NCBI RefSeq assembly: GCF_001995255.1
Contig: NZ_MUZR01000023.1
Span: 1-64,000, forward strand
Origin: Thioalkalivibrio halophilus
GTDB lineage: Bacteria > Pseudomonadota > Gammaproteobacteria > Ectothiorhodospirales > Ectothiorhodospiraceae
Length of the DNA: 64,000 nucleotides
Reading direction: 5' to 3'
Part shown: positions 1 to 64,000 of the stretch, piece by piece
Position numbering within the stretch: position 1 is the stretch's first letter
How the letters are laid out: each line of letters starts with the position of its first letter
Notes under the pieces: generated by a model
What the model was told of the DNA's origin: nothing
Seen by the model: only the letters and a program-made list of their open reading frames with translations
Databases searched by the model: none
Translations under genes and position numbers: made by a program

Positions 1-54
1 GCCCAGCGCACCCCCCGCCCCTACCAGCAACAGGCCCTGCCACCACGTGATCAT
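1..54 (-). CDS. Partial membrane protein gene, possibly CrcB/FluC fluoride channel (5' end only)
   Basis: Only the first 18 codons lie in the window, running off its left edge. They read M-I-T-W-W-Q followed by a hydrophobic, glycine-rich stretch (GLLLVGAGGALG). That pattern resembles the first membrane helix of CrcB/FluC fluoride channels, which start with a short hydrophobic lead and a G-x-G-G-x-L-G segment. No strong ribosome binding site precedes the ATG. A second in-frame ATG eight codons upstream (at 78) is possible. The gene is divergent from ettA. The family call is inference from 18 residues. Confidence 0.35.
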   Translation of the reverse strand, partial: MITWWQGLLLVGAGGALG

Positions 55-188
55 CGGGTCATTTTCGGGGCCGGTCATCGCGCTGTCGAGCCACCGCCCC
101 GCCCGCAGGCCGACCACCAAGCTTCCCGCCGGCCGGAATGGTAAAGTGCACGCCCTGATTACCCCGACAAACGCTTCGCAGGAGCATC

Positions 189-1856
<1,668 letters not shown>

Positions 1857-1871
1857 CCCTGCCCTCCCCCG

Positions 1872-1894
1872 AAGGCCCGGCCCCGCCGGGCCTT
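1872..1894. terminator. Hairpin between convergent ettA and the C92 hydrolase gene
   Basis: A perfect 9-bp inverted repeat, AAGGCCCGG and CCGGGCCTT, is separated by five bases and followed on the plus strand by a T-containing stretch. It lies between the stop of ettA and the stop of the convergent gene ending at 1908. It could serve both. The T tract is weak, so efficiency is uncertain. Confidence 0.55.
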
Positions 1895-1907
1895 CATTCC
1901 ATTGTGC

Positions 1908-2729
1908 TCAGCCGTTCATTCCTTCTGCGAGCAGGCGCAGGCGGCCGAGGCGCCGCACCTGAGGACTGGTGGACAGATCCACGGGCAGGATCGTCGCCGG
2001 ATTCGGATCGGGTACCGGGTGCGGACTGAAGCCCCCCGCGACGAAACGGCGTTCCTGCCGCAGTCGATGATAGGCCCCGACCAGTTCCTCTTCGTTGACG
2101 GGTTCGGGCATCAACGCCTGACCCTGCCCCATTGATCCGGCACCGCGTGCCTCCAGCCATTCGCGAACCAGTTCCCGGACATCCACATCGGGGAAGGGCT
2201 GGTCGAGACGGGCGGCGACCACGATGGTGGGCGCCAGTTCCGCCTGGCGCATCGCCTGATAGACCAGTTCGCTGCAGACCATATGCTCCGGGTCGAAACA
2301 GATCAGGTGATCGACCAGTTCGCGCAGCAGCCAGCGCAGACAGCCGTCTTCCGGAATCCGGTCACGCACGACCGCGACGGCCGCCAGCTGCACCAGCATG
2401 TCCACGGGGTAATCCACGCCGACCTGCTGGCTTGCCGCCCGGGCCAGTCGCTCCCTTTGCACCTCGTCCAGCGGGTTGCCGTCATCGGCGGTTGGGCGAA
2501 AGACCTCAATGAAGTGATAAGCGTCGGTCTGACGCAGTCGCTCGTCGAGCGCCACCATGCGTGACCGTGGCATGGCCGCCTCGACGAAATGGGTGTCGGA
2601 ACACATGACCGCCGCATGGCTGTAGACCGAATCACCGAACCAGGCGATCAGATCCGAAAGCGAGCTTCTGCCCCGCATCAGCAGGATATCGCCTGCCTGC
2701 AGCTCAGTGGTGTCAATATACGGTTTCAT
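1908..2729 (-). CDS. YiiX/YebB-like permuted papain-like hydrolase (peptidase family C92)
   Basis: Circularly permuted NlpC/P60-type fold in which the catalytic His precedes the Cys. Visible are the N-terminal DILLMRG strand, the SHAAVM motif with candidate catalytic His38, and EHMVCSELVYQ with candidate nucleophile Cys152. No signal peptide is evident, so it is probably cytoplasmic. The start at 2729 is chosen because GGGAGGG lies about nine bases upstream. An in-frame ATG at 2738 sits directly on that motif and longer starts lack one. The gene begins inside the last 17 bases of the upstream diguanylate cyclase gene, suggesting translational coupling. The substrate (peptide, amide or lipid ester) cannot be told from sequence. 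Confidence 0.75.
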   Translation of the reverse strand: MKPYIDTTELQAGDILLMRGRSSLSDLIAWFGDSVYSHAAVMCSDTHFVEAAMPRSRMVALDERLRQTDAYHFIEVFRPTADDGNPLDEVQRERLARAASQQVGVDYPVDMLVQLAAVAVVRDRIPEDGCLRWLLRELVDHLICFDPEHMVCSELVYQAMRQAELAPTIVVAARLDQPFPDVDVRELVREWLEARGAGSMGQGQALMPEPVNEEELVGAYHRLRQERRFVAGGFSPHPVPDPNPATILPVDLSTSPQVRRLGRLRLLAEGMNG

Positions 2730-4428
2730 CGCGGACATCCCTCCCTGTCGACTCGAAATCCACCGGGTCGGGGGCACGGACCACACGGTTGCGGCCACCC
2801 CCCTTTGCCCGATAGAGCGCATCGTCCGCCCGCTCTAAAAGATGCTCCAGCGATTCGCCATACCCCCGATGGGCAAGACCAATCGAAACCGTGAGATGAA
2901 TCTCATGCCCGTCCACACGCCTGCAATCCTTGCTGACCGCCTCACGCAGGGTCTCGGCAACTCGACTGGCGTCACCGAGATTCTCCTCCAGCACCACAAC
3001 AAACTCCTCACCGCCATAGCGCGCGACCAGATCGTGCTGACGCAAATGGCGCTGCAGGGTACGGGCCGCTTCCTGCAGACAACGATCGCCGAAGGCATGG
3101 CCATGGGTGTCGTTCAGAGTCTTGAAATGGTCCAGATCGACAAACAACACGCTCAGTGGACGATCTGCCAATTGCGCGCCCTGCGCCAGCTCCTGCAGAC
3201 GATCGTTCAGCCGTGCCCGGTTCGGCAATCCGGTCAGCGCATCGGTGACAGCCCGCCGCCGCGCCTGATGCATCTCGCGCTCGGCATGGCGCGCCGCCAG
3301 GGCACCGGCGAGCACCAGCACCAGGGCGCTGGTCACGTGCGTCGCGGGGTGGGCGTATTCAAGCCACACGGGCGTCCCGTCGCCCATCAGGAAATGGCCG
3401 GCGCGAGCCATCACCACCACGGTCACGCCTCCCCAGCCCACGAGATAGAACCACGCCTGACCGACACCGGCACGTGCCTGCAGGACGGCCACCCCCAGCG
3501 TGATCGTCGCGAGCACCAGCAACAGGAGGTTCATCCACCCCGCAAGCCATGCACCCGGGAACACCAGCCCCGCCAGCAGGAATCCGGCCACCATCCACAG
3601 CAGGCCGCGAAACACCCGTGCCAGCCGCGGGAAGGCCCGGCGAATGTCGAGAAACAGGTAGAGGGCGGAAAACGCCGCCAGGGTGCCGATACTCGCAACC
3701 AGGCTGGCCGCCTGCAGCGCGACGCCCCCGTCGACGGGCCCGGGCCAGAGCACCAGCGCTTCCCCGCTCAGGACCGCAAAGTACACCCCGCCAAAGAACA
3801 CCCACATGCCCAGAAGCCCGTGCGCCAGACGTCGCAGGGTCGCGGCGAAGATCGCGCTGACCAGGCCAAGAAGCACACTGGCCGCCAGCACCGCGGAGGT
3901 AAAGCGCACGCGTTGACGATCGGACTCGAGGTAGGACGACGCCGATGTCGCACTCAGACCGATGGGCTGTGAACGGGCCTCGAGGATCCGGAAATAAACG
4001 GGATGATCCGAACTCGCGGACTCCAGCTCCAGTGCGAGACGGTGCCGGGAACCGACTACCGGGGCGTTAGGGTCGAACAGCTCCAGTGTCTCCGGACGGT
4101 AATCTGGCGGGCGGTACACCACCAGACGCGCGTCGAACACCTCCCGCAGCGCCAGCACCCGGGGCTCATGGTTGTCCTCCTGCGGCTCGAACCGCACCCG
4201 CCACCAGCGGCTGTGATCACGCTCGATGGCCGTGCGCCCCGGCTGCGCCTCCCAGTCCAGCTCGGCCAGGGCCGCGGCGTCCGGGTCCTCCGGGACGGCC
4301 TCCTCTGCCAGGGAATCGATGTGGAGGTTCGCGTCGGCCACCGACATCGCCGGGACGAGGGAAAACAGCAACAACGCACCCCGCAGGATCACGCCAGTCA
4401 CGAATCCCGCGCCTCCCGGACACGGCAC
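2713..4428 (-). CDS. Membrane diguanylate cyclase with 7TMR-DISM sensor
   Basis: Predicted inner-membrane enzyme making c-di-GMP from two GTP. It has an N-terminal hydrophobic signal (about 14-32) and a periplasmic beta-rich domain (about 35-165) of the 7TMR-DISM extracellular type. About seven hydrophobic segments follow between 175 and 380, then a short linker and a C-terminal GGDEF domain. The active-site motif is YGGEEF with GGEEF at 472-476, which is catalytically competent. An RxxD inhibitory site (R463-D466) stands five residues before it, so product feedback is expected. The first codon is GTG. A second GTG at 4401 has a better GGGAGG ribosome site and could be the true start. It is divergent from the GGCT-like gene across an AT-richer 176-bp gap. 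Confidence 0.88.
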   Translation of the reverse strand: MPCPGGAGFVTGVILRGALLLFSLVPAMSVADANLHIDSLAEEAVPEDPDAAALAELDWEAQPGRTAIERDHSRWWRVRFEPQEDNHEPRVLALREVFDARLVVYRPPDYRPETLELFDPNAPVVGSRHRLALELESASSDHPVYFRILEARSQPIGLSATSASSYLESDRQRVRFTSAVLAASVLLGLVSAIFAATLRRLAHGLLGMWVFFGGVYFAVLSGEALVLWPGPVDGGVALQAASLVASIGTLAAFSALYLFLDIRRAFPRLARVFRGLLWMVAGFLLAGLVFPGAWLAGWMNLLLLVLATITLGVAVLQARAGVGQAWFYLVGWGGVTVVVMARAGHFLMGDGTPVWLEYAHPATHVTSALVLVLAGALAARHAEREMHQARRRAVTDALTGLPNRARLNDRLQELAQGAQLADRPLSVLFVDLDHFKTLNDTHGHAFGDRCLQEAARTLQRHLRQHDLVARYGGEEFVVVLEENLGDASRVAETLREAVSKDCRRVDGHEIHLTVSIGLAHRGYGESLEHLLERADDALYRAKGGGRNRVVRAPDPVDFESTGRDVRDETVY

Positions 4429-4604
4429 CCTGCTCCCGTCTTCTCCGCGCCGGCCACCCCAGGGATCATGCAGACTTCAAACCTTTCCGAATTTAACGCC
4501 CTAAAATACCACACCCCGGATCAGGTAGAGCCGCGAGCACTCACCCTTGACCACACCATTGGCGAGGAATAACACTTGAACCCTGCGGCAAACGGAGAGC
4601 GAGC

Positions 4605-5393
4605 TTGTTTCGGTATTTCGGCTTTGGCTCCAACCTGGATCTGATCTCGCTGCGGGCCAAGGGGGTGGAGCCGGTGTGCTCGCGGCCCGCCGTGCTCCAC
4701 GGCTGGCAGCTGCGATTCAATGTCCGGCATTTCTTCCGCCACGAGGGGGGCGTGGGCAACATCGAGCCCTCCGCAACGCCCGGCGACCGCGTGGTGGGCA
4801 TCCTGCACGAGTGTCCGGACGACAGCCTGCCGGCCCTGGACAAGGTTGAGGCGAAAGGGGTGGGCTATGACCGCATCGTGGTCGAAGTGGAGACCCCGGA
4901 GGGGACCGAAAGCGCCTACGCCTATCGCGGGCGGCCGGATTTTCTGGATGATCGCTGCCTGCCCAGCCAGCGCTACCTCAACATCCTGATCCGCGGTGCC
5001 GAACGCGCCGGGCTCGACCGGGAACACATTGCCCGGCTGCACGCCCAGCCAACCCTCGCCGTCGAGGACGCCCCGCCGTTCGAGCACCCGCCCGGCAGCC
5101 ACCCGCGCTTCGATGCCCGGTCGCTGCCCGGGCACCCGCATCTCACCGCCCTCTACGGGGCCGTGTTCGACATGAGTGATGCCCGGCCCGCACACACCTG
5201 GCTCAGGGACTTCTTTGGCGGACAGGACATGACCCTGTTTCACCTGCGCCGCATGGACACCAGCGACGGCTCGGAAACCCTCGAGGATCTGCGCGCCGAT
5301 CGGCTCGGCCCGGCCCAGCGCCAGTACCTGTACAACTATCTGCGGGAATACGACCGCGAATATCGCTATGTCGGGCACTTCGACTACCATTGA
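4605..5393 (+). CDS. Gamma-glutamylcyclotransferase-like protein (GGCT/AIG2 fold)
   Basis: GGCT-fold proteins cleave gamma-glutamyl or glutathione-type substrates to 5-oxoproline. The N terminus carries the family hallmark YFGFGSN (4-10). Glu82, in LDKVEAKGVGYDR, matches the position of the catalytic acid, and the later LPSQRYLNIL helix is typical of the family. The protein has 262 residues, longer than the minimal GGCT domain, with a C-terminal extension (about 165-262) that I do not recognise. The start is a TTG at 4605, because the conserved YFGFGSN begins four codons in and GGAGAG lies about five bases upstream. It is followed after 30 bp by an MBL-like gene on the same strand. The real substrate is unknown. 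Confidence 0.75.
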   Translation: MFRYFGFGSNLDLISLRAKGVEPVCSRPAVLHGWQLRFNVRHFFRHEGGVGNIEPSATPGDRVVGILHECPDDSLPALDKVEAKGVGYDRIVVEVETPEGTESAYAYRGRPDFLDDRCLPSQRYLNILIRGAERAGLDREHIARLHAQPTLAVEDAPPFEHPPGSHPRFDARSLPGHPHLTALYGAVFDMSDARPAHTWLRDFFGGQDMTLFHLRRMDTSDGSETLEDLRADRLGPAQRQYLYNYLREYDREYRYVGHFDYH

Positions 5394-5423
5394 GACCACA
5401 GCCCCGGCCTGCAAGGAACCCGC

Positions 5424-6155
5424 ATGAGCACACTCCCCGCAGCCCTGCCACACGGCACGCTCGAAGAAGTCCATGACGGCGTCTTTTTCGTCACCGGTGC
5501 CATGGAAACCCGTCTGCTGGATGCCGACTGGAAATTCAGCCGCAACATGACCGTGATCCGCGACGAAGACCGCCTGATCGTGGTCAACAGCGTACGTCTG
5601 GACAGCGAGGGACTGGCGGCACTGGAGAAGCTCGGGCGGGTCACCGACGTGGTCCGCCTGGGGGCATTGCACGGTCGGGACGACCCGTTCTACGTGCAGC
5701 AGTACGGCGCACGTTACTGGGCCCTGCCGGAGATGACCCACGAAACCGGCCTGCCGGCCGACCACCCGCTGGACCCGGACGGGGCCCTGCCGGTGTCCGA
5801 TGCCGACCTGTTCGCCTTCCGGACTACCCGGATCCCCGAAGCCATCCTGCACCTGCACCGCGACGGGGGCATCCTGGTGGCCTGCGACGCACTGCAGAAC
5901 TGGACGGCCCCCGACACGTTCTTCTCCGACGAATCCCGCGAGCGCATGCGCGAGATGGGGTTCTTCACCCCGGCCAACATCGGACCACTCTGGCTGCAGA
6001 ACGCCGAACCCGGTGCCGAGGATTTCGATCGCCTGATCGAACGGGACTTCCGGCATGCGCTTTGCGGCCACGGCGAACCCCTGCGCGACACGGCCCGCGA
6101 GGATTATGCGGCGACGTTCGAACGCATCTTCGGACCCGCATCGTCACGCGAATGA
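5424..6155 (+). CDS. Metallo-beta-lactamase-fold-like protein lacking the usual metal motif
   Basis: The 243-residue protein opens like an MBL-fold protein: HDGVFFVTG, then SRNMTVIRDEDRLIVVNSVRL, where MBL enzymes have their first strands. Where HxHxDH zinc ligands are expected the sequence is GALHGRDDPFY, so the canonical motif is incomplete. This resembles the DUF4336-type relatives that keep the fold. The C-terminal half has a conserved-looking GGILVACDALQNW segment that fits an MBL core strand. It is soluble with no signal peptide. It lies downstream of the GGCT-like gene and 57 bp before the large pseudokinase gene on the same strand, so co-transcription is possible. Biochemical activity cannot be assigned. 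Confidence 0.55.
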   Translation: MSTLPAALPHGTLEEVHDGVFFVTGAMETRLLDADWKFSRNMTVIRDEDRLIVVNSVRLDSEGLAALEKLGRVTDVVRLGALHGRDDPFYVQQYGARYWALPEMTHETGLPADHPLDPDGALPVSDADLFAFRTTRIPEAILHLHRDGGILVACDALQNWTAPDTFFSDESRERMREMGFFTPANIGPLWLQNAEPGAEDFDRLIERDFRHALCGHGEPLRDTAREDYAATFERIFGPASSRE

Positions 6156-6212
6156 GCGTCCCGCACACGGCCAGCGGCCCCGCCACCCGTCCCGAAGACG
6201 CCCGTTAGCCGC

Positions 6213-9200
6213 ATGACCACCGAGGCCCTGCGGCTGACCGGATACCGGGTCGGGCCTGTCCTGCGCCGCGACCGCGAACGCGTGCTTTACCAGGCACGCG
6301 AGGAATGCTCCGGGGAAGAACGGGTCATCGAGACCCTGGCCTCGGATTATCCGTCGCGGCGGCAGCTGGCGGAGATCCGCCGGGACGGACGCATCACCCG
6401 CGCACTGGCGGACGTCGACGGGGTCCTGCAGGTCCATGCCGTGGAGACCTGTGGCCGCGGACGCACGGCGCTGGTAACCGAACCGGTGACGGAGACCCTG
6501 AGCGACCGGCTGGCGCGGGCACCCGACGGCCGGATGCCGCTCGCGCAGGGGCTGACCATGGGCGGTCACATCGCGGAGATCCTGGACGGGCTCCATGCCC
6601 GGGGCATGGTGCACAAGGCCGTCACCCCCGACCATATCCGCCTGCCCGCCGACGAGGATTCGCCGCGGCTCACCGGGTTCGGTCTGGCCTCGGAGCTCGG
6701 GCGCGAACGCCAGGGATCGCTGGAGGCCGGCAGCCGGGCGCCCCTGCCCTATCTCTCGCCCGAACAGACCGGGCGCATGAACCGCGAACTGGATTACCGC
6801 AGTGACTTCTATTCCCTGGGCGTCACGCTGTTCGAGGCCCTTGCCGGACAACGCCCGTTCACCGCCGAAAGCGTCCTCGAATGGGTTCATGCCCACATCA
6901 GCCAGACGCCTCCGGACCCCGGCGACCTGGCCCCCGATCTCCCGCCCGCGGTCGCGCGGATCCTGCTGCGGCTGCTGGCCAAGGATCCCGAGCATCGCTA
7001 CCAGACCGGCGCGGGTCTGGCGCACGACCTGGCCGAGTGCGCCGAGGCCGTGGCGTCCGGCGCTGGGCTCGAGGACTTCGAGCCAGCGCGGCATGACCGG
7101 CCGACCCGCTTCCTCCTGCCGCAGCGGCTGTACGGCCGGGAACGGGAGCTGGACGAACTCGCGGAGCTGTTCGAATCGGCCGCGGCGGGCGGCACCGAAC
7201 TGTGCCTGGTGCACGGCTACTCCGGCGTCGGCAAATCCGCCCTGGTCAACGAGATCGACCGCCCGCTGGTACGGGAACGGGGCTTTTTCGCGCGGGGCAA
7301 GTTCGACCAGTTCCATCAGGGCGCCTACTCCGCAATAGCCGCCGCCTTCCGCACCCTGGTACATCAGCTGCTGGCCGAACCGGAGGCGCGGCTTGCACGC
7401 TGGAAGCAACGGCTGAACGAGGCGCTGTCTCCCAACGCTCAGCTGGTGCTGGATCTGGTCCCGGAACTGGAACTGATCATCGGTCCCCAGCCACCGGTCG
7501 CCGAGCTGCCTCCCGACGAGGCACGCAACCGCAGCCGAATCGTGCTGGCCGACTTCGTCCGGGTGTTTGCCGGCCGCGGGCACCCGCTGGTCCTGTTCAT
7601 CGACGACCTGCAGTGGAGTGACGGTCCGACCCGAGACCTGATCAGGCAGCTCGCCCTGTCACGCGATACCGACCACCTCCTGATCATCGGCGCCTATCGC
7701 AGCAACGAGGTGCCCCCGGGGCACCCCCTGCACCAGGCCTTCGAGCCCGTGCGCGCGGGGCGCCCGGTACACGACCTGCCGGTCGCTCCGCTGGACCGCG
7801 ACTCCATACGCCGCATGGTGGCGGATACCCTGCAGGACGACGAGGCGCGGGTTCGCCCGCTGGGCGACCTGGTCCACGACAAGGCCCGGGGCAACCCGTT
7901 CTTTACCGGCGAGCTGCTGCAGACACTGCATGACGAAGGCGTCATCCGTCCCGGTCCCGACGGCGGCTGGACCTGGGACACGGAAGCCGCCCTGTGGGCG
8001 GGACTCAGCAGCGACATCGTCGAGTTCATGATCGACAACCTGCGCAAGCTGCCGGAAGCCACCGGCCGCGTCCTGCAGCTCGCCGCCTGCATCGGCAACA
8101 CCTTCGAACTCGAGACCCTGGCGGTGATCAGCGAATGCCCGGCCACGGAGGTGGCCGAGACCCTGATGCCCGCCCTGCGCCAGCACACCATCGTGCCGCT
8201 GCACGCCGACTATCGCCTGGTGGGACACGCCCCGGACGACGGTGCGCCGGAAGAGAACCGGTGGAACCCGGTCTACCGCTTTGCACACGACCGCGTCCAG
8301 CAGGCCGCCTACCGCCTGTCGGATGCGCGCGAGATGACCGACGTGCATTTGTCCATCGGCCGCCTGATGCGCCGGCATTCCGGTGACGCGATCGAGGGCG
8401 ACCGTCTGATGGAGATGGTCCGCCATCTCAATGCGGGACGCTCGCTGATCGAGGATCCCGAAGAACGTCTTGCGCTGGCCCGCTTCAACCTGCGCGCGGG
8501 GACACGCGCGCGCAACGTGGCGGCCTACGAAACCGCCTACGAACTGCTGCACGTCGGCCATACCCTGCTGCCCGAACCGACAGACGCCACGCACCCGGAA
8601 CTGGCGTTCGAACTGGCCCGGGAGCTGCAGCAATGCGCCTATCTGACCGGCCGGCAGGACGAGGCCGAGGAATGGGCCGGGCTCCTGTTCGACCACGCCC
8701 CCGGGACCTACGAAAAGGTGGAACTCCTCTCCACCCGCACCCGCCAGTACGCAACGCTTGGCCGCATGGAGGCCTCCATGCACACGGCCATCGAGGGCCT
8801 GCGCCTGTTGGGCGTGGAGATCCACGAGGATCCCGGCGACCGCGAGGTGGCCGAGGAGCGCGCACGCATCACGGAGCACCTCGGGGATCGGGCGATCGCC
8901 GACCTGCTGGACGCCCCGAACGTCGAGGACCGTTCCGTGCTCCTTGCCATGCGCCTGCTGATGGAGATCTTCCCGGCATCGTTCCTGTCGGGCAGCGGCA
9001 ACCTGTTTCCGTATCTGGTCTTCAAGGGCGTGAATCTGTCCCTGCGCCATGGTAACTGTCCCGAAGCCGCCTTCATCCACGCCGCCTACGGGATGCTGCT
9101 GTGTGGCGAGCTGGATGACCCTGCGCTGGGGCTCGAGTACGGCCGCCTGGGTCTGGCCATCAACGAACGATTCGACGACCTCGCCCTGCGGGCACGGGTG

Positions 9201-11333
9201 ATCTACGTCTACGCGATGTTCATCCACCACTGGAGCCATCACTGGTCCAGCCTGACCCCATGGTTCCGGCGCGGCATCGAGGCCGGCCACCAGTCCGGCG
9301 ATCTCCTCTATCTGGCCTACAGCGCCCAGGACTGCGTGATCTGGGACCCGGCACTGGACCTGCCGGAGGCCACGCGCCAGCATGAGAAAAACATCGCGAT
9401 CGTCCGCGAATGCAACTATCGCGACTCGCTGGATTCGGCCACCCTCTTCCTGCAGATGCAGTACGCCTTTCAGGGCCTCACGCGGGACCCGCTGTCGCTG
9501 AGCGACGAGCGGTTCGACGAACTCGCCTGCCTCGACGGCATGCACCAGCGCCAGTTCATGACCGGAGTGGCCAACTACCACATCTACAAGGCCGAGGTCG
9601 CCGTCCTGCACGACGCCCCCGAGCACGCCCTGGAGCACCTGGCCCGCCGGCAGCGTCTGATCCGTTCGGCCATGTCGCTGCCGCAGCTGGCGCGCTTCTA
9701 CCTGCTGGACTTCCTGGCCTGCGTCCGGGTCCATCCCGATCGCGTCACGACGCCTGACGACCCGATGCGGCACCAGCTGCTGGAAGACCTGGACCGGATC
9801 CGGCGCTGGGCCGACCACTGTCCGGACAACTTCCTGCACCTGCAGTATCTGATGGAAGCCGAGCTGGAACGCCTGTCCGGCAGCGACGAACCGGCCATGG
9901 AACGATACGAGGCCGCCATCGAAGCGGCCGCGGCCAGCGGATTCATGCGCGACGAGGCGATGGCCAGCGAACGGGCCGCATCGCACCTGCTGGCCCGGGG
10001 TCGCCGCCGTGCGGCCGAGGGCTACCTGCGGGCCGCCCACCGGCTGTACGCGCGCTGGGGAGCGCGGCGCAAGGTGCGCCTGCTGGAGGAACGGCATCCG
10101 GTCCTGGAGGAGATCGCCGGCCCCGGCGGCGATCCCGGCGATGACGCCTTGGACCATAAGGATCTTGATCTGGCTTCGATCATGAAGGCTTCGCGCGCCA
10201 TCTCCGGAGAGATCGAGACCGAGAAGCTGCTGCGCACCAGTCTGGAGATCCTGCTCGAAAACGCCGGCGGCCAGTGGGCCTGTCTGGTCCGACGGGACCA
10301 GGGCCTGCCCGGCGTGGAAGCCATGGCCGGTGAACTGCCACAGGCACCGCCCGGCCCCGAACTCCAACCCGGACCCGGATCCGGGCCCGGCGCCATCGCC
10401 CCCGACGGCAGCGGCATCGCCCTGCCGATCTCCCTGGTCAGTCATGTCCTGGGCAGCGGCGAGCCCGTGGTCCTGGACAACGCCAGCCAGGAGGGGCCCT
10501 TCACCGACGACCCCGCCATCGCCGCGCGTCAGGTGGTCTCCGTGCTCTGCGTACCCCTGGGGCGGGAACGCTTCGTCGGGGCGCTGTACATGGAAAACAA
10601 CCTGACCGCCGGCGCCTTCCCCCCGGACCGCGCCGAGGTCGTCCGTCTGCTGGCCGCCCAGGCCGCCGTCGCGCTTGAAAATGCCCGGCTGTATGAACAG
10701 GTTCGGGAGTATTCCCGCACCCTTGAAGACCGCGTGGCCGAACGCACCCGCCAGCTCGAGGAAGTGAATCGCGAGCTGCAGAACCTCGCCGAGCGCGACG
10801 GCCTGACCGGTCTCGCCAACCGCCGGCGCGGCGACGACTACCTCCAGGAACAGTGGGACCGCCTGGGGCACGAACAGCGGCCCCTGTCACTGATCATGTT
10901 CGACGTCGACCATTTCAAGCCCTACAACGACCACTACGGGCACCCCGCCGGCGACCACTGCCTGATCACCATCGGCAGCATCATCCGCGAAACCCTCGAT
11001 GACCCGGAACAGCTGGCGGTGCGCTATGGTGGCGAGGAGTTCATGGTGATCCTGCCCGGCATCGACACCGATGCCGCACATGCGACGGCCGAGCGGCTGC
11101 GCGGGGCCATCCTCGAGCAGCAGCTGCCGCACGAATATTCCACGACCGCGGACGTGGTCACGGTGAGCATCGGGACCGCCACCCGGACCCCTTCGGGCCG
11201 CGGGGGACGTCAGGATCTGATCAACGAAGCCGACGAAGCCCTCTACCGCGCCAAGAAGGCCGGCCGCAACCGGGTCGCCGGCCCCGCCAACACCCGACCA
11301 CCGGACCCCGCCCGCGAATCCGGCTCGTCATGA
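6213..11333 (+). CDS. Giant pseudokinase - ATPase - GAF - GGDEF signalling protein
   Basis: A 1706-residue soluble protein. Domain order: a protein-kinase-like domain (1-275), an AAA/STAND-type ATPase with Walker A GYSGVGKS (335-342), a long helical repeat region (about 600-1290), a GAF domain (about 1325-1490), a short coiled coil and a GGDEF domain with GGEEF at 1606-1610. The architecture follows the PknB-like kinase/predicted-ATPase sensors of cyanobacteria and proteobacteria. The kinase retains SPEQTGR (182-188) and YRSDFYSLG (195-203) but looks dead. The lysine position of VAIK reads Glu40, the HKD catalytic loop reads HKA (134-136), the metal-binding Asn is His141, and DFG is GFG (155-157). 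The cyclase motif is intact, but there is no RxxD inhibitory site before it. The likely role is a nucleotide-dependent platform controlling c-di-GMP synthesis. The input signal is unknown. Confidence 0.85.
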   Translation: MTTEALRLTGYRVGPVLRRDRERVLYQAREECSGEERVIETLASDYPSRRQLAEIRRDGRITRALADVDGVLQVHAVETCGRGRTALVTEPVTETLSDRLARAPDGRMPLAQGLTMGGHIAEILDGLHARGMVHKAVTPDHIRLPADEDSPRLTGFGLASELGRERQGSLEAGSRAPLPYLSPEQTGRMNRELDYRSDFYSLGVTLFEALAGQRPFTAESVLEWVHAHISQTPPDPGDLAPDLPPAVARILLRLLAKDPEHRYQTGAGLAHDLAECAEAVASGAGLEDFEPARHDRPTRFLLPQRLYGRERELDELAELFESAAAGGTELCLVHGYSGVGKSALVNEIDRPLVRERGFFARGKFDQFHQGAYSAIAAAFRTLVHQLLAEPEARLARWKQRLNEALSPNAQLVLDLVPELELIIGPQPPVAELPPDEARNRSRIVLADFVRVFAGRGHPLVLFIDDLQWSDGPTRDLIRQLALSRDTDHLLIIGAYRSNEVPPGHPLHQAFEPVRAGRPVHDLPVAPLDRDSIRRMVADTLQDDEARVRPLGDLVHDKARGNPFFTGELLQTLHDEGVIRPGPDGGWTWDTEAALWAGLSSDIVEFMIDNLRKLPEATGRVLQLAACIGNTFELETLAVISECPATEVAETLMPALRQHTIVPLHADYRLVGHAPDDGAPEENRWNPVYRFAHDRVQQAAYRLSDAREMTDVHLSIGRLMRRHSGDAIEGDRLMEMVRHLNAGRSLIEDPEERLALARFNLRAGTRARNVAAYETAYELLHVGHTLLPEPTDATHPELAFELARELQQCAYLTGRQDEAEEWAGLLFDHAPGTYEKVELLSTRTRQYATLGRMEASMHTAIEGLRLLGVEIHEDPGDREVAEERARITEHLGDRAIADLLDAPNVEDRSVLLAMRLLMEIFPASFLSGSGNLFPYLVFKGVNLSLRHGNCPEAAFIHAAYGMLLCGELDDPALGLEYGRLGLAINERFDDLALRARVIYVYAMFIHHWSHHWSSLTPWFRRGIEAGHQSGDLLYLAYSAQDCVIWDPALDLPEATRQHEKNIAIVRECNYRDSLDSATLFLQMQYAFQGLTRDPLSLSDERFDELACLDGMHQRQFMTGVANYHIYKAEVAVLHDAPEHALEHLARRQRLIRSAMSLPQLARFYLLDFLACVRVHPDRVTTPDDPMRHQLLEDLDRIRRWADHCPDNFLHLQYLMEAELERLSGSDEPAMERYEAAIEAAAASGFMRDEAMASERAASHLLARGRRRAAEGYLRAAHRLYARWGARRKVRLLEERHPVLEEIAGPGGDPGDDALDHKDLDLASIMKASRAISGEIETEKLLRTSLEILLENAGGQWACLVRRDQGLPGVEAMAGELPQAPPGPELQPGPGSGPGAIAPDGSGIALPISLVSHVLGSGEPVVLDNASQEGPFTDDPAIAARQVVSVLCVPLGRERFVGALYMENNLTAGAFPPDRAEVVRLLAAQAAVALENARLYEQVREYSRTLEDRVAERTRQLEEVNRELQNLAERDGLTGLANRRRGDDYLQEQWDRLGHEQRPLSLIMFDVDHFKPYNDHYGHPAGDHCLITIGSIIRETLDDPEQLAVRYGGEEFMVILPGIDTDAAHATAERLRGAILEQQLPHEYSTTADVVTVSIGTATRTPSGRGGRQDLINEADEALYRAKKAGRNRVAGPANTRPPDPARESGSS

Positions 11334-11951
11334 ACCGGGCCCCTGACCCGGGCCACCCGTTTCCCGCGTGCGGCGGTGCAGCCACCGCACCAGGCGGTGC
11401 GTGAGCCACCACATCACGGTGCAGAACAGCACCACGAACGCCAGCCACAGTTCGGGTGCGACCCATTCCTGCGGCTGGCCGTGCGGGCCCAGTACCCAGT
11501 TCAGGTTGCCCGCCTCCTCCGCGACCGCGTAGCTGGCCAGCAGGACGCCCCAGCCAATCGGCAGCCACCACTTCCAGGCCTGCGCGTCGTAACCCAGGCG
11601 CCAGACCATCCACAGCAGCGCGAACGGCAACGGCAGGTGATAGAGGGAAAGCAGGCGCACGTGCAGCGGGATGTCGGTGTTGTACATGTAGTGCACGGCA
11701 CCGATGACCGGATTGCCTAGCAGCAGCAGGCTGAGCACCAGGTCGAGGACCCAGACGAGCTCCGGCAGCAGGACCGCGACCAGCAGCATGGAGGCGAGAC
11801 GCCGGTTTTCCAGCCAGGCGGCCGCGCAGCCGGCCACCAGCGCGATGGAGGACAGCCAGAGGAAATTCAGCGGCCCGTATTCCTGCAGGTACACGGGCAC
11901 CAGCACGGCGAGGAAGGCGAGCCAGCTCAGCTTGAACCACAGCGGGATCAT
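11328..11951 (-). CDS. Small multi-pass membrane protein of unknown function
   Basis: A 207-residue protein with about five to six hydrophobic segments, beginning IPLWFKLSWLAFLAVLVPVY. Aromatic and histidine-rich loops (VHYMYNTDIPLHVRLL and SLYHLPLP) lie near the middle. I do not recognise a named family. The start at 11951 is the first ATG before the hydrophobic core and has GGAGA about ten bases upstream. The longer open frame upstream runs through the REP array and is not credible. Its stop codon is back to back with that of the giant signalling gene (TCATGA at 11328-11333), with no spacer at all. Confidence 0.7.
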   Translation of the reverse strand: MIPLWFKLSWLAFLAVLVPVYLQEYGPLNFLWLSSIALVAGCAAAWLENRRLASMLLVAVLLPELVWVLDLVLSLLLLGNPVIGAVHYMYNTDIPLHVRLLSLYHLPLPFALLWMVWRLGYDAQAWKWWLPIGWGVLLASYAVAEEAGNLNWVLGPHGQPQEWVAPELWLAFVVLFCTVMWWLTHRLVRWLHRRTRETGGPGQGPGS

Positions 11952-12373
11952 CGCGCGGCGGTCTCCGTTCGACCAGTCCCCATCATGGAGGCTCACCCGG
12001 TGCCTGTCATCGCGCGCCGGCAAGGCACCCTCCTGCGGCCCGGAGGGAAGGTGCCGCAGGAGGCCAGCCCCCCTGGCCGATCCGGCGCAGGAGATTCCCC
12101 GAACGCACAATCGGCCGGAGGGCCGGCCTCCTACCGGGGGCAGGGTTCGACCCGTCGTAGGAGGCCAGCCTCTGGCCGATCCGGCGCAGGAGATTCCCCG
12201 AACGCACAATCGGCCGGAGGGCCGGCCTCCTACCGGGGGCAGGGTTCGACCCGTCGTAGGAGGCCAGCCTCTGGCCGATCCGGCGCAGGAGATTCCCCGA
12301 ACGCACAATCGGCCGGAGGGCCGGCCTCCTACCGGCCGGGGCAACCGTAGGAGGCCAGCCGATCCGGCGCGCC
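11952..12373. other. Non-coding gap filled mostly by the REPIN array
   Basis: This 422-bp stretch contains no credible gene. Its right three quarters is the tandem REPIN array. The left part (11952-12055) must hold the promoter of the membrane protein gene, though I see no clear sigma-70 hexamers. It also contains an 11-bp perfect inverted repeat, CCTCCTGCGGC (12029-12039) and GCCGCAGGAGG (12053-12063), which runs into the first REP and may be a diverged fourth unit. Confidence 0.7.
12056..12371. repeat. Tandem array of three REPINs plus a broken fourth REP
   Basis: Three near-identical units lie at 12056-12134, 12157-12233 and 12256-12332. Each starts with GTAGGAGGCC (GCAGGAGGCC in the first) and ends with its inverse, GGCCTCCTAC. 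Each end is a REP with its own hairpin (GGCCAG-CCT-CTGGCC on the left), so a unit is two REPs in inverted orientation, i.e. a REPIN. Units are separated by an identical 22-bp spacer (12135-12156 and 12234-12255), giving a 99-bp period. At 12347-12371 a fourth left REP has lost about seven bases of its palindrome. The GTAG head is typical of REPs mobilised by RAYT transposases. No RAYT gene is in this window. Confidence 0.85.
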
Positions 12374-13375
12374 TCAGGCCGGCCCCGGATCCAGCCGCCG
12401 TACGACGTCCAGCGCGACCCGCCGGCTGTAGTCATGGATCTTCCAGTGAGCCGGGCTCCAGCCGACCAGGAAGCGGTAGAAGTCGGCCTGCGCCAGCGGG
12501 AACAGGTCCCGCCATTCGGCCTCCAGCGCGGCCGCCTCCACGTCCGGGTGGTGATCGCGCAGCGCCTCGCGTAGGGCATCAAAATAGGCGTCCAGCAGGT
12601 CGGCCTCGCGATGCTCCTGTTCCTCTTCGTCGAGGCAGGAGCCGATGAAATAGGCCACGTCCTTCATCCCGCAGCCGCCGCCGACGTACTGGAAGTCCAC
12701 TGCCGCCAAGGCGCCCCCGTCGGCAGCAAAACAGAAGTTCGCGACCTTCGCGTCACCGTGGACCAGGGTGTGAAAGCGGGCCGCGTTCAGCCGGCGATCG
12801 ACCTCCGCGGCCGTGCGGCGGATGGCCGGGGCCTCGATCGCCGCCCATTCTTCCTGACGGGTCGCCAGATGCCAGTAGCTGCCGACCGGCCACAGGCCGT
12901 CGGGTGCGGTGCCGACAAACGCGGCATGCAGCTCGGCCAGCCAGCGCAGGCAGAGGACCGCGCCGTCGAAGTCCAGGCGCTCGCGGCGGTCCGGGAAACC
13001 GGCCGCATCCAGATCCTCCAGGATCATCCAGCCGCCATGATCGTCCCCACCCGCCGCGAAACAGCGCGGGAGCCGACAGCGCGACGGATCGAGCCGCGGG
13101 GCGAAATCCGCGTACCAGGCCCGCTCCACTTCATAGGATCGCCGCTTGCGCCGGTCGGAAACCCCGCCGCCCCAGCCGCGCGGGTGGCTGACGGCTGCCG
13201 GGTAGCGGACGTCCTTCACCATCACCGAGGCTACCGTCGCATCCTCCAGGCGGTAGCGCCGGATCTCGCCATAACCGCTCCACAGCCCCTGCACCCGCTC
13301 CTGCGGGTACGCCGCGCGGGCGCCGGTCGCATGGCGCACGCGTGCGGTCAGCTCTGCGTCCTCCCGCGCACCCAT
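12374..13375 (-). CDS. Phosphotransferase-family protein (aminoglycoside/ecdysteroid-kinase-like)
   Basis: A 333-residue kinase-fold protein of the APH/DUF1679 superfamily. It has a glycine-poor N lobe and the catalytic loop [13 protein letters not shown] (HGD, then Asn). The metal-binding segment is [20 protein letters not shown], where Asp of VDFQ replaces DFG. Both catalytic Asp residues are present, so it is probably active on a small-molecule hydroxyl. The final helices [20 protein letters not shown] are typical of the CHK/EcKinase branch. The start lies 13 bases after the sbtB-like stop and shares its strand, so it may be the last gene of the sbtAB transcription unit. The substrate is unknown and a link to inorganic carbon is not shown. 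Confidence 0.75.
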
Positions 13376-13388
13376 GGCCGCAGCCGCC

Positions 13389-13679
13389 TCAGTTGTGCAG
13401 CAGCGCGTCGGTGGTGTAGATCAGCAGCCCGTAGTCCTTCTGGTAGGTGTCACGCATGTGCGCGGCAATGCGGGTGCAGAGCTCCTCGGACCCCAGCACC
13501 TCGATGCGGATATTGCCGCCCTGGCGCCAGTTGCCGCGACGCTTGCCGTGTTCGCCCCAGCCGCGGGCATCGATCACGGTGTACCCGCTGGCGCCCAGCT
13601 TGCGGATCTCGTCGACCAGCATGTCTTCCAGGATCGCCTCGGTAACGATCACCATCAGGCGCATCGGTTCGCCTTCCAT
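13389..13679 (-). CDS. sbtB: SbtB-like PII signalling protein
   Basis: A 96-residue PII-fold protein expected to form trimers that bind adenine nucleotides and gate the SbtA bicarbonate transporter. The sequence follows the SbtB/CPII pattern rather than Gln[21 protein letters not shown] in the T-loop region, and [15 protein letters not shown] where SbtB has its DDYSGIVYI strand. The GlnB uridylylation tyrosine and the TGxxGDGKI B-loop are absent. It ends at that strand, so the C-terminal redox hairpin of cyanobacterial SbtB is missing. GGAGG lies seven bases before the ATG. It starts three bases after the sbtA stop, which strongly supports the pairing. Confidence 0.85.
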
Positions 13680-13682
13680 GCC

Positions 13683-14630
13683 CTATCCTCCGACTGCGTA
13701 GAGTTGTTCGGCCAACCAGAAGTAAAGGGGTACGCCGACGAAGATGTTGAACGGGAACGTCACCCCCAGCGAGGCCCCGATCGACAGTGCCGGGTTGGCC
13801 TCCGGCACCGCGATGCGCATGGCTGCCGGGGCCGCGATGTACGAGGCACTGGCGTACAGCGTGGCCAGCAGCAGCGTGCCGCCCAGCGACATGCCCAGCC
13901 CCCAGCCCAGCACAATACCGAGCAGTGCGGCCACCACCGGCATCACGATCGCGAACGCCACCAGAAAGACCCCGTAACTGCGCACCTCGGCGATGCGGCT
14001 GGAGGCCACCAGTCCCATCTCCAGCAGGAACAGCGCCAGCACGCCCTTGAACAGATCCCAGAACATCGGCTCCAGCGGCTCGATGTTCTCCGGACCGGCC
14101 AGGTAGCCGATCAGCAGCCCGCCGATCAGCAGGAACACGCTCTTGCCGAAAAACACCTCGTGCAGGGTCTTGCCCCAGCGCGTCCCACCACCGGTGCCCG
14201 CCTTGGCCAGCAGGATGCCGATCACGATCGCGGGGATCTCCAGCAGTACCAGGAACACGATCATGTGTCCCTCGTAATCCAGCCCGCGCTGGGCCAGGTA
14301 GGCCACCGCCACCGAGAAGGTCACCACGCTGACCGAGCCGTAATGGCCGGCGATGGAGGCCGAATCGGCGCGGGTCATGCGGCCGACCCAGCGCAGGACC
14401 GGGAAGGCGATCAGCGGGATGAACGCCGCCACCACCAGCACGGCCAGTCCGGGCAGGAGCAATGGCACCAGCTCGGATTCGGCCAGCTTGACCCCGCCGT
14501 GCAGGCCGATGGCCAGAAGCAGAAAGATGGACAGCGCCTCGTACACCGCCATCGGGATCTTCAGATCGGATTTGGCCAGCCCGGCGATCGCGCCGAGCAG
14601 GAAAAACAGAACGACCGGTTCGGAAACCAT
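13683..14630 (-). CDS. sbtA: Sodium-dependent bicarbonate transporter SbtA
   Basis: An inner-membrane transporter that takes up bicarbonate with sodium to feed the carboxysome. The 315 residues contain about ten hydrophobic segments in two halves. The first is FFLLGAIAGLAKSDLKIP, with the LAIGLHGGVKLAES segment characteristic of SbtA. The second half begins after a short cytoplasmic loop (about 145-160), which is shorter than in the 374-residue Synechocystis protein. AAGGA lies just upstream of the ATG. A 69-bp gap with a 7-bp hairpin (14657-14680) separates it from the SnoaL-like gene upstream, and sbtB follows after three bases. Confidence 0.9.
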   Translation of the reverse strand: MVSEPVVLFFLLGAIAGLAKSDLKIPMAVYEALSIFLLLAIGLHGGVKLAESELVPLLLPGLAVLVVAAFIPLIAFPVLRWVGRMTRADSASIAGHYGSVSVVTFSVAVAYLAQRGLDYEGHMIVFLVLLEIPAIVIGILLAKAGTGGGTRWGKTLHEVFFGKSVFLLIGGLLIGYLAGPENIEPLEPMFWDLFKGVLALFLLEMGLVASSRIAEVRSYGVFLVAFAIVMPVVAALLGIVLGWGLGMSLGGTLLLATLYASASYIAAPAAMRIAVPEANPALSIGASLGVTFPFNIFVGVPLYFWLAEQLYAVGG

Positions 14631-14656
14631 GGTCCTTGCCTCCAGTCAGAAACGTC

Positions 14657-14680
14657 GCCCCGCACCGGCTCTCGCGGGGC
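14657..14680 (-). other. Stem-loop between the SnoaL-like gene and sbtA
   Basis: GCCCCGC and GCGGGGC form a 7-bp stem with a ten-base loop. On the minus strand it is followed by only a short T stretch. It could be a partial terminator or an mRNA-processing/stability element adjusting sbtA level relative to the gene before it. Confidence 0.4.
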
Positions 14681-14699
14681 ACGGGACTGTCGGTCTGGT

Positions 14700-15275
14700 T
14701 CAGTCGCTACCGGGCATCATCGAGGAGTGGTGATGCACGATCTTCCATTCGCCGTCGCGATTCTCGTAGACGAAGGTGTAACGCGCCGGTACGTCCCTGA
14801 CCTCACCGCCGTCGCGCACGCGAAAGGTATAGGTACCCGCATCCGTCAGCTTGTTGCAGCCGAACTTCACGTTACGCTGAGTGATCGTGCCCTCGGGGCG
14901 CTTCTCCAGAAAATGCCGGAAGTAGTCACGGATCTCGTCGCGCGTGGTGCGCGGGACGTTCGACACCGTGGGCAGAAGTACCGCGTCTTCAGCGTAGCAG
15001 TCGGTAACCCGATCAGCGTCGCCGGTTTTCAGCGCGTCGTTCCAGCGTTCGAACAGCTCTTCCGCCAGACGCCGGGTCGCGGGGGCGCAAACCACGCAGC
15101 TCTCGTCCACCGGGGTATCGATGGCGCCGAAGTTCGGGTCGCCACCGGTGCCGGTCACGGGGTGGTGCTGGTCCCGGTACGAGGCACTCAGGCTGAAGCG
15201 GGCACGCGGCTCGCTGTCGGCATCAATGAACCGGGTGCCGCTGATGCGCGGTCGGTCGTCGGAAGGCTTCTTCAC
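14700..15275 (-). CDS. SnoaL/CaMKII-association-domain-like (NTF2-fold) protein
   Basis: A 191-residue protein with a disordered, charged N-terminal third (1-75) and an NTF2-like cone domain (about 82-190). The domain reads LAEELFERWNDALKTGDADR, then VTDCYAEDAVLLPT and a C-terminal strand GEWKIVHHHSSMMP. These are the signatures of the SgcJ/CaMKII-AD branch. Such domains oligomerise or bind small ligands, and no catalytic set is obvious. A CVVC pair at about 101-104 could bind metal or form a disulfide. The GTG start at 15275 is chosen because GGAGAA lies about eight bases upstream. Its own promoter (15333-15361) and the sbtA gene just downstream suggest a role in bicarbonate uptake or its control. 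That role is inference. Confidence 0.7.
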   Translation of the reverse strand: MKKPSDDRPRISGTRFIDADSEPRARFSLSASYRDQHHPVTGTGGDPNFGAIDTPVDESCVVCAPATRRLAEELFERWNDALKTGDADRVTDCYAEDAVLLPTVSNVPRTTRDEIRDYFRHFLEKRPEGTITQRNVKFGCNKLTDAGTYTFRVRDGGEVRDVPARYTFVYENRDGEWKIVHHHSSMMPGSD

Positions 15276-15332
15276 GGGGTGTTCTCCGCGGGCGCCGTGG
15301 CGGCCCTGATCAAAGGTTGTACTTTGCGGGGG

Positions 15333-15361
15333 ATTGTAAACCGCCCCCCATAGCCTGTCAG
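15333..15361 (-). promoter_or_regulatory. Sigma-70-type promoter of the SnoaL-sbtA-sbtB unit
   Basis: On the minus strand CTGACA (15361-15356) and TACAAT (15338-15333) are separated by exactly 17 bases, five matches of six to each consensus hexamer. Transcription would begin near 15326, giving a leader of about 50 bases. The -35 element overlaps a tandem 13-bp repeat. Confidence 0.65.
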
Positions 15362-15378
15362 CCGGGCCTGTCAGCCGG
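15353..15378. repeat. Exact tandem 13-bp repeat over the sbtA-unit -35 region
   Basis: GCCTGTCAGCCGG occurs twice with no gap (15353-15365 and 15366-15378). It covers the -35 hexamer and the bases just upstream, where an activator or repressor would bind. It lies between the LysR gene stop and the SnoaL-like gene, so the neighbouring LysR protein is a candidate ligand. It is not a classic inverted LysR site. Confidence 0.6.
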
Positions 15379-15384
15379 CACCGT

Positions 15385-16431
15385 TCATCCGGCGGAGGGG
15401 CCCTGTCCGGCATCGGCCTGCGCCTTGAAGGCAGCCAGCATGTCCTCGATCTGATTGCGCAGCCGTGCCTCGTCCTGAATGGCGAAGTCGAGAAAGGTCT
15501 GCGCCACCACCGACAGCACCTTCTGCCGCGGATGCACGATGTGCCACTGACGGTGGATCGGGAAATGCTCCACGTCCAGCAGCGCCACCGGCCCTTCCGC
15601 GCCCTCCGCGCTCAGGGTATGCAGGGACAGCACCGAGATCCCCAGACCACCGATGACCGCCTGCTTGATCGCCTCGTTGGAACCCAGCTCCATGCGCACC
15701 CGCGGATTGATACCGTGTTCCTGGAACAGCTTGAGGGTGGACTCACGGATCCCCGATCCCGGCTCGCGCATCAGGAAGTTCTCCTGCTCCAGCTCCTGCA
15801 GCGGGATATTGCGGCGGCCGGCCAGCGGGTGATCGCGGCTGGCCATCACCACCAGCGGGTTGGGTGCAAAGGGGTACACCGCCACGTCGGTCAGGCGCTC
15901 CGGCACATGGCCGATGATGTACAGGTCATCGTCGTTATTGGCCAGGCGGTCCAGCACCCGGTCGAAGTTCGAAACCTCCAGCGACAGCTCCACGTCGGGA
16001 TAGCGCCGCGCGAACTGGCCGAGAATGCTGGGCGCGAAGTACTGCGCCGTGGTGATCACAGCCAGCCGCAGCCGCCCGCGCTTGAGGCCGTGCATCTCGG
16101 CCAGCTTCATCTCCAGATTGGTCAGCGCCCCGAGCATCTCGCGGCAGGTGTCGTACAGCAGCAACCCTACCTCGGTGGGCGACGCCCGCCGCCCGACGTA
16201 TTCGAACAGCGGCAGCCCCAGCGCGGAGGACAGCTTCTTGATCTGGATGGACACCGTCGGCTGGGTCAGGTGCAGCTCCTCCGCGGCGCGGGTGAAGCTG
16301 CCCAGGCGCACGATCGCTTCGAAGACCTGCAGCTGGCGCAGGGTCGCATGCCGGATCAGATGCGCCGGCAGCTCCGACTTCAGCATCACCTGCGGAAGGC
16401 CGGAATCCCGCGTCGAATCGCTCTGACTCAC
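15385..16431 (-). CDS. cbbR: LysR-family regulator, CbbR/CmpR-like
   Basis: A 348-residue LysR regulator. The winged helix-turn-helix lies at about 30-90, with ATLRQLQVFEAIVRLGSFTR and HLTQPTVSIQIKKL, the wording typical of CbbR activators of Calvin-cycle genes. The C-terminal periplasmic-binding-like effector domain (about 105-310) would sense a metabolite such as RuBP, NADPH or 2-phosphoglycolate. The annotated start is a GTG 13 bases after the cbbO stop. An internal ATG at 16386 is an alternative, and residues before HATLRQLQ may be dispensable. It sits at the end of the cbbQ-cbbO unit on the same strand, not divergent from cbbL as CbbR usually is. Likely targets are the cbbL promoter and the sbtA-unit promoter just downstream. 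The gene symbol is by similarity. Confidence 0.82.
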   Translation of the reverse strand: MSQSDSTRDSGLPQVMLKSELPAHLIRHATLRQLQVFEAIVRLGSFTRAAEELHLTQPTVSIQIKKLSSALGLPLFEYVGRRASPTEVGLLLYDTCREMLGALTNLEMKLAEMHGLKRGRLRLAVITTAQYFAPSILGQFARRYPDVELSLEVSNFDRVLDRLANNDDDLYIIGHVPERLTDVAVYPFAPNPLVVMASRDHPLAGRRNIPLQELEQENFLMREPGSGIRESTLKLFQEHGINPRVRMELGSNEAIKQAVIGGLGISVLSLHTLSAEGAEGPVALLDVEHFPIHRQWHIVHPRQKVLSVVAQTFLDFAIQDEARLRNQIEDMLAAFKAQADAGQGPSAG

Positions 16432-16443
16432 GCCGGCCCCCTG

Positions 16444-18765
16444 TTAACGGGTGGTCAGGCCGGCATACAGCATCGGCAATTTCTCCGGCAGCCGTTCGAC
16501 CCGATCCAGCACCATGTAGTGGTTCCCAAAGATGCGCTCCACGTAATCATCGGCGTTGGGGTCCAGGCTCATGCAGAAACTGTGGACGCCGTTGCGTCCG
16601 GCCTCCTCCACCGCGCGGCGAGCGTCGAAGCGCAGGTACTGCGGATCACGCACGTCGGTATCCGAGGGCTCGCCGTCGGTAATCACCAGCATCAGCTTCT
16701 TCTGCGAGCCGCGGGCACGCAGCTGCTCCGTGGCATGCCGGATGGCCGCCCCCATGCGCGTGGAGAGCGCCCCCTTCATCCCCGCCAGACGCGCCCGCGC
16801 CGTGTCGTCCCAGGGCGCATCGAAATCCTTGAAGCGGAAGTACTCGACGTCGTGCCGCCCGTCCGAGTTGAAACCGTGGATCGCGAACGGATCGCCGATA
16901 CGCGAGATCGCACCCGAGAGCAGCGTGGTCGCCTCGCGCGCCAGCTGCACCACCGAGGTGTCGGTCCCGCGCACCGTCTCGTTGGTCGATTCCGACAGGT
17001 CCAGCAGAACCAGCACGGACAGATCCCGCTCCTGGCGCAGGGTGCGGGTGTAGATGCGCTCGTCGGGCTGCCGGTTCATGCGCAGGTCGATCTGTGCCTC
17101 CACCAGCGCATTCACGTCCAGCTCGTCGCCCTCGGGCTGCCGACGCAGGCGTTGCACGCCTTGCGGCTGAATCGCCTCGATCAGGTATTTCAGACGTGCA
17201 ATCAGCGGCTTGTGCTTTTCGTTGATCGCGTAGATCTCGTCCAGATCGCCCTTCTCCGGACGACGCTCCAGCAGCGTCACCCAGTGCGGGCGCTCCAGCT
17301 GCATCTGGTAGTCCCACTCGTGATAGTGGAACGGCAGCGAGATCGGCTCCTTGCCCTCCTGCGCGTTGATGCTGGTGTCCTCGCCATCGCGGAAGAACTC
17401 CGTCGCCAGGACCATGATCTGCTGGGCATCGTCCCCGGCACTGGGCACGTCCAGGGTGTTGATCATCTCCATCGGCGTGACGTAGATGCGTTCCTGACCC
17501 GAGCCGTGTGCGGCCAGCACCTCCGCCTCTTCTTCGTCCTCGCGGCCCACCGCCCAGATATAGCGGTTGTCGTCGCGGTAGACGACCTCGGGCGCGATCT
17601 GCTTCGGGTTCACGTAGCCCTTTTCCGGGAACGCCGGCGCCAGCGCTTCCGCCAGTTCCGCCGCCAGTCCCGCACGCTCCAGATCGGACTCGCGGGCGAA
17701 GGCCGCCCGCGCCTCGTCCACGAACGGGTGCGGGTCCGTGTAATCGGCGTCGATCAGGGCGCGCGCGGTCCGTGCCAGCAGTGGCTGCGGCGCATCGCCG
17801 TCTTCCGGGGTGGCCGTGTGCAGAGGTTTCCAGATCTGCCCCAGCCCCGGGAATGCGGCCAGTGTCAGCCCCTCGACCCGGGCATCCTCGAACAGCTCCA
17901 GCAGCGCGCCCCGGATCCCCCGCGGCGCCTCTTCTTCCTGGCGCTCGCGGGTATGCACCATGTGCGCGGCGGCATGCGCCGCCGCCGCGCGATACAGGTC
18001 AAGCCCGGTCAGCTCGTCGGTGTCGTCGAAGGCATCGGGCAGGAACAGCGTGAACCCCTGGATATACGGCCGGTACCCTTCGCGCGATTCGAAATCGCCG
18101 CTGGTCGGCCGCATGAAGAAATCGCGTCCCCACAACGAGCGCAGATACAGGTTGATACGCCGCTGCACGTCCACGAACAAGGTCCCGCGGCGTTCCTTCT
18201 GGAATACCGAGCGCGACTCCGGCGACTGCAGGCCGAAGTATTCGATCTGCGCCTCCAGATCGGAGCGATGGGCCTGTGCGCCCCAGGTGGCCCAGCGCCG
18301 CAACCCGCCCAGGGTCAGATGGCTCAGCAGCTCGTCCAGGTGCTCCAGCATCGGGCGCACGCCGCGCGGGGCCTGCCCGAGCAGCGAATCCAGCAGGCGC
18401 AGATAGCCCTCGAAAAGGAAGTGATCGCCGAGCCGGCGGGCCGCGATCGGCGCAGTCGAGATCACCAGCGTGATCACCGCCGAACTGGTTTTGGAGTACA
18501 TGCGGATCGCCGCGCTCAGCAGCTCTGCCACTGCATCCTCGCCCAGCTCATGCGCCAGCCCCGGCGCCTCCTGAATGAACGCCACGACCAGCTCGGTCCC
18601 GCGTCCCAGGGAATGCAGGCTGCGGGCTCCCTCGAGGTAGTAGCGTTCCAGTCCCGCCGGGCTGAATGCACGCGTCGCCTCGTGCCACGCAGATTCAAGC
18701 ACCTGCGCGGCGTGGTCCCCGAGGTCCTCGAGGAGGTCCGAATAGTCTTCCAGATGGATGCTCAT
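16444..18765 (-). CDS. cbbO: RuBisCO activase subunit CbbO (VWA domain)
   Basis: CbbO is the adaptor of the CbbQO activase and recruits inhibited form I RuBisCO to the CbbQ hexamer. The 773-residue protein has a long helical N-terminal region and a C-terminal von Willebrand A domain. The MIDAS motif is LLDLSESTNE (DxSxS) near residue 587, followed by LMLVITDGEPSDTD. This VWA domain is the part known to contact the RuBisCO large subunit. It follows cbbQ after 28 bp, which include a small hairpin, CCGCC-TCGAA-GGCGG, at 18778-18792. It precedes the LysR gene by 13 bp. Confidence 0.92.
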   Translation of the reverse strand: MSIHLEDYSDLLEDLGDHAAQVLESAWHEATRAFSPAGLERYYLEGARSLHSLGRGTELVVAFIQEAPGLAHELGEDAVAELLSAAIRMYSKTSSAVITLVISTAPIAARRLGDHFLFEGYLRLLDSLLGQAPRGVRPMLEHLDELLSHLTLGGLRRWATWGAQAHRSDLEAQIEYFGLQSPESRSVFQKERRGTLFVDVQRRINLYLRSLWGRDFFMRPTSGDFESREGYRPYIQGFTLFLPDAFDDTDELTGLDLYRAAAAHAAAHMVHTRERQEEEAPRGIRGALLELFEDARVEGLTLAAFPGLGQIWKPLHTATPEDGDAPQPLLARTARALIDADYTDPHPFVDEARAAFARESDLERAGLAAELAEALAPAFPEKGYVNPKQIAPEVVYRDDNRYIWAVGREDEEEAEVLAAHGSGQERIYVTPMEMINTLDVPSAGDDAQQIMVLATEFFRDGEDTSINAQEGKEPISLPFHYHEWDYQMQLERPHWVTLLERRPEKGDLDEIYAINEKHKPLIARLKYLIEAIQPQGVQRLRRQPEGDELDVNALVEAQIDLRMNRQPDERIYTRTLRQERDLSVLVLLDLSESTNETVRGTDTSVVQLAREATTLLSGAISRIGDPFAIHGFNSDGRHDVEYFRFKDFDAPWDDTARARLAGMKGALSTRMGAAIRHATEQLRARGSQKKLMLVITDGEPSDTDVRDPQYLRFDARRAVEEAGRNGVHSFCMSLDPNADDYVERIFGNHYMVLDRVERLPEKLPMLYAGLTTR

Positions 18766-18793
18766 CGCGCGTTCGCGCCGCCTCGAAGGCGGT

Positions 18794-19597
18794 CTAGAAG
18801 AACGTGGTCACCGCCGAATCCAGCGCATCGCGCATGTCCGGATCGTCGGTGATGGGCCGCACCAGGGCCATGCGGCAGGCGGCTAGCGGCGCGACATTCT
18901 TGCCAATAAGCGTAGCCGCATACACCAGCATCCGCGTCGAGATTCCCTCGTCCAGTCCGTGCCCCTTCAGGTTGCGCGCACGCTCGGCCACGCTCACCAG
19001 TTTGTCCGCGACGTCCTCGCCCACACCGCCCTCGTGCGCGACGATCCGGGTCTCGGTCGCATGATCCGGGTAATCGAAATCCAGCGCGCCGAAGCGCTGT
19101 TTGGTCGACTGTTTCAGATCCTTCATCAGGCTCTGGTAACCCGGATTGTAGGAAATCACCACCTGAAAATCGGGATGCGCCTTCACCATTTCCCCCTTCT
19201 TCTCCAGCGGGAGCACCCGCCGGTTGTCGGTCAGGGGGTGGATCACCACGGTGGTGTCCTGGCGCGCTTCCACGATCTCGTCGAGATAGCAGATCGCCCC
19301 GAGCCGGGCCGCCATGGTCAGCGGCCCGTCCTGCCAGCGCGTCCCTTCAGCGTCCAGCAGATAGCGCCCCAGCAGGTCCGAGGCGGTCATGTCCTCGTTG
19401 CAGGCCACCGTCACCAGCGGCTTGCCCAGCTTCCAGGCCATGTGCTCCACGAAGCGCGTCTTGCCGCAGCCCGTCGGACCCTTGAGCATCATGGGCATGC
19501 GCGCCGCATACGCCGCCTCGTACAGCTCCACCTCGTCCGCGACCGGCTGGTAATAGGGCTCTGCGGTCACCCGGTATTCGCGCAGTTCGTCCTGCAT
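18794..19597 (-). CDS. cbbQ: RuBisCO activase AAA+ subunit CbbQ
   Basis: A MoxR-family AAA+ ATPase of 267 residues that forms the hexameric motor of the CbbQO activase, releasing inhibitory sugar phosphates from RuBisCO. Walker A is GPTGCGKT (40-47) and Walker B is AICYLDEIVEA. Sensor-type residues VISYNPGYQ and the C-terminal lid are present. AAGGAG lies seven bases upstream of the ATG. The gene is in the carboxysome gene order but is separated from mcdB by a strong terminator-like hairpin, so its expression is probably lower than that of the shell genes. Confidence 0.95.
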   Translation of the reverse strand: MQDELREYRVTAEPYYQPVADEVELYEAAYAARMPMMLKGPTGCGKTRFVEHMAWKLGKPLVTVACNEDMTASDLLGRYLLDAEGTRWQDGPLTMAARLGAICYLDEIVEARQDTTVVIHPLTDNRRVLPLEKKGEMVKAHPDFQVVISYNPGYQSLMKDLKQSTKQRFGALDFDYPDHATETRIVAHEGGVGEDVADKLVSVAERARNLKGHGLDEGISTRMLVYAATLIGKNVAPLAACRMALVRPITDDPDMRDALDSAVTTFF

Positions 19598-19613
19598 GGC
19601 AATGCTCCTTCAC

Positions 19614-19637
19614 AAAAAGGCCGGGCTTCGCCCGGCC
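19614..19637 (-). terminator. Rho-independent terminator/attenuator between mcdB and cbbQ
   Basis: Read on the minus strand, GGCCGGGC-GAA-GCCCGGCC (8-bp perfect stem, 3-base loop) is followed at once by TTTTTG. This is a textbook intrinsic terminator. It lies 23 bp after the mcdB stop and immediately before the cbbQ ribosome site, so it would end or attenuate the carboxysome operon transcript before cbbQO. Confidence 0.85.
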
Positions 19638-19659
19638 ATGCTCGCAATCCCGCCCGGAC

Positions 19660-20070
19660 TCAGTCCGGCCAGACCCGATCCGGATGCAGATTCTCCCAGG
19701 GCGTATCCCCGGTGGCGCGATCGTCATTGCCAGGGGAGTCCTTGCGGCCACCGCGGCTCGAAGCCGGGGAGCGTTTTCCCGCCGTCGACCCGGTGCTCTT
19801 GCGGGTGGCGCCGGAGCCACCCGCGGACTTTTTAGCCGCAGGCTTCTTCGCCGTGCTGCCCCGCGGACCGGTCGTTGCCTTTCCGGACGACGATTTGCCG
19901 GAGGCGGGCTTTTGCGCCGGCTTGTTCTCCGCCGGTTTCTGCTCCGTGGCGGACTCCGGCTTGCTGCTCGACGTTTCATTCGTCGACGTGCCCGATGCCT
20001 CGCCCTTGTTGTCCTGATTCTCGCGCGCCGCGCGCACGCCGGCCGCCAGCTTGTTCTGCAGGTCACTCAT
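19660..20070 (-). CDS. mcdB: Carboxysome positioning adaptor McdB (alpha type)
   Basis: A 136-residue low-complexity protein rich in Lys, Ser, Ala, Gly and Pro, predicted almost wholly disordered. Only a short N-terminal helix (SDLQNKLAAGVRAAREN) and a conserved-looking tail, PWENLHPDRVWPD, stand out. Alpha-type McdB proteins are short, disordered, prone to phase separation and carry an invariant Trp within the last few residues. Here Trp is third from the end. It overlaps the mcdA stop by four bases (ATGA at 20067-20070), the normal mcdAB arrangement. It would link carboxysomes to nucleoid-bound McdA. The identification rests on context, composition and the terminal Trp. Confidence 0.85.
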   Translation of the reverse strand: MSDLQNKLAAGVRAARENQDNKGEASGTSTNETSSSKPESATEQKPAENKPAQKPASGKSSSGKATTGPRGSTAKKPAAKKSAGGSGATRKSTGSTAGKRSPASSRGGRKDSPGNDDRATGDTPWENLHPDRVWPD

Positions 20071-20702
20071 TGTGACACCTCCTCGATGATGGCTTCGATC
20101 TCGGCCGCAGCCGCCTGTCCGGGTTTCCCCAGATCATAGACGGAGCTGCCTTCCAGCGCCGAACGCCGGTAGATGGCCCGCCGCCGCAGCGTCTGCTCCA
20201 GAGCGGGTATGTCGATCTCCATGAGGGCGTGCTTCATCGCACGCGAGAGCGCGCTGCGCACCTCAAGCTGGTTGACCACGATACGCGCCTGCAGATCCCG
20301 GTTCGCCCCTTGTGCCTCCTCCAGGCCCGTCCCCATGCGGACACTGCCCCACAGGTCCACCGGCGAAGGAAGCACCGGGATCAGCGCCAGGTCCGCCGCC
20401 GCCAGGGCGCCGTTCACCGCACCGCCTTCCAGGGTCGGAGGACAGTCGATGACCACGAAATCATAATCCCGACGCAGGTTTGCCAGCTCCCGGTCCAGCG
20501 GCCCTGCCACCGCGAACACGGATGCCGGGAACGGCTTGCGCTCCGAACTCATGCGCGCCCATTGCCCGGCGGAACCCTGAGGATCGGCGTCGACGACCAG
20601 GGTCCGGCCGCGCCGGGCCAGCCCGGCCGCGAGATTCATCGTCAGGGTGGTCTTGCCGGTCCCGCCCTTCTGATTGACGACCGCGATCACCCGCGAGCTC
20701 AT
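20067..20702 (-). CDS. mcdA: Carboxysome positioning ATPase McdA (ParA family)
   Basis: A 211-residue ParA/MinD-type ATPase. It has the deviant Walker A KGGTGKTT at 12-19, a VDADPQGSAGQW segment (A' region) and VVIDCPPTLEG (Walker B). It would bind the nucleoid as an ATP dimer and be released by McdB, spacing carboxysomes and helping equal inheritance. Size is typical of alpha-type McdA. The gene follows the assembly-factor gene by 13 bp and overlaps mcdB by four bases. Confidence 0.92.
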   Translation of the reverse strand: MSSRVIAVVNQKGGTGKTTLTMNLAAGLARRGRTLVVDADPQGSAGQWARMSSERKPFPASVFAVAGPLDRELANLRRDYDFVVIDCPPTLEGGAVNGALAAADLALIPVLPSPVDLWGSVRMGTGLEEAQGANRDLQARIVVNQLEVRSALSRAMKHALMEIDIPALEQTLRRRAIYRRSALEGSSVYDLGKPGQAAAAEIEAIIEEVSQ

Positions 20703-20715
20703 TATGACCCCCGGG

Positions 20716-20997
20716 TCATGAAGTCACCTCGCCGGCGAGGCGGTCGACCTCGAGCGCGAAGGCGCGATCCGCCTCGCCGATCGCCTCGCCGTCCCGGGCG
20801 TCGATGGTGATGTTCACGTAGGTCGTCCCGAAGCTTATGTTCGGGTGATAACCGTCGGCCTCGGACAGATCCGCGACCCGGTCGAGGAAATCCCGCGTCA
20901 CCCCGTATCGATCAAAGGTGTACTGCTTGCTGATCGACACCAGCGAACCCTTGCCAGGCTCCCAGCCTGCGGGAACCACGTCACCGTTCTCGGCCAT
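20716..20997 (-). CDS. Pterin-carbinolamine-dehydratase-like RuBisCO assembly factor (acRAF)
   Basis: A 93-residue protein with the pterin-4a-carbinolamine dehydratase fold. In alpha-carboxysome operons this gene encodes acRAF, a chaperone for form IA RuBisCO large subunits rather than an enzyme. The dehydratase active-site motif is degenerate, with only DGYHPNISFG remaining of the usual His-His-Pro set, which fits loss of catalysis. The start at 20997 is chosen because GGAGA stands six bases upstream. An ATG eight codons earlier lacks a ribosome site. It overlaps the end of the ferritin-like gene by 17 bases. Confidence 0.88.
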   Translation of the reverse strand: MAENGDVVPAGWEPGKGSLVSISKQYTFDRYGVTRDFLDRVADLSEADGYHPNISFGTTYVNITIDARDGEAIGEADRAFALEVDRLAGEVTS

Positions 20998-21433
20998 CGG
21001 AATCTCCGCTGCCGTTTGCATTCATTTGAGCATCGATCTCGCGCACGTGTTCCCACTCTTCGTCGAGCAGGGCCGAAAACAGCGCGGCATCCTCTCGGGC
21101 GCCGGTGCGACGGCAATACGCCATTGCTTCCTCGTACATCCGCACCGCGTCCAGCTCCAGCGCACGGTTGTACTCCATCAGCTGCCGCACTGACCGCCCC
21201 AGACGCACCGGAGCCAGCTGGCCGCCGGGCGGGGCCAGCCCGTAGTGCATCAGGCGGGTCATCAGGCGATCCGCATGCTCCAGTTCTTCCTGCGCTTCCC
21301 GCCGCAACGAGTCGCTCAGCTCCGCCATGCCCCAGAGCGCGGTCAACCGCGCCTGGGCCATGTACTGCTGGACCGCCGACATTTCATGCGCGACCGCCCG
21401 GTTCAGATAGCCCACGATCCGTGGATCGGCCAT
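20981..21433 (-). CDS. Carboxysome-operon ferritin-like protein
   Basis: A 150-residue four-helix-bundle protein related to bacterioferritin. Each half supplies the expected di-iron ligands: HEMSAVQQYM with an ExxH in EELEHADR, then ELDAVRMYEEA with an ExxH in EEWEHVRE. The ferroxidase centre therefore looks complete. A gene of this kind is conserved in alpha-carboxysome operons after csoS1, but its role is not settled. Redox or iron protection of the carboxysome are ideas only. The start at 21433 follows GAGGA by seven bases, ten bases after the csoS1 stop. Confidence 0.82.
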   Translation of the reverse strand: MADPRIVGYLNRAVAHEMSAVQQYMAQARLTALWGMAELSDSLRREAQEELEHADRLMTRLMHYGLAPPGGQLAPVRLGRSVRQLMEYNRALELDAVRMYEEAMAYCRRTGAREDAALFSALLDEEWEHVREIDAQMNANGSGDSDGRER

Positions 21434-21443
21434 CGGCGTATCC

Positions 21444-21758
21444 TCAGCTGGCGGAGCCGCTGGCGCTGGGCGCGGACGGCAGGATGCTTTCCACTTCGGA
21501 ATGCACGCGGGCAATGATGTGCGCGGCCACCAGACCGTCACCCACACGCTCGCAGGAATCGGCACCGGCACGCACGGCCGCGTTCACCGCACCCGTCTCG
21601 CCCCGAACCAGAACCGTCACGTAACCGCCGCCCACGAACTGACGGCCGATCAGACGCACCTCGGAGGCCTTGGTCATCGCGTCCGCCGCTTCAATCGCCG
21701 GAACCAGACCACGGGTCTCGATCATGCCCAGGGCCACACCAAAGTTTTCACTCGCCAT
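21444..21758 (-). CDS. csoS1: Carboxysome shell hexamer CsoS1 (BMC-H)
   Basis: A single bacterial microcompartment domain of 104 residues forming hexameric facet tiles. It begins with ALGMIETRGLVPAIEAADAM and has the inter-subunit strand VRLIGRQFVGGGYVTVLVRG, both highly characteristic of CsoS1A/C. The pore-lining loop GRQFVGGGY is of the bicarbonate-permeable type. A short Pro/Ser tail (PSAPSASGSAS) follows the domain. It is the only BMC-H gene in the operon, whereas many relatives have two or three copies in tandem. It is preceded by a 45-bp gap with GGGAGA about ten bases before the ATG. Confidence 0.95.
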   Translation of the reverse strand: MASENFGVALGMIETRGLVPAIEAADAMTKASEVRLIGRQFVGGGYVTVLVRGETGAVNAAVRAGADSCERVGDGLVAAHIIARVHSEVESILPSAPSASGSAS

Positions 21759-21803
21759 TGCTATTTTCTCCCGGAGTTACGGTTACTTCGAAAAATTCGA
21801 CGC

Positions 21804-22139
21804 TCAAGCGGCCCTGCGTCCGCCATCCAAGCGCCCGGTATCGGTCTGGTCCTGCCCAGCCTTGTCCTTCCCGGACGACGACGTGTCATCACTGCCGTCG
21901 TCCCAGTAGTCGATGATCCCGCCGATTGTCAGATCGGTCAGAATCGAATGGTCATCGAGCGCGAGGCGCGCCGCCGAACCGCTGATCGTGAACACCCAGT
22001 TGCCCGGGTACGCGCCCACCGGATCGACCGCGACCGCGCGACCGCCCTTCGCATCCACCAGCACGCGCAGGGACGCCGTTTTCAGGCCATCGACCCGACG
22101 GGTCACCGTCAGCTCGTCCTCCACGCGCATGATGTCCAT
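21804..22139 (-). CDS. csoS4B: Carboxysome vertex pentamer CsoS4B (BMC-P)
   Basis: A BMC-P protein that caps shell vertices. The core (about 1-80) contains AVAVDPVGAYPGNWVFTISG and a GIIDYWDD segment typical of the EutN/CcmL/CsoS4 family. A hydrophilic tail of about 30 residues (DDTSSSGKDKAGQDQTDT) extends it to 111 residues, longer than the roughly 80-residue paralog. GGAGGAGC stands about ten bases before the ATG, inside the end of csoS4A. Confidence 0.92.
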   Translation of the reverse strand: MDIMRVEDELTVTRRVDGLKTASLRVLVDAKGGRAVAVDPVGAYPGNWVFTISGSAARLALDDHSILTDLTIGGIIDYWDDGSDDTSSSGKDKAGQDQTDTGRLDGGRRAA

Positions 22140-22142
22140 GTC

Positions 22143-22394
22143 TTACTGCTCCTCCCAGTGATCGATGATCCCGACGATCGTCGCGTCACTGGGATAGGAC
22201 TTGTCACCGGCCGCTTCGCGCGCCGCCGACGAGCCCACCACGATCACCCAGTCACCCGGAACGCAACCGACGGCGTCCACCGCCACGGTACGCGGCCCGC
22301 CGACCTTTTCCTGCACCACGAGCAGCGGCCGATGCCCCAGGTCGCGAATGCGGTTGGTCGATACCAGCGTTTTTTCTACCTTGCAGATTTTCAT
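22143..22394 (-). CDS. csoS4A: Carboxysome vertex pentamer CsoS4A (BMC-P)
   Basis: An 83-residue BMC-P vertex protein, exactly the usual size. It begins MKICKVEKTLVSTNRI and contains AVDAVGCVPGDWVIVVGSSAAR, then IVGIIDHWEEQ at the C terminus. The ATG at 22394 is chosen because it gives the conserved N terminus. A longer open frame upstream overlaps csoSCA and has no family support. It lies 16 bp after csoSCA and three bases before csoS4B. Confidence 0.94.
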   Translation of the reverse strand: MKICKVEKTLVSTNRIRDLGHRPLLVVQEKVGGPRTVAVDAVGCVPGDWVIVVGSSAAREAAGDKSYPSDATIVGIIDHWEEQ

Positions 22395-22410
22395 CTCGTT
22401 CCCGTTGGCC

Positions 22411-23985
22411 TCAGGCCTCCAGCGGCTCCAGTTGCGAACCACTGCGCTTGTCCCGAATCACCATGTGGCAGCCGATCAGCCCCTTTTCGGACAAATCGCG
22501 GTAGCGCTTCATGATCTCGTCGCGTACCCGCCGGCAGCGGGCCTCCACCCGCTCGCGCGAGCCGGGCACCTTGCGGTCGTAGCGGAAGTGCACCACTACC
22601 GGCACCGGCAGCCCGCGTTCCACGTTCAGTTTGCGGAACACCTTGTTCACGCCGACGTCCATGCTTTCGGCGCCTTCTTCCATGGTGTCCAGATGGGCGA
22701 TGTATGCGAAGTTGCGCACCTGCATCTCTTCCACTTCCTGGCCCACAATGATCATCCGTTCGCGATGCCCCACGTCGGCGTAATGGCCACCGTGATACCG
22801 CGCCACGTAATCGAGCTGCGACAGGTTGTTCATCAGCAGCCGCGAAATAAACCTCAGCATGCCCTCGTGCGGCGCCCCGTTTCCGGTGCCCCACCCCTGC
22901 TGGTGGACCGTGTCCTGAATCGCGCGATACACCGCCAGGGAGGCATCTTGTTCATTCATGCCCTGCGTTTCTCGATACAGCGCGGCACTGTCCACAAACC
23001 GATACAGACTCATGCGCGTCTCGCCATCGGGCACATGGACCTTGATGGCGTCGGTGTCAGTGTCCACCCCGATCAGCAGGGTATCGACCGAAGCACCGCA
23101 ACAATAGGTGTTCTCCACCGCCTGCCGGAACGCCCGGAGCTGGCGCAGGGCCGCATCCGCCGCCTCCCGCTCACAGGAAGCGTGGGCCGTACAGCCCTGA
23201 TGGTTCGGGTCCGCACTGCTGTAGTGATACGCCGCCACCTTCAGGTACCGGCTCGGCACATCCGCGGTCGTCGGCCTTCCTTCACGAAAACGCAGAAGCT
23301 CGCGTTTCGTCCAGTGCCGAACGTCCTCTTCGATATCGAACAGGGCACCCGCGTAGCTCTTCACGCGGACCGCCATATCCGGCAGACGCAGAATGAAGCG
23401 CCGCAGACCCAGCAACCGTCCGTCCGAGCAAGGCGAGATATCCACTTCGTGGAAGTCGCAATCGAGGAACCACGCGATCGCCGATTCCGCCTCGGCCGCC
23501 AGATCATCCCGGCCCGACCAGTATTCGTTCACCAGCCGGTCGAACAGCCGAAAACTGCCTTCCAGGTACAGACGCCGGGTGTCCAGATGGTTGATCCACG
23601 CATCCTCAAGCACCTGTTCGGGAAGCCGGATACCGAGTTGTCGTTCCGCGAGGGACTGTGCCCGTTCCGAAAAACCCTTCTCATGCTGCAGCGAATGGAT
23701 TTCGCGCAGGACCGGCACCAACTCCGAGAAGCGGTCACGAAAACCCTGTTCGAAGGCATGCAGCCGTTCGTTGCCCCGCTCGTCCGCCAGCGGATGCCCC
23801 GGCCGCACACCACCCCCCGTATCCACGGGGGCGTAACGGCCGACTTCACCCAGTGCCGGGGCCACCGACGAATCCGGCCCGACCGCCGGCGTGTGGTCGC
23901 TCCGCGGTGCCGAGGCACCCGGGCGACCGGTCACGCTCCCCCGCGGGCGCAGCGGACTCGTCTTGCGGCGACGACGTACGACCAT
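22411..23985 (-). CDS. csoSCA: Carboxysomal beta-type carbonic anhydrase CsoSCA
   Basis: Converts bicarbonate to CO2 inside the alpha-carboxysome. The protein has 524 residues, near the H. neapolitanus length. A basic, disordered N-terminal segment (1-70) corresponds to the part that binds RuBisCO. A helical domain, the catalytic beta-CA domain and a degenerate second copy follow. Cys186, in ISPCSDGRL, is followed by Asp188 and Arg190, matching the zinc Cys and the Asp-Arg dyad. His254 and Cys265 are 11 residues apart, the same spacing as the other two zinc ligands in the known enzyme. The ligand mapping is by pattern and spacing. It lies 19 bp after csoS2. Confidence 0.93.
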   Translation of the reverse strand: MVVRRRRKTSPLRPRGSVTGRPGASAPRSDHTPAVGPDSSVAPALGEVGRYAPVDTGGGVRPGHPLADERGNERLHAFEQGFRDRFSELVPVLREIHSLQHEKGFSERAQSLAERQLGIRLPEQVLEDAWINHLDTRRLYLEGSFRLFDRLVNEYWSGRDDLAAEAESAIAWFLDCDFHEVDISPCSDGRLLGLRRFILRLPDMAVRVKSYAGALFDIEEDVRHWTKRELLRFREGRPTTADVPSRYLKVAAYHYSSADPNHQGCTAHASCEREAADAALRQLRAFRQAVENTYCCGASVDTLLIGVDTDTDAIKVHVPDGETRMSLYRFVDSAALYRETQGMNEQDASLAVYRAIQDTVHQQGWGTGNGAPHEGMLRFISRLLMNNLSQLDYVARYHGGHYADVGHRERMIIVGQEVEEMQVRNFAYIAHLDTMEEGAESMDVGVNKVFRKLNVERGLPVPVVVHFRYDRKVPGSRERVEARCRRVRDEIMKRYRDLSEKGLIGCHMVIRDKRSGSQLEPLEA

Positions 23986-24004
23986 GAGGTCCGTTCTCCC
24001 CGGA

Positions 24005-27000
24005 TCAGCCGCGAGCGCCGCCGGACAGGGTCACCAACGACCCCGCATCGGTGCTGCCCGATGAGCCCGTAATCCGGCTCGGCGGTACTTCCTTGCGCTC
24101 CAGCTCGCGGTTACCCCAGGCACTGCTGCCCTCGCCCCGCGGATTGCCGCGCATGCTGACATTGCGGCGCGTGGAAAAACCTTCCGTGCCGGTCACCGAA
24201 TCGCCGCGCTGCCAGTCATCACCGGTGATCGCCACGCCACCCCCGGCACCGTTAACGGTTACGCGTTCGGCACCCTGGCGTTCTTCTACCGCCGCCTGGG
24301 CCGCCTCGATCTCGGACCTCGCTGCCTTGGCCTGTGCCATGGCCATGGGGGCACCGGCGCGAGCGTGCGCCTGTCCATAACGGAAATCCTCGGTGCCGGA
24401 CACCAGGCCCATCGCCTTGTTCACCGAACCGGTAATCGAACCGCTTGAACCATAAGCAGTCCCTGTCACGCGCCTTTCACGAGCTTCCCGGGCCGGCGAC
24501 GGAACGCTGAAGTCACGCCCCGGCACTTCCGCGGCGGGCGTCGCCGCCTGGATGGCCGTGGCCGGATTACTGTCGAATCCCTCCGGACGCAAGCGAGGAT
24601 GCAGGTCCCCGGCGACATTCGGGCAGGCCGATGCAAATTCATCCGCACCGACATAGGCCGAGCCGGAGATATCCTGGCAAGCGCCTCGTTCGGTACCCGT
24701 GACCCGCTCGTCATGGCCCGGCTGACTTCCGGAGATCGCGTGGCCCGGGGTGGAATGCCGTTCGGCGACCCGCACCTGGGCGGAACGGGATTCCTCGGGC
24801 GAACAGTACTGCTGGTACTGGTCCGGGCTGACATAGGACGTCCCGCTGATCGGCATGCAGGCGCCGTATTCATCGCCGGTCACCCGGGACGAGGGACCCA
24901 TCGCCGGTCCCGACACCCCCTGCTGATTCCAGGTCCGGCTTGTCGTGACCTTTTCCGGCCCGGCTTCGGGCGTCGCACCGCACAGCGTTTCGTAATGATC
25001 GGATCCCACGTATTCCGTCCCGGTAATGGGCTTGCAGCCCCCGTATTCGTCACCGGTGATACGGCTGGACGAGTCCACCCGTGTCCCCGACACTTCGCCG
25101 CCGTGCAGGGTGTGCATCACGCCTACCTTGTGGACACCCCCGGCGGCCGGCTTGTCGCACAGCTCCTCGAAATCCGCCCGGTTATAGTACGGCGTACCCG
25201 TCAGCGACGCGCAGGAACCCGTCTCATCGCCGGTAACCCGGGGGCTTCGATCCACCGACACCCCCGTAACCGAACGACCGTGCGCGGAGTGCATCTCGCT
25301 GACGCGCGAAGCCGCCGGTTCCCCGCGGGTCCCGCAACGCTGAAACTCCTCGCTGCCCAGGTACTCCGTACCCGTCACGGGCTTGCAGTCCCCGTGTTCA
25401 ACACCCGTCACTGAAGAGGAGCGCCCGACGTCGGTGCCGGTCAGTTCACGACCCCGCAGGGTGTGCATCACACCGGCCCGGGCCGGCGCTCCGTCAGGCT
25501 TTCCCGTGCAGGGAACCTCACTGTCGCGGGTATTCAGATACTCGGTTCCGGTCACGCTCCGGCAGGAACCCGACTCATCACCCGTTACCTTCGGACTGCG
25601 ACCGACCGTTGTGCCGGAGACATCCTCGCCGCGACCGGTGTGCATCACGCCGGTGCGCAGAGTACCGGGGGCCGGACGGGTGCCGCAGAAGCCCTCGTAC
25701 TGTTCCGTACTGAGATACTCGGTGCCGGTGATCGCCTCGCAACTGCCGCGCTCGTCGCCGGTGACGTGGCGGGACCGCCCCACCTCGGTTCCACTGACTT
25801 CCTGCCCGTGGCTCGTATGCGAATGGCCGACCTTGGGCGAATGGGCCTCGGGGAGGGTCCCGCAGTAGCGATCGAAATGTTCCGCGCCCAGGTATTCGGT
25901 CCCGGTCACGTCGTAGCAGCTGCCGGCTTCGCCACCGGTCACGGCATAAGTGCTCTCGACCTGGGTGCCGCTCACGTGCCCGCCGGAAAGGGTGGTCCCT
26001 TCCTCCACCTTGGCCGGCGCATCATCCTGCCCGGCCTGCCGCGGACGGCCGCAGGGCCGGCCCGGCTCGGACGAACCGCGGCCAATGCTGCACAGTTCCT
26101 GGCGCCGCTGACGCGCGATCTCCCGGGTGGTCATGCCCTTGCGCTGGGCCGCCTTCCACGAGCCCTCGCGCGGCAGATCGGAAGGCCGTTTGGTACCGGC
26201 CTGATAACGCCGGCGCAGCGCCTTCTTGCCCTGGCTCGCCATCGCGTCCCGACGCGCCATGCAGATGGCCCGCACGTCGGAGATCATGGGCTTGATCTCG
26301 CGATCGTTCTCGTCCTGACGCTGCCCCACCTGCTCGCACAGGCGGTCCAGCCCCTGGTCAAGCGCCTCTTCCGCACGTTCGGCGGATTCATCGGCCACCG
26401 GGGATTCCGGCTGCCGCGCGGCCTCCCGCGGCGGACGCGTCGGGCGCGGCGGTTCCGGGTCGCGTTCACGGCCACGCAGGCGATCCTCGCGCCGCGGTTC
26501 GGTCGCCATCGCCTTCTTGCCGTTCTGCGCCAGCGCCTGACGGCGCAGGCGGCAGATCTCGCGGCCGCTCATATTCTCGCAGTCAACGTCCTGGCTCTGG
26601 GCAAGGACTTCGAGCTGACGCGAGCGTTCGGAGCCGGCCCGGGCAAATCCGCCCGAACCGCGCGTGTTGCCCCGCCCCAGGGCCTTTTTGCCCTGACGTG
26701 CCATCTTCTGCCGACGCTCGAGCGCGGCCTGGCGCCCGTTGGAGGCACCCTGGTGGGCGCCCGGTGGCGGCGCGTCGGACCCATCGGTCTGCCGCTCCGC
26801 CCGCGGCTCGGTGAACCGGGGCTCGGGCTGCGCGGGCGCGTCGGATTCACGCGCCGATTCCGGAGCCGAGGGAGCCGGCTCGGGCGCAGGCGCCGCGGGC
26901 GCGGGGTTCTGACGAACCACCTGGGACCGCGAGACGCCCTGGTTCGAGCCCTTCACGGCGGCCTTGCCATTGCGGGACATGGCCTTGCGCCGTTCGCGGG

Positions 27001-27049
27001 CCAGCTCGCGACCGGAGAGGCCTGCAGACGCGGATGTCGGATTACTCAT
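24005..27049 (-). CDS. csoS2: Carboxysome scaffold protein CsoS2
   Basis: An intrinsically disordered, 1014-residue organiser that ties RuBisCO to the shell. The N-terminal region has five basic helical repeats of the type GRELARERRKAMSRNGKAA (about 12-30, 105-125, 160-180, 258-280, 305-325), which bind RuBisCO. The middle region has eight repeats built on VSGT-x(5-8)-VTG-x-E-x-G-x-C-x-x-VTGTEY, spaced about 55-60 residues and each with conserved Cys. The C-terminal region repeats SGT/VTGT motifs and ends with GSSGSTDAGSLVTLSGGARG, the invariant shell-contact peptide. AAGGAAG lies four bases before the ATG. Whether a shorter CsoS2A form arises by ribosomal frameshifting, as in H. neapolitanus, cannot be judged. 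I saw no convincing slippery heptamer. Confidence 0.96.
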   Translation of the reverse strand: MSNPTSASAGLSGRELARERRKAMSRNGKAAVKGSNQGVSRSQVVRQNPAPAAPAPEPAPSAPESARESDAPAQPEPRFTEPRAERQTDGSDAPPPGAHQGASNGRQAALERRQKMARQGKKALGRGNTRGSGGFARAGSERSRQLEVLAQSQDVDCENMSGREICRLRRQALAQNGKKAMATEPRREDRLRGRERDPEPPRPTRPPREAARQPESPVADESAERAEEALDQGLDRLCEQVGQRQDENDREIKPMISDVRAICMARRDAMASQGKKALRRRYQAGTKRPSDLPREGSWKAAQRKGMTTREIARQRRQELCSIGRGSSEPGRPCGRPRQAGQDDAPAKVEEGTTLSGGHVSGTQVESTYAVTGGEAGSCYDVTGTEYLGAEHFDRYCGTLPEAHSPKVGHSHTSHGQEVSGTEVGRSRHVTGDERGSCEAITGTEYLSTEQYEGFCGTRPAPGTLRTGVMHTGRGEDVSGTTVGRSPKVTGDESGSCRSVTGTEYLNTRDSEVPCTGKPDGAPARAGVMHTLRGRELTGTDVGRSSSVTGVEHGDCKPVTGTEYLGSEEFQRCGTRGEPAASRVSEMHSAHGRSVTGVSVDRSPRVTGDETGSCASLTGTPYYNRADFEELCDKPAAGGVHKVGVMHTLHGGEVSGTRVDSSSRITGDEYGGCKPITGTEYVGSDHYETLCGATPEAGPEKVTTSRTWNQQGVSGPAMGPSSRVTGDEYGACMPISGTSYVSPDQYQQYCSPEESRSAQVRVAERHSTPGHAISGSQPGHDERVTGTERGACQDISGSAYVGADEFASACPNVAGDLHPRLRPEGFDSNPATAIQAATPAAEVPGRDFSVPSPAREARERRVTGTAYGSSGSITGSVNKAMGLVSGTEDFRYGQAHARAGAPMAMAQAKAARSEIEAAQAAVEERQGAERVTVNGAGGGVAITGDDWQRGDSVTGTEGFSTRRNVSMRGNPRGEGSSAWGNRELERKEVPPSRITGSSGSTDAGSLVTLSGGARG
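24600..26000 (-). repeat. CsoS2 middle-region coding repeats (eight M-repeats)
   Basis: Within csoS2, a module of roughly 165-180 bp recurs eight times, encoding SGT...VTG-x-E-x-G-x-C...TGTEY. The seventh and eighth copies are the most diverged (SGPAMG and SGSQPG at their starts; GTSYV and GSAYV at their ends). Copy number varies between species and affects shell assembly. Confidence 0.8.
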
Positions 27050-27098
27050 GGCACTTCCTTACAGTTGGCGACGGCAACAGTAAAACCCTGTATGGAAT

Positions 27099-27126
27099 GG
27101 CCGGGCCGGCGACAGCCGACCCGGCC
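27099..27126 (-). other. Intercistronic hairpin between cbbS and csoS2
   Basis: GGCCGGG and CCCGGCC form a 7-bp stem extended inwards by CGGC/GCCG after one mismatch. No T tract follows on the minus strand. A stabilising or processing hairpin 3' of the highly expressed cbbLS message is more likely than a terminator. Confidence 0.5.
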
Positions 27127-27135
27127 GCAGCCGGA

Positions 27136-27468
27136 TCAACGGCCGCGATCGACCACGAAGGCCATGCCCAGGCTCTGGGCGTAGTTATCGTACGCGACGA
27201 AGCGCACCATCATGCCGGGGTTGCTGCGACGGCACTCTTCGATCTCCTGCAGCACGGCTTCCACCGACTGCTCACCGAAGAAGGGCAGCTTCCACATGTA
27301 CCAGTAGGGGGACATGGCGTGCTCCTTCTCGGAGTACTCCACGGAGGGGTTCCAGCCCTGCGCGAGGCAGTATTCGATCTGCTTGCGCACCTGGTCGGCG
27401 TTCATCTCCGGCAGGTAGGAGAAGGTTTCGTACTTCTGCACCGGCTTGAAGTTCTGAATATCGGACAT
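27136..27468 (-). CDS. cbbS: RuBisCO small subunit, form IA (carboxysomal)
   Basis: A 110-residue form IAc small subunit, the exact size of carboxysomal CbbS. It begins [20 protein letters not shown] and contains [16 protein letters not shown] and [12 protein letters not shown], the conserved small-subunit core. It lacks the N-terminal extension of cytosolic form IAq enzymes. The ATG at 27468 is preferred because AGG lies about nine bases upstream. An ATG three codons earlier is possible but abuts that AGG. It follows cbbL by 70 bp containing a strong hairpin. Confidence 0.96.
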
Positions 27469-27498
27469 GTCGGTCATCCTGTGTCTGGTTCGTTCAGG

Positions 27499-27530
27499 GT
27501 GCGGACGGCGCCGCCAGCGGCCGTCCGCAC
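27499..27530 (-). other. Hairpin between cbbL and cbbS
   Basis: GTGCGGACGGC (27499-27509) and GCCGTCCGCAC (27520-27530) form a perfect 11-bp stem with a ten-base loop. No U-run follows. This placement is common in form I RuBisCO operons and would protect the cbbL message or set the L:S ratio. Confidence 0.7.
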
Positions 27531-27538
27531 TCGGGCGA

Positions 27539-28960
27539 TCACTTGTGCTGGGAATCGAGCTTGTCGACGGTGTCGAACTCGAACTTGATCTCCTTCCAGG
27601 TTTCCATCGCAATCTTCAGCTCGGGGCTGTGCTGCGCGGCCTGGGTGAGGATCTCCTTGCCTTCGCGCTCGACGTCGCGGCCTTCGTTACGCGCCTGGAC
27701 GCAGGCTTCCAGCGCCACGCGGTTGGCCGTCGCACCCGGGGCGTTGCCCCACGGATGGCCCAGCGTACCGCCGCCGAACTGCAGCACGGAGTCGTCGCCG
27801 AAGATGGTGACCAGCGACGGCATGTGCCAGACGTGGATACCACCGGAGGCCACGGCGAACACGCCCGGCAGGGAACCCCAGTCCTGATCAAAGAAGATAC
27901 CGCGGGAGCGATCTTCCGGGACGAAGGATTCGCGCAGCATGTCGATCCAGCCGAGGGTCGCGGCACGGTCGCCTTCCAGCTTCCCGACCACGGTACCGGT
28001 GTGCAGGTGATCACCGCCGGACAGGCGCAGGATCTTCGCCAGCACGCGGAAGTGGATACCGTGCTTCGGATGACGGTCGAGCACGGCGTGCATCGCACGG
28101 TGGATGTGCAGCAGCATGCCGTTGTCGCGGCACCAGTTGGCCAGACCGGTGTTGGCGCAGAAACCGCCGGTGATGTAGTCGTGCATGATGATCGGCGCGC
28201 CGATCTCCTTGGCGAACTCGGCACGCTTGTACATCTCTTCCGGGGTCGGCGCGGTCACGTTCAGGTAGTGACCCTTGCGCTCGCCGGTTTCGGCTTCGGC
28301 CTTCTCGGTCGCTTCCTGGACGAACTCGAAACGCTCGCGCCAGCGCATGAACGGCTGCGAGTTGATGTTTTCGTCGTCCTTGGTGAAGTCGAGGCCGCCA
28401 CGCAGGCACTCGTACACGGCACGGCCGTAGTTCTTGGCCGACAGACCCAGCTTGGGCTTGATGGTGCAACCCAGCAGCGGCCGGCCGTACTTGTTCAGCT
28501 TGTCACGCTCGACCTGGATGCCGGCGGGCGGGCCACCGCAGGTCTTCACGTAGGCGATCGGGAAGCGCACGTCTTCCAGACGCAGGGCACGGATGGCCTT
28601 GAAACCGAACACGTTGCCCACCAGGGAGGTGAACACGTTGACCATCGAACCTTCTTCGAACAGGTCGATCGGATAGGCGATGAACGCGTAGAAGGACTCG
28701 TCGTCACCCGGCACGTCCTCGATGGAGTAGGCGCGGCCCTTGTAGTAGTCCATGTCGGTGAGGAGGTCGGTCCACACCGTGGTCCAGGTCCCGGTGGAGG
28801 ACTCGGCGGCCACGGCGGCTGCGGCTTCTTCGCGGTCGATGCCCGGCTGCGGGGTGATCTTGAAACATGCCAGGAGGTCGGTATCCAGCGGCATGTATTC
28901 CGGCATCCAGTAGGTTTCGCGGTAATCCTTGACACCCGCGGAGTACTTCTTGGCGGCCAT
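27539..28960 (-). CDS. cbbL: RuBisCO large subunit, form IA (carboxysomal)
   Basis: Ribulose-1,5-bisphosphate carboxylase large chain, 473 residues. The carbamylated lysine is Lys194 in [13 protein letters not shown], next to the Mg-binding Asp and Glu. [11 protein letters not shown] holds the catalytic Lys, and the C-terminal barrel motifs [15 protein letters not shown] and GGIHVWHMP are intact. The N-terminal [12 protein letters not shown] is that of form IA enzymes from sulfur and nitrifying bacteria. TAGGAG lies eight bases upstream of the ATG. It is the first gene of the carboxysome operon, behind an AT-rich promoter region. Assembly needs cbbS and probably the PCD-like factor, and CsoS2 packages it. 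Confidence 0.98.
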
Positions 28961-29350
28961 GTGGCTTTCTCCTACGCGTTGGTTAATCGTGACGGTCGCC
29001 TAGGTTAGGAAGGTTAACCACTAATAACAAATAAATAATCTAGATACGACCGATTGACGTTCATCTATGGTTTCCCGGGAGCCGTCGTTTACAGGTTCCC
29101 GGAGATGGGGGGCACGCGACCTTTCCCGCACGCTCCCGCTGATGAGCCGCCCGCGATTCTAGCCGAAAACCCCGGACGGTGCATGCCAATGACGACCCGG
29201 TTTCCCTGAACCCGGCCGGCCGGCAGGCAGGCAGGCACACGCAGGACGCCGGCCTCGGCGGCGGCGAGGGGTGGCGAGGAAAAGAAACGGGGTAACACGA
29301 AGCGGAGCCGCCCGGGACGCCGGGCGACTCCGGGGAAGGGCAGAGGAGGA
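28961..29350. other. Intergenic region upstream of the carboxysome operon
   Basis: A 390-bp gap between cbbL and the DJ-1-like gene. Its cbbL-proximal part (about 29000-29060) is AT-rich and carries the candidate CbbR site. The middle part (29060-29300) shows no gene or clear motif apart from a short CGGC/AGGC run near 29215-29240. The far end has a hairpin, GGAGCC-GCCCGG-GACG-CCGGGC-GACTCC (29305-29332), just after the DJ-1 gene stop. It has one mismatch and no T tract. Confidence 0.7.
29014..29038 (-). promoter_or_regulatory. Candidate CbbR operator in the cbbL promoter region
   Basis: On the minus strand the sequence reads TTA-N8-TTA-N7-TTA within an unusually AT-rich patch about 55-80 bp before the cbbL start. 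It ends in the palindrome GGTTAACC (29012-29019). The spacing fits the TNA-N7/8-TNA pattern described for CbbR sites. TTGTTA and TAACCT, 17 bases apart, could be promoter hexamers but the -10 is poor. Binding is inference. Confidence 0.45.
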
Positions 29351-30022
29351 TCAGGTGCCGCGCAGCTGCCGCACCATGGCGTCAGCGACCGCACGCGCCG
29401 ACTGTGGGTTCTGTCCGGTCACCAGGCGGCCATCGACCACCACGTGTTCCGCCCAGTCGTCGGCCGTGTCGACCTCGCCTCCCTGAGCCTGCAACCGGTC
29501 CTGCAGCATGAACGGCACCGTCGCCTCCAGCCCCACGCCCTTTTCTTCGCTGTTGGTGAACGCGGCGACCCGACGGCCGGAAACCGCCGGGGTCCCGTCC
29601 TGCAGCATCGCGCCGACCAGGCATGCAGGGCCATGGCAGACCGCACCCAGCACCTTGTCATTCGCCAGGAATTCACCCACCAGTCGCTGGACATGCGGAT
29701 TGTCCGGCAGGTCGAACATCGTGCCGTGACCGCCCGGGAAGAAGACAGCCGCATACTGGTCGTGCCGGACCGACTCGCTCAGGGGGATGGTGTCGTCCAG
29801 GGCCTGCTGGGCCGAGGCGGATGCGGGATCCGGATGGGCGGCGTCCAGGCTCCGCGGGTCCAGCGGAACCGGGCCGCCGCGGGGACTGACCACCTTGATT
29901 TCGTACCCGGCCTCGCGGAACCGCTGATAGGGAACCGCGAATTCGTCAAACCACAGTCCGGTCGCTTGCCCCGGGGCGAGCTCGTCGTGGCTGGTGGTCA
30001 CGATGAGAATGGTCTGCATCAT
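29351..30022 (-). CDS. DJ-1/PfpI family protein (Hsp31-like)
   Basis: A 223-residue class I glutamine-amidotransferase-like protein of the Hsp31/glyoxalase III branch. The nucleophile is Cys129 in LGAVCHGPACL, followed by His130. GLWFDEFAVPYQ supplies the acidic residue near the active Cys, and PGGHGTMFDLP is the family's oxyanion segment. Relatives detoxify methylglyoxal, act as chaperones or deglycate proteins. Which applies is unknown. AAAGGAGG stands seven bases before the first of two ATGs (30022 and 30019). It lies 69 bp after minE. Confidence 0.85.
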   Translation of the reverse strand: MMQTILIVTTSHDELAPGQATGLWFDEFAVPYQRFREAGYEIKVVSPRGGPVPLDPRSLDAAHPDPASASAQQALDDTIPLSESVRHDQYAAVFFPGGHGTMFDLPDNPHVQRLVGEFLANDKVLGAVCHGPACLVGAMLQDGTPAVSGRRVAAFTNSEEKGVGLEATVPFMLQDRLQAQGGEVDTADDWAEHVVVDGRLVTGQNPQSARAVADAMVRQLRGT

Positions 30023-30091
30023 GATGCCGCCTCCTTTCCGTGCTTGTTGCCGGTGGACAGCCGGCGGGGCGACCACGTTCCCGCGGAAGGC

Positions 30092-30358
30092 TCAGCCGGT
30101 TCCGTCCTCATGGTCCGGCAGGGTGATGTTGAGCTCCAGGACCTCGCAGTCCCCCTCGCGATCAACGTTCATCTGCACCGCGTCGTCGTCCACCTCGACG
30201 TACTTGCGGATCACCTGCAGCAGCTCCTGCTGCATTGCGGGGAGATAATCCGGCCCGGAGCGTGCGGCGCGCTCGCGCGCTACGATGATCTGCAACCGCT
30301 CCTTCGCGACGTTCGCACTTTTCTGCCGTGGCTGCCGAAAATAGTCGAAGATGCCCAT
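30092..30358 (-). CDS. minE: Cell division topological specificity factor MinE
   Basis: An 88-residue Min[10 protein letters not shown] is the N-terminal membrane-targeting helix. [17 protein letters not shown] is the MinD-binding sheet/helix, and [20 protein letters not shown] begins the dimerisation domain. MinE stimulates MinD ATPase and drives pole-to-pole oscillation. The start at 30358 has GGAGG eight bases upstream and lies four bases after the minD stop. A longer open frame upstream is antisense to nothing known and overlaps minD, so it is rejected. Confidence 0.95.
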
Positions 30359-30362
30359 GGAC

Positions 30363-31172
30363 TCAGCCTCCGAACAAGCGGCCGAAGAAGCCCCGCTTCG
30401 GCACGTCCACGAAACGCAGCGGACGGTCCTCGCCAAGGAAACGGCCCACGGCGTCGTCATACGCCTGTCCGGCATCCGATTCCGCGTCCAGGATAACCGG
30501 CTGCCCCGCATTGGAGGCGTTCAGAACCGCCTGGGATTCCGGGATCACGCCCAGCAGATCGATGGCCAGGATGTCGCCCACATCTTCAATGCTCAGCATC
30601 TCCCCGCGTTCGACCCGTTCGGGTGAATAACGCGTCAGCAGCAGGCGCCCGGGCATGGGATCGCCGCCCTGCTCCACCTTGCGGGTCTTGGAGGCGAGGA
30701 TACCCAGGATACGGTCCGAGTCACGCACGCTGGACACCTCGGGATTGGTGACCACCACGGCCTCGTCGGCGTGGTAAGCGGCCATCAGCGCGCCGCGTTC
30801 GATCCCGGCCGGGCTGTCACAGATGATGTAGTCGAATTCCTCGGCCATCTCGCCGAGCACCCGTTCCACGCCGTCCTCGGTCAATGCCTCCTTGTCGCGG
30901 GTCTGCGACGCCGGGAGGATGTACAGGTTCTCCACCCGCTTGTCACGAATCAGCGCCTGCTTGAGGTTCGCGTCCCCGTTGATCACGTTAACGAAATCGT
31001 AGACCACGCGCCGCTCGCAACCCATGATCAGGTCGAGGTTGCGCAGACCGACATCGAAATCGATCACTGCGGTCCGGTGGCCCCGCTGGGCCAGGCCGGT
31101 CGCGATCGCGGCCGAGGTCGTGGTCTTGCCCACGCCCCCCTTGCCGGAAGTCACCACTACGATACGTGCCAT
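30363..31172 (-). CDS. minD: Septum site-determining ATPase MinD
   Basis: A 269-residue ParA-superfamily ATPase. The deviant Walker [10 protein letters not shown] lies at 10-18. [20 protein letters not shown] is the switch region and [11 protein letters not shown] is Walker B. The C-terminal [11 protein letters not shown] is the amphipathic membrane-targeting helix. It recruits MinC to the membrane and is displaced by MinE. It lies 42 bp after minC. Confidence 0.97.
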
Positions 31173-31214
31173 GATGGCTGCGTCTCCTTGAGAATCGAGG
31201 GAAGCGGAATCCGC

Positions 31215-31988
31215 TCAGGACTCCGTGATGTTGAGGCTTTCGCCCGCCAGTGTCACCAGCCGGTTGTCGCCGCGCTCGGCTTCCGTGATGTCTTCGGCAA
31301 TCCGGTAGTGTCCACCGATGGACAGCAGCTCGGCCTCCAGGCGGCGACAAAAGATGCGCGCGGTGACCAGCCCCCGCACGCCAGCCAGTGCGCGGCCTCG
31401 CAATGGCCCCAGTACGGTGATGTGGCCGTCCGCCAGCAGCTCCGCACCGGCGGAGACCGGAGCCGTCACCAGCAGATCCCCGCCGCGTGCGTAGACCTGC
31501 TGCCCCGAGCGCACCGGCTGATCCACCACGCGTGTCGCGCTGTGCACCGCCACCGGCGCCCCCGACGCCGCGGAATCGCGTTCCTCCGGGGCCGCCGCGG
31601 ATGGATCCTCCCGCCGCGCACGGCCCTCGCTCAGGGCCACCTCGCCGGAACCGCCGCGGCCACCCATGGCCAGACGCGGCGGCAGTCCGGCGGCATCCGC
31701 CGCTTCAAGCGCCTGCGCCGCCTCGCCGTCCTGCAGCCCGATCAGGCGAAAGCCCGCGGCCCGCACCTGCTGCACAACCGCGCGCAGTGCGGCATCCCCG
31801 GCATCCGCCACCGGCTGCAGATCCAGCACAATGGGCATGTCGCGCATCAGATCGGGCGCCTCGTCGCGTCGCGCGGCGAGCATGTTGCCCAGGTTGTGCG
31901 GCTCGGCGTCGTGCACCCGCAGCACCGAGACCAGCAGCATGCGGCCCTTGAGTTCCATGGCCTGGACGGAGCTGGGGGAAGCGCTCAT
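31215..31988 (-). CDS. minC: Septum site-determining protein MinC
   Basis: An inhibitor of FtsZ polymerisation, 257 residues. The N-terminal domain (about 1-110) begins VQAMELKGRMLLVSVLRVHD. A variable, charged linker is followed by the right-handed beta-helix (about 150-257), recognised by QQVYARGGDLLVTAPVSAGA and HITVLGPLRGRALAG. The start at 31988 is the ATG that leaves the domain intact. The longer frame upstream lacks a ribosome site. First gene of minCDE. Confidence 0.93.
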   Translation of the reverse strand: MSASPSSVQAMELKGRMLLVSVLRVHDAEPHNLGNMLAARRDEAPDLMRDMPIVLDLQPVADAGDAALRAVVQQVRAAGFRLIGLQDGEAAQALEAADAAGLPPRLAMGGRGGSGEVALSEGRARREDPSAAAPEERDSAASGAPVAVHSATRVVDQPVRSGQQVYARGGDLLVTAPVSAGAELLADGHITVLGPLRGRALAGVRGLVTARIFCRRLEAELLSIGGHYRIAEDITEAERGDNRLVTLAGESLNITES

Positions 31989-32094
31989 GCTCGGTTCCAC
32001 GTTCGGAGGATGGTCGGGTCGGCGTCGCCCCGGACGGGGCGGAATCGCGCATTTATAGCGTGCCGGCCCCGGGTCCGGCAAGCCGGTGCGCCGT

Positions 32095-32871
32095 TCACCG
32101 CCGGCGCGGGCGCCCCGGGATCAGCGCCGGGGTCCGTGCAACGTAGTCGGCATAACCCGGGCGGGTCTCGTGCAGGTGCGATTCGAGGAGCGTTACTCCG
32201 GATACCCGCAGGATCAGAACGATCATCAGAACCGCCGACGGGATACCCCACCAGCCGCCGGCCGCCAGCGCCAGCAGGCCATAGCCCACCCACACCACGA
32301 TTTCGCCGAAGTAGTTGGGATGCCGGCTGTAGCGCCACAGCCCCCGGTCCATGACCTCGCCGCGCCGCTGCGGATCGGCGCGGAAGCGGGCCATCTGCAG
32401 ATCGGCCGCGGTCTCGAAGACGAAACCGAAGGCCCACACCGCGAGACCCGCCGCCAGCAGCAGCGGCTGCATCGACTGCGCACTGACCCCCGCCAGGACC
32501 GGGAGGCCGATCACCGCCACCAGCGCACCCTGCAGACCGAAGATCGTAACCAGGCTGCGGCGCGCGAAGGCCGCATCGCTCAGCTCTCCGCGCATCGCGG
32601 TGTACCGCGCGTCCTCGCCATGGCCCCAGTTGCGCCAGGTGATGTAGGCCGACAGGCGCAGACCCCACAGGACCACCGGCACCAGCGTCCACAGTCCCGC
32701 TGCCGGGAACCCGGCCATCCCCCACCACAGGACGCCGACGACGATGAAGCCGATACCCCAGAAACGATCCACCAGGCTGGCGTCGCGGCGACGCATCGCC
32801 GCGCCCCAGACCAGGGTCATCAGACCCAGCGCAGCCAGCAGCCCCCAAAGAAAAGCGACCGAAAGGCTCAT
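32095..32871 (-). CDS. DUF1295 membrane protein (steroid 5-alpha-reductase-like)
   Basis: A 258-residue integral membrane protein with about six to seven hydrophobic helices. The C-terminal motif is GLWRYSRHPNYFGEIVVWVG, then LLESHLHETRPGYADYV, the DUF1295/ICMT-like signature that binds a nucleotide cofactor in this superfamily. The start at 32871 overlaps the stop of the methyltransferase gene by four bases (ATGA), so the two are translationally coupled. This pairing is common in proteobacteria and suggests modification of membrane fatty acids. The exact reaction is unknown. Confidence 0.8.
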   Translation of the reverse strand: MSLSVAFLWGLLAALGLMTLVWGAAMRRRDASLVDRFWGIGFIVVGVLWWGMAGFPAAGLWTLVPVVLWGLRLSAYITWRNWGHGEDARYTAMRGELSDAAFARRSLVTIFGLQGALVAVIGLPVLAGVSAQSMQPLLLAAGLAVWAFGFVFETAADLQMARFRADPQRRGEVMDRGLWRYSRHPNYFGEIVVWVGYGLLALAAGGWWGIPSAVLMIVLILRVSGVTLLESHLHETRPGYADYVARTPALIPGRPRRR

Positions 32872-33917
32872 TGCACGGCCTCCCGCAGCGGGCGTTCCAG
32901 CAGGGTATGCGAGACGAACCACTCACCCCCGCCGTCCCGGGCGAACAGCTCGGCGCAGGCCATGTAGAACATCCGCCAGCGCTGGAAGACCCGCGCCGCC
33001 TCCGCCGCGTCCAGCGTCCGGGAGAACAGCGGCAACAGCCGCTGGCGAGCGGCATCCTGGCGTTCCAGCCAGGCGTTCAGGCTGCGCGCGTAATGTTCGC
33101 CGCCCACCCGCCACTGGTCACGTACCCGCAGATGCTCCTGGAAGTGGTGCACCAGATCCTCGGACGGCATCAGCCCGTCGCGAAAGAAGTGCCGGGCCAT
33201 CCAGTCCGCGTCACCGTCGGTCTCGAAGAAATAGGCACGGTCGCGATGGGCGAACACATGCAGGAAGAACCATCCGCCCGGGCGCAACCAGTCATGGATG
33301 CGACGGAACAGCTCGGGCCAGTTGCGCATGTGTTCGAACATCTCGACGGAAACCACCCGGTCGAAGTCGCCGTACGGAGGACTGAAATCGTTCATGTCGG
33401 CGGTGACCACCTCCAGGTTGGTCAGACCCACGGCGTCCCGCCGACGCTCGATCGCCTCCCGTTGAGTCGTCGAGTTGGATACCGCGAGGACCGTGGACTG
33501 CGGAAACTGTTCCGCCATCCAGAGCGACAGCGACCCCCAGCCGCAGCCCAGTTCCAGGATCCGCTGGCCATCCGCCAGCCCGGCGCGCTCCATGGTCAGC
33601 TTCAGCATCGCGGCCTCGGCCCCGGCCAGATCGTCCACGCCTTCCGGCCACCAGCCGGAGGAATACTTCATCCACGGCCCCAGGCACGCCTCGAAATACT
33701 CGGTCGGCAGCTCGTAATGCTGTTCGTTGGCGGTATCGGTGGACAGCGCGACGGGCGCCTCCCGCATCGCCCGCACCAGCGCCTCGCGCCGTGCACGGAG
33801 GGTCTCCGGCGACCCGCCACTCTCGCGCAACCGCCGCCGCAGCAGATGCCGGATCCCGGCACGGATGGCCGCATCCGGCAACCAGCCGCGCTCGGCCCAG
33901 TCAATCAGTCGCTCCAT
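32868..33917 (-). CDS. Cyclopropane-fatty-acid-synthase-like SAM methyltransferase
   Basis: A 349-residue class I methyltransferase acting on unsaturated acyl chains or a related lipid. NEQHYELPTEYFEACLG (64-80) and MKYSSGWW (83-90) are the CFA-synthase substrate-entry motifs. The SAM site is ILELGCGWGS (120-129), followed by ITVLAVSNS-type strands and VSVEMFEHMRNW. It lacks the long N-terminal domain of E. coli Cfa. The start at 33917 follows GGAGGGG by about four bases. It is coupled to the DUF1295 gene and divergent from the DUF1631 gene. The product (cyclopropane, methyl-branched or other) is not known. Confidence 0.82.
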   Translation of the reverse strand: MERLIDWAERGWLPDAAIRAGIRHLLRRRLRESGGSPETLRARREALVRAMREAPVALSTDTANEQHYELPTEYFEACLGPWMKYSSGWWPEGVDDLAGAEAAMLKLTMERAGLADGQRILELGCGWGSLSLWMAEQFPQSTVLAVSNSTTQREAIERRRDAVGLTNLEVVTADMNDFSPPYGDFDRVVSVEMFEHMRNWPELFRRIHDWLRPGGWFFLHVFAHRDRAYFFETDGDADWMARHFFRDGLMPSEDLVHHFQEHLRVRDQWRVGGEHYARSLNAWLERQDAARQRLLPLFSRTLDAAEAARVFQRWRMFYMACAELFARDGGGEWFVSHTLLERPLREAVQ

Positions 33918-34022
33918 CGTCCCCTCCATCTGCCGGTGCCCGGGCCGAAGGCCCCGGTCCGCAACACCATGGACCGACTGCAGCCCAACCCGGTTCCGCG
34001 CGACCCGCCGATCATAACCCCG

Positions 34023-34054
34023 CCCAAAATTGGGTTTGACGTGACCCCGGTCAC
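34023..34054. promoter_or_regulatory. Two adjacent palindromes between divergent genes
   Basis: CCCAA-AA-TTGGG (34023-34034) is followed by TTGAC and then the perfect palindrome GTGACC-CC-GGTCAC (34041-34054). They lie in the 189-bp gap between the CFA-like methyltransferase and the DUF1631 gene. The TTGAC may be part of a -35 element, but no matching -10 is clear at the right distance. Operator sites are plausible. The binding protein is unknown. Confidence 0.45.
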
Positions 34055-34106
34055 CTCTCGCCCCCCGACAGCGGTGATAGAGTGAGACCCAACGCTCAAT
34101 TTCCAC

Positions 34107-36464
34107 GTGATCATGGCCCAGACCTACCGAATCCCGCCCCGGCTGCTGCAGCGCGTCTGGACCCCGTTCATGGATGCGCTCGAGGAAAAGAACCGGGCCT
34201 TCATGAACGAGCTCGACGACCGTCTGATGGAGGCATCCGAGAAGGCGATCGACAGCCATCGCGCGCAGCATAGCCTGATGCTCTCGCGACGCATCCGCAT
34301 GGCCAGCCAGCAGGTTCTGCAGCACTTGCGCACGGGCCTCGGAGAACGACTGACGCCGGATGCGCCCGGTGACGTTGCCGGCGAACTCGAGCTCACCCTG
34401 ATGGACAACGAGGACACCGAACGCGAAGTCGCCCTGCGCAAGGTCGTGGCAGGTGCCCGCGCGGCCATGCCCCGGGAAATCGAGGCCCTGGAACAGCTCA
34501 CCCGCGACTACTCGCTGGCACCCGCGCCGGAGTCCGCCCCCTGGCACCCACACGCCCTGGGCGAAGCGTTCCTCGAAGCGGTCGAAGCCATACCCCTGTC
34601 GGGCGAGGAATCCCTGATGATGCTGCACTGGTTCGACCGCGACGTGGTCCGCGACCTGCAGCCGGAGATGCAGGACCTGATCCACGGCTTCGGCGAGGCT
34701 GGACTGGCCGTCCCCGAACTCGAACCGGTAACCCGCTCGCGCAACACCGACGCCGGTGGACCGGCAACCGCCTCGGGGCCGGTCGCGGGCACCGCCCAGG
34801 CTGCCGCGACGTCCGACCCGGGCACGGCGGCACCGGAGAGCCACTGGGGCCAGTTCGGCTACGTCGTGCCGGCCGGAGAACGCGGCATGGTCCCCGCCGA
34901 GGGCGGAGCCATGCCGCAGGGCATGCCCGGCACGCTGGCCGTGGCCACCATGGTCCAGAACGCCCCCAGCCGCGAGTCGCTGGAACCGTTCATCATGGAC
35001 CTGCTGCAAGGCCTGTTCGACCTGATCCTCAAGCGCGACGATCTCAACCCGGCGCTGCGCGAACCCCTGGCCGATCTGCAGCTGCCGCTGGTGCGCATCT
35101 CCCTGCGCGACAGCAGCTTCTTCCGCGACAAGCAGCACCCGGCACGCCAGATGACGGGGCAGCTGCTCAATATCGCCCTGCGCGTGGACCCCGACCTGGA
35201 CCTGAAAGATGCCCGCGAACTGCCACTGGCACGGCTGGTCGCGGAACACGTCGAGCGTCTTCGGGGTGCCGGTCTCGACAGTGCCGACGCCTACCACAGC
35301 GCGCTGCAGGCCCTGCGCGAAGATCTCGAGCAGGTCGAATCCGAGATCGAGACCGAAGCGGCCGAAGAACGCCGCGCGGCGGAACACGAAGAGACGCGCA
35401 TCGAGGTCTCCTGGCAGATGGAGACCACCGTGCACCAGACGGTGGAGACCGCCGGCCGGGGCCTGCCCGACCAGGCCCGCCAGCAGCTGATGGACGCCTG
35501 GGTCCCGCTGCTGACCGCCGAGGAAACCGCCCGCCTGGAAACGACCTCCGAACCCCGGGGCCGGGCGGACGCCGCCACGGCGGCCCCGATGGAGGACAGC
35601 GAACCGGGGTCGCCTCGGGAGTCCGGCGACTCCGCCCGCTCCACGGAGGCGGCCAATGCGGGCGGGACTGCCGACGAGGCCCCGACCGCGGACACTGGCA
35701 CATCCACCGCCGATGACGCGCCAGAAGCTGACGACGGCCGGGAGTCCCCCGCCGGCCTGGCCCTGCTGGAAGAACTGCTGCAGCTGATGCGCGAAGCCCC
35801 GGACTTCAAGTCCTCGGCACCGCTGCTGGCCCGGATCCGCGGGTATCTGGACAAGGCCCCGCTGTCGGCAGAGGAGCGCGCCCGCATCAAGTCCGACCTG
35901 GTCAGCGCGCATCTGATGGCCGCCGGGCGCAAGCCGACCCACACCGAAGAGGCAAAACCGGCCGCGGAAGAGGAAGCCGCCACTGGCGAAGCCCCCGCAG
36001 CAGACAGTACCGACTCCACGGACACCGCGAGCCGCAGCGATCAGGCCTCCGACAAAGGCAGCGAACAGCGCACTCGCGAACACGGCCGCCGCAGCGAGGG
36101 CCGCTCGGCGGCCAGCCCGTTCGCGACCGCGGCGCGTCTGCCGGATGACGACCCGTCGCTGATGCGCGACCACGACGACGAGCACGTGGACACCGCCGAC
36201 AGCCTGGAATCGGGCACCTGGATCCAGTTCACCTCGCCCGCCGGCACCCGGGTCACGCGCATGAAGCTCGTCTGGCGCGGCACCCACTCCGGGCGCTTCC
36301 TGTTCACCGATGCCGCCGGCCGCAGCAAGCGCCAGCACAGCCTCCAGGGACTGGCCCAGGAGTTCCGCACCGGGCGCGCGCAGATCATCCCCGAGGAATC
36401 CCTGTTCGATCACCTGATGGAGCAGAAGCTGGGCACGGAGGGGTCGGCCGACGCCACCGGCTGA
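34107..36464 (+). CDS. DUF1631 family protein
   Basis: A 785-residue cytoplasmic protein of the proteobacterial DUF1631 family. Residues 1-150 are helical and charged. Regions 340-470 (FIMDLLQGLFDLILKRDDLN, HPARQMTGQLLNIALRV) match the family core. Residues 480-670 are acidic and probably disordered. The C-terminal domain (about 705-785, beginning GTWIQFTSPAGTRVTRMKLVW) is a small beta-barrel reminiscent of PilZ but without a clear RxxxR motif. The function is unknown. Some relatives are linked to surface motility or c-di-GMP. Start codons GTG (34107) and ATG (34113) are both possible and neither has a good ribosome site. Confidence 0.75.
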   Translation: MIMAQTYRIPPRLLQRVWTPFMDALEEKNRAFMNELDDRLMEASEKAIDSHRAQHSLMLSRRIRMASQQVLQHLRTGLGERLTPDAPGDVAGELELTLMDNEDTEREVALRKVVAGARAAMPREIEALEQLTRDYSLAPAPESAPWHPHALGEAFLEAVEAIPLSGEESLMMLHWFDRDVVRDLQPEMQDLIHGFGEAGLAVPELEPVTRSRNTDAGGPATASGPVAGTAQAAATSDPGTAAPESHWGQFGYVVPAGERGMVPAEGGAMPQGMPGTLAVATMVQNAPSRESLEPFIMDLLQGLFDLILKRDDLNPALREPLADLQLPLVRISLRDSSFFRDKQHPARQMTGQLLNIALRVDPDLDLKDARELPLARLVAEHVERLRGAGLDSADAYHSALQALREDLEQVESEIETEAAEERRAAEHEETRIEVSWQMETTVHQTVETAGRGLPDQARQQLMDAWVPLLTAEETARLETTSEPRGRADAATAAPMEDSEPGSPRESGDSARSTEAANAGGTADEAPTADTGTSTADDAPEADDGRESPAGLALLEELLQLMREAPDFKSSAPLLARIRGYLDKAPLSAEERARIKSDLVSAHLMAAGRKPTHTEEAKPAAEEEAATGEAPAADSTDSTDTASRSDQASDKGSEQRTREHGRRSEGRSAASPFATAARLPDDDPSLMRDHDDEHVDTADSLESGTWIQFTSPAGTRVTRMKLVWRGTHSGRFLFTDAAGRSKRQHSLQGLAQEFRTGRAQIIPEESLFDHLMEQKLGTEGSADATG

Positions 36465-36493
36465 CATCTGCCGGCTTGCCCCCTCCGCCAGCG

Positions 36494-36521
36494 AACTCTT
36501 CGCGGCCAGGGCCGCTCCTAC
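36494..36521 (-). repeat. Solitary REP element overlapping a stop codon
   Basis: On the minus strand GTAGGAGCGGCCCTGGCCGC is followed by GAAGAG: the GTAGGAG head, then a hairpin GCGGCC-CT-GGCCGC. It shares the head with the REPIN array at 12 kb but has a different palindrome. The TAG of the head (36518-36520) is the stop codon of the hydantoinase-like gene. Confidence 0.75.
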
Positions 36522-39500
36522 GGCCCGTAACCCCCGCCGCCCGGGGTATGGATCTCCACCGCATCGCCCGCTTCCAGCGAACGCCGGTCGCGGCCCTGCA
36601 GGCGCTCGCGGCGCCCGTCTGCGCGGATCAGCCAGTCCTCGCCCGCGGCCGCATCGCCACCACCACACAGCCCGAACGGTGCCACGCGCCGGCGGTTGGC
36701 CAGCAGGGTCAGTTCCATCGGTTCATCGAAACCCAGACGGCGAATGACCCCGTCGCCGCCGCGCCACCAGCCCGCACCCCCTGAACCCGCGCGCAGCGCA
36801 AAGCGCTCCACCCTCACAGGGAAGCGGCTCTCCAGGACCTCCGGGTCGGTCAGGCGCGAGTTGGTCATGTGGGTCTGCACCGCACTGGCGCCGTGGTGCC
36901 CGGGGCCCGCGCCGGCACCCCCGGCGATGGTCTCGTAATACTGGTGACGGTCGTTGCCGAAGGTCAGATTGTTCATCGTGCCCTGCGCGGCCGCCTGCAC
37001 GCCCAGGGCGGCGAACAGGGCATCGGTCACCGCCTGCGAGGTCTCCACGTTGCCCGCCACCACGGCGGCCGGCGGCACCGGGTTGAGCATGCAGCCTTCC
37101 GGCACCCGCAGATCCACCGGATCGAGGCAGCCGTCATTCAGCGGTACCGGGTCGTCCAGCAGACAGCGCAGCACGTACAGCACCGTGGCGCGCACGATGG
37201 ATACCGGCGCATTGAAGTTGTCCGCGCGCTGGGCCGAAGTCCCGTCGAAATCGATCACCAGCCGCGCATCTTCCGCCGCCCCGGGCAGATCCGGGGTCAC
37301 CGACACCACGATCTCCGCCCCGTTGTCCAGCGCACAGCGATAGCTGCCGGATTGCAGGTCGGGGATCAGGCGCCGCACTGCCTCGGCCGCATTCCCCTGC
37401 ACATGCTGCATGCTGGCGGTCACCAGCGCAGGGCCGCTTTCGGCCAGCAGGCGGTCCAGTTCTTCGAGGCCGCGCCGATTGGCCGCCACCTGTGCCTCCA
37501 GGTCGGCGCGGTTCTGCGCCGGATTGCGCGCCGGCCACGGACCGGACGTCAGCAGCGTCTGGAGGATCTCGCCATCGAACTGGCCATCGCGCACCAGCCG
37601 CACCGGCGGGATGCGCACGCCTTCCTCCTCCGGAGCTGAAGAGAACGCCGGCATCGACCCCGGCGTGATCCCGCCCACATCGGCGTGATGCCCGCGCGAG
37701 GCCACGAAGTAGCGCAGTACCGCCGGGGTCGCCGGGTCACTCGTGACACCGCCCGCGGCGTCCAGGAAGACCGGCGTCACCACCGTGATGTCCGGCAGGT
37801 GGGTCCCGCCGTTGAACGGATCGTTGAGCATGTACGCGTCACCCGGACGCAGGTCGTCGCCGAAGGCCGCCACGATCGCGCGCACGCTGGCGCCCATGGA
37901 GCCCAGATGCACCGGCATGTGCGGCGCGTTCGCCACCAGCCGGCCGGCCCCGTCAAACAGGGCACAGGAAAAATCCAGGCGCTCCTTGATGTTCACCGAA
38001 TGGGCGGTGTTCTGCAGGGTGAAGCCCATCTGGTCGGCAATCGCCATGAAGCGGTTGTTGAAGACCTCCAGCCGCACCGGGTCGCGGCGCTGCGGGTCAT
38101 CGCGCCGCTTGCGATCATGCGCCGCCGCGGCAGGGTGGTGCTCCAGCACCAGCGTGCCGTCCGCGGCCATGTGGCCCCGCCAGTCCGGCTCCAGGATCAC
38201 CGTGCCAGTGGCCTCGATCACGATCGCCGGCCCGTCCAGACACATGCCGGGGCTCAGGGCCTCGCGGCGGTACAGCGGCACCTCGCGCCACTGCCCGGCG
38301 GTGAACATCGCCACCCGCTCGCCGGCATCCGCCGGAGTCCCGGCCGGGTCAGCCCCGGTTTCCGCGCCGCCACCGTCCGCGGGATTCTCCGCCCCCGGGC
38401 CGATCGCCTCCACCGTGGCCACCGCCACCACCAGGCGACGATCCGGCGGCGCAAAGCCGTAGCGCTGGCGCCAGGCCTGCGCAAACGCGTGCAGCATGGC
38501 CTCGGCCGACCCGGCATCCACCTCCAGCGTGGAGTCCGATCCCTCCACCCGCAGGTGCACGCGCCGGCGCAGCTGCAACTGCGCAGGATCCACCCCCTGC
38601 GCGGTGAGTTCGTCGCGGGCCGCGGCCTCCAGCTCGCCCAGCGCGACCTCCAGGCCGGCCACGCCGTCGCCTTCCAGCGGCAGTTCCAGGCTCGCCTCGT
38701 GCAGCGCGCGCAGTTCCGCCAGCCCCATGCCGAAGGCCGACAGCACCCCGCCCAGGGGATGCAGCAGCACGTGCCGCATGCCCAGGCGTTCGGCCACCCG
38801 GCAGGCATGCTGCCCGCCGGCCCCGCCGAAGCAGACCAGCGCATAACCACCGACATCGTGCCCGCGCTGCACCGAAATCGTCTTGATCGCGCGCGCCATG
38901 TGTTCCACCGCGATCTCCAGCAGGCCTTCGGCCAGCGCCTCGGGCGACGGCGTCTCGTCCTGGGTCGCCCCCACCTCGGCCGCCAGCGCGGCAAAGCCCT
39001 CCGCCACCGCCCCGGCATCCAGCGGCCGGTCGCGATCCGGCCCGAACACCGCCGGGAAATACTCGGGCCGCAACCGCCCCAGCTGCAGGTTGCAGTCGGT
39101 GACCGTCAGCGGGCCGCCCTGACCGTACGCCGCCGGACCCGGCTGCGCCCCGGCCGACTCCGGCCCCACGCGCAGGCGCATGCCGTCGAACCGGCAGATC
39201 GACCCGCCGCCGGCCGCCACGGTGTGAATGTCCAGCATCGGCACGCGCAGGCGGACCCCGGCCACCTCGCTCTCCTGACGCCGCTCCAGCTCGCCCGCCA
39301 GATGCGCCACGTCGGTGGAGGTCCCGCCCATGTCGAAGGTGATCAGGCGCTCGAAGCCCAGCGGGCCCGCGGTGCGCAGCGCACCGACGATGCCCCCGGC
39401 CGGGCCGGACAGCACCGCATCGCGCCCGCGGAAGTGTTCGCCATCCACCAGTCCGCCGGAGGACTGCATGAAGCGCAGCGGTACCGTCCCCAGCTCGGCG

Positions 39501-40228
39501 GTCACCTGACGCACGTAGCGTCGCAGCACCGGCGACAGGAAGGCGTCCACCACCGCCGTCTCGCCGCGCGGCACCAGCTTGATCAGGCCGCTGACCTCGT
39601 GGCTGGCGACCACCTCCTGGAAACCCAGCTCGCGCGCCAGCGCGGCCACCGCCTGCTCGTGCGCCGGGAAGCGATAGCCGTGCACGCAGGCCACCGCCAG
39701 CGCGCGATACCCCTCCGCCCGCGCCGTCTGCAGGCGCGGGCGCAGGTCCTCCAGATCGGGCGAGCGCAGCACCCGTCCGGCGGCATCCACGCGCTCGTCC
39801 ACCGGTTCCACCCGGTCGTACACCGGGGCCGGCAGGCGGATGTCGCGCGCAAACAGCTCCGGTCGTGCCTGATGCCCGATGCGCAGCGCATCCTCCAGAC
39901 CCGCGGTAATCACCAGCACCACCGGCTCGCCCTTGCCTTCCAGCAGGGCGTTGGTGGCCACCGTGGTGCCCATGCGCACCTCATGAATGCGCGACTGCGG
40001 GACCGGCTTGCCCGGCCTGAGCCCGAGGAGATCGCGAATGCCCTGCACCGCCGCGTCGGCGTAGGCCTCGGGGTGCTCCGACAGCAGCTTGTGCGAATGC
40101 AGCCGCCCGTCCGGATCGCGCGCCACGATGTCGGTGAAGGTGCCACCGCGGTCGATCCAGAAATCCCAGGCCCGCGTATCCGCGTGCCGGCCGCGGGCTT
40201 GTGCGTGAGCGTCGCCGCCCGCCATCAT
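36518..40228 (-). CDS. Hydantoinase A/B fusion (5-oxoprolinase-like)
   Basis: A 1236-residue ATP-dependent enzyme with fused HyuA and HyuB halves, like OplA/5-oxoprolinase. The HyuA part (about 20-690) starts with [19 protein letters not shown], has [15 protein letters not shown], the phosphate-binding [13 protein letters not shown] and [11 protein letters not shown]. The HyuB part (about 715-1236) has [21 protein letters not shown] and IDFDGTSAQ, and ends NTPGGGGYG-like with [10 protein letters not shown]. It would hydrolyse 5-oxoproline or a hydantoin with ATP. The GGCT-like protein at 4.6 kb could supply 5-oxoproline but is far away. The start is uncertain: ATG 40228 precedes the domain, and ATGs at 40252 and 40225 are alternatives. 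The stop codon is inside a REP. Confidence 0.88.
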
Positions 40229-40273
40229 TGCGCCCCGAACCCGCCCACGCATCGCAGGGAAACGCAGACCCCC

Positions 40274-41401
40274 ATGGATCCCGTCACCCACGCCAGTCTC
40301 GGTGCCGCCATCGGCGGCCTCGTCCTCGGTTCACGGCTGGGCCGCAAGGCCCTGGTACTCGGCGCGCTGGTCGCCCTGATTCCGGATCTCGACATCCTCA
40401 TAGCTTACGGTGATGCGGTCTCCGATTTCACCCTGCACCGGGGCTTCAGCCACTCCATCCCGGTGCTGCTGTTATTCTCGGCGGCGGCCGCCGGGGTGCT
40501 GTCGCGGACCCCGGCAACGCGCGACATCGGCTTTGCCCGCTGGTGGTGGTTCTTCGCCCTGGTGCTGATCACGCATGTCCTGCTCGATGCCCTGACCACC
40601 TACGGCACGCAGATCCTGTGGCCGCTGCCGGTGGGCCCGGTGGGGACCGCCTCGATCTTCGTCATCGACCCGCTGTACACCCTGCCGCTGCTGATCGGGG
40701 TGATCGTCGCGGCCTTCTGGCGCTTCGCGCCCCGGGCGCTGGTGGCCGGGCTGGTGCTTTCCACCGCCTACGCCGGCAGCGGCCTGGCCCTGCAGGCGTG
40801 GCTGGACCGTCACATCCAGCCCGCGCTGGCCCAGGCCGGACTGGAGGAACAGCCCCGGCTGATCCAGCCCACCCCGTTCAACATGCTGGTCTGGCGGGTC
40901 ACCGTCATCAACGGCGACCACTTCCACGAGGCCTGGGTCGGGATCTTCGACCAGCCGATCCGGCCCGATTTCGAGACCTTCCGGCGCGATCCGCACGGAC
41001 TCGAGGAAACCGCGATGGACCTGGAAGACGGCCGGCGCCTGCGCGAATTCAGCGGCCCGTTCCTGCGCTTTCACGCGCAGTACGACGAGGACCGTCCGCC
41101 GCGCCTGGTCGCCACCGACATCCGCCTGGGCGGCCCCGGCTACTTCCCCTTCGGCTTCGCCATCGCCGAACGCGAAAACGGTGAATGGCAGCCGATCAGC
41201 AGCGAACGGGTGCGCGAGGAAGGGCCGCTGGACGACGCCCTGCACGCGCTGGCGCGGCGCGCCTTCCAGCCCGATCGCATCGGCTGCATGGGTGATCTGG
41301 CCGGGCCGGAGTACTTCGTGACCAATCCTCCACCGCGCTGCCGCATGCGCATGGGTCTCCCCGGCGCCCACCCCGGCGATCCGATCCGGCCGCGCCTGTA
41401 G
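40274..41401 (+). CDS. YdjM-like membrane-bound metal-dependent hydrolase
   Basis: A 375-residue membrane protein. It begins [19 protein letters not shown] and continues [24 protein letters not shown] and [20 protein letters not shown]. The conserved His and Asp residues of these motifs define the YdjM/LexA-regulated hydrolase family. About five hydrophobic segments lie in residues 5-180. A soluble C-terminal domain (about 200-375) contains a [12 protein letters not shown] segment. The start at 40274 gives the expected MDPxTH N terminus. It is divergent from the hydantoinase gene, 45 bp apart. Its substrate is not known. Confidence 0.8.
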
Positions 41402-41415
41402 AGAAACGCCGATCC

Positions 41416-41769
41416 ATGTGCCCACCCGGAGACCGCCATGGTGGACACTCGCCCGGGACGCCCCCGGAGGCCCCGGCCAGCGGGATCTGCGAGCTGTGCG
41501 GGCGACACGAAGGCCTGACCCGGCACCACCTGATCCCACGCAAGCAGCACCGGCGTCGGCGCATCCGCCGCCGGTTCCCGCGCGCCGAACGCGAGGGCCG
41601 CCTGCTGCAGGTCTGCCGCCCGTGCCACGACCACATCCACCGCCAGTTCGACGAACAGACGCTCGCCGAACGTCTGAACACTCGCGAGGCCCTGCTGGCC
41701 GAGCCTGTCATCCGGCGCTTCGTGGAATGGATCGCCGAACGTCCGCCGGGTTTCCGGCCCCGCCGCTGA
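41416..41769 (+). CDS. HNH-domain protein
   Basis: A 117-residue protein with a zinc-finger HNH core. CELCGRHEGLTRHHLIPRKQ is followed by VCRPCHDHIHRQF, i.e. two CxxC pairs, the HH of the metal-binding loop and a final HxxxH. Many such short proteins in proteobacterial housekeeping contexts have no known nuclease target. It is basic and soluble. It starts 14 bp after the YdjM-like gene on the same strand. The first 20 residues are low-complexity, and the ribosome site is weak. Confidence 0.75.
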   Translation: MCPPGDRHGGHSPGTPPEAPASGICELCGRHEGLTRHHLIPRKQHRRRRIRRRFPRAEREGRLLQVCRPCHDHIHRQFDEQTLAERLNTREALLAEPVIRRFVEWIAERPPGFRPRR

Positions 41770-41827
41770 CCCCTGCCCCCGACACCGGCTCTTGAGCCCG
41801 GCGCCGCCGCGGGGTAGCGTCTGGGTC

Positions 41828-42226
41828 ATGCTGTTCTCCGAACTCACCTCCGATGGCCTCACCTATCGCATCACCGGGCATGCCCCCGGGGCGATCGGGA
41901 TCAATGATGTCGCCTATCACGCCAGCCTGATCGTGCGGCCGCGCTCGCTGCATGCGGACTGGCCGGTGCGCGCGGCCGGCGAGCTGGATCTCGCGGCCCT
42001 GGAGCCGGTTCTGGAGGAGCCCCCGGAGGTCCTGCTGATCGGCACCGGCGAGGTCAGCCGCTTTCCGCCGCGCGAACTGCGGCGCGAACTGCAGCGGCGC
42101 GAGCTGGGGGTGGAGATCATGGACACCGCGGCGGCCTGCCGCACCTACAATCTGATCATGGCCGAGGGCCGCGACGTGGCCGCGGCCCTGATCGTGGAAC
42201 CGGCAGAAGCCTCCGCCGACGACTGA
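41828..42226 (+). CDS. Mth938-domain (DUF498) protein
   Basis: A 132-residue protein of the Mth938/NDUFAF3 family. Recognisable are AYHASLIVRPRSLHADWPV, EVLLIGTGEVSRFPP and the C-terminal GVEIMDTAAACRTYNLIMAEGR, the most conserved block. The eukaryotic relative is a respiratory complex I assembly factor. The bacterial role is not established. The ATG at 41828 is chosen because it begins directly with the domain. It is convergent with rpoS. Confidence 0.82.
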   Translation: MLFSELTSDGLTYRITGHAPGAIGINDVAYHASLIVRPRSLHADWPVRAAGELDLAALEPVLEEPPEVLLIGTGEVSRFPPRELRRELQRRELGVEIMDTAAACRTYNLIMAEGRDVAAALIVEPAEASADD

Positions 42227-42248
42227 GTCGCTGCCGAACCGGACTCAG
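42223..42248. terminator. Hairpin containing the stop codons of the Mth938-like gene and rpoS
   Basis: CTGAGTC (42223-42229) and GACTCAG (42242-42248) form a 7-bp stem. The two convergent stop codons, TGA at 42224-42226 and the rpoS TGA at 42247-42245, sit symmetrically inside it. There is no T tract, so the terminator function is uncertain. Confidence 0.4.
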
Positions 42249-43300
42249 GACCCGGGCAGCACCTCGTCGCCCTTCATTCCGCGCGATTCCAGAAGCCGCC
42301 GCAAGCGCTTGAGCGCATCCATCTGGATCTGGCGCACGCGTTCGCGCGTGACCCCGATCTCCGCGCCCACCGTCTCCAGCGTGGAGCGCTCGAAGCCGTG
42401 CAGACCGAAGCGGCGCACCAGCACCTCGCGCTGCTTCTCGTCGAGCAGGCCCAGCCATTCCTCCACCAGATCCTGGATATCCTGATCCTCGAGGATGGAC
42501 GAGGGTTCCACCGCATTCACGTCGGCGAGGATATCGGTCAGCGAGCGATCGCCCTCCGGCCCCGGCGGCAGGTCCATGGAGGTCGAGGGTTCGGACATCG
42601 CCCGCAGTCTCTGGATCTCGGCCACCGGCTTTTCCAGGCGCGCGGCCAGTTCCTCTTCGCTGGGATCGCGCCCCAGCTCCTGGGTCAGCTCGCGGGCCAC
42701 CCGCGCATGCATGCGCAGTTCCTTGGAGACATGCACCGGAATGCGGATCGTGCGTCCCTGATTCATCAGGGCGCGTTCGATCGTCTGGCGGATCCACCAG
42801 GTCGCATAGGTGGAAAAGCGAAAGCCGCGCTCGGGATCGAACTTCTCCACCGCATGCATCAGCCCGAGGTTGCCCTCCTCGATCAGATCCAGCAACGCCA
42901 ACCCCCGGTTAAGATAGCGCCGGGAGATCTTCACGACCAGACGCAGATTGCATTCGATCATGCGCCGCCGGCCGGCCTCGTCGCCCTGTCGCGCGAGGCG
43001 CGCATAGTGGCGTTCTTCTTCCGGAGTCAGCAGGGGACGGAATTCGATGTCGCGCAGGTAGAGCTGGATGGCATCCAGCTCCGCGGGGCGGGCGTCACGC
43101 AGGGTACGGGGCCGCACCTGCACCTCGTCCTCGGGCACCCCGGATTCGACGGGGTCGGGGGCTTCTTCTTCCAGGGCGAACCCGCCACCCTCGTCCCGCT
43201 CTTCTTCCGCCGGTTCGTGCAATGCCGGCTCTTCCAGCGGAGATTCCGGATCCTCGCCTTCAGCGCCGTCGAGATCGACCGGGTTCCGGGGCTCTTTCAT
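42245..43300 (-). CDS. rpoS: RNA polymerase sigma factor RpoS
   Basis: Stationary-phase and general stress sigma factor, 351 residues. A long acidic N-terminal segment (1-70) precedes region 1.2, which reads [20 protein letters not shown]. Region 2 reads [22 protein letters not shown] through [16 protein letters not shown], followed by region 3. Region 4 ends with the helix-turn-helix [20 protein letters not shown]. The location directly after nlpD is the classical gammaproteobacterial arrangement. In E. coli the main rpoS promoter lies within nlpD. The start at 43300 follows AGGA by seven bases. An ATG at 43333 overlaps the nlpD stop but lacks a ribosome site. Confidence 0.93.
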
Positions 43301-43329
43301 GCGTGATCCTGTAATTTGACTGCTTCGAT

Positions 43330-44112
43330 TCATCGATCCGGAAGGTAGCTCGCCGGGTCAACCGGGGAACCGTCCACGCGGATCTCGAAATGCAGCATCG
43401 GCAGATCCGTCCCCGATGCGCCCAGGCGCGCAATTTCGTCGCCGCCTTCCACCGTGTCGCCTTCTTCCACCAACAGCCGGTCGTTGTGGCCGTAAGCCGA
43501 CAGGAAACGCTCGTCATGGCGAACGATGATCATCCGACCATACCCCACCAGACCGCCGCCTGCATAGACGATCTCGCCACTGCGCGCGGCGCGCACCGGA
43601 TCCCCGACCTCGCCACCGATTCCGAGTCCCTGTCGGGTGCTCGCGCTGTCGGAAAAACCCCTGACCACCTCGCCGTCGGCCGGCCACACCCACTGGCCGT
43701 CGCCACGCGGTGCAGGCGGCGGATCGGGTTCCGGCTCGGGATCGGGTGCGGGCGCCGAAGACGCCCCACCGCCGTTTCCGGACGCTTTTCCGCCGGAAGA
43801 AGACGATCTCGAGCTCCCCGCCGTCTCGCGCGTGGGTGCCGGCGGTGGCGAGGAACGGGCCGGACCGGTCAACCGCAGACGCTGGCCGGGATGGATCGTG
43901 TAGGGCGCGCCGATCGCATTGCGCCGCGCCACCGCCCGCCACTCCAGGCCGTACCGACTGGCAATGCTGTACAGGGTTTCGCCGCGCGACACGGTATGGG
44001 TATCGGGGATCCGGGACTCTCCCGGTGTACGCAGGGCACAGCCATTCATGGCCGCGACCAGCAGGGCCGCCAGCAACAGGGGGATCAGGCCGCGCAGCAA
44101 CCCACTGTGCAT
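43330..44112 (-). CDS. nlpD: NlpD-like lipoprotein with LysM and degenerate LytM domains
   Basis: A 260-residue activator of septal amidases. The N terminus has a hydrophobic signal (about 5-22) and a lipobox-like AAMNGC with Cys23. The Met three before the Cys is atypical. A LysM domain (about 36-82) reads [20 protein letters not shown], then a Pro/Ser/Glu-rich linker, then a LytM/M23 domain (about 135-260). The metal site is degenerate: the first His position reads [13 protein letters not shown], and only MLHFEIR remains of HxH. It therefore probably activates rather than cleaves. It is three bases from the YqaA-like gene and adjoins rpoS. Confidence 0.88.
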
Positions 44113-44114
44113 GC

Positions 44115-44702
44115 TCACTCCAGGGCCAGGTACACCGCGATGGCCGCCGCGAGGACCCCGATTCCGGCCCAGCCGATGCGTTCCATGTAGGGTCGCAGGT
44201 GCCGTTCGGCACGGGGCCCCGCCCAGGCCATGAACAGGGCCACAAGGAAGAAACGGGCGCCCCGGCCCAGCAGCGACGCGAGCACGAACGGCAGCCACGC
44301 CATGGCCAGGGCCCCGGCGGTGATGGTGAAGAGTTTGTATGGCAGTGGCGAAAACCCGGCGATGAGGACCACCCATACCCCCCAGGTCCCGAACCAGTCC
44401 TCGGCCTGCGCGAGTTCGGCGGCATACCCGATGTCCCGGAGCCACGGTCCCAGCCACTCGAACGCCAGCCAGCCCGCCAGATAGCCCAGCACCCCTCCGA
44501 CCACCGAGGCGACCGTTGTCAGCGCGGCCAGGTACCAGGCACGTGCCGGCGATGCGGCCGCCATCGGCGCGAGCATGACATCGGGGGGCGGGAACGGCAG
44601 GACGAAGGACTCGAACAGCGAGAGTCCGGCAAGGTAGCGCGGCGCGTAGCGATGCCGCGACCAGCCCATCACGCGATCATAGACCGGTTCGAAGAACTTC
44701 AT
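44115..44702 (-). CDS. YqaA-family (SNARE-associated/DedA-like) membrane protein
   Basis: A 195-residue inner-membrane protein with about four to five helices. LFESFVLPFPPPDVMLAPM is the YqaA signature, followed by GGVLGYLAGWLAFEW and the re-entrant-type GFSPLPYKLFTITAGAL, which matches the DedA proline/arginine loop. Relatives influence membrane integrity and lipid flipping. The activity is unknown here. It lies between pcm and nlpD, as in many gammaproteobacteria. Confidence 0.88.
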   Translation of the reverse strand: MKFFEPVYDRVMGWSRHRYAPRYLAGLSLFESFVLPFPPPDVMLAPMAAASPARAWYLAALTTVASVVGGVLGYLAGWLAFEWLGPWLRDIGYAAELAQAEDWFGTWGVWVVLIAGFSPLPYKLFTITAGALAMAWLPFVLASLLGRGARFFLVALFMAWAGPRAERHLRPYMERIGWAGIGVLAAAIAVYLALE

Positions 44703-44726
44703 CGCAACGCGACTCCGGGCACGTCG

Positions 44727-45392
44727 TTACTGCTCCGCGCCCGGCAGCATCGGGACGAACATCACCGCGTCGAGAACGTCCCGCACGAACGCCTCCTCGG
44801 TACGGGTGTAGCGCACCAGCTGCTGACGTCCGTCGGGGCCCTCCACCGGGGCCACCAGACGCCCGCCGGGGGCCAGCTGGGTCAGCAGGGTCTCCGGCAC
44901 CTCGCGCGGGGCCGCGGTCAGGATAATGCCATCATAGGGTGTCTTCTCGGGCCAGCCCTCGGCCCCGTCCCCGTGGCGCAGATTCACGTTGTTGATGCCC
45001 AGCCGGCTGAGCAGCTCTCGCGCGCTGCGGGTCAGCGCCTGAATGCGCTCGATCGAGTACACCCGGTCGACGATCTGCGCCAGCACCGCCGCCTGATAAC
45101 CGGACCCCGTGCCAATCTCGAGCACAGTGCTCACCGGCCCGCCCTCCAGCAGGGCCTCGGTCATCCGGGCGACGATGAACGGCTGGGAGATCGTCTGGCG
45201 GTGCCCGATGGGCAGCGCGATGTTCTCGTAGGCGCGGTGACTCAGCGCCTCTTCCACGAACAGGTGCCGGGGCACGCTGCGGATGGCCTCCAGCACCCGC
45301 GGATCGCGGATACCCTGCTGCTCGAGGATCCGGACCAGGCGGTCGCGCGCCCGTCCCGAGGTCAGCCCGGCACCCGAGGCGTCGCTCACCAT
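44727..45392 (-). CDS. pcm: Protein-L-isoaspartate O-methyltransferase
   Basis: A 221-residue repair enzyme methylating isoaspartyl residues in aged proteins using SAM. The SAM motif is [16 protein letters not shown], followed by VYSIERI, and [16 protein letters not shown] and [11 protein letters not shown] complete the Pcm set. GGGAGG lies a few bases upstream of the ATG, within the end of surE. The two genes overlap by seven bases, so they are coupled. Confidence 0.96.
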
Positions 45393-46168
45393 GGTGTACC
45401 TCCCTGGTGGTGACCCCCTGGCGCAACGCCCTCCAGCCAGCGCCCCACGGTGTCGATGGCATCGTAACGAGTGAGATCCACCTGGATGGGCGTAATCGAG
45501 ACGTAGCCCTCGCGCACCGCATGGAAATCGGTCCCGGGACCGGCGTCCTGCTCCGGACCCGCGGGACCCACCCAGTAGATCTCCCGCCCGCGCGGATCCT
45601 GGTCGGCGACCATCGGCTCGGCGCGATGGCGGTTCCCCAGGCGGGTGGTCTGCACGCCCTGGATCGATTCGAACGGGATATCCGGGACGTTCACGTTGAG
45701 GATGGTGGCCGCCGGCAGCGGGACCTGCCGCAGCCGATCCAGCAGGTCCAGCACCACGCGCGCCGCGGTGTCGTAATGCCGCAGATCGGTCCCCACCAGC
45801 GACACCGCGATCGACGGCAGACCGAGGAAGCGGCCCTCCATGGCCGCGGCCACGGTACCGGAGTACAGCACGTCATCACCCATGTTAGCCCCGGCATTGA
45901 TGCCGGAGATCACCAGATCCGGTTCGTCCTCCAGCAGCCCCGTCAGCGCCAGATGCACGCAGTCGGTAGGCGTGCCATCCACTTGCACACCGGCGTCGCC
46001 CACCGATCGGGCGTGCAGCGGCCGCACCAGCGTCAGACTGTTGCTGGCGCCGCTGCGGTCGCGGTCCGGCGCCACCACCTCGACCTCGGCCACCGTTCGC
46101 AGGTGGTCGGCCAGGCACTGGATGCCGGGGGCATGGATTCCATCGTCGTTACTGACCAGAATGCGCAT
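45386..46168 (-). CDS. surE: 5'/3'-nucleotidase SurE
   Basis: A 260-residue metal-dependent nucleotidase of stationary-phase survival. The ATG at 46168 begins with the invariant [11 protein letters not shown], which contains the metal-binding Asp pair. Further hallmarks are [35 protein letters not shown] and [11 protein letters not shown]. It heads the surE-pcm-yqaA-nlpD-rpoS run on the minus strand and is divergent from the Smr gene. Confidence 0.96.
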
Positions 46169-46271
46169 TCGGGAGCCGGAGGCTTTATAAGGGTCTTCAA
46201 TATACTGGAAACGGCTTCGGGACATGCAGTTTCCTGCCTGTGCCGGAGCCTCGGAAAGCGAGTATCCTGCC

Positions 46272-46820
46272 ATGAATTCCGGGGACGGTCCCAGCGATTT
46301 CGACGAGTTTCTGCGTGCGGTGGGCCCGGTACGCCGGATTCACAGCGACCGCGCGGAGAAGGATACGCCGCGCCCGCCCGCCCGCGCGGCCCAGCGCGAC
46401 CGTGACGAGGAACAGGCCCGGCTCGACTGGATGAGCGACCCGCTGGAATTCGGCGACCTCCAGCCCGGCGACGAGCTGCGTTTCAGCCGCGCGGGCATCA
46501 GCCAGCGGGTGTTCCGCAAGCTGCGCGGCGGCCATTACCGAATTCAGGACGAACTGGACCTGCACGGCCTGTTCGCCGACGAGGCCCGCCAGGCGGTGGC
46601 CGGTTTCATTGACGAGGCGCGCGCGGATGACCGCCTGTGCGTGCGCATCATCCACGGCAAGGGCCAGCGCTCGAGCCCGCGGGGCCCGGTCCTGAAGGGG
46701 CTGACCGACCATTGGCTGCGCCAACGCGACGACGTGCTCGCGTTCTGCTCGGCACGTCCCGCGGACGGTGGCACCGGGGCCGTGTACGTCCTGCTCAAAA
46801 AACGCCCGGAGCCGTCCTGA
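46272..46820 (+). CDS. Smr-domain protein (SmrA/SmrB-like)
   Basis: A 182-residue protein with a charged N-terminal region (1-90) and a C-terminal Smr domain (about 100-180). The domain has [14 protein letters not shown] (the DxH motif) and [13 protein letters not shown] (the HGxG motif). Bacterial Smr proteins act as endonucleases on collided-ribosome mRNAs (SmrB) or on DNA. The sequence best fits the short SmrA/SmrB group. The start at 46272 is the ATG that gives the usual acidic N terminus. A start at 46224 would extend it into the surE promoter. Confidence 0.85.
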
Positions 46821-46863
46821 GTTGCGCCGGTATCGCCGTGGAACATTAGCACTGGACGGCATG

Positions 46864-46877
46864 TTGATTTAGATCAA
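46864..46877 (+). promoter_or_regulatory. FNR/Anr-type box upstream of the heme lipoprotein gene
   Basis: TTGAT-TTAG-ATCAA matches the FNR/Anr consensus TTGATNNNNATCAA at all ten fixed positions. A centre at -41.5 would put the transcription start near 46912, with TTATCA (46898-46903) as a possible -10 element. That geometry fits a class II activated promoter. Regulation by low oxygen is inferred from the box alone. Confidence 0.75.
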
Positions 46878-47029
46878 GTCCAGAGTTACCTTGACCGTTA
46901 TCAGCGGATTGCCGCAGCCGCATGCCGCCCGGGTTGCAATCCCGCACGGGCTGCGAGACCATCCTGTACAAGCCTTGTACAATGAATGCATCCAAAGGCA
47001 ACGGAAACTGCGACGAAGAGGTCCTGCTC

Positions 47030-47653
47030 ATGAATCACTGGAAACTTGCCCCCATCGCCCTCGGCATCGCGGCCCTCGCCGCGGGCTGCTCGAATAACGG
47101 AGCCACGACGGCTTCCGGGGAACCCGCCGCGAACGAGGTCAGCGAAGAAGAGATCGAACAGCGTTCCATGGACAGCCGCGAGGCGATCCAGCAGTTCGCC
47201 AGCACCCTGCAGGGTGAACTGATGGCCGCGATGGAAGAAGGCGGTCCGACGGAAGCCATCCAGGTATGCAATGAAGTGGCTCCGGAGATCGCTTCGGACA
47301 TCTCCGCCGAAACCGGCTGGGATGTCGGGCGCACCAGCCTCAAGCTGCGCAACCCCGACAACGCCCCGGACGAGTGGGAGCGCGCGGTGCTGGAAAGCTT
47401 TGACGCCGAAGTCGCCGCCGGCACGCCGGCCGACGAAGTCGCCCCGTCGCACGAAGTGATCCAGACCGAGGATGGCGCGCGGTTCCGCTTCATGGCGGCG
47501 ATCCCGGCTGGCAGCCAGTGCCTTGCCTGCCACGGCGAGGACATCGATTCCGACATCCAGCACGCGCTGGAGCGTCTGTACCCGGAAGACGAGGCCACCG
47601 GCTACCAGGCCGGGCAGGTCCGCGGGGCATTCACCATCACCCAGGAGATGTAA
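47030..47653 (+). CDS. DUF3365 (Tll0287-like) c-type heme lipoprotein
   Basis: A 207-residue periplasmic lipoprotein. The signal ends in ALAAGC with lipidated Cys20. A helical domain (about 45-155) includes AIQVCNEVAPEIA and SLKLRNPDNAPDEWER, both typical of the DUF3365/Tll0287 fold. One heme c attachment site is CLACH (164-168), and GYQAGQVRGAFTI closes the domain. Relatives are heme-based sensors or electron carriers. Here there is no attached signalling domain. GAGG precedes the ATG by about eight bases. The perfect FNR-type box 160 bp upstream points to expression under low oxygen. A strong terminator follows, so it is probably monocistronic. Confidence 0.82.
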   Translation: MNHWKLAPIALGIAALAAGCSNNGATTASGEPAANEVSEEEIEQRSMDSREAIQQFASTLQGELMAAMEEGGPTEAIQVCNEVAPEIASDISAETGWDVGRTSLKLRNPDNAPDEWERAVLESFDAEVAAGTPADEVAPSHEVIQTEDGARFRFMAAIPAGSQCLACHGEDIDSDIQHALERLYPEDEATGYQAGQVRGAFTITQEM

Positions 47654-47680
47654 CGCTCTCCGAAAATGGCGATACGAGAA

Positions 47681-47715
47681 GGGCCGCATCAGCGATGATG
47701 CGGCCCTTTCTTTTT
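47681..47715 (+). terminator. Rho-independent terminator after the heme lipoprotein gene
   Basis: GGGCCGCATC (47681-47690) and GATGCGGCCC (47697-47706) form a perfect 10-bp stem with a six-base loop, followed by TTTCTTTTTG. It lies 27 bp after the stop codon. Confidence 0.9.
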
Positions 47716-47822
47716 GCGCCCCGCCCCCAGAACAAACCGAATTTCGGCAGGGACAAAGGGACAGACAAGCGGCTTTATGACAATCTGTAAAGTTGACGGA
47801 TGGAACCTATAGAATCGAAGAC

Positions 47823-48254
47823 ATGACGCGAACCATTGATGCCGAGCTGCTCGCCCTCGCGGTCGACGCCTCCAACGACGGAGTGGTGATCGCCGAGCGC
47901 GAAGGCCACGACAATATCCTGATCTACGTCAACCGCGCGTTCGAGGAGCTCACCGGGTATCGTTCCGAGGAGATCCTCTACCGCGATTGCCGTTTTCTGC
48001 AGAACGACGACAACGACCAGGATGCCGTGCGCGAAATCCGCGCCGCGCTGGACGAGGATCGCCCCTGCCGCGTGACCCTGCGCAACTATCGCAAGGACGG
48101 CTCGCTGTTCTGGAACGAGCTGTCGCTGACGCCCATCTTCAACGACGAAGACCGGCTGACCTACTACATCGGGATCCAGAAGGACATCACCGCGCGCGTC
48201 GAGGCCGAAGAACGCGCCGAACGTGCGGAGCGTCAGCTGGCCGGCTCCGGCTGA
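47823..48254 (+). CDS. Short LOV-domain photoreceptor
   Basis: A 143-residue single PAS/LOV domain with short helical caps. The flavin-adduct Cys56 sits in RDCRFLQ, where the canonical motif is NCRFLQ (Asn replaced by Asp). The FMN-contacting residues are present: Asn88 in NYRKDG, Asn98 in FWNELSLTP and Gln119 in YYIGIQKD. The C-terminal helix is charged and could dimerise, but no output domain is attached. It would sense blue light, or possibly redox through flavin. The ATG at 47823 is preferred. A TTG ten codons earlier is possible but has no ribosome site. It is convergent with truD. Confidence 0.82.
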   Translation: MTRTIDAELLALAVDASNDGVVIAEREGHDNILIYVNRAFEELTGYRSEEILYRDCRFLQNDDNDQDAVREIRAALDEDRPCRVTLRNYRKDGSLFWNELSLTPIFNDEDRLTYYIGIQKDITARVEAEERAERAERQLAGSG

Positions 48255-48279
48255 CCCGCCAGCAACCCCGGAGCGACCC

Positions 48280-48302
48280 GGAGTGACCCCGGGGGTCACT
48301 CC
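48280..48302. terminator. Bidirectional hairpin between the LOV gene and truD
   Basis: GGAGTGACCCC and GGGGTCACTCC form an 11-bp perfect stem around a single G. It lies 25 bp after the LOV stop and contains the truD stop codon. No T tract follows on either strand. Confidence 0.45.
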
Positions 48303-49348
48303 CCGGCCGACGTGCGCATCAGGGCCTCCACTACACTCGTGGCATATTCTCCCGGGCCCAGTTCCAGCTGCAGACGCAGCACCCGCGACGTTTCCCATTC
48401 CCACTCCATGGATCGCGGCACCAGACGCAGCGCCCGGCGCGCGGCCTTCAGACCCTCGGCCTCCAGGCCACGGACCAGCACCTCGTGCTGCGCGGCCACC
48501 GCATCTTCCAGCTCGCGCACCTCGCCCCCGGTGCCCGGATCCCCGCGCCCCCACAGCGGCCCGGTGGGATGCACGTCGAGCCGCGCGGCGCGCGCCTCCA
48601 GCTCCGCATCCACCGTATCCGCGGTAAACACGCTGCCGCTGCCGTCCAGGTTGACCCGCTCGCCCGGCAGGATGCGGTCCCAGTCGCCGCGGCGCACGCG
48701 CTCGGCCAGTACCGCGTTGAACAGCTCCGCGCGCGCCGCGGACAGCAGCAGGCTGCGCTGATTGCGCCCGCGCGGACGCCGACCGCCGCCCAGCCAGTCG
48801 TACGCCCGCTCGCGGTTGGCATGCCCGAAGCGCTGTTCGCCGAAATACGCCGGCACGCCGCCGGCGCGGATCCGTTCCAGGACCTGCTCGGCCATGTCGC
48901 CATCGCCCTCCAGCTCGCGCAGGCGCAGGGTGAAACGATTGCCCGCCAGGTGCCCGGTGCGCAGCTTGCGGGCATGGCGAGCGTGCCGACAGACACGCAG
49001 CCAGGCGTCCGCGGCGATCGCCTCGCCGGGTTTCGGCACCGCCCATGACGCCGAATCCACCTCCGGCGCGCAGGCCACGCTGAACCACTGCCGGGTCACG
49101 GCATGACGATCCTTGCGCCCGGCGTAGCTGACCGCGCCGCGTCCCACGCCCGCGGACCGCGCGATCCACACGGCCACGTCCTCGGTGTTCAGGCCGCGCT
49201 TCTCGATCTCCAGCCACAGATGCTCGCCCGCACCGTCCGGCAGGGTAGCCGGAAGCTCCTCCACCCGGAAATCCTCCGGGCTCGCCTTAAGCCGGCCTTG
49301 CAGCGGGGCCTCCCAGGGCCACACCGGGGCATTCCCGGGCGCGGTCAC
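48296..49348 (-). CDS. truD: tRNA pseudouridine(13) synthase TruD
   Basis: A 350-residue pseudouridine synthase modifying U13 of tRNA-Glu. The catalytic Asp80 lies in SYAGRKDRHAVTRQW, the same position as in E. coli. The inserted TRUD domain is at about 150-300 with YFGEQRFGHANRERAYDWL. The start is GTG at 49348, giving a four-base overlap with the tsaB stop. This gene order is unusual. In many gammaproteobacteria truD is with surE and pcm, which here lie about 3 kb away on the same strand. Confidence 0.95.
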   Translation of the reverse strand: MTAPGNAPVWPWEAPLQGRLKASPEDFRVEELPATLPDGAGEHLWLEIEKRGLNTEDVAVWIARSAGVGRGAVSYAGRKDRHAVTRQWFSVACAPEVDSASWAVPKPGEAIAADAWLRVCRHARHARKLRTGHLAGNRFTLRLRELEGDGDMAEQVLERIRAGGVPAYFGEQRFGHANRERAYDWLGGGRRPRGRNQRSLLLSAARAELFNAVLAERVRRGDWDRILPGERVNLDGSGSVFTADTVDAELEARAARLDVHPTGPLWGRGDPGTGGEVRELEDAVAAQHEVLVRGLEAEGLKAARRALRLVPRSMEWEWETSRVLRLQLELGPGEYATSVVEALMRTSAGE

Positions 49349-50034
49349 GGGCTCGCCGCCGGTCGTGCCACGTCATCGCGCAGATAGACCGGCTGCGCAT
49401 CCGCCGGATCCACCGCCTCGCCGCGCTCCCAGGCATCCACCGCCAGCAACGCCAGGTCAAAGGCGTCCGGCAGGGCATCGGGATCCACCCGTTCGTCGGC
49501 CAGCCCGCATTGCCCGGCGAGTTCGGGGAAGGCACGAAAGCCGGTCCCCAGCCCCAGCCGCTCCCCCGCCGGCCATTGCGCAGCCACCGCCTCCGGCGGC
49601 GCCACGGCCTCCGGTGCCGGCAGGACCCGCTCCCCGGCCACCGGGCACAGGCTCCAGTAGACCTCGCCCATGCGCGCGTCCAGCGCGGCCAGCACCGCCG
49701 CCGGGGCCGGCTCGGGCGCCAGTCGCAGACCCTGCTGGGCCAGCACCTGCAGCGACGACACCGGGACCACCGGGAAATCCAGCGCGAACGCCAGCCCCTG
49801 CGCCACGCCCAGCCCCAGCCGCACCCCGGTGAAGGCCCCCGGACCGCGCCCCACCGCCACTGCGTCCAGCGAATGACGGTCGATCCCGGCCTCCGCCAGC
49901 AGGGTCTCGACCTGGCCCAGTATCAGGTCACCGTGACGCTGCGGTGCCCGCTCCGACAGCGAGTACAGTTCGCCGTCCACCCACAGGGCGGCGGAACAGC
50001 GTTCGGTGGCGGTGTCGATGGCGATCAGGCGCAT
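49345..50034 (-). CDS. tsaB: tRNA threonylcarbamoyladenosine biosynthesis protein TsaB
   Basis: A 229-residue TsaB, the non-catalytic partner of TsaD in t6A37 synthesis. It begins MRLIAIDTATERCSAALWVD and contains AVAVGRGPGAFTGVRLGLGVAQGLAFA, both standard. The actin-like ATPase fold lacks catalytic metal residues, as expected. The start overlaps the end of the helicase gene by ten bases, and a much longer open frame upstream is antisense-like and rejected. Confidence 0.95.
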   Translation of the reverse strand: MRLIAIDTATERCSAALWVDGELYSLSERAPQRHGDLILGQVETLLAEAGIDRHSLDAVAVGRGPGAFTGVRLGLGVAQGLAFALDFPVVPVSSLQVLAQQGLRLAPEPAPAAVLAALDARMGEVYWSLCPVAGERVLPAPEAVAPPEAVAAQWPAGERLGLGTGFRAFPELAGQCGLADERVDPDALPDAFDLALLAVDAWERGEAVDPADAQPVYLRDDVARPAASP

Positions 50035-51998
50035 GCGTGGCGCTCCCGGGCCTGTTGCAGAAAGTCCAGCGCCGCCCGCGGGCTGTGTGCCTCGTGGAAC
50101 GGCGGCAGGCTGTTGAGAAAGCGCTTGCCGTAGGGCTTGCCGTCGATGCGCGGATCGCACAGCGCGAGGATGCCGGTGTCCGAACCGTCGCGGATCAGAC
50201 GGCCGGCGCCCTGCTTCAGCGCCAGCACCGCCTGCGGCAGGCTGAACTCCATGAACGGGTGCCGGCCCTCGGCTTCCAGCGCCGCGGCGCGGGCCTGCAG
50301 CACGGGATCGTTGGGCGCGGCGAACGGCAGACGGTCGATCACTACCACCGACAGCCCGGTCCCGCGGATGTCGACGCCTTCCCAGAAGCTGTGCGCGCCC
50401 AGCAGCCAGGGGCGTTCGGCCGCGCGGAAACGCTCCAGCAGCTCGCCACGCGACTGCTCCCCCTGCACCAGCAGTTCGCGGTCCTCCGGCAGATGCTCGC
50501 GCAGCAGGGTCGCGGCCTCCTGCAAAGCACGATGGCTGGTGAACAGGAAAAATCCGCCGCCCGGTCCGTCCTTCAACAGCGGCCAGGCCCAGCGCAGGCA
50601 GGCGCGGGTGTAATCCGGCGCGTTGGGATCCGGCAGCGGCGGATCCGGGCGCAGCAGGCAGGCCTGACGGGCAAAGTCGAACGGGCTGTCCAGACGCGCG
50701 GTGGCGACGTCTCCGGGCAGCCCCAGGCGGCGCGCCGCGTGGGTGAAGTCCTCGCCCACCGCCAGGGTCGCCGAGGTGAAGATCCAGGCCGCCGGGCGCG
50801 CCGCGCGCCGCTGCGCCAAAGGGCGTGCGGCATCCAGCGGGGTGCGGTGCAGGGTCAGGCTCTGGCGGAAACGCTCCAGCCAGGCGACCGTGTCTTCGGT
50901 ATCCTCGCGCCACGCCGACAGTCGCTCGCGCAGCAGCTCGCAGCGCGCACGCAGCTGTTCCAGCCCGGGCGCCCGCGGCGCCGCGACCTGGAGGGCATCG
51001 TGCAGCCAGCGCAGCGCGTCGTCCAGGGCGTCCAGCTTCGGCCCCAGCGCACCCTCGGGGTCGGCATCCTCCAGACTGGCCCGCCCTTCGTGCCCCTCGG
51101 TCACCTCGAGCAGACCGCCCGCCGCGGCCTCCACCTCGGCCACGCGCTGGCGCATGTCGGTCATCTCCGGGGCATGCTGCTCCTGCTCGCGGCGCGTGTC
51201 GCGCGCCAGTTCGCGCAGGGCACGCGTGCTCAGGGCCACACCGAAGAACGCCCCGGCGATCTCCGGCAGCTGATGCGCCTCGTCCACGATCACCGCGTCG
51301 ACCTCCGGCAGCAGCTCGGCGAAGCCCTCTTCCTTCAGTGCCATGTCGGCCAGCAGCAGGTGATGGTTGACCACGATGACATCCGCCTCCTGCGCCCGGC
51401 GCCGCGCGCGCACCACGAAGCAGTCGTCCAGATGCGGGCATTCATTGCCCAGGCAGTTGTCCACCGTCGAGGTCACCTGCGGCCATAGCGGCGAATCCTC
51501 GGCCAGCAGGCCGGACTGGCTGAGATCCCCGCTGTCGTCGGTGCGCGCCATGGCCTGCAGCTCCTGCAGGGTATGCAGACGCTCGGCCCGCGCGCCGGCG
51601 CCGGTGGCCCCGGCGGCATCCGCTTCCGCGACCTCCAGCCGGTAGTGGCACAGGTAGTTCGAGCGCCCCTTGAGCAGCGCGGTCTTTGGCTGATACCCCA
51701 GCGCTCCGCAGACCACCGGAAGGTCCCGATGGTAGAGCTGGTCCTGCAGGGTTTTGGTGCCGGTGGAGATCAGCGCCCGCTTGCGCCGCTGCAGGACCGG
51801 GACCAGATAGGCATAGGTCTTGCCGACCCCGGTGGCGGCCTCCACCAACAGGGCCGATGGCGCGGTGGCCACGCCTTCCTCCACCGCCGCGGCCATCGCC
51901 TGCTGGGGTTCGCGCGGCCGGAACCCGGGGACCGCCTCGGCAATATCGCCGCCCGGGCTCAGGGCCCGCACGGCCGGCGAAGCGGCGGACTCAGACAC
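50025..51998 (-). CDS. yoaA: DinG/YoaA-type Fe-S ATP-dependent DNA helicase
   Basis: A 657-residue superfamily 2 helicase of the XPD/DinG group. Walker A is AATGVGKT (54-61), and the Fe-S cluster cysteines are Cys117, Cys182, Cys187 and Cys193. DEAH is at 239-242, and the C-terminal motifs are FLFTSHRALQEAA and GAGRLIRDGSDTG. No exonuclease domain is present. It unwinds 5'-3' and in E. coli YoaA works with HolC at damaged forks. The start lies eight bases within the end of the TPR lipoprotein gene. It heads a coupled helicase-tsaB-truD run. Confidence 0.92.
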   Translation of the reverse strand: MSESAASPAVRALSPGGDIAEAVPGFRPREPQQAMAAAVEEGVATAPSALLVEAATGVGKTYAYLVPVLQRRKRALISTGTKTLQDQLYHRDLPVVCGALGYQPKTALLKGRSNYLCHYRLEVAEADAAGATGAGARAERLHTLQELQAMARTDDSGDLSQSGLLAEDSPLWPQVTSTVDNCLGNECPHLDDCFVVRARRRAQEADVIVVNHHLLLADMALKEEGFAELLPEVDAVIVDEAHQLPEIAGAFFGVALSTRALRELARDTRREQEQHAPEMTDMRQRVAEVEAAAGGLLEVTEGHEGRASLEDADPEGALGPKLDALDDALRWLHDALQVAAPRAPGLEQLRARCELLRERLSAWREDTEDTVAWLERFRQSLTLHRTPLDAARPLAQRRAARPAAWIFTSATLAVGEDFTHAARRLGLPGDVATARLDSPFDFARQACLLRPDPPLPDPNAPDYTRACLRWAWPLLKDGPGGGFFLFTSHRALQEAATLLREHLPEDRELLVQGEQSRGELLERFRAAERPWLLGAHSFWEGVDIRGTGLSVVVIDRLPFAAPNDPVLQARAAALEAEGRHPFMEFSLPQAVLALKQGAGRLIRDGSDTGILALCDPRIDGKPYGKRFLNSLPPFHEAHSPRAALDFLQQARERHACA

Positions 51999-52539
51999 GT
52001 TCGCCCCCGAGCGCGCGCAGGGCTTCGCGCGCCTCGCGCGCGCCCTCCGTATCGTCCCGGCCCTCGCGGGCCTGCAGGATCACGGTCCAGTTCTCCCGTT
52101 GCAGGTCACGGTCGTTCCCGGCCATGCCCAGCGAACGCTGCGCCAGCCGCTCGGCCTGATCGAAGTTACGCTGTTCCAGTCGCACCACAGCCAGGCGCTG
52201 CCACAGCCGGGCATCCCGCGGCGCGATGCGCAGGGCCCGCTCCAGCAACTGGCCGGCGCGCGCCAGCTCGGCATCCGCGCGCGCCTGTTCGGCGCGCTGC
52301 GCCAGACCCGATGCTGCGCTGTCCACCCCGGCGGCCAGCTCCGGATCCTCGGCCGCCCCGGGCTCGACCTCCAGGACCTCGGGCTCGGGCACATCGGTCG
52401 CGGGTTCCTCCGGCGCGGGACGCGGCTCCGGGGTCGCGCAGCCGGCCAGGATCGCGAGCACGGCACAGCCGGCCAGCAGCCGCACGGCGCGCGGGGTGCG
52501 GTGCACGGAATGTTCGCCTTGTCGCAGCTTCATCATCAT
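51991..52539 (-). CDS. TPR-type lipoprotein
   Basis: A 182-residue lipoprotein. The hydrophobic signal LLAGCAVLAILAGC ends in a good lipobox (LAGC). An acidic, Pro-rich stretch (about 37-70) and one to two tetratricopeptide repeats follow, e.g. AGQLLERALRIAPRDARLWQ and LAVVRLEQRNFDQAERLAQRS. Function is unknown. The 14-bp spacing from the PBP gene upstream suggests a role in cell-wall synthesis, such as an LpoB-like activator, but there is no sequence homology I can cite. Three consecutive ATGs (52539, 52536 and 52533) and a GTG just before VHRTPR are possible starts. Confidence 0.72.
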   Translation of the reverse strand: MMMKLRQGEHSVHRTPRAVRLLAGCAVLAILAGCATPEPRPAPEEPATDVPEPEVLEVEPGAAEDPELAAGVDSAASGLAQRAEQARADAELARAGQLLERALRIAPRDARLWQRLAVVRLEQRNFDQAERLAQRSLGMAGNDRDLQRENWTVILQAREGRDDTEGAREAREALRALGGERV

Positions 52540-52552
52540 CGGATATACCCGC

Positions 52553-54907
52553 TCAATCCTGATTGCGGAACATGCGGCCGAACCAGCCGGCGGCGTCGCC
52601 GTCCGCCTCGCCCTCGCACTCGGCCACCGCCTCCGGGGCCGAATTCTGCCAGAACGGCAGCCGCCTGACGCGTTCGCAGGCGTGATCTTCGTCCACGATC
52701 CGTGCCGCGGAGTCGAGGTCGATCTCGTGATATTCGATGGAAGGATGCCGACCCTCCTCGATCGATCCACCCGGCAGCTCCCCCATGATGCCGGCCCATA
52801 CCGGAGCCGCCCCGGAACCACCGGTCAGGCCGGTCGCCCGATTGTCGTCCATGCCCAGCCAGACCACACCCACATGGCGATCGTCGTATCCGGCAAACCA
52901 GGCATCGCGAAAATCATTGGTGGTCCCTGTCTTGCCCGCCAGGCGGCGCTGCGGCAGGCGCTGACCAATCGCGCGACCGGTGCCGTCCACCGTCACGTCA
53001 TGCAGGGCCTCGCCGAGCAGACGTACGGCGCCGTCCGGCACCGCGCCGCGCAGTTCCAGACCGTAGTGCGACAGGACCTCGTCGTCGGCATCCAGGACGT
53101 CACGGATCGCGCGCGTGCCGGTGGCATAACCGCCGCTGGCCAGCCCCTGATAAAGCCCCGCCACCTGCAGCGGGGACAGCTCCAGTGCGCCCAGCGCCAG
53201 CGACGGGTTGGGGGCCGGGGTGGCCTGCAGCCCGAAGGTCTGCAGGATATCCACCAGCTGAGAAACCCCGATGCGATCGGCCAGGCGCACCGTGGGCACG
53301 TTGTAGGACTGTACCAGGGCCTCCCAGGCCGTGACCTCGCCACGGTGTTCGCGGTCGAAATTGCGCGGGGTCCAGGGTTCCCCGTGCGCCAGCTGCAGGG
53401 TCACCGGCCGGTCCTCCAGCAGGCTCGCCAGGGTATAGCGCCGGGGGTTGGTCAGCGCCGCGAGGTAGACGAACGGCTTGACCAGCGAACCGATCTGGCG
53501 GCGCGCCTCCACCGCGCGGTTGAACCCCGGATACGCCGGGTTGCGGTCCCCGACCAGCGCCAGCACCTCGCCGGAGCGCGCGTCGGTCACCACCGCAGCG
53601 GCCTGCAGCTCCTCCGCATGTTCGCCCGCCCGCGGGGCCACCGCCGCCACCTCTTCGCGCACGCGCTCCTCCACCGCCAGCTGGATCACCGGATCCAGCG
53701 AGGTAAAGATCCGCAGCCCGTCGGAGCGCAGGTCCTCGTCGGCGTATTCGGCGCGCAGCTCGCGGCGCACCAGATCGAGGAATGCGGGGAAGCGGCTGCC
53801 GCCGGGCATCGCCGGCGAGACATCCAGCGGCATGCCACGAGCCGTCGCCACGGTGTCCGCGTCCGCCAGGCCCGTCTCGTGCATCGCGTTCAGCACGCGG
53901 TCGCGCCGGGCCCGGGCCCGCTCCGGATGGCGGCGCGGGTCGTAGTAGCTGGCCCCGCGCGCCAGCCCCACCAGCAGGGCCAGCTGATCCAGGCGCAGTT
54001 CGTTCAGCGGACGCTGGTAATAGAACCGGGCCGCCTGCCCGAAACCATGGATGGCACGTTCGCCGGCCTGCCCGAGAAACACCTCGTTGACATAGGCTTC
54101 GAGGATGGCTTCCTTGGAGTAGCGATGCTCCAGGATCAGGGCCATCACCGCCTCGTTCAGCTTGCGCGACAGGGTCTGTTCGCGGGTGAGGTAGAAGTTC
54201 TTGACCAGCTGCTGGGTCAGCGTACTGCCTCCCTGCACCGTGCGGCCGGCGCGCAGATTGGCCCAGGCCGCCCGGGCGATACCGGCCGGGTCCACCCCGC
54301 GATGTGACATGAAACGCCGGTCTTCGATCGCGATCAGGGCACCGATCAGCGCCGGCGGGACCTCGTCGAGATCCACCACCACGCGGTCTTCACCGTGCGT
54401 CGGGTAAATACTGCCGATCAGCAGCGGCTCCACCCGCATGAGGTCGACCGCCGCGCCCGTGTCGCGATCCGTGATCGAGCGCACATGGCCACGGTCCATC
54501 TGCACCCGCACCGAACGCGCCGGCTCGGGCCCGTCGCCAAAAGTGAACGGGCGCGTGGTCAGGGCCACCGTGCCGTCGTTGACCTCGTATTCCCCGGCCC
54601 GGGCGCCCTTTCCGCTGCGCTGATAATTCAGCGCCTCCAGCTCCGTCACCAGGCGCTCACGATCCAGGCGCCGACCGGGATACAGCTCCAGCGGCCGTGC
54701 ATACACCCGGGCCGGCAGGGCCCAGCGCTGACCTTCGAACTGGGCGCGGATCTCGCGATCCAGGTTCTGCACATACAGCACACCCACGCCGGCACCGGCC
54801 AGCAGCAGACCGAGCAGGGTCCAGGTGCCGGCACGCAGCACGCGACGCAGCCGGCCGCCGGCGGGGCGGCGCTTGCGCGAAGATCGGGAGCGGGAGGAAC
54901 GCGGCAT
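52553..54907 (-). CDS. mrcB: Penicillin-binding protein 1B (bifunctional class A PBP)
   Basis: A 784-residue inner-membrane peptidoglycan synthase. A basic cytoplasmic tail is followed by one membrane helix (about 26-48) and a UB2H-like domain typical of PBP1B (about 65-150). The glycosyltransferase GT51 motifs are AIEDRRFMSHRGVD (Glu195) and QGGSTLTQQLVKN. The transpeptidase nucleophile lies in GSLVKPF (near 473), then SYN and KTGTTND (near 658). The start at 54907 (ATG) is preferred to an upstream TTG. It is divergent from the phosphotransferase-kinase gene and followed after 14 bp by the TPR lipoprotein gene. Confidence 0.93.
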   Translation of the reverse strand: MPRSSRSRSSRKRRPAGGRLRRVLRAGTWTLLGLLLAGAGVGVLYVQNLDREIRAQFEGQRWALPARVYARPLELYPGRRLDRERLVTELEALNYQRSGKGARAGEYEVNDGTVALTTRPFTFGDGPEPARSVRVQMDRGHVRSITDRDTGAAVDLMRVEPLLIGSIYPTHGEDRVVVDLDEVPPALIGALIAIEDRRFMSHRGVDPAGIARAAWANLRAGRTVQGGSTLTQQLVKNFYLTREQTLSRKLNEAVMALILEHRYSKEAILEAYVNEVFLGQAGERAIHGFGQAARFYYQRPLNELRLDQLALLVGLARGASYYDPRRHPERARARRDRVLNAMHETGLADADTVATARGMPLDVSPAMPGGSRFPAFLDLVRRELRAEYADEDLRSDGLRIFTSLDPVIQLAVEERVREEVAAVAPRAGEHAEELQAAAVVTDARSGEVLALVGDRNPAYPGFNRAVEARRQIGSLVKPFVYLAALTNPRRYTLASLLEDRPVTLQLAHGEPWTPRNFDREHRGEVTAWEALVQSYNVPTVRLADRIGVSQLVDILQTFGLQATPAPNPSLALGALELSPLQVAGLYQGLASGGYATGTRAIRDVLDADDEVLSHYGLELRGAVPDGAVRLLGEALHDVTVDGTGRAIGQRLPQRRLAGKTGTTNDFRDAWFAGYDDRHVGVVWLGMDDNRATGLTGGSGAAPVWAGIMGELPGGSIEEGRHPSIEYHEIDLDSAARIVDEDHACERVRRLPFWQNSAPEAVAECEGEADGDAAGWFGRMFRNQD

Positions 54908-55005
54908 GGCTCTCGCGGTCTGCAACAGGGATGGGTGAACACGGGCATCTCGCCCGCAACTCGCGCAATGATAACCTGACCCGGGGCAACATTGATGGAG
55001 GCCGC

Positions 55006-56565
55006 ATGACCGCGCTGGACGAGCAGCACCGCATTCTCACCCGACTGATCGAGAGCGGGGCGTTCCCCGATGGCGGTCCGGCCGAACGGATCCGGCGCAT
55101 CGAAACGCACATCTCCACGGTGATCCTGGCCGGGGACTGGGCGTGGAAATTCAAGAAGCCGCTGGACCTGGGCTTCCTCGACTTTTCCACCCTGCAGGCG
55201 CGCCGCCATTTCTGCGAGACGGAGCTCGAGATCAACCGCCGGCTGGCGCCGGAGATCTACCACGAGGTCGTCAGCATCAATGGCGATCCCGAACACCCGG
55301 TGATCAACGGGACCGGCGAAATACAGGAATACGCGGTACGCATGCGCCGCTTCGACCGCGACCGCCAGCTCGACCGGCTGCTGGAGGGCGGCGCCCTGCC
55401 ACCCGAGGCGATGGACGAGCTGGGCCGCTACATCGCCCGCTTCCACGAGAGCGTGGAACGCACCGGCCCGGAATCCGCCCACGGCACCCCCGAGGCCGAG
55501 GCCGCGCCGATGCGCGAAAACTTCCCCAGCCTGTTCGAATCCGCCCAGCAGCCCAGTGAACGCGAGCGGCTGCAGCGCCTGCAGACGTGGACCGAAAAGG
55601 AGCTGGACCGCCTGCGCCCGCTAATGCAGGCGCGCCATGACGGCGGCCACGTCCGCCACTGCCACGGCGATCTGCATCTGGGCAACATGGTCTACATCAA
55701 AGCCGGGGACGAAGCCGGCGGCGAGCGCCCGGTGGCCTTCGATGCGATCGAGTTCGACCCGGAGCTGCGCTGGATCGATGTCATTTCCGAAATCGCCTTC
55801 ACCACCATGGACCTGCTGGCCCGCGAGCACCCGGCGCATGCCTGGCGGCTGCTGAACGCCTGGCTGGAAGAACGCGAGGATTTCGACGGACTGGCCCTGC
55901 TGCCGCTGTACCAGGTCTACCGTGCGCTGGTGCGGGCCAAGGTCCAGGGCATCCATGCCGCCGAACCCAGCCTGCCCTCGGACGAGAAGGCCGCCCACCA
56001 GGCCGAGATGGGGCGTTACCTGGCGCTGGCGGAACGCCTGACCGAACCGCAGCAGCCCCGCCTGGTCCTGATGCACGGAGTGTCAGGGTCGGGCAAGACC
56101 GTGATCAGCACCCGCGTCCTCCAGGCCCTGGGCGCGGTGCGCCTGCGCAGCGACGTCGAACGCAAACGCATGACCGATGCCGTCTCCTACAGCGAAGATG
56201 CCCGCGCGCGGATCTACGACCACCTGCTGGAACGTGCCGGGGAACTGCTGGAGCTGGAACATACCGTCATCGTCGACGCGACCTTTCTCGAACGCGGCCA
56301 GCGCGAGCCGTTCCGCGAGCTCGCCGCGCGCATGGAGGCCGGCTTTGCGGTCGTCGCCTGCCACGCCGACGAAAACCTGCTGCGCGAACGCCTCGAGGCC
56401 CGGGCCGCGCAAGGCCGGGATGCCTCGGACGCCGACGTGGAGGTCATGCAGCAGCAGCGCCCGCGCCAGGAATGGCCCGGCGCCGACGAGCATGCCGTGG
56501 AAGCAGGCCCCGCACAGCCCCTGGATGTCGAGCTCCTGGCAAAGCGGCTGGAACGACCGGCGTGA
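55006..56565 (+). CDS. Phosphotransferase (APH) - P-loop kinase (AAA_33) fusion protein
   Basis: A 519-residue two-domain protein. The N-terminal half (about 1-330) is an aminoglycoside-phosphotransferase-like kinase, with HCHGDLHLGNMVYI near 216-229 and VAFDAIEFDPELRWIDVISE supplying both catalytic Asp residues. The C-terminal half (about 345-519) is a nucleoside-kinase-like P-loop domain with Walker A GVSGSGKT (358-365) and VRLRSDVERKRM, then IVDATFLERGQR. The combination is common in proteobacteria, but its substrate is not established. GGAGG lies four bases before the ATG. It is followed by a DUF302 gene 70 bp downstream. Confidence 0.82.
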   Translation: MTALDEQHRILTRLIESGAFPDGGPAERIRRIETHISTVILAGDWAWKFKKPLDLGFLDFSTLQARRHFCETELEINRRLAPEIYHEVVSINGDPEHPVINGTGEIQEYAVRMRRFDRDRQLDRLLEGGALPPEAMDELGRYIARFHESVERTGPESAHGTPEAEAAPMRENFPSLFESAQQPSERERLQRLQTWTEKELDRLRPLMQARHDGGHVRHCHGDLHLGNMVYIKAGDEAGGERPVAFDAIEFDPELRWIDVISEIAFTTMDLLAREHPAHAWRLLNAWLEEREDFDGLALLPLYQVYRALVRAKVQGIHAAEPSLPSDEKAAHQAEMGRYLALAERLTEPQQPRLVLMHGVSGSGKTVISTRVLQALGAVRLRSDVERKRMTDAVSYSEDARARIYDHLLERAGELLELEHTVIVDATFLERGQREPFRELAARMEAGFAVVACHADENLLRERLEARAAQGRDASDADVEVMQQQRPRQEWPGADEHAVEAGPAQPLDVELLAKRLERPA

Positions 56566-56635
56566 CGGCAGTCAGGTCATTTGACGTACAATGGCGGGAC
56601 CATCGGTCATCCGCGAGCCACACAGGAGCCACCTC

Positions 56636-57166
56636 ATGTCCGGATTCCGCAACAAGACCCGCCAGGCTGCCCGCCGTGTCACCGCCGGATTGCCCGCGCT
56701 GGCCATGACGGCCGCGCTGGCCTTCCCCCTGCCCGCCCTGGCCTACGAGGTCGTCGAGGAGAGCGAGGAGCGCGTAATCTACAGCGTCGAAGGGGACTTC
56801 GACCACTATTTCGAGATGGTCGAGTTCGCCATCGAAACCGAAGGGCTGGTGATCAACAACGTCGGCCACATCGCCGACATGCTGGACCGCACCGCCGGCC
56901 AGGAATCGGGCGAGGGCATCTACCTGAACGGCCGCTCGGTGGATTTCTGCTCGGCCACCTATTCGCGCGCGACCATGGAAGCAGACCCGCACAACATCAC
57001 GTTCTGCCCCTACGTCATCGCCATCTACGAACTGTCCGCGGAACCGGGCACGATCTACATGAGCTATCAGCGCGTGCCGCAGATCGGCGACGAGGCCTCG
57101 CAGGAGTCCCTCGGCGACGTCAACGAACTGGTAGACCGGATCGTTACCGAAGCCCTGATGTTCTGA
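56636..57166 (+). CDS. Periplasmic DUF302-family protein
   Basis: A 176-residue exported protein. The signal peptide (about 1-36) ends PLPALA before Tyr37. The mature part, FDHYFEMVEFAIETEGLVIN and HNITFCPYVIAIYELSAEPG, follows the DUF302 alpha/beta fold, including the conserved FCPY segment. Two Cys residues, in VDFCSATY and TFCPY, could pair. Function is unknown. The start at 56636 follows AGGAG by eight bases. TACAAT at about 56585 could be a -10 element of its own promoter. Confidence 0.75.
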   Translation: MSGFRNKTRQAARRVTAGLPALAMTAALAFPLPALAYEVVEESEERVIYSVEGDFDHYFEMVEFAIETEGLVINNVGHIADMLDRTAGQESGEGIYLNGRSVDFCSATYSRATMEADPHNITFCPYVIAIYELSAEPGTIYMSYQRVPQIGDEASQESLGDVNELVDRIVTEALMF

Positions 57167-57176
57167 GCCGGCCGGA

Positions 57177-60100
57177 TCAGCCCGGCCGGACGGAGGCCAG
57201 TGCCGCCACCCGGCCGGGCGCCCGCAGCCAGGCTTCGGCCCGGTCCACGGGCAGCCCCGGGCTGTACAGGAACCCCTGGCCGACATCACAGCCGTGGGCG
57301 TTCAGCCACGCCGCCTGGGCCGCCGTCTCGACGCCCTCGGCGATCACCTCCAGATGCAGATTGCGCGCCATCGCGATGATGGTCGCAGCAATCCAGCGCC
57401 CCCGGCCCTCGCGGTCCACCTGATCCACGAAACTCCGGTCGATCTTGAGCACGTCCAGCGGGAAGTCCTGCAGGGCCGCCAGAGACGAATAGCCGGTGCC
57501 GAAGTCGTCGATCGCCAGGCGCACGCCCAGCGACTTCAATCCCTTGAGCCGGGAAACGGCCCGATCACCCTGGCTCATGATGGCGGTTTCGGTCACCTCC
57601 AGTTCCAGCTGTTCCGCCGGGAAACCCGTCTCCGCCAGGATCTCGCCGACCCGGCGCACGAGCCGGGTACTGCGCAGCTGCACGGGCGACAGGTTCACCG
57701 CCACCACCAAGTCGCCGCGCACCTCCCGCAGCAGCCGCACGCCCTGTCTGCAGGCCTCGCGCAGCACCTGTTCACCCAGGGGAACGATCAGGCCCGTCGC
57801 CTCGGCGACCGGGATGAAGCGATCGGGCGTGATGCTCTCGCCCTGCAGGGTCTCCCAGCGCGCCAGGCACTCCACGCCGGTGGGCACGCCGTCGCTCAGC
57901 CGCACCTGCGGCTGAAAATGCACCTGGAGCTCCCCGGTCCCGCTCGACAGCGCCCCGCGCAAGTGGCTTTCCAGTTCCAGCCGCTCACTGGCCGCCCGCG
58001 TCAGCTCCGCCTCGTAGAAGCTCCAGGTCTCGCGTCCGTTTTCCTTGGAATGGAACATGGCCGCGTCGGCGTGCTGGATCAGCGTGGTGGCCGTATCGCC
58101 ATCCTCGGGGAAACGCGCAATACCGATGGAGGCGTTGAGATGCACGCTGCGCCCGCTGTCCAGCAGCACCGGCGTATCCAGAGCCGCCAGCAACTCGCGC
58201 GCCACTTCGCCCAGCGATCCGCTATCCCCGGCACGCTGACTGACCACCATGAATTCATCGCCACCCAGCCGGCCAAGGATATCGGGCGGGCGCACCGACT
58301 CTGCCAGACGGCGGGCGATGTCCACCAGCACCTCGTCACCGGCCGGATGGCCCAGGCTGTCGTTCACGTCCTTGAAGCGATCCAGGTCCAGGCTCAGCAC
58401 GCCCAGCCCGCGGCTCTCCGCGCGCGCCTCTTCCACCGCGTGCGACAGCAGCGAATGCAGCCGCGTCCGGTTGGGCAGGTCGGTCAGCGGATCGTGTTCG
58501 GCCAGATAGTTGAGCTCGCTCTCGGAGCGCTTCAGCTCGGTCATGTCGGTGATGGTGCCGGCGTAGCAGATAGGCTGCCCGCTCTCGTCGACGACCACCG
58601 AGAGACTCAGCCATTCGGGATACACCGTGCCGTTCCGGCGGCGGTTCCACAGCTCGCCGGACCAGTAACCGGTACGCTCCAGCTCCTGCCACATGGCGCG
58701 ATAGAAATCGGCGTCGTGGTAGCCCGACTGCAGGATGCGCGGATTCTGTCCCAGCACCTCGGACTCGGGATAGCCGGTGATCTCGGTGAACGCCGGATTC
58801 ACCGCGATGATGCGCGAGGACAGGTCGGTGATGACGACGCCGTCCCGGGTGCTGCGAAACACCGCCTCCAGCCGGCGCAGGCCCACCACGGTCTCGCGCC
58901 GCGCCAGCGCGGCCCCCAGGCTGCTGGCAAAGATGCGCGCCACGCTCACGTCGGTGGCGCTCCAGTTGCGTGCGCGCACCACCGCGTCCACTCCCACGAA
59001 CCCGCGATACTCCCCTTCCAGGAACACCGGGGCCAGCAGCAGCGACTGCAGCCCCTGATTCTGCAGCAGTGCCTGTTCCTCCACGGGGAACTCCGCCCGG
59101 GTGCCGGCGACCACTTCGCCGTCCTGCAGGTACTCGGACCAGCGCGCGGGCAGACTGTCCAGCGAAAGGTTGCGCAGGGCGGGCGGTCGCACCGGCGCGG
59201 CCGGGTCGCCGCGCAACCAGTAATGGCGGTGCGTCTCGCGATTCGCCCGGCCCGGCTCCTCCGCAGCCATGACCACGACCCAGGCGCGGTCCGCAGCGAG
59301 GGTCTCGCCCAGCCGGCCCAGGAGGGAATTCATGACCCGATCCGGGGACTCCGCCTGCAGCAACGCCAGCGTCATGCGCGCCGAACTCTGCAGGGCCCGA
59401 TCGCGCTGATCCAGTGCCTGCGCCGCGTGCAGCTTCTGCACCGCCAGACCGGCCAGCTGGGTGAACTCGTCGATCAGCCCCCGTTCTTCGTCGCGCGGCT
59501 CGCGCGCCTCGTTCAGGTAGGTGGCCAGCGTGCCCAGCACGTGCCCGTCGTCATCAAAGAACGGGAACGACCAGCAGGCCTGCAGCCCCGCGGCCTCCAT
59601 CGGTGCCTGCAGCCCGTCCCACCAGGGATGGGCGGCGACCTCCGCCACCACCACCGGCTCGCCACGAAAGGCCGCGGTGCCACAGGAGCCGACACCCTCC
59701 CCCGCAGGCACGGGGCTGTGCAGCCAGGGCAGCGATCCCGGCAGGGACGGGGCCGCCACGCACTCCAGCATGCCGGTTTCGCGGTCGTGCAGCATGATGG
59801 AGGCCGAGAGCTCCGGCAGCAGCAGCTCCAGCTCCTGGATCACGTCGGCCAGGAAGCCCGGATCCCGCGTCCCGGTGGCCAGACGGTCCAGCACCCGCGC
59901 CCGCACCGCCGCCAGACGCTGGTCCCGCACGCGCCGGGTCACGTCCACCAGACTGCCGGAAAACCCCGCAGGACGGCCCTCGGCATCGGTCTCGGAACGC
60001 CCCTGCAGCTCCATCCAGTGCAGACCGCCCCAACGGGTCACAACCCCGATCGTCGCCTCCTCCCCGGTGCTTGCGGCCGCAGCCTCCCCCCGCAGCAAGG

Positions 60101-61097
60101 CCGCCACCGCCTCCCGGTCCCCGGTATCGACAAACTCGGTCAGCGGACGTCCCAGGGCGTCCTCCACCGAGCGACCGGTCATCCGGGTCCAGGCGGGATT
60201 GAGAAACGTAAGGCAGCCTCCGGCATCGGTCTGGAAGATGATGTCACCGGCGCTGTCGATCACCTGCCGGTAGCGATGCTCGCTCGCGGCCAGGGCCGCC
60301 TGTTCGCGCCGCAGCCGCCCGCGGGCCACCACCTGATCGACCAGCACCGGCAGCCCCTTGAGATAGCCCCCGCTCTTGAGCACGTAGTCGTCGACCCCCA
60401 GGCGCAGGGCTTGTGCGGCCAGTTCCTCGGTCCCCTGCCCGGTCACCAGGATCACGGGGATATCGAGACCCCGCTCCGCGCGTATGCGGCGCGCCAGCTC
60501 CAGACCATCCATCCCCGGAAGGCGATAATCCAGCAACAGGATGTCGGGGTACGATGCGTCGCCATCGAACCCCTCTTCCAGCCGCGAGAGGACCTCGTCC
60601 GCGGAGTCCACCACCTCCAGTTGCAGATGCGGCGCCGCGCGGGCGAATTCCCGCCGCGTCAGACTGACATCGAAGCCGTTGTGCTCGGCGTAGAGCACGT
60701 GCACCGTTTCCAGCTCCTCCGGCCGCCGGTGACGACGCCCGAGGGCGTCCCGCACACGCGCCGGCAGGTGCTCCAGGTAGGTCTCGTTCTTCGGCAGATA
60801 GTCGTCGGCCCCGACGCGGAAGGCGGTCACCACGGTTTCCTGTTCGCCGTGGCCGGTCATCACGATAATCGCCTCCTCGCGCCCGCCCTCGCGCAGACGC
60901 GGGATCAGGTCCATGCCGTTGCCGTCCGGCAGCCGCAGGTCGAGCAGCACGCAATCGAAGCGCGCCTCCTCCAGCGCCGCCCAGGCTTCGGCCATCGACC
61001 CCGCCGTGCGGATCTCGACCTCCGCCCCGTCACGGCTCAGCGCCCGACGCTGCAGATCGGCATCCACCGGATTGTCTTCAACGAGCAGAATCTTCAT
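57177..61097 (-). CDS. REC-REC-PAS-GAF-GAF-PAS-GGDEF-EAL c-di-GMP regulator
   Basis: A 1306-residue soluble protein. REC1 (1-120) has acidic residues in LLVEDNP, phospho-acceptor Asp53 and Lys103. REC2 (130-260) has Asp190 and a Lys in VLKSGG, but its acidic pair reads EH (138-139) instead of DD/ED. PAS (about 275-395), two GAF domains (about 410-555 and 580-745) and a second PAS (about 755-880) follow. The GGDEF motif lies near 944 with an upstream RPPD inhibitory site. The EAL domain (about 1040-1300) has ECL in the EAL position and DDFGTGYSS. Both enzyme motifs look competent. It is the last gene of an overlapping run after the histidine kinase and the Rcp1-like regulator. Net activity is unknown. 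Confidence 0.9.
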   Translation of the reverse strand: MKILLVEDNPVDADLQRRALSRDGAEVEIRTAGSMAEAWAALEEARFDCVLLDLRLPDGNGMDLIPRLREGGREEAIIVMTGHGEQETVVTAFRVGADDYLPKNETYLEHLPARVRDALGRRHRRPEELETVHVLYAEHNGFDVSLTRREFARAAPHLQLEVVDSADEVLSRLEEGFDGDASYPDILLLDYRLPGMDGLELARRIRAERGLDIPVILVTGQGTEELAAQALRLGVDDYVLKSGGYLKGLPVLVDQVVARGRLRREQAALAASEHRYRQVIDSAGDIIFQTDAGGCLTFLNPAWTRMTGRSVEDALGRPLTEFVDTGDREAVAALLRGEAAAASTGEEATIGVVTRWGGLHWMELQGRSETDAEGRPAGFSGSLVDVTRRVRDQRLAAVRARVLDRLATGTRDPGFLADVIQELELLLPELSASIMLHDRETGMLECVAAPSLPGSLPWLHSPVPAGEGVGSCGTAAFRGEPVVVAEVAAHPWWDGLQAPMEAAGLQACWSFPFFDDDGHVLGTLATYLNEAREPRDEERGLIDEFTQLAGLAVQKLHAAQALDQRDRALQSSARMTLALLQAESPDRVMNSLLGRLGETLAADRAWVVVMAAEEPGRANRETHRHYWLRGDPAAPVRPPALRNLSLDSLPARWSEYLQDGEVVAGTRAEFPVEEQALLQNQGLQSLLLAPVFLEGEYRGFVGVDAVVRARNWSATDVSVARIFASSLGAALARRETVVGLRRLEAVFRSTRDGVVITDLSSRIIAVNPAFTEITGYPESEVLGQNPRILQSGYHDADFYRAMWQELERTGYWSGELWNRRRNGTVYPEWLSLSVVVDESGQPICYAGTITDMTELKRSESELNYLAEHDPLTDLPNRTRLHSLLSHAVEEARAESRGLGVLSLDLDRFKDVNDSLGHPAGDEVLVDIARRLAESVRPPDILGRLGGDEFMVVSQRAGDSGSLGEVARELLAALDTPVLLDSGRSVHLNASIGIARFPEDGDTATTLIQHADAAMFHSKENGRETWSFYEAELTRAASERLELESHLRGALSSGTGELQVHFQPQVRLSDGVPTGVECLARWETLQGESITPDRFIPVAEATGLIVPLGEQVLREACRQGVRLLREVRGDLVVAVNLSPVQLRSTRLVRRVGEILAETGFPAEQLELEVTETAIMSQGDRAVSRLKGLKSLGVRLAIDDFGTGYSSLAALQDFPLDVLKIDRSFVDQVDREGRGRWIAATIIAMARNLHLEVIAEGVETAAQAAWLNAHGCDVGQGFLYSPGLPVDRAEAWLRAPGRVAALASVRPG

Positions 61098-61572
61098 CTC
61101 GCGGGGACCTCCCTGAGGTAAACACCGAGGCCGGAGGCTGGTTCAACACGCACCAGTAGAGTTCGATCTGTTCGGCCACATCCATGAACCGGTCGAAGTC
61201 CACCGGCTTCACGATATAGGAATTCGCGCCGCTTTCATAAGCAGTACGGATGTCGGCGTCATCCGCCGACGACGTCAGCATCACCACCGGGATGCGCCCG
61301 CAGTCCGGATGCGCGCGCAGTGCCCGCAACACCTCCAGACCGTTGATCCGCGGCAGCCGGATGTCCAGCAGGACCACCGCCGGCACCGGTTCCTCGCCCC
61401 GCGCCCAGCGTTCCAGCCCCGCCAGGGCCTCCTCCCCGTCGCGCGCCACCGTCAACGGATTGGCCAGGCGGCGGCGACGGAAGGCATGGCGCAGCAGATC
61501 CAGATCCACCGGGCTGTCCTCGACCACGCAGATCGGCGGTGGCGAGCCCGGGTCACTCATTGGGGCGCTCAT
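61078..61572 (-). CDS. Rcp1-like single-domain response regulator
   Basis: A 164-residue stand-alone receiver. CVVEDSPVDLDLL holds the acidic residues, VVLLDIRLP the phospho-acceptor Asp70, VVMLTSS the Thr/Ser switch and SYIVKPVDF the Lys122. The sequence style is that of Rcp1-type regulators paired with phytochrome-like kinases. The start overlaps the kinase stop by four bases (ATGA at 61569-61572) with GGAG eight bases upstream. Its end overlaps the start of the GGDEF-EAL gene by 20 bases. It most likely relays phosphate from the kinase. Confidence 0.9.
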   Translation of the reverse strand: MSAPMSDPGSPPPICVVEDSPVDLDLLRHAFRRRRLANPLTVARDGEEALAGLERWARGEEPVPAVVLLDIRLPRINGLEVLRALRAHPDCGRIPVVMLTSSADDADIRTAYESGANSYIVKPVDFDRFMDVAEQIELYWCVLNQPPASVFTSGRSPRDEDSAR

Positions 61573-63347
61573 TGCGGCAGCTCCACACGGAAGGTCGCGC
61601 CCTCGCCGGGGCGGCCCTCGGCCTCGATCCGGGCGTCCAGCCGGCGGGCCGCGCGACGCACCAGGGCCAGGCCCACGCCGGTGCCGGGGTAGTCCTCGGC
61701 GCGGTTGAGACGCTGGAAGATCTCGAACATGCGCTCCCGGAACGCCTCGTCGAAGCCGATCCCGTTGTCCTCCACCTCCAGACGCACCACCGACGTCCGC
61801 CGCTGAGCGGCGACCCGGACCCGGGGTTCGTCGCGACCGGCACTGAACTTGAAGGCGTTCTCCAGCAGGTTGCGCAGGATCAATCCCAGACCGTCGGGAT
61901 CGGTCTCGACTTCCAGTTCGTCCGGCACGTCGATCGCGGTCGTCGCCGCCGCCGGGTATTCCGGCTCCAGCGCGCGCAGAGTCTCCCCCACCAGGTCACG
62001 CAGCCGGATCCGGCGCTGTTCCAGCGGTCGCCGCTCCATGCGCGAGTACGTCAGCAGGTCGCCGATCAGTTCGTTCATCTGCGCCACGCCCTGGCGGATA
62101 TTGCGCACGAATTCGCGCCCCTCGTCGTCCAGACGCCCGGCATGTTCCGCCTCCAGCAGCTGGCTGTAGCCCTCGATCCCGCGCAGCGGCGCCTTGAGAT
62201 CATGGGAAACCGCGTAGGAAAAGGATTCGAGCTCCTGGTTGGCGACCTGCAGTTCCGCCGTGCGCCGCTCGACCCGGCGTTCCAGATCGGCGTTGAACGC
62301 ACGCAACTCCAGCTCGGCCTGGTGCAGTTCGGTGATGTCCAGCGCCGTACCCTGCACCCGCCACGCGCCACCGGGGCTTTCACCCGGAAACGACGACGCG
62401 CGCTGAATGCCGAACCGCAGCCAGGTCTCCGGCCCGCGCCCCGGGTGTCGGCGTACGTGCAGGTACTGGCTTTGCGGCGGGGTACCGGCGGCCATGCCCC
62501 GCAAGGTGGCAGCCAGGCGTGGCCCGTCGGCGGACTCGGTGTCGAGGTCACGCTCCAGCAGCGTGGCCACGTCCGGTTCGGGACCGTCGGGCGGGCGCCC
62601 CAGCAATCTGAACAGCTGGTCCGACCACCAGAACCCGTTCACCGGATCGTATTCCCAGCTGCCAAGGCCCGCGTCGCGTTCGGCCCGTTCCAGCCGCTCC
62701 ATCTGCCGCTGGCGCTCCAGCTCCAGCCGCCGGCGTTCGGTGACGTCCAGCAGCACCCCGTGGATGCGTGTCACACGACCGTCCGTGTCCCGACTGAGCC
62801 AGGTCCGGTCCTCCACCCAGACCGTACCCAGCACGGGCAGCACCAGGCGGTAGAGCTGGGTATAGCGATCGGGGCCGTGTGCGAGGTGCATCTGCACCTC
62901 CTCGACGATGGACGGCAGATCATCGGGGTGAATCAGGCTGGCGTAATCCGGGTCGCCCGCCAGCAGGGCCTCGCGATCCAGCCCCCAGTCCGCGGCATTG
63001 GGCGAGACGTAGGTGACCGGCCAGCCGTCACGCGCCTCCCATTCGATCGCCAGCACCGGCGAGTGATCGATGATGCGCGCGGCCCGCCCCGCCTCCGCGG
63101 CCGCCCGGTCGCGGGCGGCCAGCGCGCGATGGATCAGCACGAACAGCAGCCCGGCGGTCACCACCACGTAGGCCCAGCCCTTCCCGGTCTGCAGCCGGGA
63201 CAGCCATTCCACATCGTCTACCAGCGCCAGCAGCGCCCGGTCGGAAAACCCGATCCACATCAGGCCGAGCACCAGATAGATCAGGGTGATACCCAGAGCC
63301 GTGATTGCGGCACCGCGGCGGATCCCGGGACTCGCGTCGCGTGTCAT
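61569..63347 (-). CDS. Membrane PAS-sensor histidine kinase
   Basis: A 592-residue sensor kinase. Two hydrophobic segments (about 12-30 and 50-72) flank a short periplasmic loop. Two PAS/PAC domains follow (about 85-215 and 225-345), then a short coiled coil. The HisKA motif [20 protein letters not shown] has the phospho-acceptor His near 381. The HATPase domain has the N box [12 protein letters not shown], the G1 box [12 protein letters not shown] and [11 protein letters not shown]. It resembles the bacteriophytochrome-type HisKA group but lacks the chromophore domains. AAGGAGG precedes the ATG. It is divergent from hisI and heads the three-gene signalling run. Confidence 0.9.
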
Positions 63348-63478
63348 GCCCCCCTCCTTTTTGCGCGGTGCTTCCTTCCCCCAAGAATCCGCCGGACGGG
63401 CACACGACGCAAGACCCGGCCGCCCCGTGGCGCGGAATGTTATTCTTTGACGTTTGCGACCAAGTTGAACGACACGCC

Positions 63479-63910
63479 ATGTTCAAGAACCTGGAAAAAG
63501 CCCCGGCCGGCCGCCGCGAGCCGCTCGCCGAAGTCCTGGAGCGCGTACGCTTCAACGCCGACGGCCTGGTGCCCGCCATCGCCCAGCAGGGCGACACCGG
63601 GGAGGTCCTGATGATGGCCTGGATGAACCGCGAGGCCCTGGAGGAGACCCTGCGCACCGGACGGGTCTGCTATTGGTCGCGCTCGCGCGGGGCGCTGTGG
63701 CGCAAGGGCGAGTCCTCCGGTCAGGTCCAGCAGCTGCATTCCCTGCATCTGGACTGCGATGGGGACACCGTGCTGGCGAAGGTCGATCAGACCGGCCCCG
63801 CCTGCCACACCGGGCGGCGCAGCTGTTTCTATCTCCAGGTCGAGGGCGACGAGGTCGCCGTGACCAGCGACCCGCAGGTCGACCCCGAGACCCTCTACGG
63901 CGCCTCCTGA
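63479..63910 (+). CDS. hisI: Phosphoribosyl-AMP cyclohydrolase HisI
   Basis: Third step of histidine biosynthesis, 143 residues. Recognisable are [39 protein letters not shown], the metal site LDCDGDTVL and the Cys pair [10 protein letters not shown]. It is a stand-alone enzyme without the HisE domain. The ATG at 63479 is used. An in-frame upstream ATG lies in the promoter region shared with the divergent kinase. It is followed after 23 bp by cysS. Confidence 0.92.
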
Positions 63911-63933
63911 AACCGCGACAAGGAACACCGACC

Positions 63934-64000
63934 ATGGCCGACGCCAGCGCACCGCAGCTCGTCATCCACAACACCCTCGGGGGGCAGCGCGAGCCCTTCG
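63934..64000 (+). CDS. cysS: Cysteinyl-tRNA synthetase, 5' end only
   Basis: The first 22 codons are in the window, running off the right edge. They read MADASAPQLVIHNTLGGQRE then P-F. The segment L-x-I-x-N-T-L...(K/R)-E-x-F is the invariant start of CysRS. AAGGAA stands nine bases upstream of the ATG. Confidence 0.75.
   Translation, partial: MADASAPQLVIHNTLGGQREPF

Follow-up and report, generated by a model that had tools for sequence, protein, structure and literature searches.

A predicted pseudokinase joined to a STAND-type ATPase and a diguanylate cyclase, encoded in a conserved three-gene operon of Thioalkalivibrio halophilus

The DNA analysed here, a stretch of 64,000 nucleotides from Thioalkalivibrio halophilus referred to below as the window, carries three consecutive genes, A, B and C, whose positions are collected in Table 1 with the domains and motifs of gene C. 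The reading frame of gene C starts with ATG and is open throughout. On the divergent side the neighbouring gene (2713-4428) encodes a 7TMR-DISM membrane protein with a GGDEF domain, in which the I-site RQHD (RxxD present) precedes GGEEF. Just downstream of gene C, a minus-strand ORF (11328-12344) contains a 99-base unit repeated 2.8 times with 98% identity (12058-12335). In the window's own genome (G000), 50 GGDEF matches were found in 2.87 Mb, and the Pkinase matches were only two, one of them gene C.

Table 1. Location of the three operon genes and of the domains and motifs of gene C in the window
Feature	Residues or length	Position	Strand	Basis or remark
Gene A, gamma-glutamylcyclotransferase/AIG2-like, first operon gene, TTG start	262 aa	4605-5393	+	Pfam
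Gene B, metallo-beta-lactamase-fold protein, second operon gene	243 aa	5424-6155	+	Structure match
Gene C, pseudokinase, STAND-type ATPase, GAF, diguanylate cyclase	1706 aa	6213-11333	+	ORF, Pfam
Pseudokinase domain	8-285	6234-7067	+	Pfam Pkinase 27-272; complete kinase fold
Glu replacing VAIK Lys	40	6330-6332	+	Glu in 15/15 of clade; Lys in 97/100 others, gap in 3
HRD loop, Ala136 for catalytic Asp, His141 for metal-binding Asn	136, 141	6618-6635	+	136 Ala/Ser/Gly in 15/15; 141 variable within clade
Gly replacing DFG Asp	155	6675-6677	+	Gly in 15/15 of clade; Asp in 95/100 others
AAA_16/STAND NTPase domain	305-492	7125-7688	+	Pfam 6.1e-41
Walker A GYSGVGKS	335-342	7215-7238	+	Intact
Walker B Asp-Asp	464-465	7602-7607	+	Intact
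Middle region	741-1310	8433-10142	+	About 71% mean identity across the 11 first clade loci
GAF domain	1336-1488	10218-10676	+	Pfam 3.9e-11
GGDEF domain, WspR-like	1527-1687	10791-11273	+	Pfam 1.2e-45
I-site position, DPEQ		11001-11012	+	Comparison with clade members
GGEEF motif		11028-11042	+	GGDEF domain of gene C

The key Walker A and Walker B residues of the ATPase domain are among the columns invariant in 58 relatives. The middle region of gene C gave no Pfam match and, from knowledge of the family, is presumably a helical-repeat sensor arm, the repeats being part of this assumption. In the PDB the GGDEF domain was closest to 3bre (7.4e-45), a response regulator whose GGDEF is of the WspR type, and the motifs GGEEF, FDVDHFKPYND and AK..GRN are all present, so that the domain has both the GG(D/E)EF signature and the metal and substrate residues of a diguanylate cyclase. 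The motif check therefore bore out the original prediction, made from the letters of the DNA, that the P-loop ATPase and the GGEEF motif are intact.

The N-terminal domain of gene C scored 52 bits against the Pkinase profile (cut-off 31.7) and was modelled by AlphaFold as a complete two-lobed kinase with a mean pLDDT of 87.9, the activation loop being poorly ordered (pLDDT about 50 at residues 164-174). Foldseek ranked the Mycobacterium tuberculosis kinases PknB and PknA highest, with a TM-score of up to 0.86 on the target. The two lobes and the family profile above its cut-off identify the domain as having the kinase fold. Alignment with PknA, a solved kinase, placed the Lys of VAVK opposite Glu40, the HRD Asp opposite Ala136, the Asn opposite His141 and the DFG Asp opposite Gly155; none of the four residues of an active Ser/Thr kinase is thus retained, and all four losses claimed at the outset were confirmed. 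On these substitutions the assignment of a dead kinase is well supported. Since the fold is retained and the cyclase intact, it is also a reasonable reading that the pseudokinase may act as a scaffold for c-di-GMP production, as had been proposed.

To collect relatives, 84,980 genomes were scanned with a kinase-ATPase alignment, and the best 80 loci were taken. Among these 80 a clear step in identity separated twelve gammaproteobacterial loci (48-56%) from the rest (mostly 46% or less). With the loci added from a further genome search, the pseudokinase clade comprised 15 members (the window, G032, G313, G080 and L009-L019) and represents one gammaproteobacterial lineage of at least fifteen species, among them the culturable Marinobacterium lutimaris and Amphritea atlantica. 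The motif alignment showed Glu at position 40, Ala, Ser or Gly at 136 and Gly at 155 in every one of the 15, a combination which occurred in none of 100 other relatives, these being the nearest found and not an even sample; all four catalytic residues are kept by 88 of that hundred. The metal-binding Asn was lost in part of the clade only. In the closest relatives whose kinase residues are intact, the C-terminal output is either a class III nucleotide cyclase or a SpoIIE phosphatase. Alignment of the kinase domain with its homologs, the check suggested for the original prediction, thus showed the losses to be clade-wide, and the closest homologs, far from being intact, share them (14 nearest relatives). 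The accompanying remark that relatives keep the kinase residues was wrong for these 14 and right for most of the remoter ones.

On a tree of the ATPase-middle region the pseudokinase-GGDEF proteins formed one clade (SH-aLRT 100), and the kinase-domain tree, with the four motif columns masked, recovered the same clade (98) with a deeper order that was much alike. Identity within the clade was 64% for the kinase domain and 65% for the distal ATPase region, and the dN/dS values of the kinase domain (0.06-0.36, four pairs) were similar to those of the other domains; the dead domain is kept under purifying selection. Clade-specific, near-fixed residues were found at 26 kinase positions, and R19, R23, E40, T41 and G155 have become newly fixed in the clade where the active site was lost and in the glycine loop. 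We infer that Arg19 and Arg23, of the former glycine loop, might form with Glu40 a salt bridge closing the nucleotide pocket. The window copy is the fastest of the clade, its kinase branch (0.65) being about four times longer than that of its sister G313 (0.17), and on account of this long branch the window copy may be drifting.

Every clade member checked has the GAF-GGEEF output, with GGEEF intact in 14 of 14. RxxD precedes it in 13 of the 14 members with a readable C-terminus, the window protein alone having DPEQ. The earlier statement that no inhibitory RxxD is present is therefore correct for the window protein and incorrect for the other 13, and, as these have kept the motif, loss of product inhibition does not belong to the general design of the system. 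Outside the clade the operon also occurs with intact kinases: in L020, L022 and G422 the output is a class III nucleotide cyclase and in L021 a SpoIIE phosphatase; the class III cyclase of G422, G610 and G655 was recognized by inspection of the sequence. Within one operon clade, then, three kinds of output (GGDEF, class III cyclase and SpoIIE) are found at the same position. In L023 and G610, which are sister to the pseudokinase clade, the HRD Asp is no longer present; G610 lacks the Asn as well, and in G655 both HRD and DFG are lost. The simplest reading of this series would be that kinase catalysis decayed stepwise and that, at the base of the clade, a diguanylate cyclase took the place of a nucleotide cyclase as output. 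A more distant relative from the same bacterial family, G046, combines intact kinase residues with GGDEF and RxxD and has neither A nor B. A GGDEF output thus has no need of a dead kinase and need not have been the cause of the kinase loss.

The stepwise loss along the operon tree and the long kinase branch of the window copy are what would be expected if the kinase domain were a passive, drifting remnant on a STAND-ATPase diguanylate cyclase, whose removal would disturb folding. We regard this as rather unlikely, because within the clade the kinase domain resembles its neighbouring domains in identity and dN/dS, and because of its 26 clade-specific positions. Other pseudokinases bind ATP or carry out AMPylation or glutamylation, and the losses of catalytic residues could in principle be compensated in some other way. 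The kinase domain might then have kept or gained another ATP-dependent or ligand-binding activity, as in SelO and SidJ, with Glu40 and Gly155 belonging to a remodelled site; both residues are invariant in the clade and not merely lost. This appears less probable still: the Lys, the HRD Asp and the DFG Asp have all disappeared, a canonical glycine loop cannot be recognized, and SidJ, by contrast, depends on the Lys and the DFG-type Asp that it has retained (PMC12599244). Sequencing error or recent decay in the window genome, to which the additional lack of the metal-binding Asn and of RxxD, kept by many or all relatives, might have pointed, was ruled out for practical purposes, because the three losses are common to the whole clade and recur in 14 independently sequenced genomes with ORFs open through the kinase domain.

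Gene A matched the Pfam profiles AIG2_2 (1.7e-9) and GGACT (1.6e-7), both over the cut-off, and gave a weak match (1.2e-5) to human GGCT in the PDB. It is 55-63% identical to 14 operon copies, in which Glu82 and the YFGxGSN motif are invariant and the C-terminal extension is conserved; by its GGACT/AIG2 profile and conserved Glu it belongs with this group. We take Glu82 to be the catalytic Glu from what is known of the family. Gene B, 50-68% identical to 16 operon copies, matched no Pfam or NCBIfam family. Its AlphaFold model (pLDDT 93.8) was nearest to structure 2p97 (VIA-align Z 22.6, rmsd 2.3, 194 residues aligned), and comparison with true metallo-beta-lactamases gave a Z of about 18, which places the protein in the fold of the superfamily. 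The HxHxDH metal motif is absent; the conserved stretch is H-G/D-x-D-D (H83, D86, D87), and D155 and H216 are kept. Remoter homologues of gene B, 32-43% identical (L112-L119 and L123), have neither A nor C nearby, so that gene B belongs to a wider, uncurated family of metallo-beta-lactamase-fold proteins. Plasmid carriage was considered and rejected, gene B matching only three Vibrio replicons at 38% identity.

The original prediction had overlooked the operon. Comparison of the flanks showed A and B preceding C at all 12 of the first loci; in the 11 with a clustered ORF, B ends 0 to 58 bases upstream of C, and in the twelfth (L011) B was found by tblastn. The same order was found in G032, G313 and G080. 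In the last of these, a single-contig genome (L124, 1230-8355), the operon genes contain several frameshifts and the kinase stretch is open, the frameshifts representing either decay or indel errors of the assembly. Upstream of L023 only gene B was found. In a scan for promoters and terminators no signal rose above chance level. Gene A was present in 3 of 369 sampled genomes of the class, and the pseudokinase in exactly those three. The operon occurred in 2 of 30 genomes of the window's genus, a patchiness which suggests horizontal transfer or repeated loss, and it was found from Gammaproteobacteria to Bacteroidota. Because the order repeats in many families and in Bacteroidota, A and B are unlikely to be mere neighbours of C, and the set of three genes suggests a conserved, undescribed signalling system; conserved operon order alone is no proof of an action of A and B on C.

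The CP1 family of O'Boyle et al. 2025 (PMC12599244), from cyanobacteria and proteobacteria, consists of bacterial Ser/Thr kinases and pseudokinases whose soluble kinase domain is in every case joined to a predicted ATPase of COG3899 and frequently accompanied by GAF (FhlA) or PAS; about 40% of its members were called pseudokinases. Gene C, with its kinase, AAA_16 ATPase and GAF domains, is in line with that description and may be a member of the CP1/COG3899 pseudokinase family. The degradation that the paper describes is mixed, and its text mentions neither a cyclase output nor an operon of the present type, whereas the window clade combines one fixed pattern of losses with GGDEF as output and with the partner genes A and B. 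Two CP1-like kinases outside the operon clade (L139 and L140) keep the VAIK Lys and have HKV/GFA and HGN/GFG motifs, in which the degradation of HRD and DFG apparently arose by separate losses. The cbSTKIII dual kinases of cyanobacteria, such as HstK (PMC2176072), also have an N-terminal kinase, of the 'KD' type (HKD), and a GAF domain, but their kinase residues are kept and they end in a histidine kinase, unlike the window protein with its dead kinase and GGDEF end; relatives L024-L088 are mostly cyanobacterial. A Ser/Thr kinase-TPR-GGDEF fusion in one 1826-aa protein of Clostridium thermocellum, listed in 2005 (PMC1262709), is similar to gene C, by its published domain make-up, in having a kinase domain and GGDEF on one chain.

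For gene C the nearest working analogy is offered by receptor guanylate cyclases, whose dead kinase-homology domain has a regulatory role. In the eukaryotic proteins a kinase-like domain without catalytic residues and a nucleotide cyclase share one chain (PMC1262709); they differ from gene C in being membrane receptors with a class III cyclase and no ATPase, and no close kinship is claimed. The kinase-COG3899-GAF architecture with frequent pseudokinases (CP1) and the kinase-TPR-GGDEF fusion are thus already published. In the open-access literature no description was found of the clade, its fixed loss pattern, the operon or the output swap, nor any paper bringing together a gamma-glutamylcyclotransferase and a diguanylate cyclase, and the accessible portion of that literature contained no pseudokinase-diguanylate cyclase fusion of this kind.

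Taken together, the clade-wide losses, the selection on the dead domain, the intact ATPase and GGEEF motifs, the operon and the output swap make it fairly probable, in our judgement, that gene C encodes a soluble, ATPase-driven transducer of the CP1/COG3899 type, in which the dead kinase is kept as a regulatory or docking module, in an operon with A and B. In such a transducer phosphate transfer by the kinase domain of the clade would be gone and the folded module kept. A signal, perhaps tied to the reactions of A and B, which would be part of signal handling, would change the nucleotide state of the STAND ATPase; this change would be passed through the helical region, the GAF domain and a coiled coil and would bring GGDEF domains together, the pair then synthesizing c-di-GMP. 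It is possible, although we put it forward more tentatively, that A, B and C make up an undescribed modular signalling system in which A and B provide the input of a STAND ATPase whose output can be exchanged between cyclic nucleotide, c-di-GMP and phosphatase, and that in one lineage the kinase domain gave up catalysis and came to regulate a diguanylate cyclase allosterically, as a bacterial parallel to receptor guanylate cyclases with their dead kinase.

What is known of bacterial pseudokinases of the CP1/COG3899 family consists mostly of lists that assign them no function. The clade described here offers a dead kinase and a measurable predicted output, c-di-GMP, on one chain; relatives with an intact kinase in the same operon can serve as controls, and the two partner genes point towards the signal. 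With these the role of a pseudokinase in a COG3899 protein becomes directly testable.
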